Virus record (IMG/VR): IMGVR_UViG_3300049027_000002
Coordinates: 1-29,777 of that record
Length of the DNA: 29,777 nt
Strand: one strand, 5' to 3'
Source: a virus
Below the pieces are notes generated by a model, which did not search any database, was not told where the DNA came from, and saw only the letters and a list, made by a program, of their open reading frames with translations. Of this stretch, positions 1 through 29,777 are shown one piece after another. Every line of letters begins with the position of its first letter. Within the stretch, counting starts at the first letter, position 1. The position numbers and the translations under genes were made by a program.

Positions 1-5
1 TGTTT

Positions 6-662
6 ATGGTGGGTGTAGTTGCTGTGCTTGCAGCTACAGCGGGTACATTGGTCCATTTCCAAGAGCGAAATTATCACACCACTGATACAGTAGTGCAGGT
101 GCTTGTATTCGATAAGGAAGGAAAGCCTCGTGGTCATGGTAGTGGCTCCTATCTCGGTGATGGCGTCTATCTGACAGCAGCTCATGTAACCGCAGGAGAA
201 GGACATACATTTGTAATAAAGCACCAGAATGGATATCAAATCCATGTGCTTGATGTGCGTTCTGATGCTGAACGTGATGTAGCCCTCCTATTTGCAGGTG
301 AAGGAGTTGATCTCATTCCTCCTGTAAATCTATTCTGTGGCTATCGTGGTATAGGTTCTGATGTGTATTCTAAGGGCTATCCAATGTCTCTTGGTCTAGT
401 AGAGACGAAGGGTACAATTGCCTCTGTAGCCTCCCCATGGGCAACATGGAAGAGTGTCTATCGTACTGATGTAGCTCTTGGTCCGGGCATGTCTGGTGGT
501 CCTGTATTCGATGCGTATGGCAATCAGGTGGCAATCAATATTGGTATGGCTCTGATGCCTCTTGGCTTCTCAGCCTCTACTATGGGCCTCAATCTGATTG
601 TACCAACAGTAGAAGTGTGCAACTTCATGACAGAGTTGAAGCACGATGGTAAAGCGTTCTGA
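6..662 (+). CDS. Membrane-anchored trypsin-like serine protease
   Basis: Probable S1-type (chymotrypsin-fold) serine protease of about 218 residues. The catalytic triad is visible: His60 in LTAAHV, Asp91 in RDVALL, Ser163 in GPGMSGGPVFD, with the usual spacing and the GSG strand before the histidine. Residues 2-18 are a hydrophobic run that reads as a signal anchor, so the protease domain is probably exported to the periplasm. Only five bases precede the first ATG, so no ribosome site can be seen and the true start may lie left of the window. Its stop region overlaps the next small membrane-protein gene by 17 bases, suggesting coupled translation. Such proteases are uncommon in phages; target and role (host surface or protein processing, superinfection effect) are unknown. 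The family call is strong, the function open. Confidence 0.85.
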   Translation: MVGVVAVLAATAGTLVHFQERNYHTTDTVVQVLVFDKEGKPRGHGSGSYLGDGVYLTAAHVTAGEGHTFVIKHQNGYQIHVLDVRSDAERDVALLFAGEGVDLIPPVNLFCGYRGIGSDVYSKGYPMSLGLVETKGTIASVASPWATWKSVYRTDVALGPGMSGGPVFDAYGNQVAINIGMALMPLGFSASTMGLNLIVPTVEVCNFMTELKHDGKAF

Positions 663-783
663 TGAAGATTATGAACTCGACCCCAATGTAAATTATTTTA
701 CTAGGGGTCTTGTATTTTGTATATCAATGATTATATGTGTTCCTGTACTGATGTATTTTACAGGTAAAATCATATTTAATTAA
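646..783 (+). CDS. Small single-pass membrane protein, 45 aa
   Basis: An ORF of 45 codons from ATG 646 to TAA 781, overlapping the end of the protease gene in another frame. The first 20 residues are charged (MVKRSDEDYELDPN...), followed by a hydrophobic stretch from about residue 21 to 38 (GLVFCISMIICVPVLMYF) and a short KIIFN tail, as expected for a one-pass inner-membrane peptide. The overlap with the exported protease suggests the two are made together and may meet at the membrane; that is inference. A GTTGAAG stretch a few bases before the ATG is only a weak ribosome site. No family recognised. Confidence 0.6.
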   Translation: MVKRSDEDYELDPNVNYFTRGLVFCISMIICVPVLMYFTGKIIFN

Positions 784-791
784 GGAATGAC

Positions 792-936
792 ATGGGTAAA
801 CAAGCTTTACAGCTTGGTGACTTAGTTGAAAATGGATAATGGCCTAAATCAATCAGCCATTGTCAAAGTGTTAAATGGAAAGGCATCTCATCACAAAGGA
901 TGGAGGAGAGTAGGTAATGGGCACTCCCATAATTAA
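792..936 (+). pseudogene. Frameshifted mini helix-turn-helix ORF (IENR1/NUMOD-like remnant)
   Basis: Two short overlapping ORFs, 792-839 (15 codons, preceded by AAGGA) and 832-936 (34 codons), join into one plausible protein if one copy of the near-tandem AATGGAT/AATGG at 831-842 is removed: a 7-base change restores the frame. The joined product would be about 45 residues. Its second half (NQSAIVKVLNGK...HHKGWRRV) matches the pattern of the small DNA-binding modules found at the ends of homing endonucleases (IENR1/NUMOD type). It overlaps the start of the primase gene. It may be a decayed homing-endonuclease tail or a small regulator broken by the duplication. The family match is by eye only. 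Confidence 0.4.
902..910 (+). promoter_or_regulatory. Ribosome binding site of primase-helicase
   Basis: GGAGGAGAG lies 6 bases before the ATG at 917 and fixes that start. It is among the strongest Shine-Dalgarno matches on the + strand of this window. Confidence 0.75.
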
Positions 937-2659
937 AATGCCCTGTTCCTGTGGAAGTAGGGCGGGGAAACAATGTTTCCTAGAAGATGACGGTCGTATC
1001 ACTGCGTATTGTTTTGCATGTGCCACTTATGACCCCCATCCCTTAGGGAAAGACGCGAACAAAGATACTATTGATCTCCCACCCGCTAAAACTCCCGAAC
1101 AAATTCAGGAAGAAATCGCTGAGGTAAGTGGATATCGATGCGTTGATGTTCAAGAAAAGAGGCTGAGAGCCAAGCACCTAGAGAAATTCTCTATTAAGGT
1201 GGGGCTCTCAGAGGTGGATGGTAAGACGCCAGAAACCATGTACTATCCCTATCGTAAGAAGGGGAAGATAACAGGCTATAAAGTGAAGCTGCTTCCTAAA
1301 GATGGGCAGCCTAAGCGTATCTGGTCTATTGGTGATCTCAAACATAATGAGGAAGGCGATGTTGAGCCTTTCGGATGGCAAGAAGCTATTGCTCATGGTG
1401 GACGTAAGCTAATCATCACAGAAGGTGAAGACGACGCTGTAGCCGTACAGAGTCTCATGGAGAGGCATACGAAGGATGAGTGGAAGGATCATATCCCCGC
1501 TGTCATCTCGCTCTCCCACGGGGCTGGTAATGCCGCTGAGTGCCTATCTAAATGGAAGAAGGAAATCACTGGTCGTTGGCAGGAAATCATTCTGCTATTC
1601 GATATGGATAAAGCTGGAGAGGAAGCTGTACAGAAATGTATGCTAATCATTCCAGAAGCTGTGACAGTGAAGCTTCCATCTAAGGACGCCAATCAGTGTA
1701 TCATTGATGGACGTGCTAAAGCTGCGTTCGAAGCTATTCAGTTTCGAGCGGAGAAGCCTAAGAACTCCCGTCTTGTATTCGGAGACGACCTACACGAAGT
1801 GGCTAAAGAAGAAGCCAAGTATGGCGAGCTATCGTGGCCATGGGAACATCTGAACAAGAAGACTAGAGGCATCCGTCTCGGTGAAACTATCTACATCGGG
1901 GCTGGTGTTAAGATGGGGAAGAGCGAAATTCTTAATGAACTCGCTGCTCACTTCATCAAAGAACATGGCGTGAAAGTGTTCATGGCCAAGCCTGAGGAAG
2001 CTAATAAGAAAACTTATAAGCTGATGGCTGGTAAAATTGTTGGGAGAAGGTTCCATGATCCAGACGTTGAATTTGATTATGAGGCGTATGAAGAAGCTGG
2101 TAAAATCCTTAAGGGTAAGCTGGCTATGGTCAATCTCTATCAGCATCTTGGATGGGATAGCCTTCGTGATGATATTGTCGCTGCTGCTCATTGGGGCGCT
2201 AAGGCGGTATTTATTGATCCGATTACAAACCTCACAAACGGAGTGAACGCAGCAGATGCTAATACAGAACTTCAAAAGATCGCTCAGGATTTGGCTGCAA
2301 TGGCACTTGATCTTAACATTGTTGTCTTTATCTTCTGCCACCTCAAGGCGCCAGATGGGAACATTGCTAAAGAAAAACGTGAAAAATCCTACCGTGAGGG
2401 AAAATATATTGGACTTGGTGTGTGTCCGCACGAACTCGGCGGTGATGTTATATCTAGCCAATTTGCGGGATCAAGAGCGATGATGCGTTCATGTAATATG
2501 ATGCTTGGGCTTGAAGGTAATAAGGATGAGGCACTAGACGATAATGTCAAGAATATTCGCCATCTTGTTCTTCTTGAGGACAGAGAGTTTGGGGAAACCG
2601 GAAGGTTCCCAATCTTCTGGTCAAAGAATACAACTAAGTTCTCGGAGCTTCACGAATGA
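917..2659 (+). CDS. Primase-helicase, T7 gp4-like
   Basis: Bifunctional replication protein that primes lagging-strand synthesis and unwinds DNA ahead of the phage polymerase. Domain order in 580 residues: an N-terminal zinc-binding primase finger (Cys10, Cys12, Cys20, Cys32, Cys35); a Toprim core with the acidic motif ITEGEDD at 168-173 and the DMD pair at Asp229/Asp231; then a RecA-type DnaB/T7 helicase domain with Walker A GAGVKMGKS at 328-336, Walker B VFIDP around Asp434 and a histidine sensor at His475. Length is close to T7 gp4 (566). A strong ribosome site precedes ATG 917. The stop overlaps the HNH gene by ATGA. The last residues, SKNTTKFSELHE, are nearly repeated at the end of that HNH gene, which suggests the HNH gene was inserted into the original 3' end. 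Function is confident from the motifs. Confidence 0.93.
   Translation: MGTPIIKMPCSCGSRAGKQCFLEDDGRITAYCFACATYDPHPLGKDANKDTIDLPPAKTPEQIQEEIAEVSGYRCVDVQEKRLRAKHLEKFSIKVGLSEVDGKTPETMYYPYRKKGKITGYKVKLLPKDGQPKRIWSIGDLKHNEEGDVEPFGWQEAIAHGGRKLIITEGEDDAVAVQSLMERHTKDEWKDHIPAVISLSHGAGNAAECLSKWKKEITGRWQEIILLFDMDKAGEEAVQKCMLIIPEAVTVKLPSKDANQCIIDGRAKAAFEAIQFRAEKPKNSRLVFGDDLHEVAKEEAKYGELSWPWEHLNKKTRGIRLGETIYIGAGVKMGKSEILNELAAHFIKEHGVKVFMAKPEEANKKTYKLMAGKIVGRRFHDPDVEFDYEAYEEAGKILKGKLAMVNLYQHLGWDSLRDDIVAAAHWGAKAVFIDPITNLTNGVNAADANTELQKIAQDLAAMALDLNIVVFIFCHLKAPDGNIAKEKREKSYREGKYIGLGVCPHELGGDVISSQFAGSRAMMRSCNMMLGLEGNKDEALDDNVKNIRHLVLLEDREFGETGRFPIFWSKNTTKFSELHE
2624..2659 (+). repeat. Tail-coding repeat, copy 1 (end of primase-helicase)
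   Basis: Codons for KNTTKFSELHE plus stop. By hand alignment 24 of 33 bases match copy 2 at 3112-3144 (one codon, cac, is absent there), and both copies end in GAATGA overlapping the next gene's ATG. Read as target-site material duplicated or re-created during HNH insertion. Confidence 0.6.
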
Positions 2660-3144
2660 AACTTACACTAGAGTATCTTAAAAATAATTACTATTATTGG
2701 TGTGGCAGGTTGTGGTGGATTTCTACTCAAACACCTGTGGGCACTAGGAGTGAGCATAATGGTAAAATCTACCTTAAGATTAACATCAAAGGTGAGATGC
2801 ATTATGTTCACAGACTAATATTCTGGTTAGAAAAAGGATATCTGCCAGAGCTGGTTGACCACGAAGATCAGAATACCTTAAACAATTCCATAGACAATCT
2901 TAGGGATATTAGTCATAGTCACAATCTACTAAACGCTAAGGTGAAATCAAATAATATTTCTGGAGTTACAGGGGTAAGATGGAATAAAAAGGCTAAGAAA
3001 TGGGTAGCTCGTGTAAGCTTTAGGCGCAAGGAATATCATTTAGGGTGTTTCGGCAAATTTGAAGATGCCGTGCAAGCTAGACAAGATAAAGTTGAAGAGT
3101 TCTTTAGAAACAAGAACACAACACTATTTTCGGAATTGGAATGA
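2656..3144 (+). CDS. HNH homing-type endonuclease with AP2 DNA-binding domain
   Basis: A 162-residue free-standing HNH endonuclease of the phage homing type. The HNH core spans about residues 50-92: HR at 52-53, LVDHEDQNTLNNSIDNLR at 66-83 with His69 and the asparagines that complete the fold. Residues 101-142 form an AP2-like DNA-binding domain (GVTGVRWNKKAKKW...HLGCFG). The start overlaps the primase-helicase stop (ATGA) and the stop overlaps the sigma-factor start in the same manner. Residues 151-162 (RNKNTTLFSELE) repeat the primase-helicase C-terminus, so this looks like a selfish gene that entered the 3' end of the helicase gene and kept reading into the displaced tail, preserving coupling to the next gene. 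Its AT-rich codons differ somewhat from its neighbours. Confidence 0.88.
   Translation: MKLTLEYLKNNYYYWCGRLWWISTQTPVGTRSEHNGKIYLKINIKGEMHYVHRLIFWLEKGYLPELVDHEDQNTLNNSIDNLRDISHSHNLLNAKVKSNNISGVTGVRWNKKAKKWVARVSFRRKEYHLGCFGKFEDAVQARQDKVEEFFRNKNTTLFSELE
3112..3144 (+). repeat. Tail-coding repeat, copy 2 (end of HNH gene)
   Basis: Codons for KNTTLFSELE plus stop, matching the primase-helicase tail at 2624-2659. The changed bases are mostly at third codon positions, which suggests the peptide sequence was kept under selection or that the copies came from different phage alleles. Confidence 0.6.
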
Positions 3145-3644
3145 TGACTAGAGACGAAGCAATTACTACCTTCTATAAGAAGAATTATAAACATCTAGTC
3201 AATCGTATGGTGGGGCGTGTTCCTAACAACTCTCATGCTATTGCTGAGGAAGTGGTGCAGGATGCCTTTGTTAGAGCATTGGAATACTGGCGTACATTTG
3301 ACCAGAGCAGAGAGATTGCCCCTTGGTTCAATCGTATTCTAGCCTTCTCCCTTCGTGAAACTATTCGTAAGGAAAATGGTGGTCCTCTATCTCTAGATGA
3401 TGAAGACCAGTTTCTTGAACCATTCGTATTGAATGATGATATTGATATTCCTCCAGATATTGTTCGTATTGTACAGAAGGCTATCAGTGAACAGCCTAAT
3501 GATAAGAGGGAGGTGCTACATATGTTCTTCAACCTTGGTATGAAGACTAGGGAGATTGAAGAATGTACCAATCTCAATCATTCTAACATCCGACAGATCA
3601 TTAGACGCTTTCGGATTAAGTGGGAAGATGAAAATATTTTTTGA
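3141..3644 (+). CDS. ECF-type RNA polymerase sigma factor
   Basis: A 167-residue protein with the two-domain plan of an extracytoplasmic-function sigma factor. Residues 10-78 match sigma region 2 (AEEVVQDAFVRALEYW, then PWFNRILAFSLRETIRKE), which contacts the core polymerase and the -10 element. Residues 114-160 match region 4 (EQPNDKREVLHMFF, then a helix-turn-helix NLGMKTREIEECTNLNHSNIRQI), which reads the -35 element. Regions 1 and 3 are absent, as in ECF factors. The start is ATG 3141 or ATG 3144, coupled to the upstream stop. No phage RNA polymerase is seen in the window, so the likely role is to redirect the host polymerase to later phage promoters; that role is inference. An unrelated host-derived regulator is the alternative. 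Confidence 0.82.
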   Translation: MMTRDEAITTFYKKNYKHLVNRMVGRVPNNSHAIAEEVVQDAFVRALEYWRTFDQSREIAPWFNRILAFSLRETIRKENGGPLSLDDEDQFLEPFVLNDDIDIPPDIVRIVQKAISEQPNDKREVLHMFFNLGMKTREIEECTNLNHSNIRQIIRRFRIKWEDENIF

Positions 3645-3714
3645 AATCTGTAACAGAATGCTCGGTTTGGGCATAATAGTAGCTGTTCTTTTAATTTTGG
3701 TGATGGTGATATGA
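3628..3714 (+). CDS. Tiny membrane peptide, 28 aa
   Basis: An ORF of 28 codons from ATG 3628 to TGA 3712, overlapping the sigma-factor gene's end and sharing ATGA with the next start. After a short polar head (MKIFFEICNR) it is a continuous hydrophobic run, residues 11-28 (MLGLGIIVAVLLILVMVI), as in a single transmembrane helix. The two-sided overlaps match the style of the real genes around it and are the main support. Function unknown; small size and a poorly spaced ribosome site keep confidence moderate. Confidence 0.5.
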   Translation: MKIFFEICNRMLGLGIIVAVLLILVMVI

Positions 3715-4229
3715 AAGACATCTGGGTTATTAGTGACACGCATTTCTACCATGACAATATCATCAAATATTGTGGGCGTCCTTTTTCAAACGCCAAGGAA
3801 ATGAATGAGTATATAGTGGAAATGTGGAACTCCACTGTAAAAGATGGTGACAAGGTCTATCATCTAGGGGATGTGTATATGGGAAATCATGAAGGGCAGG
3901 TTGAACGCCTCCTATCATCCCTCAAAGGACAGAAGCGCCTCGTTCTCGGCAACCATGACAATGGAAAGGATCAAATCCTACAGCGAGTATTCAAAAAGAT
4001 TGATGTCTGGCGTATGTTCCCTGAGTTCGGATTGCTTCTCACCCATGTTCCAGTTCACGAGAGCAGTTTGTTCCGTGGAGCAACTGGAAATGAAGAAAAT
4101 CCCCCTAAGCTACTAAACATTCATGGGCATATTCATGAGAAGGAAAGCCCTTCAAAAGATCATAGGTGTGTCTGTGTAGAGCAGATTAATTATACACCAA
4201 TCAACATTGAGGAATTGAGGATGAAGTGA
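3711..4229 (+). CDS. Calcineurin-like metallophosphoesterase
   Basis: A 172-residue two-metal phosphoesterase. The family motifs occur in order: SDTH with Asp9 and His11, LGDV with Asp54, GNHD at 80-83, TH at 111-112 and GHIH at 139-142, covering all metal ligands. Length fits single-domain phage and YfcE-like members. The substrate cannot be read from the sequence; candidates are nucleotide or nucleic-acid phosphoesters or a host signalling nucleotide. The gene sits between the sigma factor and the DNA polymerase, with ATGA and GTGA overlaps on its two sides, so it is expressed with the replication set. Confidence 0.87.
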   Translation: MKDIWVISDTHFYHDNIIKYCGRPFSNAKEMNEYIVEMWNSTVKDGDKVYHLGDVYMGNHEGQVERLLSSLKGQKRLVLGNHDNGKDQILQRVFKKIDVWRMFPEFGLLLTHVPVHESSLFRGATGNEENPPKLLNIHGHIHEKESPSKDHRCVCVEQINYTPINIEELRMK

Positions 4230-6085
4230 ATAATGGTTTCGTTCTAGATTTGGAAGGCGACAGCCTAACACCAACTAAGATTTGGTGTATCGCTGCACAC
4301 AACCTCACCACCAATAAATCTCGTGACACTATTGACTACGACGATATGCGTAAGCTGCTAGAGAAGGCAGACTATCTCGTTATGCACAATGGCATGAGAT
4401 TTGACGCAGTGGTGATGGAGGATATCCTTGGCGTTAAAATCAAAGCCAAGATTGTAGACACACTAGCCCTCTCTTGGTATCTCTATCCTGAACGCCTACA
4501 ACATGGCCTAGAGGGATGGGGTGAAGAGTTTGGTATCCCTAAGCCTCCTATCATTCGTTGGGATGATCCTGACATGATAGAGGAATACAGACATAGGTGC
4601 AGAGAAGATGTTAAGATCAACCTCAAGCTATGGAAGAAAATCTGGGCACACCTACTCCTACTTTACGGAAGTGAAGAGGAAGCATGGAGGTTCATTGACT
4701 ACCTCATGTTCAAGATGGACTGTGCCCGTGAACAGGAACGAAGTAAATGGAAGCTTGACATAGAACTATGTACCACTTCTCTAGAACAGCTTGAGAAAGA
4801 CAAAGAGAAGGCCGTACAGGGGCTTATTGAGGCTATGCCTAGTGTTCCTATCATTCAGAAGAAATCTCGTCCAGCGAAGCCCTATAAGGCAAATGGCGAC
4901 TATTCTGTTCAAGGGGCATTGTGGTTTAAACTTCTACGTGAGAGAGGTTTACCGACTGACTATGATGGTGAAGTGGATATTGTCAAGGGAGAGGTTCCCG
5001 GCAATCCAAATTCATCTAAGCAAGTTAAGGATTGGCTCACCAGTAAAGGCTGGAAGCCACAGACATTCAAATATGTAAAGGATGAAGATGGAACGACTAG
5101 AGCAATTCCTCAAATCAATCAGGAGCACGGCGCTGGCATATGCCCTTCTATCGTTATGCTATATGATCATAGCCCTGAGTTTCGTCTTCTGGAAGGATTG
5201 GGTGTGGTTAGCCACCGTATTTCTATTCTTCGCGGCTTTCTTGATGCTGTTGACGGAGATCAGTGCGTCCAAGCCCAAATCGCCGGACTAACTAACACAC
5301 TACGCTTCAAACATAAAACTGTTGTTAATCTCCCTAAGGTGAATAAACCATATGGAGACATCATCCGTGGATGTCTAATCACTCCCGACGGATATGAATT
5401 ATGTGGGAGTGATATGGCCTCTCTTGAAGATCGGCTTAAACAACACTATCTCTATCCCCTCGATCCAGAATATGTCAAGCAAATGATGACCGATGATTTC
5501 GATCCTCATCTTGATCTAGCTCTATTGGCTAAGGAAGTGACGCAGGAACAGGTAGACAAGTATAAGTCGGGTGAAGATAAATCAATCAAGCCTATTCGAG
5601 ATATCTTCAAGAATGGTAACTACGCATGTCAGTATGGTGCTGGTCCAGCTAGACTAGCTCTCACCGCTAACATTTCTCTCAAGAAAGCTGAACAAGTATG
5701 GAAGACATATTGGGAGAAGAATTGGGCTATCAAGAAGGTGGCCGAACAACAGGAAGTGAAAACAGTTAAGAATCAAATGTGGCTCAAAAATCCTATAAAC
5801 AATTTTTGGTATAGTTTGCGCTACGAAAAGGATATTTTCTCCACATTGGTTCAAGGTAGTGCCTCGTATGTATTCGATCTTTGGGTTGAGACATTCAGGA
5901 AGAAACGCCCACAGCTTACAGGTCAGTTCCATGATGAAGTGGTACTGTGTGTAAAGAAGGGCTTTAGAGAACAGTGCGAGAAGCTTCTACGTGATGCTAT
6001 TGCAGAAGTAAACAATCAACTTAAACTTAACCGGGAGCTTGGGATCGATGTCCAGTTCGGAGACAGATACTCAGAAATCCATTGA
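4226..6085 (+). CDS. Family A DNA polymerase with 3'-5' proofreading domain
   Basis: Replicative DNA polymerase of the T7/Pol I family, 619 residues (T7 gp5 has 704). The proofreading domain shows Exo I at Asp8/Glu10 (LDLEGD), Exo II around Asp60 (HNGMRFD) and Exo III near Asp128 (CREDVKINLKLW). The polymerase domain has motif A at 394-403 (CGSDMASLED, metal ligand Asp396), motif B at about 456-473 (PIRDIFKNGNYACQYGAG) and motif C HDEVV with Asp570. No 5' nuclease domain is fused; that activity is encoded separately at 7543-8433. The start is GTG 4226, overlapping the previous TGA, with GAGGATGAA just upstream. It likely works with the primase-helicase and the SSB-like protein. Confidence 0.93.
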   Translation: MNNGFVLDLEGDSLTPTKIWCIAAHNLTTNKSRDTIDYDDMRKLLEKADYLVMHNGMRFDAVVMEDILGVKIKAKIVDTLALSWYLYPERLQHGLEGWGEEFGIPKPPIIRWDDPDMIEEYRHRCREDVKINLKLWKKIWAHLLLLYGSEEEAWRFIDYLMFKMDCAREQERSKWKLDIELCTTSLEQLEKDKEKAVQGLIEAMPSVPIIQKKSRPAKPYKANGDYSVQGALWFKLLRERGLPTDYDGEVDIVKGEVPGNPNSSKQVKDWLTSKGWKPQTFKYVKDEDGTTRAIPQINQEHGAGICPSIVMLYDHSPEFRLLEGLGVVSHRISILRGFLDAVDGDQCVQAQIAGLTNTLRFKHKTVVNLPKVNKPYGDIIRGCLITPDGYELCGSDMASLEDRLKQHYLYPLDPEYVKQMMTDDFDPHLDLALLAKEVTQEQVDKYKSGEDKSIKPIRDIFKNGNYACQYGAGPARLALTANISLKKAEQVWKTYWEKNWAIKKVAEQQEVKTVKNQMWLKNPINNFWYSLRYEKDIFSTLVQGSASYVFDLWVETFRKKRPQLTGQFHDEVVLCVKKGFREQCEKLLRDAIAEVNNQLKLNRELGIDVQFGDRYSEIH

Positions 6086-6242
6086 TGTAGTATATGTGTT
6101 ACAATCTTACGACGATGGAATTATATCAATTTATGATGATAAAGAAGTAGCCATGTCAGCTAGAGTTACATATGCCGATATTGGCACTTACTCTTGGTCG
6201 GACACATTTGTAACACCTATTAAAATTAACAAAGGAAATTAA
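6048..6242 (+). CDS. Small hypothetical protein, 64 aa
   Basis: Begins inside the end of the polymerase gene and runs to just before the SSB-like gene. A TTG at 6039 would give three more residues, but ATG 6048 lies 9 bases after GGGAG and is preferred. The product (MSSSETDTQKSIDVVYVLQSYDDG...) is soluble and mixed in charge, with no recognised motif. It fills the otherwise empty space between two clear genes and the frame stays open throughout, so it is probably real. Confidence 0.6.
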   Translation: MSSSETDTQKSIDVVYVLQSYDDGIISIYDDKEVAMSARVTYADIGTYSWSDTFVTPIKINKGN

Positions 6243-6244
6243 TA

Positions 6245-7000
6245 ATGGCTCTTAACGCTAAAGAAGTAGCATACAATAACACCAATCGTGTTGAACAGCC
6301 AGCACTTGAAGCTGGCACTTATCCCACTCGTCTCGTACAGGTTATTGATCTTGGTGTACAGGAACAGCAGCCTTTCAAGGGGGAACCTAAGCCTCCGGCT
6401 CAGGAAATCATGACCACATATGAATTCGTAGATGAATTCCTTAAGGATGAAGATGGAAACGATATTGAAGATAAGCCGCGTTGGCTTTCAGAAAACTTTG
6501 TCCTTCACAATCTCGACAGTGAGCTTGCTAAGTCAACTAAGCGTTATCTTGCTCTTGATCCTAACGTGGAGATGGGTGGCGACTGGACCGCTCTCACTGG
6601 TCGGCCAGCTATGGTAACTATTGTCCAGAACAAGGGCACTGGTAAGAATGCAGGACGTACGTTTGAGAAGATTGTCTCTACGTCGTCTATGACAGCCAAG
6701 ATGGCTTCTAAGATTGAAGACCTTAAGAACCCTCCGAAGGTGTTCGATCAGTCCGATCTTTCCACTGTAGACATCTATTTCACCCTGCCTGAGTGGCTTC
6801 GTAAGAAGATTGCCGAGGGGCTGGAATGGGAAGGTAGTCCGATGGCTAAGGCTGTCGCCAATTTCAAGAAGGAAGACGTTGAGGATGCCAAGAAAAGCAA
6901 CACTAAGAAGGGCAGCACAAAGAAGGCAGCAGATGCCGACGAAGACGACGACGCTCCCTTTGAAACAGCAGGCCCAGACGAAGGTGACGGTGACTGGTAA
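6245..7000 (+). CDS. Single-stranded DNA-binding protein, acidic-tail type
   Basis: A 251-residue protein read as the phage SSB. The front two thirds are a mixed alpha/beta body; a Lys-rich linker follows (KKSNTKKGSTKK, about 215-226), then a strongly acidic end finishing in DEGDGDW. An acidic tail with a terminal aromatic residue is a hallmark of T7 gp2.5 and bacterial SSB, where it recruits polymerase and helicase. Position directly after the polymerase and before the exonuclease supports this. AAAGGAAA precedes ATG 6245. No direct fold motif can be seen by eye, so the call rests on the tail and context. Confidence 0.65.
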   Translation: MALNAKEVAYNNTNRVEQPALEAGTYPTRLVQVIDLGVQEQQPFKGEPKPPAQEIMTTYEFVDEFLKDEDGNDIEDKPRWLSENFVLHNLDSELAKSTKRYLALDPNVEMGGDWTALTGRPAMVTIVQNKGTGKNAGRTFEKIVSTSSMTAKMASKIEDLKNPPKVFDQSDLSTVDIYFTLPEWLRKKIAEGLEWEGSPMAKAVANFKKEDVEDAKKSNTKKGSTKKAADADEDDDAPFETAGPDEGDGDW

Positions 7001-7239
7001 TGAAGATCGAATTTAAGACACGAACCCGCTCTTATGAGGATGAAGAATGCCATATCGTTTTGGTTAATGGAAAAACTCGCCTACTACAGTGGGAGGGTAT
7101 TGAACCAGAAGATGTACGTTTCTATCGCGACCTTGAGAGTCCGCATGGATGCGAGAATATCATCAAGGAAGTTATCGAAGCAGTTAAGGCTGGGGAAGAA
7201 ATTGAAATCATTCACAGTGATGAGGAAGATAACGATTAA
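7000..7239 (+). CDS. Small acidic hypothetical protein, 79 aa
   Basis: Joined to the SSB-like gene by a TAATG overlap and to the next gene in the same way. The product is soluble, with a strongly acidic end (EEIEIIHSDEEDND). No motif recognised. It may be a small accessory or inhibitor protein of the replication set. Tight coupling on both sides supports that it is expressed. Confidence 0.65.
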   Translation: MKIEFKTRTRSYEDEECHIVLVNGKTRLLQWEGIEPEDVRFYRDLESPHGCENIIKEVIEAVKAGEEIEIIHSDEEDND

Positions 7240-7565
7240 TGACTAAGTTTATCAAGACAGATGATTTCTGTGAAATCGCTACAGATAAACTGGAAGGTGA
7301 TGGCATTAAGCGTGGCCAGCGAGTTTATATCGCTGGTCAACGTGCCTTCCCTATCAGTAAGGAAGACCCATATACTCAACGAATTAAATTCTTTGCACAT
7401 GTTGTAACGAATACAGACACAATGGAGCTTGATCCTCGTCTGTTTATTCTTGACCCAAATAGTGTACGATTGGTAGGAAAGAAGGAACTCACTAAGCTTA
7501 AGGCACGATTTAAAGAAGTGATGGATGCTATGGAGCCTTCTGATGAAACGCCAACCATTAATTGA
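7239..7565 (+). CDS. Hypothetical protein, 108 aa
   Basis: Begins at a TAATG overlap with the previous gene and ends 23 bases inside the exonuclease gene. The middle (GQRVYIAGQRAFP... then ELDPRLFILDPNSVRLV) looks like a small beta-rich domain, followed by a helical segment KKELTKLKARFKEVMDAM. No family recognised. Its place within the replication cluster suggests a helper role. Confidence 0.65.
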   Translation: MTKFIKTDDFCEIATDKLEGDGIKRGQRVYIAGQRAFPISKEDPYTQRIKFFAHVVTNTDTMELDPRLFILDPNSVRLVGKKELTKLKARFKEVMDAMEPSDETPTIN

Positions 7566-8433
7566 CGCAGATGTCCTCCGTTATGAAATTGGTCATTGCG
7601 GAGAATACGACGAGGTTGATGAGGCAACTGGTGAAAAGACACATCACGTAAGGGAATTTGAATTTGTTCAACAACTTCTTGACGATCGTATCAAAGGGAT
7701 TTGCGAAGATGTTGAGGCCACAGAGCCTCCCATCCTCTTCCTCACAGGTTCTAACAAGTCAACGGAAATTATCAATCGAACAAACAAGGCTAGTGGAGAG
7801 CCTCTGCTCATTCTTGAGCAACCGTTCCGAGAACGGATTGCTACTGTCAAACCGTATAAGGGAACACGTCATCACGAGAAACCTTTTCATTTTGACAACC
7901 TCACAGCCTATATACTCGGAGCTTACGACTGTCGCGTATCTAATGGGTTCGAAGCTGACGATCTCATCTGTATCGAACAGTGGTCTAGGCGTAACGATAT
8001 GGATACTATCATCTGTACGCGAGACAAGGATTTACGTATGTGCCCCGGCTGGCAGTTCGGTTGGGAGTGCGGACTTCAACCCTCCTTCGGACCAGAACTG
8101 GTGGACGCTAAAGGATGGATAAAGCTTAAGCAGAACAAGAATGGTTCTGAGATTAAGGGAGTGGGGCTTAAGTTTTTCTTCGCTCAGATGCTTGTAGGGG
8201 ACACAGTGGATAATATTCCCGGCTGTCCTAAGATTGGTCCTGTGAAAGCTTTTGAAATCCTAGACGCATGTAATACTAAACGTGAACATGAGCTTGCTAT
8301 CATTGAGGCGTATAAGAAACCCTATCCAGACAACTACAAAGAAATGATTGAAGAGCAATCCAAGTTGTTGTGGATGGTAAGAGAACTCAATGAGGATGGC
8401 TCTCCTAAACATTATGAATGGAAATTTGAATAA
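7543..8433 (+). CDS. 5'-3' exonuclease, T7 gp6/FEN-like
   Basis: A 296-residue PIN/FEN-type nuclease that probably removes RNA primers and degrades host DNA for dNTPs, like T7 gp6. Metal-site acids appear in family order: Asp8/Asp10 (LIDAD), Glu137-Asp139-Asp140 (FEADDL), Asp161/Asp163 (TRDKD), then Asp220/Asp223 with the H3TH segment VGDTVDNIPGCPKIGP. An upstream ATG at 7525 is possible, but ATG 7543 has GGAG at 7532-7535 and starts directly before the conserved first strand, so it is preferred. It complements the polymerase, which lacks this domain. Confidence 0.9.
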   Translation: MKRQPLIDADVLRYEIGHCGEYDEVDEATGEKTHHVREFEFVQQLLDDRIKGICEDVEATEPPILFLTGSNKSTEIINRTNKASGEPLLILEQPFRERIATVKPYKGTRHHEKPFHFDNLTAYILGAYDCRVSNGFEADDLICIEQWSRRNDMDTIICTRDKDLRMCPGWQFGWECGLQPSFGPELVDAKGWIKLKQNKNGSEIKGVGLKFFFAQMLVGDTVDNIPGCPKIGPVKAFEILDACNTKREHELAIIEAYKKPYPDNYKEMIEEQSKLLWMVRELNEDGSPKHYEWKFE

Positions 8434-8864
8434 TGGCAGGACGCATCGGAGGACCACGAACACGTAACTCCGGGAAATGGACAGACGCCCAATTTAAATC
8501 TTTTATTAAAGGAAATTTGAGGCGTATCACGAGTAGGTGGGGGCCAACAGGCGAAACGCTTAAAGAAGCTCGGACCCGTAGGGGGTTCTACCTATGTAAT
8601 GGTTGTAAGGAAGAGGTTCCTGCATCTACTCGTGATGAAAAAGGTAAGCGTGTTAAGAACATACATATCGATCATATCAATCCAATTATTGATCCGGCTG
8701 TAGGTTGGGTCAGTTGGGATGAGACGATTGATAGAATGTTTAGTGAAAAAGATAATTTACAAGCTTTGTGCTACTCCTGTCATAAAATTAAGACAGATGC
8801 TGAGAAAGCCATAGCCAAAGCTCGAAGAGACAAAAACAAGGAACAAGATGAGGAAGACCCCTGA
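8433..8864 (+). CDS. HNH endonuclease with zinc cysteines
   Basis: A 143-residue HNH nuclease. Cys55/Cys58 and Cys113/Cys116 can form the structural zinc knuckle; the active strand is HIDHINP (Asp80, His81), with Asn108 and the final His117 (CYSCH). The body is close to the general HNH restriction/replication type and lacks a visible AP2 or NUMOD module. Position right after the 5' exonuclease suggests a role in DNA processing or host DNA breakdown, perhaps filling the place T7 gives to its gp3 resolvase; a homing role is the alternative. It starts at a TAATG overlap. Confidence 0.87.
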   Translation: MAGRIGGPRTRNSGKWTDAQFKSFIKGNLRRITSRWGPTGETLKEARTRRGFYLCNGCKEEVPASTRDEKGKRVKNIHIDHINPIIDPAVGWVSWDETIDRMFSEKDNLQALCYSCHKIKTDAEKAIAKARRDKNKEQDEEDP

Positions 8865-9249
8865 GTTTCACGGGGATACCCACAGCCCGCTGTATAAGAA
8901 ATGGCGTACCATGAGACTTAGGGTTAATTATCCTAGTGTGAATGGTTATGAAAATTATGGTGGTCGTGGGATTAAAATTTGTGAACGTTGGGATAGCTAT
9001 CTGAATTTTAAAGAAGATATGGGGCCAACATTTGTAGTTGGCCTCACACTTGATAGAATTGATCCCGACGGAGACTATTGCCCTGAGAATTGTAAATGGG
9101 CAACTCGTGACGAACAACAAAGAAGTAAAAGAAAGCATCATCGATTTAATGGTGAGCTTATTTCTGTATACGCCCGAAGAATGGGCCTTAATTATGAAGG
9201 CTGTAGATACCGATTTAAACGGTATGGCTCGCCAGAACCAAGGAATTAA
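8848..9249 (+). CDS. Homing-type DNA-binding protein with LDRID...NCKWAT signature
   Basis: A 133-residue protein of a family common in phages, with an N-terminal WRTMRLRV segment, GGRGIKICERW at about 38-48, then LDRIDPDGDYCPENCKWAT and an arginine-rich stretch. The last third resembles a short HTH of the type that follows homing nucleases (YARRMGLNYEGCRYRFKRYGSPE). Such proteins are often labelled HNH- or endonuclease-like, but no full HNH triad is visible here. It overlaps the previous gene by 17 bases. Probably a small mobile or DNA-targeting gene; catalytic activity is not shown. Confidence 0.6.
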   Translation: MRKTPEFHGDTHSPLYKKWRTMRLRVNYPSVNGYENYGGRGIKICERWDSYLNFKEDMGPTFVVGLTLDRIDPDGDYCPENCKWATRDEQQRSKRKHHRFNGELISVYARRMGLNYEGCRYRFKRYGSPEPRN

Positions 9250-9254
9250 TTTAT

Positions 9255-9503
9255 ATGATTGATAATGAATTTAAAGGCTACTCCCTCTTTACTGAGGTGG
9301 AGAATAAAATGCTTCGTGCATATAACCAGTGGAATGTTATTTCCAATCTGACGCAGAATGGTTTGAAGGAATTGGCTGCTGAGTATATTGATCAGCTCCC
9401 TCAGGCTGATAAGGTGGGGCTGACAATCATTAGCACATACATCAAGATGAAGGGCTTGGAAGAAACCAAGCGTGAAATTTTTTACACAGGGATGGCTGCT
9501 TAA
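9255..9503 (+). CDS. Hypothetical helical protein, 82 aa
   Basis: Soluble, mostly helical by composition (VENKMLRAYNQWNVISNL...). AAGGAA lies about 10 bases before ATG 9255, and the stop forms TAATG with the next gene. No known motif. It is likely a real small gene of the replication block because its codon use and coupling resemble its neighbours. Confidence 0.65.
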   Translation: MIDNEFKGYSLFTEVENKMLRAYNQWNVISNLTQNGLKELAAEYIDQLPQADKVGLTIISTYIKMKGLEETKREIFYTGMAA

Positions 9504-10270
9504 TGGCTCGTATTCTCATACTCGATATTGAGACTGCCCCTAACATCGCTTACGTGTGGCGGTTCTTTAAAGAGAATGTAGGAGCTAAGCAAGTTATTGA
9601 GAACAGCTATATGCTGTCCTTTGCAGCCAAGTGGCTTGGTGAGAAAGAGGTGTTCTATGAAGACCTCTCCAACCAACATGAAGCTGACATGCTTAAAGTT
9701 CTACATCCTCTCCTAGACGAAGCAGATATTGTTGTCGCCCATAATGGTGATGGCTTCGATCTCCCCCATATTCAGGGCCGGTTCCTGATGCACAATCTAA
9801 AGCCCCCTGCTCCATATAAGCAGGTGGATACTGTCAAGGTCGCCCGTAAGGAATTTAACTTCCCTTCCAACTCCCTTGAATACCTCTCTAACGTTCTAGA
9901 CCTTGGTATCAAGAAGGGACAGCATAAGAAGTTTCCGGGATTTGAGCTTTGGCTTGGTGTCCTGCGTAATGATCCCGAAGCTTGGGCTGAGATGAAGGAA
10001 TATAACATTGACGACATTCTTGTCCTCGAACAGCTTTATCTCAAGATGCTTCCATATATGCGCTTCCATCCTAACGTTGGTGTATTCGACGATAATGGTG
10101 ATGAGCATGTATGTCCTAAGTGTGGGAGTGAGCATGTACAGAAGCGTGGCTTCGCTTATACTAACGTAGGTAAGTATCAACGCTTCCAGTGTAATGGTTG
10201 TGGTGGATGGAGCCGATCTCGTATTCGTGAGAAGGATCATAATGTCAACGGAATTAATGTGGTGAATTGA
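9503..10270 (+). CDS. DEDD-family 3'-5' exonuclease with C-terminal zinc ribbon
   Basis: A 255-residue RNase H-fold exonuclease. The DEDD acids are visible: Asp8/Glu10 in LDIETAP, Asp86 in HNGDGFD and Asp171 in YNIDD (Tyr167 gives the DEDDy form). After about residue 190 a separate zinc ribbon follows, with Cys204/Cys207 (CPKCG) and Cys230/Cys233 (CNGCG) and aromatic or basic residues between, suited to nucleic-acid binding. This is distinct from the polymerase's own proofreading domain. Probable role: trimming of DNA or RNA ends during recombination or host DNA turnover. The combination of DEDD core plus ribbon is clear; the substrate is not. Confidence 0.85.
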   Translation: MARILILDIETAPNIAYVWRFFKENVGAKQVIENSYMLSFAAKWLGEKEVFYEDLSNQHEADMLKVLHPLLDEADIVVAHNGDGFDLPHIQGRFLMHNLKPPAPYKQVDTVKVARKEFNFPSNSLEYLSNVLDLGIKKGQHKKFPGFELWLGVLRNDPEAWAEMKEYNIDDILVLEQLYLKMLPYMRFHPNVGVFDDNGDEHVCPKCGSEHVQKRGFAYTNVGKYQRFQCNGCGGWSRSRIREKDHNVNGINVVN

Positions 10271-10602
10271 TGTATACAGTAGATTTTGGATTTAATGAAT
10301 ATCAGGAGCGAGCTTGGGAATTCCGAGCTTGGCCTGACACAGAGACAGGTAATCTCTATCCCGTTCTTGGTCTTGCAGAAGAGGCTGGTGAGGTTGTAGG
10401 GAAGGTGGCTAAGGCTATCCGCAAGGGTGTTCCTGTAGATCGTGAAGCCCTTAAGAAGGAGCTTGGTGATGTTCTTTGGCAGCTTGCTGCTGTAGCTACG
10501 ACATATGATTTCGATCTTGAGGAAATTGCTCTGGCTAATATTGAGAAGCTGGATGATCGTCAGGCTCGTAGTGTCCTTGTAGGTGAAGGGGATAATCGAT
10601 GA
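10270..10602 (+). CDS. MazG-like nucleotide pyrophosphohydrolase
   Basis: A 110-residue all-alpha NTP pyrophosphatase of the MazG type. The magnesium-binding acids are seen in GLAEEAGEVVGKVAKAIR (Glu37, Glu38, Glu41) and KKELGDVLWQLA (Glu64, Asp67). An upstream TTG is possible, but ATG 10270, overlapping the previous stop as TGATG, is preferred. It opens the nucleotide-metabolism run. In phages such enzymes may clean the dNTP pool or lower (p)ppGpp; which applies cannot be told here. Confidence 0.87.
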   Translation: MYTVDFGFNEYQERAWEFRAWPDTETGNLYPVLGLAEEAGEVVGKVAKAIRKGVPVDREALKKELGDVLWQLAAVATTYDFDLEEIALANIEKLDDRQARSVLVGEGDNR

Positions 10603-10820
10603 GTGAACACCCACTAGATCGTCAGGTTGGTGGGGACCACTACAAGAGGTTCACTATTCAACCAGTTGAATATATCCGTAAAAACAATCTGGGTTGGTTT
10701 GAGGGGAACGTAGTAAAATATGTTACCCGCCATCCATTCAAGAATGGACGTCAGGATATTGAAAAAGCAATTCATATGCTTGAATGTATCTTAAAGGAAT
10801 ATGATGAAAATAATGATTGA
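10599..10820 (+). CDS. DUF3310 protein, T7 gp1.7-like
   Basis: A 73-residue protein with the DUF3310 pattern: GGDHYKRFTIQPVEYIRKNN near the front, then VVKYVTRH, KNGRQDIEKAIHML at the end. T7 gp1.7, reported as a nucleotide kinase, is a relative of this group as I recall it. An ATGA overlap links it to MazG. The likely role is nucleotide metabolism; activity for this short form is inferred. Confidence 0.82.
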   Translation: MSEHPLDRQVGGDHYKRFTIQPVEYIRKNNLGWFEGNVVKYVTRHPFKNGRQDIEKAIHMLECILKEYDENND

Positions 10821-11112
10821 CTATGATGGCACATATACTGCCGACGTTACTATGTGGCGTAGTTTAATTCTAGAAATGATTGACTTCTTTCACGACATCT
10901 ATATTGTAACTTCTCGTGATCCTGCTGACCTTGTAGAAGATCATATTTGGTTTGAAGAACAAGGTATTGAAGTAATTTATTGTAACTACCATGCTAAACG
11001 CCAAGTATGTGAAAAGCAGGGTATTGTAATTGACATCTGGATTGATAATCAGCCTTATTTCATAGATCACGGCTACCCAGAGGAAGAAGCTAATAAGTGG
11101 AGGCTTGTATGA
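10801..11112 (+). CDS. HAD-like phosphatase, small
   Basis: A 103-residue minimal haloacid-dehalogenase-fold protein. Motif I is IDYDGTYT (Asp7 nucleophile, Asp9), a second-strand IVTSRD supplies motif II, and DIWIDNQP near residue 79-86 gives the final acid. It has almost no cap domain. Starts at ATG 10801 or 10804, after AAAGGA, overlapping the DUF3310 gene by 20 bases. Probably a nucleotidase or phosphatase serving dNTP salvage; substrate unknown. Confidence 0.78.
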   Translation: MMKIMIDYDGTYTADVTMWRSLILEMIDFFHDIYIVTSRDPADLVEDHIWFEEQGIEVIYCNYHAKRQVCEKQGIVIDIWIDNQPYFIDHGYPEEEANKWRLV

Positions 11113-11792
11113 AAGCCGAACTCATAGATATGATGGGCACTGACCTTAGCGTGGTAAACGCAGCTAGGGTGAGCTTTGATAAGGAGAGTAAATGGGAGGT
11201 TAGGGAATATACTTGTGGCGATAGATGTTGCTATGAGTACGAAGAATATCTCTCAGAAGCTGACCAAAAGCTAATCAAATATCTGGCTAAACATAATCAC
11301 TGGACTCCATTCGCACATACAGCCATTCAGCTTCGTATGTCTGCACCTGTCCCTATTCGCACACAGTGCTTCAAGCATAAGCAGGGATTGGTAGAAAATG
11401 AAGAGAGCAGACGATACATTAGCTCTCGTCCTGAGCTTTATGTGCCTGAGTATTTCCGTTCTAAGCCAGAGGGTAGTATTAAGCAGGGTAGTGGTGATAA
11501 ACACCCACAGTCAGGCGAATGGAAGGAGATGTATATCAACAACTGTTACGATCAAATTGATCTGTATGAAGCTATGATACGTAATGACATATGCCCTGAA
11601 CAAGCTCGCTTAGTTCTCCCACAAGGCTGCATTGTAAACTGGATTTGGACTGGTAATCTCTATTCGTTTGCTAACTTCTATAACAAGCGTACTGACCCTC
11701 ATGCTCAAGCTGAAATTCAGGAATTGGCTAAGTTGGTTGGTGAACAGATTGAGCCGTTGTTTCCTCACAGTTGGAAAGCTTTGACTACATGA
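11109..11792 (+). CDS. thyX: Flavin-dependent thymidylate synthase ThyX
   Basis: Makes dTMP from dUMP using FAD and methylene-tetrahydrofolate. 227 residues from ATG 11109 (GGAGG lies five bases upstream; the GTG at 11097 is not needed). The HWTPFAH segment at 64-70 and the signature area at 88-103 (FKHKQGLVENEESRRY) are diagnostic. The signature differs from the textbook RHRxxSxNExS: KHK replaces RHR and there is one extra residue, a variant I associate with phage ThyX proteins. It lies in the run MazG, DUF3310, HAD, ThyX, glutaredoxin, RNR, so the phage supplies its own thymidylate. Confidence 0.93.
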   Translation: MKAELIDMMGTDLSVVNAARVSFDKESKWEVREYTCGDRCCYEYEEYLSEADQKLIKYLAKHNHWTPFAHTAIQLRMSAPVPIRTQCFKHKQGLVENEESRRYISSRPELYVPEYFRSKPEGSIKQGSGDKHPQSGEWKEMYINNCYDQIDLYEAMIRNDICPEQARLVLPQGCIVNWIWTGNLYSFANFYNKRTDPHAQAEIQELAKLVGEQIEPLFPHSWKALTT

Positions 11793-11938
11793 CTGAATAT
11801 CTTATTGATGAATTTGACCGTGACTATCGAGTAGTTACTCGTTCGTTTTATATGAGTTTTAGTTCTGAGGATGAGGCTAATAAATGGTGCCTTAACAATT
11901 CTTGGACGGGTTGCTATTATTTTATTAGGAAGATATGA
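11789..11938 (+). CDS. Small hypothetical protein, 49 aa
   Basis: ATG 11789 overlaps the thyX stop (ATGA), and its own stop overlaps the glutaredoxin start (ATGA). The product (MTEYLIDEFDRDYRVVTRSF...) is soluble, rich in aromatic residues, with two cysteines and a closing YYFIRKI. No motif known. Exact overlaps on both sides argue that it is a true gene despite the size. Confidence 0.65.
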   Translation: MTEYLIDEFDRDYRVVTRSFYMSFSSEDEANKWCLNNSWTGCYYFIRKI

Positions 11939-12159
11939 TGAACTACATTTACACACGATCTAATCCTCCCTGCCCTTGGTGCCTTCGAGTGAAGGCTTTG
12001 CTTGAGGGCTATGGCATTCCATACGAAGAATATGACATTGGTGAAGATGATTTCTATCTCGACTTCACTTATCAGGGATTTAAATCTATCCCACAAGTAT
12101 TTTTGAATAATGAATTGATTGGTGGCTTTGAGGCCACAGCTAAATACCTACGAGGTTAA
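11935..12159 (+). CDS. Glutaredoxin-like thiol oxidoreductase
   Basis: A 74-residue glutaredoxin with the active-site CPWC at residues 13-16 after a short first strand (NYIYTRSNPPCPWC), the cis-proline segment SIPQVF and the GG glutathione loop ELIGGFE. Such proteins return electrons to ribonucleotide reductase, which is encoded two genes downstream; that pairing is the likely job. ATGA overlap and AGGA at the start support expression. Confidence 0.92.
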   Translation: MMNYIYTRSNPPCPWCLRVKALLEGYGIPYEEYDIGEDDFYLDFTYQGFKSIPQVFLNNELIGGFEATAKYLRG

Positions 12160-12162
12160 ACT

Positions 12163-12192
12163 TTGACAAGCAAAGTTAAAGAAGAATATACC
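12163..12192 (+). promoter_or_regulatory. Possible sigma70-type promoter before RNR
   Basis: TTGACA at 12163-12168 is a perfect -35 match; ATATAC or TATACC follows after 17 or 18 bases, a fair -10. It would give extra expression of the reductase gene. It overlaps a credible small gene, so it may be chance. Confidence 0.3.
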
Positions 12193-12312
12193 CCTTGCGG
12201 GGGTTGCGGAGCAACTAAGCCATCTGAAAGGTGCCTTGGTTGCTTTCACTATTTCGGCGGTTCGTCTTGGAACCCAAATGATATCTATAAGAAGAAAGAA
12301 AAGAATTCATGA
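12163..12312 (+). CDS. Mini zinc-ribbon protein, 49 aa, TTG start
   Basis: An ORF from TTG 12163 to TGA 12310, overlapping the RNR start as ATGA. GAGG at 12152-12155 lies seven bases before the TTG, a good ribosome site. The peptide has four cysteines in a CxxC...CxxC ribbon (Cys12, Cys15, Cys24, Cys27: CGGCGATKPSERCLGC) and a basic tail. It sits between glutaredoxin and RNR, so an RNR accessory or regulatory role is possible but not shown. The same TTGACA bases could also be a promoter -35 element. Confidence 0.6.
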   Translation: MTSKVKEEYTPCGGCGATKPSERCLGCFHYFGGSSWNPNDIYKKKEKNS

Positions 12313-14162
12313 ATTTGGAAAATAAAGTGTTGAGTGATGTCGTGGTATTTTCTAAATATGCCCGACATGATAAGGCACTAGGTCGCCGAGAGACTTGGGA
12401 AGAAATCTGTTGGCGTAATGCCGAGATGCATATCAAAAAGTATCCTCAGCTTGCTGCTGAGATTACCCGTGTATATAACGACTACGTAATCCCGAAGAAA
12501 ATCCTTCCGTCTATGCGTAGCCTACAATTTGGAGGGAAAGCTATTGAGCGTAATCCTGCTCGTATTTATAATTGTGCATATCTCCCTGTTGAGCATCCAG
12601 ATGCTTTTTCAGAAACTATGTTCCTCCTTCTTGGGGGCACTGGCGTGGGCTATAGCGTTCAACATCGTCATGTTACTAAACTGCCTGTTGTTCTTGGACC
12701 TAAGCGCAAAACTCGACGCTATGTAATTGGTGACAGTATCGAAGGATGGGCTGATGCTGTAAAGGTTCTAGTTGAAGCCTACTTCTATAACAAGCTACAG
12801 CCTATCTTTGACTATGGAGATATTCGTGATAAGGGTACAGAACTGGTTACGTCAGGTGGCAAGGCTCCCGGTCCTGATCCCCTTCGTGTCTGCTTGGCGC
12901 AGGTGGAAGCAATTCTACATGGGGCTAGAGGAAGAAACCTATCCCCTCTTGAATGCCACGATATTCAGTGTTTTCTCGCTGATGCTGTTCTTGCTGGTGG
13001 CATTCGTCGTGCAGCTATGATTGCACTATTCAGCCCTGATGATAATGAAATGATGGAGTGTAAGAGTGGAAACTGGTGGGAACTTAATCCACAGCGCTCT
13101 AGGGCAAATAACTCAGTTGTCCTCCTGCGAGGAGGAACAACTTATGAAGAGTTTATTGGTGTATGGGAGCGCGTACGTGCTAGTGGAGCAGGTGAACCCG
13201 GAATCTATTGGACGAACAATCTTGACTGGGGAACAAACCCTTGCTGTGAAATCGCCCTCCGACCCTATCAGTTTTGTAATCTTTGCGATGTGAATGGGTC
13301 AGATATTCGAGACGAATATGACTTCTACAATCGTGCAGAGGCTGCTGCATTCATCGGAACCCTCCAAGCTGGCTACACAGACTTCCATTATCTCCGTCCC
13401 ATCTGGCAACAGACGACAGAAGAAGATGCACTGATTGGTGTGGGCATTACAGGTATTGGTGCTGATAAGATTAACACTAAGTGGCTCAAAGAAGCTGCCG
13501 CGCTTGTCAAAGTAGAAAATGAGGGATGGTCCCGTAGGATTGGAATTAACTATGCAGCTCGAACTACTACAGTTAAGCCTTCTGGTACATCTTCTCTAGT
13601 CCTTGGCTCTTCTTCTGGCGTTCATGCCTATCATAATGATTATTATATTCGTCGTATGAGGTTTGGTAAGGATGAAGCCATCTACCAATATCTTCTCAAA
13701 ACTATTCCAGAACTGTGTGAAGATGAGAAATTCCGTCCACAAACACAGGGAGTGCTCTCAATCCCACAGAGAAGCCCACAGGGAGCGATTGTACGAACTG
13801 AGCCTCCACTACAGCTTCTTGAACGAGTGCGAGCCTACAACGAACTATGGGTGAAAGAGGGCCATGTCTACGGAGATAACAACAATAACGTCTCATGCAC
13901 TATCAGTCTTAAAGAAGATGAATGGGCAGACGTTGGAGAATGGATGTGGGCTAATCGTTCCAGTTATAATGGAATCAGCGTTCTCCCATATGACGGTGGA
14001 ACGTATATCCAAGCACCATTCGAGGATTGTTCCAAAGAAGAATACGAACGCCTAGTTAAATATGTCAATGACATTGACTTGACCCAAGTAGTCGAGCAAT
14101 ACGATAACACCAACTTGGCTGGAGAGGCGGCTTGCGCCGGAGACGGCTGCATTGTTGTTTGA
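12309..14162 (+). CDS. nrdJ: Adenosylcobalamin-dependent (class II) ribonucleotide reductase
   Basis: Converts ribonucleotides to deoxyribonucleotides using B12 chemistry. 617 residues, shorter than the 739 of Lactobacillus leichmannii RTPR. The active-site set is visible: redox cysteines Cys89 (IYNCAYLP) and Cys323 (FCNLC), and the radical NPCCE with Asn310, Cys312 and Glu314; the Cys312-Cys323 spacing equals that of the model enzyme's Cys408-Cys419. The end carries a shuttle pair Cys609/Cys614 (ACAGDGC), five residues apart as in RTPR. No separate small subunit or activase is found, as expected for class II. It closes the nucleotide run and implies a host that makes or imports cobalamin. 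Confidence 0.92.
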   Translation: MNLENKVLSDVVVFSKYARHDKALGRRETWEEICWRNAEMHIKKYPQLAAEITRVYNDYVIPKKILPSMRSLQFGGKAIERNPARIYNCAYLPVEHPDAFSETMFLLLGGTGVGYSVQHRHVTKLPVVLGPKRKTRRYVIGDSIEGWADAVKVLVEAYFYNKLQPIFDYGDIRDKGTELVTSGGKAPGPDPLRVCLAQVEAILHGARGRNLSPLECHDIQCFLADAVLAGGIRRAAMIALFSPDDNEMMECKSGNWWELNPQRSRANNSVVLLRGGTTYEEFIGVWERVRASGAGEPGIYWTNNLDWGTNPCCEIALRPYQFCNLCDVNGSDIRDEYDFYNRAEAAAFIGTLQAGYTDFHYLRPIWQQTTEEDALIGVGITGIGADKINTKWLKEAAALVKVENEGWSRRIGINYAARTTTVKPSGTSSLVLGSSSGVHAYHNDYYIRRMRFGKDEAIYQYLLKTIPELCEDEKFRPQTQGVLSIPQRSPQGAIVRTEPPLQLLERVRAYNELWVKEGHVYGDNNNNVSCTISLKEDEWADVGEWMWANRSSYNGISVLPYDGGTYIQAPFEDCSKEEYERLVKYVNDIDLTQVVEQYDNTNLAGEAACAGDGCIVV

Positions 14163-14215
14163 TTATAAGGTTTGAAATCAAGCAATTTTTCTCAAAAATA
14201 TATTGACCAAACAGA

Positions 14216-14250
14216 AAGGGAGCACCGGCAATCAAGCTGGTAGCTCCCTT
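14216..14250. terminator. Bidirectional hairpin terminator between convergent blocks
   Basis: AAGGGAGC pairs with GCTCCCTT, then ACCGGC with GCTGGT (one bulged A, one G-T pair), closing a six-base loop. The + side is followed by a T-rich run (ATTTATTT...TTCTTCTTTTT); the - side reads into CTTTCTGTTTGG. It lies between the RNR stop and the last late gene, as expected for a shared end. Nothing else was seen in 14163-14256. Confidence 0.75.
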
Positions 14251-14256
14251 ATTTAT

Positions 14257-14394
14257 TTACTTCTTCTTTTTCTTCATTTCTTTGCGGTCCATGGAAGTTT
14301 CCTTTTTAGAGCCTTCCTTCATACCACTCTTCTTGTCGCTCTTCATATCCTTCTTAGTCTTTTCATAAGACTTCATAGACATCTTCTTAGCCAT
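14257..14394 (-). CDS. Lys/Met-rich mini protein, 45 aa
   Basis: Read on the - strand from ATG 14394 to TAA 14257, with AGGAAGAG upstream. The product is mostly Lys, Met, Ser, Glu and Asp (MAKKMSMKSYEKTKKDMKSD..., ending in KKKKK), strongly basic, without hydrophobic segments. It is the last gene before the shared terminator. Unstructured basic proteins may bind DNA, RNA or membranes; no function is assigned. Similar KM-rich small proteins occur in other phages from memory, not verified. Confidence 0.7.
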   Translation of the reverse strand: MAKKMSMKSYEKTKKDMKSDKKSGMKEGSKKETSMDRKEMKKKKK

Positions 14395-14406
14395 TATACT
14401 CTTCCT

Positions 14407-14640
14407 TTATTTAAATGTTTGCATAAGGACTTTGACATCTGAGCGTAACTCGGAGAGCTGTCCTTTAATTTCATTATCACGTTCCCTGCGGAACTCTTCC
14501 CTCGTGGCAATCTCTTGCTTGAGCAATTCTATTTGCTTCTCATTGGTATTAATCTTACGGATTAGTACAACAACAGCGCCCACTGCGGCAGAGGCAATAC
14601 CATAGAGCCACGTATTAACCTCCCCAATCCATTCGCTCAT
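14407..14640 (-). CDS. Small membrane/coiled-coil lysis-type protein
   Basis: 77 residues: one hydrophobic segment at about 11-27 (WLYGIASAAVGAVVVLI) followed by a charged helical stretch with heptad character (NEKQIELLKQEIATREEFRRERD...LMQTF). The layout recalls an inner-membrane spanin or XhlA-like holin helper. It starts within the holin gene's stop (4-base overlap) after GGGAGG. No lipoprotein partner (o-spanin) was found nested within it. Probable lysis accessory. Confidence 0.7.
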   Translation of the reverse strand: MSEWIGEVNTWLYGIASAAVGAVVVLIRKINTNEKQIELLKQEIATREEFRRERDNEIKGQLSELRSDVKVLMQTFK

Positions 14641-15011
14641 TTCTTAAACCTCCCGATGATAGCTTTAGAGCCATCAATAAGGAAGACAGAACTAAGCATC
14701 CAGCCAGCCCACTCATCAAGTGGAGAAGGCAATGCAGCTACATTCCAGCTAAACTGGAACACACTGTCTACAATGACAGCAGACCACCAGAAACCTAGTG
14801 GCACAACGAAGAACAACTGAAACCACCAAGTACGCCCGACAAGTAGATTAGCTTGAGCATTAATCCACGTCTTTGTCACTTCGGCCTTAATTTCTTCCTT
14901 CTTCGTTTCATTATCCATCTTGCGTTCAATTACATCTAGAACTTTCTCTAGACCACCACCAGTGATAACACTGACGGCCCAAGATGCAATCTTCCCAAAA
15001 ATACCAAACAT
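14637..15011 (-). CDS. Holin, GTA_holin_3TM-like
   Basis: 124 residues with an N-terminal amphipathic stretch (MFGIFGKIASWAVSVITGGG), a charged helical middle (KKEEIKAEVTKTW), then two clear membrane segments (WWFQLFFVVPLGFWWSAVIV and WAGWMLSSVFLIDG). This pattern matches the 3TM holins found in phages and gene-transfer agents. GAGAGGTGG lies before the start. Direct coupling to the upstream GH19 endolysin gene makes a holin role, releasing the endolysin, likely. Confidence 0.8.
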   Translation of the reverse strand: MFGIFGKIASWAVSVITGGGLEKVLDVIERKMDNETKKEEIKAEVTKTWINAQANLLVGRTWWFQLFFVVPLGFWWSAVIVDSVFQFSWNVAALPSPLDEWAGWMLSSVFLIDGSKAIIGRFKK

Positions 15012-15598
15012 TATTTACCACCTCTCAGAAGGGCTAGGAGAAGCTTCAACCACCAAGGGGCGGTGGATGTAGCCTGATTATCAGGAACGCTCTGTACGGG
15101 CTTCTGTGGCTGTTCTACGCCATATCCAGAATCAAGCAACAGCTTGTCATACTGTTCAGCATATCCAGCAATAAGTTCTTTCTTATCTACACCATTAATA
15201 ATCCTACGAGCATTAACATAGTCACTCTTATTGAATGTGATGTAATCTGAAAGCTTCTTACCTGTGAACCACCCCTCAATCATACCAAGAATGAGGATGG
15301 GGGTAGCGTACTTAGGATCAAGCAGAAGTTTAGGATTGGATAGAAAATCCACTCCAAGCTCTTCGCTTGCCCTCTTATAATTATAATCCCATGTAAGCTG
15401 TACATACCCCATACCTACATATGGGTAATACTTCTTACTCTTTAGGTATTTCTCGCCACCATATTCACGAACAGGCTTCATTGTGTGAGCCGTCTCATGG
15501 TAAGCTGTAGCGAGTACATACGCCAACTGATTACGTAGAAGCCCCTTATTAGAGGCTTCCTTGATAATTAGCTGCGTATCTCCGAGATTCAAATCCAT
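15011..15598 (-). CDS. GH19-type endolysin with hydrophobic C-terminal helix
   Basis: Muralytic enzyme of 195 residues in the glycoside hydrolase 19 (chitinase-fold) group used by many phages to cut peptidoglycan. The core AYHETAHTMKPVREYGG carries the acid Glu35 and a second acid near Glu45; YYPYVGMGYVQLTWDYNY is a family hallmark. Linker PQKPVQSVPDNQ leads to a C-terminal amphipathic or membrane-active segment (APWWLKLLLALLRGGK). No signal peptide, so it needs the holin encoded next. AAGGAA precedes ATG 15598. Catalysis is confident; the role of the tail is inference. Confidence 0.9.
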   Translation of the reverse strand: MDLNLGDTQLIIKEASNKGLLRNQLAYVLATAYHETAHTMKPVREYGGEKYLKSKKYYPYVGMGYVQLTWDYNYKRASEELGVDFLSNPKLLLDPKYATPILILGMIEGWFTGKKLSDYITFNKSDYVNARRIINGVDKKELIAGYAEQYDKLLLDSGYGVEQPQKPVQSVPDNQATSTAPWWLKLLLALLRGGK

Positions 15599-15608
15599 AT
15601 TATATTCC

Positions 15609-18011
15609 TTATAGTGCTGCTACTAGAGCGTTGAAGGACTTCCTGCTAGCAGACAAACCTTCCCATTCCTTAGATACGCTTGCCAAGAACTCTTCTTTAG
15701 TCATTTCACCAGACTTGTACTTGTCGTAACCTCTACCCTTCAACAGGGCTAGGAACAACTTGTCCTGCATTTCAGGCGTGAACTGCTCTTCACCAGTGAG
15801 GCCAAGCTTATTCTTAAGATTACGAAGAGTAGACCCTACAATCTGGTAACGTCCCATTGGTGTAGCTACACGTCCAACCTGCTTCTTAGAATAGGCAGCG
15901 TATGGGCCAGAACCATCAGCAAACTCAAGAAGCTCATTGATAGTTTTGCTTGTGATATCTACATCATCAAACTTACGTCCGGGACGATTAGTAAATCCAA
16001 GTAGCGCACCATAGTCACCACCAGACTCCCCAATATCAATTGCCTTAGCCACTTCCTTAACATCACCTTCGAGCGTAGACGTATCCATACCCTCAGCCGA
16101 AGCCTCGGAGACAAGAGACGACATGTCGAAGTCATCAAGTGTTAGACTAGCTGGCTGTGCACTAACATAAGGATCAACATAGTCATTGCTGCTCTTCTGT
16201 TGAGTGTCTGTGGTAGTAGCCTTCTGTTCACCAGTGGTGCCAAACAAAGCTCCCCCAATAGTTTCATACGACTTATTATAATCACTCGTCCCTTGGATAT
16301 GCGCGTCAGAGATAATCATCTTATTCAGCACCTTCGAGAACGAAGAATTATTCATTGTACGCACAATACCATTAACCGTAGGATCAGGTGTTACACCAGC
16401 CTTAAGCTTAAAGCCAAATCGGCCACCTTCCATGGTAGGCTCTACAACATCACCAGCCTTAACACCTACAGCATCCCGAACCTGACGCATATACATCTTG
16501 TCAAGCTCTTCCTTTAGAAGGGGGACAACCTGCGTCTGATATCCGTCTTGGAACACCTTAGCAACCTCACCACGAATGGCCGGAGGAATACCACCAGTTT
16601 CCTGTAGATACTTACCAACCGTAGGGTTGGCAAAGAAGTCGATAAGAGGCTGGAACTGATCTGCACTCTCAGTGCTATTCCCATAGACGTTTACGCCCTT
16701 GAGAATGCCATTCATCTGTGCATCAATTTCCTTCTGCATAGCTGCCTTCTGATCTGGATACTTATCCAGCTTACCAGTAGAAACTTCCTCAACAGCCTTA
16801 GTGACGCCATCAAGATAGGCCTTGGCATTAGACTTGCCAGTAGGATCAGCAAAGGTGAGGTCAGCAGGTTTAGCGGTGGGAACACCACGTTCATCAGGGC
16901 TACCACGAGACGTATCAGCAGAAGAACCATTACGCTGGAACATGTCAACGACAATACTATTCAGTTTCTGATCCAGAACCACAGCAGCAGGACCAAGGAT
17001 ATTAGCCGTGGTAATCCACATACGCTGCTCGTCATTCAATCCTTCCCAAACCTGTAGCTTAGTACGAGTTTCAATAGTCTTAACCTGACGATCAAACATC
17101 TCAGTATCATACTCGCCAGACAACTCCTTCTTATACGTGTCGATAAGAGCTTTCTGTGGAGCCAGAATTTGATCGATCTTAGCCTGAGGCAGATTGAGGG
17201 CGTCTCCAGCAATAGAAGCTGTACGCTGTGCAAAATCCTGTTCAAGCTGTACAATACCATTCTTAATGATGGCCTGACGTTCTTGTTCAGATGTAGCCTT
17301 AGCAGCAGCAGCCTTGATGTTTTCATACTGTGTGCGCCAATAAGGCAAAGCAGCCTTACCAACCTTAGCCAGCCCATTGGTGAGGGTTTCCTCAGCCTCA
17401 GCCTTGAGATTAGCCTTCTCCTTTCCAGTTAGGTCAAGCTTTGCAGACTTGTTAGCAATCTCCTTAGAAGAGAACTCAAGCTCTCTTGTAGTACGCTGGA
17501 AGTTCTCAAGATCAGAAATAGCCTTATCTACAGCAGCAGGGTTATTAACCTGATCCGCAGCAAGGAACCCATTATCAACAGCAGACTTAACCTGTGCCTG
17601 TTCAATCTCAGCCTTCTGGATATCAGGGGTGCTGACCTTGTCATATCCAGACTGAGCTTGCCATGTAGAATATCGTTTTAGAATATCTTCTTCTGCACCG
17701 GGATTGTTAGCCAACTCCTGCTGGAGTCGTCTACGTGCCCTAGTCTGAACTTCGGCTGTAGACAATCCTTGTGCTTCCGCGTCTTGCAATTTACTAAGAT
17801 CGAGACTAAAACCAGCCAGACGCTTGTTAGCATCTAGCGTAGCTTTATTGTCAAAGGCCGTCTTAGCTACGCTAACTGCTGTACCAATACCCTTACCAAT
17901 CTGTTGGAGGGCGCTGATTTCGCCCTCCCTAGTAACAGGGTTCTGCACCACCGTAGAAGGTTCGATGGTGCTATTGACATCAGTAGCTCTACTAGAAAAA
18001 TCTACTGCCAT
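15609..18011 (-). CDS. Internal virion protein with C-terminal lysozyme-like domain
   Basis: An 800-residue virion core protein. Residues about 1-640 are long, alanine/glutamine-rich helical sequence as in ejected core proteins of T7-like phages. Residues 658-800 look like a lysozyme or lytic transglycosylase: Glu662 in DIGESGGDY, then GRVATPMGRYQIVGSTL. T7 carries its transglycosylase at the N-terminus of gp16; here a lysozyme domain is at the C-terminus of a separate protein. It would open the cell wall during DNA entry. It starts at a TAATG overlap with the giant core gene, before the endolysin. Confidence 0.82.
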   Translation of the reverse strand: MAVDFSSRATDVNSTIEPSTVVQNPVTREGEISALQQIGKGIGTAVSVAKTAFDNKATLDANKRLAGFSLDLSKLQDAEAQGLSTAEVQTRARRRLQQELANNPGAEEDILKRYSTWQAQSGYDKVSTPDIQKAEIEQAQVKSAVDNGFLAADQVNNPAAVDKAISDLENFQRTTRELEFSSKEIANKSAKLDLTGKEKANLKAEAEETLTNGLAKVGKAALPYWRTQYENIKAAAAKATSEQERQAIIKNGIVQLEQDFAQRTASIAGDALNLPQAKIDQILAPQKALIDTYKKELSGEYDTEMFDRQVKTIETRTKLQVWEGLNDEQRMWITTANILGPAAVVLDQKLNSIVVDMFQRNGSSADTSRGSPDERGVPTAKPADLTFADPTGKSNAKAYLDGVTKAVEEVSTGKLDKYPDQKAAMQKEIDAQMNGILKGVNVYGNSTESADQFQPLIDFFANPTVGKYLQETGGIPPAIRGEVAKVFQDGYQTQVVPLLKEELDKMYMRQVRDAVGVKAGDVVEPTMEGGRFGFKLKAGVTPDPTVNGIVRTMNNSSFSKVLNKMIISDAHIQGTSDYNKSYETIGGALFGTTGEQKATTTDTQQKSSNDYVDPYVSAQPASLTLDDFDMSSLVSEASAEGMDTSTLEGDVKEVAKAIDIGESGGDYGALLGFTNRPGRKFDDVDITSKTINELLEFADGSGPYAAYSKKQVGRVATPMGRYQIVGSTLRNLKNKLGLTGEEQFTPEMQDKLFLALLKGRGYDKYKSGEMTKEEFLASVSKEWEGLSASRKSFNALVAAL

Positions 18012-21000
18012 TATTCAGGTTCTTTCATGAAGTTATAAATTTTCATTAGTTCTTGTTTATTCTTTTCATCGATAGGTGCTTTACGAAGCGTATCCATCCA
18101 AGTGTCTTCATCAACCATGCCAGCTTGATCGAGTAGTCGGTTGATAAGTATGTGATCTCCGGTCTTCATTCTACGCTTAATCTCTGTGCGTACAACATCC
18201 ATAGCTGCCGGATTATTCTCCCACACCCTGTTTGCTTCACGCAACATATGAAGAACGTAGTCACTTTCCTTCTCATCAATTCCGTCACGAGCTAGGCGGC
18301 GGGCAGTTTCATCAAGGATATACTTAACATCATCACGGAAGCCCTTACTGTTAAAATATAGGTCTTCATCCGTAGAATATTTAAGCATCTCATCAACTGT
18401 TTGGAAGCCCATAGTCTTCATCATAGCTTCGAGTTCATTGACGTTAGGATCAACCACTTCACCCTTAGTGCTGATGCTATAGCCACGCTTGTAGGCATAA
18501 CGAGCCTTGAAGATGTTAGAGGCACCACTGAATAGATTAAGGAAGTTAGTTCCTACATCCTTGAGGTTGCCATCATCTTCTGGTACAGTGAACACGCGAG
18601 CCATAGACTTAATCAGGTTAGACACACGAGCATTATCACCAAGGACCAGTCCCATAGCAGGATTGCTCTGTGCAATCGTCTGAGGGTTAAGCTCCAGAAG
18701 TCCATCCCACAAATTCATTATGTTAGGGATTTCCAGAAGACGCATCGAGCTAGAGAAGTCAGTGTTAACCTCTTCTCCATACAGAGTTGATAGCGTTCTA
18801 TTAAGAGCCAGATTAGTCAAACCACCAGTAATGATATCCCTAGTCTTACTATCATCCACAGGGATGAGATCAGAGATCATATCGTACATCACACCATAGC
18901 CTGTGCCATAAGTGACAAGATATCCTGTCCCCAGAGCAATACGATCCTTACGGCTAAGATTTCTATTGCCGATAAAGATTTGAGCAATTGCCTTGTGCTG
19001 TGCCTGTAGGAACTGAGCAGCTACAGAGAACATGTTCTCATTGTACGCCAATTCACCAGCCTTGTTCATGTTCAATGTCAAATCACGAACACGAGCATGT
19101 AGCTGTGCCAAGCTTTCAGCATTAATTGGCTTTCCACTCTTCTTAAGCAAATCATATTCATTAAGCCATACAGACCTCATGAGCATGTTTTCACCAGCTT
19201 CGAAGCCAACCTTCTGAGCAATATCCAAAGGCTTACCAACGAGGCTTTTAGCTTTCTGCATAGGCCCACGATTAACAAGCTGCGTCAAATCATCACGAAT
19301 GAGCGAGTGAGCAGAGACAGCAGAACTAATGCCACTCTTACGATAGGCATCAGCCATTTGCATAGCTTCCTCAGATGTAAAGCCTGTCAACTTAGAGCCG
19401 TAAGCTTTCATAAAGCTTTCTACGTCACCACCACGATCAATATAGCTTGTCAGCATCATCTGCATTGGCATCTTAGCTATAAACTTAGGATTGGTGGACA
19501 GGATTACAGGCAAAGCCTGAGAAGCCTGAACAACAACCTGACGCAGGGGATTAGCAGCAAGCAAGAGGCGGAAAGCCTTCTTACGAGCATAAGCCGTAGG
19601 ACTTACATCCTCACCAGCCCTAGCACCACGTTCCAACCAAGTGAAGCCCTTCTTACCACTCGTCTCAGCAATAGCCTTGAAGAAGTTTTTAGAGGCGTCA
19701 TCAAGCAGATTAACAAACCCATTCTCCATCTGGTCGATATAACGATAGGTGGAGACAGCATCATAGTAGTCAGACATATCTTCACCCAGAGAAGGCTTCT
19801 TCAACTGAGTGACATCATCAGGCCAGATACGAGCATGAGTGTTAGGATCAATCGGGAGATAATCCTTATACTGTGTAGTATATCGTTTCTTGGCTGTATC
19901 CAAATACTCCTTCATGTTGATACGATTGGCAATCGACTTAATAGACCTAACCATACTTTCTTCCGGCGTAGCAATATGTCGGAAGCCAAGGTCTGTAGGA
20001 CGATCACTCACATCAGCAAGCATTTCACCACGAGTACGCTGTGCAGTGCGGCCAGTATTTACACGAGCGTTCCAGAGAAGCTCTTCAAGTTCTTCGCCAA
20101 CTCGGTCAGAACGCATAGAGTAGACACCATCGGGGTCAGCTGCTCGTAGGCGTTCCATATGAGCCTCTGCATCCTTAATAGTTTCTGAGGTGGCAATAGC
20201 ACGGGTATATGTAGAACCATCTGCATTTTTCACCTCCTTCGTAATGAACACAGGGTTCTTATAGTAAATAGTGAAGTGACTATCTCTATAACGAAGGAGC
20301 TTATCAGTGTCTCTTAGCGCACGAGTGTAGGCTGCACTATTCTGTTTAACAATTACGTAAGGAATAGACTGTTCACCAACCACTACAGGGGTACGAGCCA
20401 TGGCGATAGTACCACCATTCTTGTAAAGCTCTGTACGTTCCTTGCTAGTGATTGCCCGGATCATACCCATCTCTGGATCATAAACCTTAGTCACCTTCAT
20501 ATTCCCAACAGTGGAATTAGAAATAGGCTTTACAAGGAAGCTATCCTGACCATCAGCAGTTTGGAGCATTTCAAATCCCTTACGCTTAGACTGGCGTACA
20601 AGATCGACATTCTCCAAGACATACAATGTATCTTGAACATTCTTAAACTTACGATAAGTAGAAAGCATTTCAGTGGTCCAGCCATCAGCCCTGAGCTTTG
20701 CTGGATCAAACTTCAAACTATCATGGTTAGCCTGTAGGATATAATTATCAATTAGCTTCTGTTGATGCTTTTCAAGTCCCTTATATTCTGTGGCATAGTC
20801 ATTAGCAATCTTAATCATACTATCTACAGATCGAGCCGTCTGATCCACTGTAACAGAAGCTGCACGAGTGAGTAGAGGATCAATATACGACTGAGAAGGG
20901 ATGAGGTGTTGCGTAATACTACCACTCTTCCCCTTAGTATAGATAGGGAGACGATCAAAGATGTTTAGCGGAATGCCGAGGAAGCTACCTTTAGCATCTG

Positions 21001-22642
21001 TAACTGACCATGCGATTGTGTCGCTAGGGTCATAAGGAGTAGTGTGGTTAATAGCAACAACGTAGTTTCCTTTCAGATTAGCTTCTTTACTATTAGGGTC
21101 AATAGGTTTATAATTACCATCTTTACCACGCTTCATCAGCGTGATCTCTTCGTCCAGAATACCATACTTACGTGTAGCAAGTTTTACCTGGTTGATGGCA
21201 TCTTTAGCTTTAGCAAAACCACCTTCCGGCGGAGCAAACACTGTACGTACACTCACCCCCTCATCAACAGCCTTAATCGTAGTCATTTCTTTACGAGCTA
21301 CAAGGCCAGTGACATCTGGATTAGTGAAGTCGTTAATTACATTAGCAAGCTTAGACTCTTTCTCAGCTTTTGAGAACTGAATAGAACCATTACCACCAGT
21401 CACTTCCTTGACAATATCATAATCTGGATCGAACTGATCGTCATCTACTAGAGGCTTATAACGCACACTATCATCTACGTGACCAATCTCAGGGCCTACG
21501 TTATTGACAATAGCATCCTCACGAGAGGTGCCGTACACAATCTGCGCAAGCTGGCCAGTTGTATCATCAGCTACAGCCTTAATCATCTTGTTAGCACTAG
21601 CACCATTAGTGGCAGCAATGCTTTCACCAAGAGCCGTAGGAACACGCTTCTGGAATCTAGCTGCGTTAGCAGCAGACTTCAATCCACCCCTAATACCACG
21701 AATAGTGGCACCTACACCAATAGCATCGAGCAGAGACGAAGCGTCATCAATAACACGATCAGCAGTAGTGTAATGTCCTTCAACAAGAAAGTCACGGAGA
21801 TTGTTCATAAGGATGAGGGAGTTCTTAGCTCCAGTAATACTACCTTCGGAAGCCAGAACCATATCACGGATCGACTGAGCCATCTGTAGGCGGTTCTCAA
21901 TAGGAACCTTAGCCAGTGTAGCCCTAATCTCTTCCTTGCTCTCACCGAGCAACGTCAGGGATTTAAATACACCTGTAGCAACACTGTTGGCATCACCCTC
22001 GTTAATAGCCTTACGCAGATCAACATTAACCTTTGCAGCAGCAGCACCTTCCATGAAGGGCACAACAATTTCTACAAAGTTCTTAGCAGCTTCGAGCATA
22101 TTAGGGTTGTTCTCTACCTCTGCCTCGTTAACCATTTTCTGAATTTCGTTATTGTACTGATTTACCTGAGCGAGATACGGAGCCAAATCCCAACGTGTAT
22201 CATCTGCTTCAACATTGTCAGATAGCCCCTCTTTCTCAAGCTGGTTAATCTGTACAAGCTCTTCCGGTGAACGTTCCTTAGTGGGCTGTACAACACCTGT
22301 ACGCCACAGAGAAGCATATTCCACCTTCTTATCAATTGGAATGGTGTCATCAGCAAGAACTTCACCCATCTGGGCGATAGAGAGATCATTCTCACGAGTA
22401 TTAGCGTCACCAATAATCTTATCAGCAGTGGGGGAGCCAGTGTTACCAGCCAGCTCTCCCATAACCTGATTGTATGTATCGACTACACTATCTGGCTCTA
22501 CTAGCGCAGCGGCGTGAGCAGCCATACTATTAGCTGTGCTTCGATTATTAATAGGCATGTCAGTTGGGATTGGTGCAGACACCAAATCGTCCAACGTCGT
22601 ACCACTTCCCTGTTCCAGTAGACTATCAAGATTAATCGACAT
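18011..22642 (-). CDS. Giant internal virion (DNA-ejection) protein, 1543 aa
   Basis: The largest gene here. The product is mostly helical and charged, with a hydrophobic stretch around residue 1230 (ALGTGYLVTYGTGYGVMYD) that could insert in membrane. No catalytic motif was recognised. Its place, after nozzle and gp14-like genes and before the lysozyme-bearing core protein, fits the T7 gp15/gp16 position and a role in the ejection channel across the envelope. AGGAAAT precedes ATG 22642. It is larger than T7 gp16 (1318). Call is from position and size. Confidence 0.75.
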   Translation of the reverse strand: MSINLDSLLEQGSGTTLDDLVSAPIPTDMPINNRSTANSMAAHAAALVEPDSVVDTYNQVMGELAGNTGSPTADKIIGDANTRENDLSIAQMGEVLADDTIPIDKKVEYASLWRTGVVQPTKERSPEELVQINQLEKEGLSDNVEADDTRWDLAPYLAQVNQYNNEIQKMVNEAEVENNPNMLEAAKNFVEIVVPFMEGAAAAKVNVDLRKAINEGDANSVATGVFKSLTLLGESKEEIRATLAKVPIENRLQMAQSIRDMVLASEGSITGAKNSLILMNNLRDFLVEGHYTTADRVIDDASSLLDAIGVGATIRGIRGGLKSAANAARFQKRVPTALGESIAATNGASANKMIKAVADDTTGQLAQIVYGTSREDAIVNNVGPEIGHVDDSVRYKPLVDDDQFDPDYDIVKEVTGGNGSIQFSKAEKESKLANVINDFTNPDVTGLVARKEMTTIKAVDEGVSVRTVFAPPEGGFAKAKDAINQVKLATRKYGILDEEITLMKRGKDGNYKPIDPNSKEANLKGNYVVAINHTTPYDPSDTIAWSVTDAKGSFLGIPLNIFDRLPIYTKGKSGSITQHLIPSQSYIDPLLTRAASVTVDQTARSVDSMIKIANDYATEYKGLEKHQQKLIDNYILQANHDSLKFDPAKLRADGWTTEMLSTYRKFKNVQDTLYVLENVDLVRQSKRKGFEMLQTADGQDSFLVKPISNSTVGNMKVTKVYDPEMGMIRAITSKERTELYKNGGTIAMARTPVVVGEQSIPYVIVKQNSAAYTRALRDTDKLLRYRDSHFTIYYKNPVFITKEVKNADGSTYTRAIATSETIKDAEAHMERLRAADPDGVYSMRSDRVGEELEELLWNARVNTGRTAQRTRGEMLADVSDRPTDLGFRHIATPEESMVRSIKSIANRINMKEYLDTAKKRYTTQYKDYLPIDPNTHARIWPDDVTQLKKPSLGEDMSDYYDAVSTYRYIDQMENGFVNLLDDASKNFFKAIAETSGKKGFTWLERGARAGEDVSPTAYARKKAFRLLLAANPLRQVVVQASQALPVILSTNPKFIAKMPMQMMLTSYIDRGGDVESFMKAYGSKLTGFTSEEAMQMADAYRKSGISSAVSAHSLIRDDLTQLVNRGPMQKAKSLVGKPLDIAQKVGFEAGENMLMRSVWLNEYDLLKKSGKPINAESLAQLHARVRDLTLNMNKAGELAYNENMFSVAAQFLQAQHKAIAQIFIGNRNLSRKDRIALGTGYLVTYGTGYGVMYDMISDLIPVDDSKTRDIITGGLTNLALNRTLSTLYGEEVNTDFSSSMRLLEIPNIMNLWDGLLELNPQTIAQSNPAMGLVLGDNARVSNLIKSMARVFTVPEDDGNLKDVGTNFLNLFSGASNIFKARYAYKRGYSISTKGEVVDPNVNELEAMMKTMGFQTVDEMLKYSTDEDLYFNSKGFRDDVKYILDETARRLARDGIDEKESDYVLHMLREANRVWENNPAAMDVVRTEIKRRMKTGDHILINRLLDQAGMVDEDTWMDTLRKAPIDEKNKQELMKIYNFMKEPE

Positions 22643-22657
22643 ACTTATTTCCTGTTA

Positions 22658-23086
22658 TTATTGAAACCCACCAAGAGCGCTCTTGAACATATCACCAAAA
22701 GCACCCCACTGAGCAGCCTTAAAATCATAATCAGCGGCTCGCTGGTTCCTTGTATTAATTCCTTGTGCAGCCAATGACTGCTGTTGAGACTGAGCCACAT
22801 TAGAACTGAGGTTAGTCCCAACGACACCAACAGCGCCTTGAGTTCCCGACCCTCCGATACCTAGACCTGCGTTCTCACTCTGTTGTAGGATCATAGCCCT
22901 TCGGATACGAGCCTCTCGTGCAGCCTTACGACGGCTTGCAGCCGCCTCATTCTTTTGATTAGCAGAAGCAATGTCGTTAGCTTCTTTACGTTCCCTACTA
23001 GCCTTCCGAGCGGCAGAGTAAGACATAACACCAGTGGCAACAGAGGCTGCTGCTACTACTGCGCCAATAATTACTTCAATTCCCAT
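22658..23086 (-). CDS. Internal virion protein, T7 gp14-like
   Basis: 142 residues. A hydrophobic Ala/Val-rich N-terminus (IEVIIGAVVAAASVATGVMSY) is followed by a long, basic Ala-rich helix (AARKASRERKEANDIASANQ...), then a Gly/Ser-rich turn and a Gln-rich helix. This is the usual build of the small core protein that forms the outer-membrane part of the ejection channel in T7-like phages. Located between the gp13-position protein and the giant core protein, in T7 order. AGGGTG is upstream. Confidence 0.8.
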   Translation of the reverse strand: MGIEVIIGAVVAAASVATGVMSYSAARKASRERKEANDIASANQKNEAAASRRKAAREARIRRAMILQQSENAGLGIGGSGTQGAVGVVGTNLSSNVAQSQQQSLAAQGINTRNQRAADYDFKAAQWGAFGDMFKSALGGFQ

Positions 23087-23394
23087 TTTAACACCCTATA
23101 TTCTTTGTCATCCCAAATCATAGGCCCAATATCTTCATAACCCTTAAACATGGAATAAAATTTGGGAGTGGCTGAATATGAATGAATTTTACTATATCCA
23201 GCCTTCTTAATTTTATCTTTTAGAATTTTAAACTCGTGCCTAAGCTCTTTAATAGTGCTAGGCACAAGCTCTGTTTTAAGCTCTACATGAACAAATAAAA
23301 CTTTCTGGTCTTGTTTCTTACACTCTTCCAGCCTCACTTTATATCGTTCATTTTCCATATACACTTTGCGTTTAACGTTATTAGACATTACCAT
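23071..23394 (-). CDS. Small protein at T7 gp13 position, possibly GNAT-fold
   Basis: 107 residues (ATG 23394, or ATG 23388 for 105). The sequence is rich in Lys and Glu; the segment ILKDKIKKAGYSKIHSYSAT followed by FYSMFKGYEDIGPM resembles the last half of a GNAT-like acyltransferase fold, though no cofactor loop is evident. It overlaps both neighbours and lies between nozzle and gp14-like genes, the place of T7 gp13 (138 aa). Likely a virion assembly protein with a degenerate fold. Confidence 0.6.
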   Translation of the reverse strand: MVMSNNVKRKVYMENERYKVRLEECKKQDQKVLFVHVELKTELVPSTIKELRHEFKILKDKIKKAGYSKIHSYSATPKFYSMFKGYEDIGPMIWDDKEYRVLKWELK

Positions 23395-25714
23395 TAGCTG
23401 CCAGAATCATTGACCACCCATAAATGTGCATTTCCTTACCCGGACTTGATGTGAACTTTAGCGCCAATGCCCTGCCCCTACCTCTAAGCTTATTCTTAGT
23501 GACAATGGTTTCATGGCCCGTGTCAAATTCATCATTTACATCGACAGGAAAATACAATCTCTTATATCTATAGGCTTGGAATGGCGATCCCCATTTATTA
23601 GAATTGGCCGTATTTGTCCAATCCCAAACACTTTGAATAGTACAAGATGACTGGTTTACAGGGACAAAATCCCCGTTTACATCTGTAGTAAATCCATCCT
23701 CTGTACGCCTCATATGTACGTATAGGTACGGGACTTGTTTATACCTCATGTTATCACCACCACTAGCTGTACCAGTGATTAGTGTGGCAGGGGCATCAAC
23801 ACCAACACCATTAACACTCTTCCAATCAAGAAACTTAGTGTCTGTAGCTGCGGCAAAAGTGTATTGCAATGGAGATAGCTGAGTGACGACAATATACCCT
23901 ATTTCGAACAACGACTCAGAACTAGATCGTATAGATGTTGTAACTGTAACATCTGCTCCAGACACTGTAACCTTAACTCCACTTACTGTTACATCATTAA
24001 CAACCGTCTCCACTTTAAATGGATTGGTATTAAATACGCCAGTGATAATTGGAACAGTGTCTCCATTCAATTGGCTAATATGTCGTTCATAGAAGGCATT
24101 CAGATTAATATCAAATACTAGTTCTTTTTGCTGTTTGATGTTGTATAGGCTGTTCTGATAAAGCCAACGAATCTTACGCTGGTATCTATCATAAACAGCT
24201 ACACAACCTTCTTTATCTTCCGTATCAATGGTATTGTAAAATTTTTGAATGCGACCTTGTGTCTGATTTTCAGAAGACCAATCACCAAACTCATTTTGCT
24301 TGAGCCAATAAATACCGTCATCAGACCAGTACATCAGAGTATTTTCTACTTCAACAACTGTGCCAGAACCACGAATTCCTTTATCGGTAACTTTCTCCAC
24401 CACATAGTTGGTAGCACTAAACCCACTGTCATTGCCACCAAAGATACGCCAGAAACCATTCGCGCCACCTACAAAAAGACTTTTACCAAGATTAACAAAG
24501 GCTGAAATACCATAGGCATTATTCAGACGAATATAGCCACCATCTGTGTCTACAATATCAGGGCTTTCATCAGTGGTTGGATCTCCCTCTTGATAGCATT
24601 GAGCAATCATCGATGGATCAACTACAAGCTGAGAAAAACAAATGTAAGAAGCTAGATTTGGTGACTTACTGTCACCTCCGGTAATTTCCCCACTAAAGCC
24701 ACCATACCACACTCGACCTGCAAACTCCCCAACTATCGAAGCCCCACCTGATGTACTGTCTGTAGGTAGTGTAGTGGTTAGCAATGTCAGTTCAGGATAG
24801 CGCGTTTGGCTTTTAGCAACTTCGGAGAGCCTACTAGCCCCACGATTGAGGATATCAATAATGTAATGTCCTTGAGCTGTCTGTGATGTGCCCAAAGGAT
24901 TCTTGACACTATCTTTAGAAAAATAACGTCTTGAAACCCTGTCATCACCATCATTTGCATCAGCATAAAGAAATGCCGTTACATTATCTGAATTAGACGG
25001 ATATTTAATATTTCCCTTGATGGAAGAATGAGAATTACTAAAAGCTACAATTGGATCAAGCAATGCTTCTGCGTTATTATTTATTCTAGGGATAGCAAAC
25101 CCCTGATTACGCAAATTATAAAGATGTGCTTGTGTGAGTGTTGGTGGACGCGTTTGAATCCCAGAGCCGGTAGTTAAATCCTCACCACCAGATATATCTT
25201 CAACACCAAAGAAGTCTCTAACTTTAATGGAGCTAGTTGTACTAGAAATTACTCCACTTTTATAGGTGACAATAGTGATAATGTTAACACCATTGGCAAT
25301 TACAAGATTTCCATCTACAGACGTAAAACTAAATCTCTTATTATACAAGGAGATTGGGAATGATAGTGTATAAATTAAGTTGCCAGAGATACTAGAACCA
25401 TCCAAATCAAAGAACTTAACTTGATTACCAAACTGAACGCAGAGAATTACTTTATCAGGATCACCAGAGATATTCTCCCAACGGAACTGATTAAAACCAA
25501 TAGGCTGCGTATCTGCACCAGTTATTCCAGTGGAGATGGTGGAATATCCAGCCTCTAGATCAATACCAAGGGCACGTTTACGAGAGCCATCAATATTCAA
25601 ATCCATATTAACATCGAGTAGGGACGTATTCTCAGGAAAAGTAAGGGGGGAAGCATCGCTTACAAAACCCCCTACAAATTTGTTAATCTCCGCTGTTGCT
25701 TTCGTCTGCGCCAT
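23381..25714 (-). CDS. Tail tube protein B (nozzle), T7 gp12-like
   Basis: 777 residues, matching T7 gp12 (794) in size. The opening (KFVGGFVSDASPLTFPENTS, then NMDLNIDGSRKRALGID) is the common start of podovirus nozzle proteins. The body is beta-rich with many Gly, Asn and Thr. It forms the tail tip below the tube A ring. AGGTAAAGGAAC precedes ATG 25714. It comes after tube A and two small genes, as expected in this gene order. Confidence 0.85.
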   Translation of the reverse strand: MAQTKATAEINKFVGGFVSDASPLTFPENTSLLDVNMDLNIDGSRKRALGIDLEAGYSTISTGITGADTQPIGFNQFRWENISGDPDKVILCVQFGNQVKFFDLDGSSISGNLIYTLSFPISLYNKRFSFTSVDGNLVIANGVNIITIVTYKSGVISSTTSSIKVRDFFGVEDISGGEDLTTGSGIQTRPPTLTQAHLYNLRNQGFAIPRINNNAEALLDPIVAFSNSHSSIKGNIKYPSNSDNVTAFLYADANDGDDRVSRRYFSKDSVKNPLGTSQTAQGHYIIDILNRGASRLSEVAKSQTRYPELTLLTTTLPTDSTSGGASIVGEFAGRVWYGGFSGEITGGDSKSPNLASYICFSQLVVDPSMIAQCYQEGDPTTDESPDIVDTDGGYIRLNNAYGISAFVNLGKSLFVGGANGFWRIFGGNDSGFSATNYVVEKVTDKGIRGSGTVVEVENTLMYWSDDGIYWLKQNEFGDWSSENQTQGRIQKFYNTIDTEDKEGCVAVYDRYQRKIRWLYQNSLYNIKQQKELVFDINLNAFYERHISQLNGDTVPIITGVFNTNPFKVETVVNDVTVSGVKVTVSGADVTVTTSIRSSSESLFEIGYIVVTQLSPLQYTFAAATDTKFLDWKSVNGVGVDAPATLITGTASGGDNMRYKQVPYLYVHMRRTEDGFTTDVNGDFVPVNQSSCTIQSVWDWTNTANSNKWGSPFQAYRYKRLYFPVDVNDEFDTGHETIVTKNKLRGRGRALALKFTSSPGKEMHIYGWSMILAANGNV

Positions 25715-25940
25715 GTTCCTTTACCTCTCGTGGAGTTAGCTTCACCTTCTTAATAGGCTCAGGCTTATTGTCTCGTTCTTCTTTTACAAGAATGTATTGG
25801 TCAATGGCGTACATAGCCTCTTGAGCCTTCGTGAAAGAACCCACAAGGCATTGAGGAATGGTGCCACCTCTACCGGGGTATTTAATCACCTTCATGCCGA
25901 AGGTGCCATCACCCTCAATAACGTAGCCTTTGTATTCCAT
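25683..25940 (-). CDS. Hypothetical protein, 85 aa
   Basis: Starts as MEYKGYVIEGDGTFGMKVI, a small beta-rich unit with a glycine turn (PGRGGTIPQ), then a helix and a charged tail (KPEPIKKVKLTPREVKEHGADE). The last 32 bases overlap the nozzle gene. No known family. It is in the tail operon and may be an assembly helper. The ribosome site is weak; translation may depend on the gene just upstream. Confidence 0.65.
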   Translation of the reverse strand: MEYKGYVIEGDGTFGMKVIKYPGRGGTIPQCLVGSFTKAQEAMYAIDQYILVKEERDNKPEPIKKVKLTPREVKEHGADESNSGD

Positions 25941-25943
25941 TAT

Positions 25944-26207
25944 TTACTTCTTCTTTTTAAGATTTTTATTTGGGCCACGCTTAGGAGAAGCCTGAGCCTC
26001 GTTCTTTCTTACGGATGCATTAGAGTATCCAGCATTGTATTTGGTAGCTTCACTAGGCTTAGAAGTAACAGGAGCCATCAATGTCCTAGTATTTCCATCC
26101 CTGTCAGTTACTCTACGAGTTGTCCATTTACCTTTTGAACCGTCGTAAGTTCCTACATAGTCTTTCTTAGTAGTATTCTTTGTATTACGGGTTTTAGGTC
26201 CAGCCAT
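25944..26207 (-). CDS. Small basic hypothetical protein, 87 aa
   Basis: Start chosen at ATG 26207, which follows AAAGGAT; the longer form from 26270 would overlap the tube A gene and is unlikely. The product is highly basic (MAGPKTRNTKNTTKKDYVG..., ending NKNLKKKK), with Thr/Asn/Lys-rich disordered sequence. It may be a minor virion or DNA-binding protein. No family recognised. Confidence 0.65.
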   Translation of the reverse strand: MAGPKTRNTKNTTKKDYVGTYDGSKGKWTTRRVTDRDGNTRTLMAPVTSKPSEATKYNAGYSNASVRKNEAQASPKRGPNKNLKKKK

Positions 26208-26211
26208 TATT

Positions 26212-27000
26212 TTATCCTTTATCCTGTTTAAATGTTGGATCACGATGGTAGCCACCACGACCTTTACCAAATCTTATAAATTTAATTCCACCATTGACAC
26301 GCCAATCTTTACGGGAGAGCCATTGGTTCTGTCTCTTACTTTCCTGTTCAGCCTTTTGATCCGGCTTCTGAGCAATCCTATAAGCAGCTTTGCTCTTCGC
26401 CTCTTCAATAAGAAAGCTAAAAGCTTCTTCTGGGAGATCAGGAATGTAATCATCAGACATTACAAACTCTGGTGTTACATAAGCTCGTACCTGAATCTTA
26501 CTAGTCTGTAAGGTTGTGTCTACAGAACTGTCATAACTATCAAATACAATGGTGCTATCATCAAAGCTAGTGAAATAGTCAGGGGCTTTGTTGTTCTGAA
26601 TTATGTAAACCTGAACGCCATCATTGACAACGTCAATTGTCGTGCTATCTGTATTACGACCATAAAATACACGAAGCATGTCATCAGGCTCAATGTATTT
26701 GATTTGTTCGTATCGAATTCTCGTGTCACCAAACTTAGCTTTGTTGTAATAAACTGAAATAAGCTCTTTGATGTTTTCATCAAATGTCATAATGTTTGGC
26801 TTGGTGTTATCACCAGAAGAATTCATTCTAACAAGCTTAGCCGTATGTGGCCAATTCCTATTAGACATAATAGCTTCATATGTACTCTTAACAATTTGAG
26901 CAATTTGTGTTGCTTCTGTAGTATCACTGATACTATTGATTTCATCAGTGTCAATATCAGAAGCAATGTCTTGCACAATCTCAAGCAATGTCTTTTTCAT
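26212..27000 (-). CDS. Tail tube protein A, T7 gp11-like
   Basis: 262 residues with the usual opening of the podovirus tube/gatekeeper protein (LLEIVQDIASDIDTDEINSI, then an IVKSTYEAIMSNRNWPH helix). It makes the ring between portal and nozzle. Size is larger than T7 gp11 (196). GAGG lies six bases before ATG 27000. It precedes the nozzle gene by two small ORFs. Confidence 0.82.
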   Translation of the reverse strand: MKKTLLEIVQDIASDIDTDEINSISDTTEATQIAQIVKSTYEAIMSNRNWPHTAKLVRMNSSGDNTKPNIMTFDENIKELISVYYNKAKFGDTRIRYEQIKYIEPDDMLRVFYGRNTDSTTIDVVNDGVQVYIIQNNKAPDYFTSFDDSTIVFDSYDSSVDTTLQTSKIQVRAYVTPEFVMSDDYIPDLPEEAFSFLIEEAKSKAAYRIAQKPDQKAEQESKRQNQWLSRKDWRVNGGIKFIRFGKGRGGYHRDPTFKQDKG

Positions 27001-27001
27001 A

Positions 27002-27610
27002 TTAGCCTCGCTTGATTACGCCCAGAGAAAACTCATTAACCAAAACTGTTGCACCAGTCGTGTCAGCCTTGGCCTTGATACGGGCAGGATAATCCTTGAG
27101 GTTATTATCAAAAAGGGGAATAATCCTCTGACCAGTAATTCTGACAGTGGAAGCTGTTTTAATGTTCAACTGTGTCTGCACAGGGATAGTCACAATCGTA
27201 CCCCCAATACCAAGCTCAAGATCAATGTCCAATGCTGTATTAGATGTAGTGGTAGTGACGTTCACATCAAAATAGAAAATCATTACATCGCCAAGGACAA
27301 AGCTTGACAAATCAAACCTATTGTTTACGTTATCCCAAACAGAGCTTACGCCAGAGATACCATAAGTGGAAAGATACACACCTGCGTTATTAACTAGCGT
27401 ATAATAAGTTCCAGCAGTTGTTAGAGCCACTGGAGTGAGGTTGGTATTACCAATCCTATAAGAGCCTACTTTAACATTGCTGTAAACTGTTGGATTTTGG
27501 AACGTCGCTGTGCCCGATCCTGTAGCTGTAAGAACTTGTCCAGCCGATGCTGTAGAAGCCCCCTTAGTCTCATGGATATTCGGGTCTGTTATATCTTTAT
27601 GTTCTGGCAC
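27002..27610 (-). CDS. Virion structural protein, fibre or decoration type
   Basis: 202 residues from GTG 27610, chosen because AAGGAGG stands five bases before it; the longer 207-residue form would place that site inside the gene. The N-terminal PEHKDITDPNIHETKGAST pattern is frequent in podovirus head-fibre or decoration proteins, while the rest is beta-rich with alternating Thr/Val/Asn, possibly a jelly-roll. It is the first gene after the capsid terminator. Probable capsid-bound protein, exact role not shown. Confidence 0.65.
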   Translation of the reverse strand: MPEHKDITDPNIHETKGASTASAGQVLTATGSGTATFQNPTVYSNVKVGSYRIGNTNLTPVALTTAGTYYTLVNNAGVYLSTYGISGVSSVWDNVNNRFDLSSFVLGDVMIFYFDVNVTTTTSNTALDIDLELGIGGTIVTIPVQTQLNIKTASTVRITGQRIIPLFDNNLKDYPARIKAKADTTGATVLVNEFSLGVIKRG

Positions 27611-27615
27611 TCTAG

Positions 27616-27622
27616 CCTCCTT
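27616..27622 (-). promoter_or_regulatory. Strong ribosome binding site (AAGGAGG)
   Basis: Perfect Shine-Dalgarno, five bases before GTG 27610. It decides the start of the structural gene and may make up for lower transcript supply beyond the terminator. Confidence 0.7.
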
Positions 27623-27627
27623 CACAT

Positions 27628-27667
27628 AATAAAAAAGGGGGAGAGGGAAATCAATCCCAATCCCCCT
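27628..27667 (-). terminator. Rho-independent terminator after capsid genes
   Basis: On the - strand AGGGGGA pairs with TCCCCCT, with inner GGGA/TCCC pairs, then TTTTT and ATTATG. It lies between the capsid-associated gene (stop 27675) and the fibre-like gene. Placement matches T7 Tphi, which follows the capsid gene. Because tail genes follow, it must be leaky or be followed by reinitiation. Confidence 0.8.
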
Positions 27668-27674
27668 ATTTCAA

Positions 27675-28187
27675 TTAGGCTTTCTTGTATTCGATAAGAA
27701 TATCAACTCGACCTACAGACGTTACCGTAGGAGACGTACCACCAAGAGCTACACCAACATCGGCAGCAGTGGCAATTGGGTTAGCCCACGTACCATTTCG
27801 GGTAAGTGCATAAGTACCAATAGCCTGTGCCTGAGCCTGAGTAAGAGTGATGCCGTTGGTTACTTCCGAGCCTTCTGTACCAAGGTTGATGGTAGGAGAA
27901 GTACCACCAAGAGCAAAGGCTTCCTTAACCTGAGCGATTGCCTGAACAATCACTGCACCTACCGGAAGCTTAAGAGCACGAAGGAAAGCATCGTTAGTAG
28001 CAACATCACGCTGTAGCTGACGACCGGTAAGAGTAAGCGTTACCTGCGTAGTGCCATCCGTAGATTCGTTCACACCAATCTGTTCATGCAGGAACTGCTG
28101 ACCAAATCGATTGTGTACGTTTTCGACAACGTTACCACCCGAACCGGAGGCAACACCATTGCCGAACTTAGAAAATTCATAAGGCAT
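27675..28187 (-). CDS. Capsid-associated virion protein with internal repeat
   Basis: 170 residues just after the coat gene, preceded by AAGGAAAGGG. Contains two ALGGTSPT segments 55 codons apart (about residues 92 and 147), from near-identical 23-base DNA, and many Thr/Gly/Val, suggesting a beta-rich domain with duplication. Place and composition fit a decoration or cement protein; no family proof. Confidence 0.6.
   Translation of the reverse strand: MPYEFSKFGNGVASGSGGNVVENVHNRFGQQFLHEQIGVNESTDGTTQVTLTLTGRQLQRDVATNDAFLRALKLPVGAVIVQAIAQVKEAFALGGTSPTINLGTEGSEVTNGITLTQAQAQAIGTYALTRNGTWANPIATAADVGVALGGTSPTVTSVGRVDILIEYKKA
27727..27749 (-). repeat. 23-base repeat, copy in second ALGGTSPT
   Basis: Matches 27892-27914 at 22 of 23 bases, same orientation and frame, 165 bases apart. 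Supports an internal duplication in the capsid-associated gene. Confidence 0.7.
27892..27914 (-). repeat. 23-base repeat, copy in first ALGGTSPT
   Basis: Partner of the copy at 27727-27749; the single difference is one A/C base. Confidence 0.7.
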
Positions 28188-28201
28188 ATGTATCCCTTTC
28201 C

Positions 28202-29149
28202 TTACTTAATGTTGGTCTGGTGCGTGTAGAGAACACCAAGGGTATCCATACGCTGTACACCCCAACCGAAACGGCAACGGGTGACATATTCGTCACGAGC
28301 GCGGTCCTTGTTGCGTTCACCCTCAACCTTAGGCATACGACGCCATGCGAACATCAGAGGCTTGGTCTGATCATCTGCAAGGCAGAAGAACAGGTTAGCA
28401 CGAGCGTTAGCAAGCGTGGTCGTACCATCGTTAGCAGAGGCAACAACCGGGAGGCGGTTAGACAGGACAATATCCCAACCATACAGCGAACCGACAATAC
28501 GCATACCGCGAGCCATACCATTACGGAGGACATCTACTGCAAACTGCGTTACATCGGAGGTGATGGTTACAAGACCATTGAGCGTTGCTTCAACAACCGG
28601 GTCAGCAACAAACACACGACCTTCTGCAGGAACGTTGGCCTTATCGAATGCGAGACGCATACGGATCAGGTGTTCAAGCTGGAAGAGGCCATTAGCCTGT
28701 GCGGAAACGATCTTATGAGCAAAGCCGTTTACATTATACGGGCCAGAGGTGCCATCATAGACAGCAGCAGCAGTGGCGAGCATTCGAGTTTCAATATGTT
28801 CCTGAATAGCACGAGTGCTTTCAGCAGAACGTTCTGCCATCAGGCGGTCAATATCCGTACCATCTTCGCGAAGGTCATCCGTGACATACCAAGCATCACC
28901 AACGTAATCGGTGATTACAAACGTGATTTCACCGCTCTCGATCGGAGAGTAGGTCAGAGGCGTATCTTCGGCTGCATCCTGAATGGTGACAGTACCGATG
29001 GTCTTAATATGGAGGGTCGTACCCGAACCAAAGTCGCCTACGTTTCGGTAGAACACTTCGCCGAGAAGACCATCATGGAGGTTCATCAGAATAAAATCAG
29101 AATAAACTTCTGCTTCAATGAACGCCCGAGTATTAGTAGTAAGTTGCAT
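28202..29149 (-). CDS. Major capsid protein
   Basis: 315 residues, downstream of the scaffold gene. The sequence has the plan of a HK97-fold coat protein: a flexible N-terminus, an early E-loop region (GSGTTLHIKTIGTVTIQDAA), a long spine helix (AESTRAIQEHIETRMLATA) and a compact end (FGWGVQRMDTLGVLYT). GC at third positions is higher than in nearby genes, in line with high expression. AGGAAAC precedes ATG 29149. It is cotranscribed with the next gene up to the capsid terminator. Confidence 0.85.
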   Translation of the reverse strand: MQLTTNTRAFIEAEVYSDFILMNLHDGLLGEVFYRNVGDFGSGTTLHIKTIGTVTIQDAAEDTPLTYSPIESGEITFVITDYVGDAWYVTDDLREDGTDIDRLMAERSAESTRAIQEHIETRMLATAAAVYDGTSGPYNVNGFAHKIVSAQANGLFQLEHLIRMRLAFDKANVPAEGRVFVADPVVEATLNGLVTITSDVTQFAVDVLRNGMARGMRIVGSLYGWDIVLSNRLPVVASANDGTTTLANARANLFFCLADDQTKPLMFAWRRMPKVEGERNKDRARDEYVTRCRFGWGVQRMDTLGVLYTHQTNIK

Positions 29150-29161
29150 TTTTGTTTCCTA

Positions 29162-29777
29162 TTAAACTTCTACGTTATGACGTTTATAAACTCGTTCCCT
29201 AACCTTGCTCATATAATCTTTCTGATCCCTGCTTGTAGCACCAAGAAGTAGTGACTTAGTGGGACGTTCAAGTTCAGGCTCAACAGATTGACGTGGCAGG
29301 TTGAAGGAAGAGGTGACTGGAGTGGAGGTGGACTTCTTATCACCAAAAAGCGCCAGCACCATAGCTGGAGACTTCTTAGCAAGCTCACCAAGGTCTTCGG
29401 GAGTAGAGCCAAGTTCGACAGCTTTAGCTGCAAGAACTTCACGAGCCTTGTCCCCGAATTTTTGTTTCAGACTGTTATTAACCTCGGCTAGGTTCTTCTG
29501 CTGTTGTGCTTTTGAATTAACAGCTTCAAGTTCCTTACGCACGAGATCAGCAACTGCATTCGCATCCAATCCACTCGCCGGAGGGGTCTTCTCCACGGGC
29601 TTCTCTTCATTATTCGCAGTTAGCTTAGCCAAGACTTCTTCGATGCTCTGCTGTTTAGCTGCCTGTTCTCGGAGTTGCTTGAGTTCTTCTTCTACGGTTT
29701 TCTTTTCGTTAAGAAGCTGTGGGATGAATGCCTGAGAATTGGCAAGGGCTTTAAGAGCGTCTGCGACAGTCTTGTAC
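29162..29777 (-). CDS. Capsid scaffolding protein (5' end outside window)
   Basis: An open frame from the window's right edge to TAA 29162; 204 residues are visible. It is highly charged and helical, with coiled-coil runs (EEELKQLREQAAKQQSIEEV, ELEAVNSKAQQQ) and Pro/Ser-rich linkers, and a basic end (RERVYKRHNVEV) suited to bind the coat. Position directly before the coat gene agrees. A TTG at 29632 should not be taken as its start, since the frame continues upstream. Confidence 0.82.
   Translation of the reverse strand, partial: YKTVADALKALANSQAFIPQLLNEKKTVEEELKQLREQAAKQQSIEEVLAKLTANNEEKPVEKTPPASGLDANAVADLVRKELEAVNSKAQQQKNLAEVNNSLKQKFGDKAREVLAAKAVELGSTPEDLGELAKKSPAMVLALFGDKKSTSTPVTSSFNLPRQSVEPELERPTKSLLLGATSRDQKDYMSKVRERVYKRHNVEV

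Follow-up and report, generated by a model that had tools for sequence, protein, structure and literature searches.

An HNH/AP2 endonuclease gene between a phage primase-helicase and a sigma factor gene, with a diverged copy of the helicase tail on either side

Introduction

How can a selfish gene enter a replication gene that a phage cannot do without, when the neighboring genes overlap tightly? This question is raised by a virus fragment from IMG/VR (29,777 bases, referred to below as the window), in which an HNH endonuclease gene stands between a primase-helicase gene and a gene of the sigma-70 region 2 family, and in which the helicase and the HNH protein end in almost the same residues. 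The locus is described below together with its relatives lacking the HNH gene and with comparable loci in unrelated phages.

The three genes of the locus

The nearest group for the replication genes of the window is Zobellviridae. The primase-helicase gene (917–2659, plus strand), with Toprim and DnaB_C domains in Pfam, is Zobellviridae-like and forms a complete open reading frame including its present tail. Its stop codon overlaps the start of the next gene as ATGA at 2656. That gene (2656–3144, plus strand) encodes a protein of 162 amino acids, which Pfam, alignments, and AlphaFold identify as a free-standing homing-type endonuclease of the HNH_3/AP2 kind. The HNH_3 domain (residues 49–91; 2800–2928, plus strand; Pfam E 3.7e-11) has an intact motif, with H52, D68-H69, N77, and N81 kept in an alignment with 31 homologues, and it is followed by a putative AP2-like DNA-binding domain (residues 102–139; 2959–3072, plus strand; E 1.5e-5), whose 25.6 bits are under the curated Pfam cut-off of 33.3. 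The AlphaFold model is confident to about residue 150, and residues 155–162 have pLDDT below 50. The sigma-70 region 2 family gene (Pfam; 3144–3644, plus strand) comes next; the program-made list of reading frames puts its start at 3141 instead of 3144, the start backed by relatives. The preliminary description had seen the same ATGA overlap at both junctions. The four letters are indeed present at 2656 and 3141, but at the sigma end the coupling is probably TGATG, with an overlap of one base, rather than the four-base ATGA, since in the two nearest relatives without the HNH gene, sigma begins at the position that corresponds to the second ATG (3144). A scan of the window junction for promoters and terminators gave nothing above chance.

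Two other regions of the window deserve mention. Upstream of the helicase lies a gene with a trypsin-like serine protease domain (6–662; Trypsin_2, E 5.7e-15), which is unusual beside a phage replication region. After a flap-nuclease-like gene, there are two short overlapping genes (8433–8864 and 8848–9249), one of which has a Pfam HNH match, while the other is an HNH-like sequence with no Pfam hit.

Two copies of one tail

A re-reading of the sequence confirmed that the helicase ends in KNTTKFSELHE and the HNH protein in KNTTLFSELE, as had been reported. The first copy (2621–2659, plus strand; S-KNTTKFSELHE and a stop) completes the helicase and is presumably an incoming replacement; its codons at 2624–2659 are AAG AAT ACA ACT AAG TTC TCG GAG CTT CAC GAA TGA. 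The second (3109–3144, plus strand; NKNTTLFSELE and a stop), presumably the displaced native helicase tail, is read as the C-terminus of the HNH protein, with AAG AAC ACA ACA CTA TTT TCG GAA TTG GAA TGA at 3112–3144. When the codons are aligned with one CAC dropped, the earlier hand count of 24 agreeing bases out of 33 proves exact: the alignment comprises 11 codons, of which 5 agree in full, 5 are synonymous, and 1 changes the residue.

The likeness exceeds chance. Compared over their last 30 residues, the two proteins reach a BLOSUM62 local score of 42; the best of 771 ORF C-termini scored 37, and the best of 59 other HNH C-termini 23. This motif, roughly W-N-x-N-T-T-x-F-x-E-L, belongs natively to the end of the helicases of this family and is common to about 30 of their tails. 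A profile made from the helicase tails of 30 other phages, and therefore not inflated by the window, gives 26.3 bits for the HNH C-terminus versus 19.9 bits for the helicase tail of the window itself, and among approximately 158,000 scanned decapeptides the former value is reached elsewhere by helicase tails only. The possibility that such a motif commonly closes unrelated HNH proteins did not materialize: other HNH/AP2 proteins end around LHG-FA-HG, and as a general HNH feature the motif is ruled out by the 59 other HNH C-termini, which do not have it. According to the alignment and the AlphaFold model, the second copy starts past the conserved HNH/AP2 fold, outside the folded domain. Since the motif is native to helicases, other HNH proteins end differently, and the predicted confidence is low there, the HNH protein has a helicase tail appended to it.

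Relatives without the HNH gene

In the nearest HNH-less relatives (L001 and L002, with helicases 76% identical to that of the window), the helicase ends in YWNKNTTRFTEI and YWSKNTTLFRELE, respectively, and sigma begins at the stop codon in both. Thus, the check proposed earlier, an alignment with phages that lack the HNH gene, finds the same tail motif followed by sigma at once, and further relatives agree with this pattern. The presence of an HNH gene at this boundary is sporadic: it is absent in L001, L002, and other relatives, and KpnP_VR7901 carries a different HNH gene between helicase and sigma. The latter phage was considered as a second case within Zobellviridae and rejected: its HNH gene replaces a small gene of Klyazma and shows no convincing tail copy. 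In related phages, helicases are also interrupted internally by insertions, possibly introns (L011:4993–5754, L028:2954–3613, and L029:2948–3779), those in L028 and L029 being annotated as HNH.

Which of the two copies is the older? The tails of L001, L011, and L003 are closer to the copy at the HNH end, and that of L002 to the copy in the helicase. With HNH-less helicases no closer than 76%, identity is ambiguous as to the polarity in the window, which is read from synteny and the family profile. The HNH-end copy adjoins sigma, has TGATGAC in common with L001 across the junction into sigma, and fits the family profile better; it is therefore likely the displaced original tail, and the present tail of the helicase the replacement. 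The preliminary description was thus upheld in that an HNH gene entered the helicase 3′ end with both a tail and the coupling to the next gene kept, as the HNH-less relatives and the C-termini of other HNH proteins support, while its direction, with the HNH gene copying the end of the helicase, is probably to be reversed. The searches turned up no donor ending in KNTTKFSELHE, and the 8 matches to a degenerate KNTTxFSEL tail all lacked the helicase context.

Comparable loci in other phages

In a survey of 80 viral HNH loci, HNH C-termini were compared with the C-termini of the upstream genes, and flanking DNA was compared as well. Matched tails were found at L082 and L091/L096 and an exact repeat at L122; in the matched pairs, each HNH protein carries the tail of its own host gene. 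The polarity proposed for the window, or exact duplication, is directly demonstrated at the independent loci L082, L091, and L122, each of which was compared with HNH-less relatives.

For L082, the upstream gene was compared across 65 related loci (a 66th is its own contig). The end of its HNH gene is the native tail in 28 of 28 nucleotides (L125, L132, L176, L178). Against L125, the nearest HNH-less allele, the host gene agrees in 163 of 174 nucleotides of the body and in only 21 of the last 33 (Fisher p 1.6e-5). At L091, where the upstream gene has 45 codons for amino acids, the host gene matches L362 in 38/38 nucleotides and L358 in 128/133 up to a tail switch, across which 18/29 agree and which includes 4 synonymous codon changes. 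In L358 and L362, the native genes overlap, reading GCCTTATGGGTGCTTGGCGATGCAGTCGGAATTTAA; the L091 gene is identical through GCCTTAT and continues with TTGTTCTTGGTGATGCTGTTGGATTAAGGTAA, mostly synonymous, and behind the HNH gene the native overlap is still present, with identity extending 61–85 nt into the next gene. L122 comprises a T7-gp4-like helicase and a DNA polymerase. Its HNH-less counterpart L267 has GGTAATGAGACGGAGTTTTAATGAAAATAG, which is kept behind the HNH gene of L122, with its first 21 nt repeated before it: GGTAATGAGACGGAGTTTTAA stands before the HNH start and again after the HNH end, the second copy being followed by the polymerase start, and the two copies form an exact repeat of 21–23 bp. 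In the same helicase family, L109, which has an HNH gene, and L191, which lacks it, are identical in 615 of 618 positions, yet their last codons differ, GAC TTT TAA changing to GAG TTC TAA.

A related form occurs in cultured Felixounavirus phages of E. coli, with the HNH gene in heid, dune, and FM4b and none in mio and LinBro. In the latter two, the exonuclease ends in KKYNWEPCMNED and overlaps the start of NAD synthetase by 11 nt; in the former three, the exonuclease tail is switched to a KYGWTPN form, and FM4b differs from LinBro at 10 of 21 positions in the tail and 14 of 315 in the body (p 1e-7). Behind the HNH gene of heid, the native overlap TATGAATGAAGATTAAAGG remains and provides the HNH stop codon; what is retained here is the overlap segment only, rather than the entire tail. 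Both allele types exist in phages grown on E. coli K-12, which makes direct testing possible.

Tail duplication is absent at many HNH insertions, some of which share their boundary or gene family with the loci above (L026, L135, L150/L152); a tail swap is therefore one outcome, not the rule. Local alignment of the flanks at the DNA level over 66 HNH loci, an approach weak for short diverged copies, did not make the window, L082, or L091 outstanding, and its matches at L116 (unrelated, AT-rich) and L074 (chance-like) were discarded. A scan of HNH genes in bacterial genomes gave no confirmed case.

Several side observations concern the neighborhood of these HNH genes. The upstream stop codon and the HNH start are separated by an int-alpA RNA (Rfam RF02996) at L082:2407–2473, L091:2407–2473 (slightly under the gathering cut-off), L057:746–812, and L041:1409–1475, with a TAAAAT box that overlaps or follows the host stop codon; this leader may travel with the endonuclease gene. 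Rfam detects no int-alpA RNA in the window. A different HNH gene at L135:2194–2779 occupies the same site as that of L082 and shares the recoded GGAGAATTAGAGTAAAATTT tail-leader junction, with no displaced tail behind it. Finally, L109:2030–2580 and L104:2350–2900 have near-identical HNH genes and helicase C-terminal regions that differ (..DKVEF versus ..PEINVEF), which suggests recombination with the HNH gene as a boundary.

Origin of the duplicated tail

The HNH gene could have arrived intergenically or at a staggered cut, the tail of the recipient being duplicated on the spot, much as in a target-site duplication of 20–35 bp, with the two copies diverging later under protein-level constraint. 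At L122, the native tail recurs exactly before and after the HNH gene, as such a course would produce, and repeats of this sort also permit a target-duplication route; moreover, the copies in the window differ mainly synonymously. At L082 and L091, however, the gene bodies agree with those of the HNH-less alleles at 94–100% and the displaced copies match the native tail at 100%, while the new tails are at 62–64%, far too diverged to be duplicates made in place. On the whole, duplication in place appears an improbable origin for the window pair, though it is the most credible of the alternatives.

Far less credible is a resemblance by chance or convergence, with no shared ancestry between the HNH motif and the helicase tail. 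The stretch is short enough to invite the idea (about 10 residues, with DNA identity of 24/33), but its score was reached by none of the 771 ORF C-termini and none of the 59 HNH C-termini, it begins beyond the conserved HNH/AP2 fold, and the locus-specific tail matches elsewhere contradict an accident. An equally implausible origin is a spliced element, either a group I intron or an intein, whose downstream exon would repeat the end of the gene. HNH/AP2 nucleases are frequently borne by introns, as is generally known (PMC2248197); yet Rfam gives no match at E<=0.5 anywhere in the window, so that the conserved RNA structure of a group I intron was not found, the helicase frame runs intact to a stop codon of its own ahead of the HNH gene, and the tail copies are redundant, not complementary.

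A proposed route of entry

It is probable that the HNH/AP2 gene was inserted approximately 33 nt before the helicase stop codon and brought with it a diverged replacement for the last ~10 codons. The event would begin with the HNH protein nicking or cutting the 3′ end of an HNH-less helicase gene. Repair off an HNH-bearing phage would then copy the donor's helicase tail together with the HNH gene; the expected product is directly visible at L082 and L091, where a near-identical gene body runs into a diverged tail, and for the window this path of repair is conjectural. The right-hand junction would be made with no homology to the displaced tail. In the resulting architecture, which is observed, a tail copy, presumably the last ~11 codons of the recipient, keeps its place beside the next gene and forms the C-terminus of the HNH protein. 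In this way, the helicase would retain a functional tail and the downstream gene its native start context or ribosome-binding site, and the altered tail sequence should escape further cutting. The insertion would presumably cost the host gene nothing, as the preliminary description had supposed.

Tail swapping may even be a strategy that phage HNH/AP2 genes use in general, though this is slightly less likely than not. They would then target the last 15–40 nt of coding genes and carry a recoded 3′ end that mends the host gene and at the same time removes the cut site, as in gene drives with recoded rescue, the native tail left over being of use to the next gene. In any case, the arrangement recurs in unrelated phages and offers a concrete, repeated route by which a selfish gene can enter an essential replication gene without destroying it and at little apparent cost, despite the overlapping genes of phages; it also accounts for the curious doubling of C-termini and for the gene overlaps seen next to HNH genes.

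Comparison with known systems

Free-standing endonuclease genes of T4, such as mobE and segF, resemble the window in being promoterless HNH genes between replication genes, with a start that overlaps the upstream stop codon (UAAUGA for mobE; PMC2988022); they differ in that a text search of PMC2988022 gave no description of a tail swap in the host gene. Aeh1 mobE in nrdA and T4 mobA in gene 60 are likewise HNH genes inside an essential gene that still functions (PMC2988022), but these insertions leave the host gene in two pieces, whereas the helicase of the window is kept whole by a replacement 3′ end. In the ShiLan insertion element, an HNH gene lies out of frame in the coding region of a phage methylase and the host gene is also spared; however, the element is read through in frame inside the host gene, and there is no tail duplication (PMC11855218). 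No report of a phage tail swap was met in the reviews and surveys of homing endonucleases PMC2988022, PMC10448857, and PMC2248197, or in the open-access literature searched, although an earlier report may exist.

The closest parallel comes from fungal mitochondria, where mobile ORFs with foreign C-termini have been described for atp6 of Allomyces macrogynus and for atp6, atp9, cox2, and nad3 of Glomus sp. (PMC3630166). In these, as at L082 and L091 and probably in the window, an endonuclease ORF sits near the 3′ end of the host gene, which is completed by a C-terminal segment from outside, and the native C-terminus is displaced downstream of the endonuclease ORF; the copies are diverged in DNA (64–81% for the imported copy) and near-identical in protein (PMC3630166). 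In the window, too, the host C-terminus occurs twice, before and after the endonuclease gene. The fungal elements differ in their LAGLIDADG or GIY-YIG endonucleases, their organellar setting, and their longer C-terminal segments, whereas the phage case involves HNH/AP2 genes of tailed phages, segments of ~16–36 nt, and a displaced tail that provides the next gene with its start context and in many cases doubles as the C-terminus of the endonuclease. Because the endonuclease family, the host, and the scale differ, the phage case is not a member of the fungal group, but it works like the fungal C-terminal swap hybrids. The phage loci show that the principle found in fungal mitochondria operates in phages as well, as a natural parallel to recoded-rescue drives.
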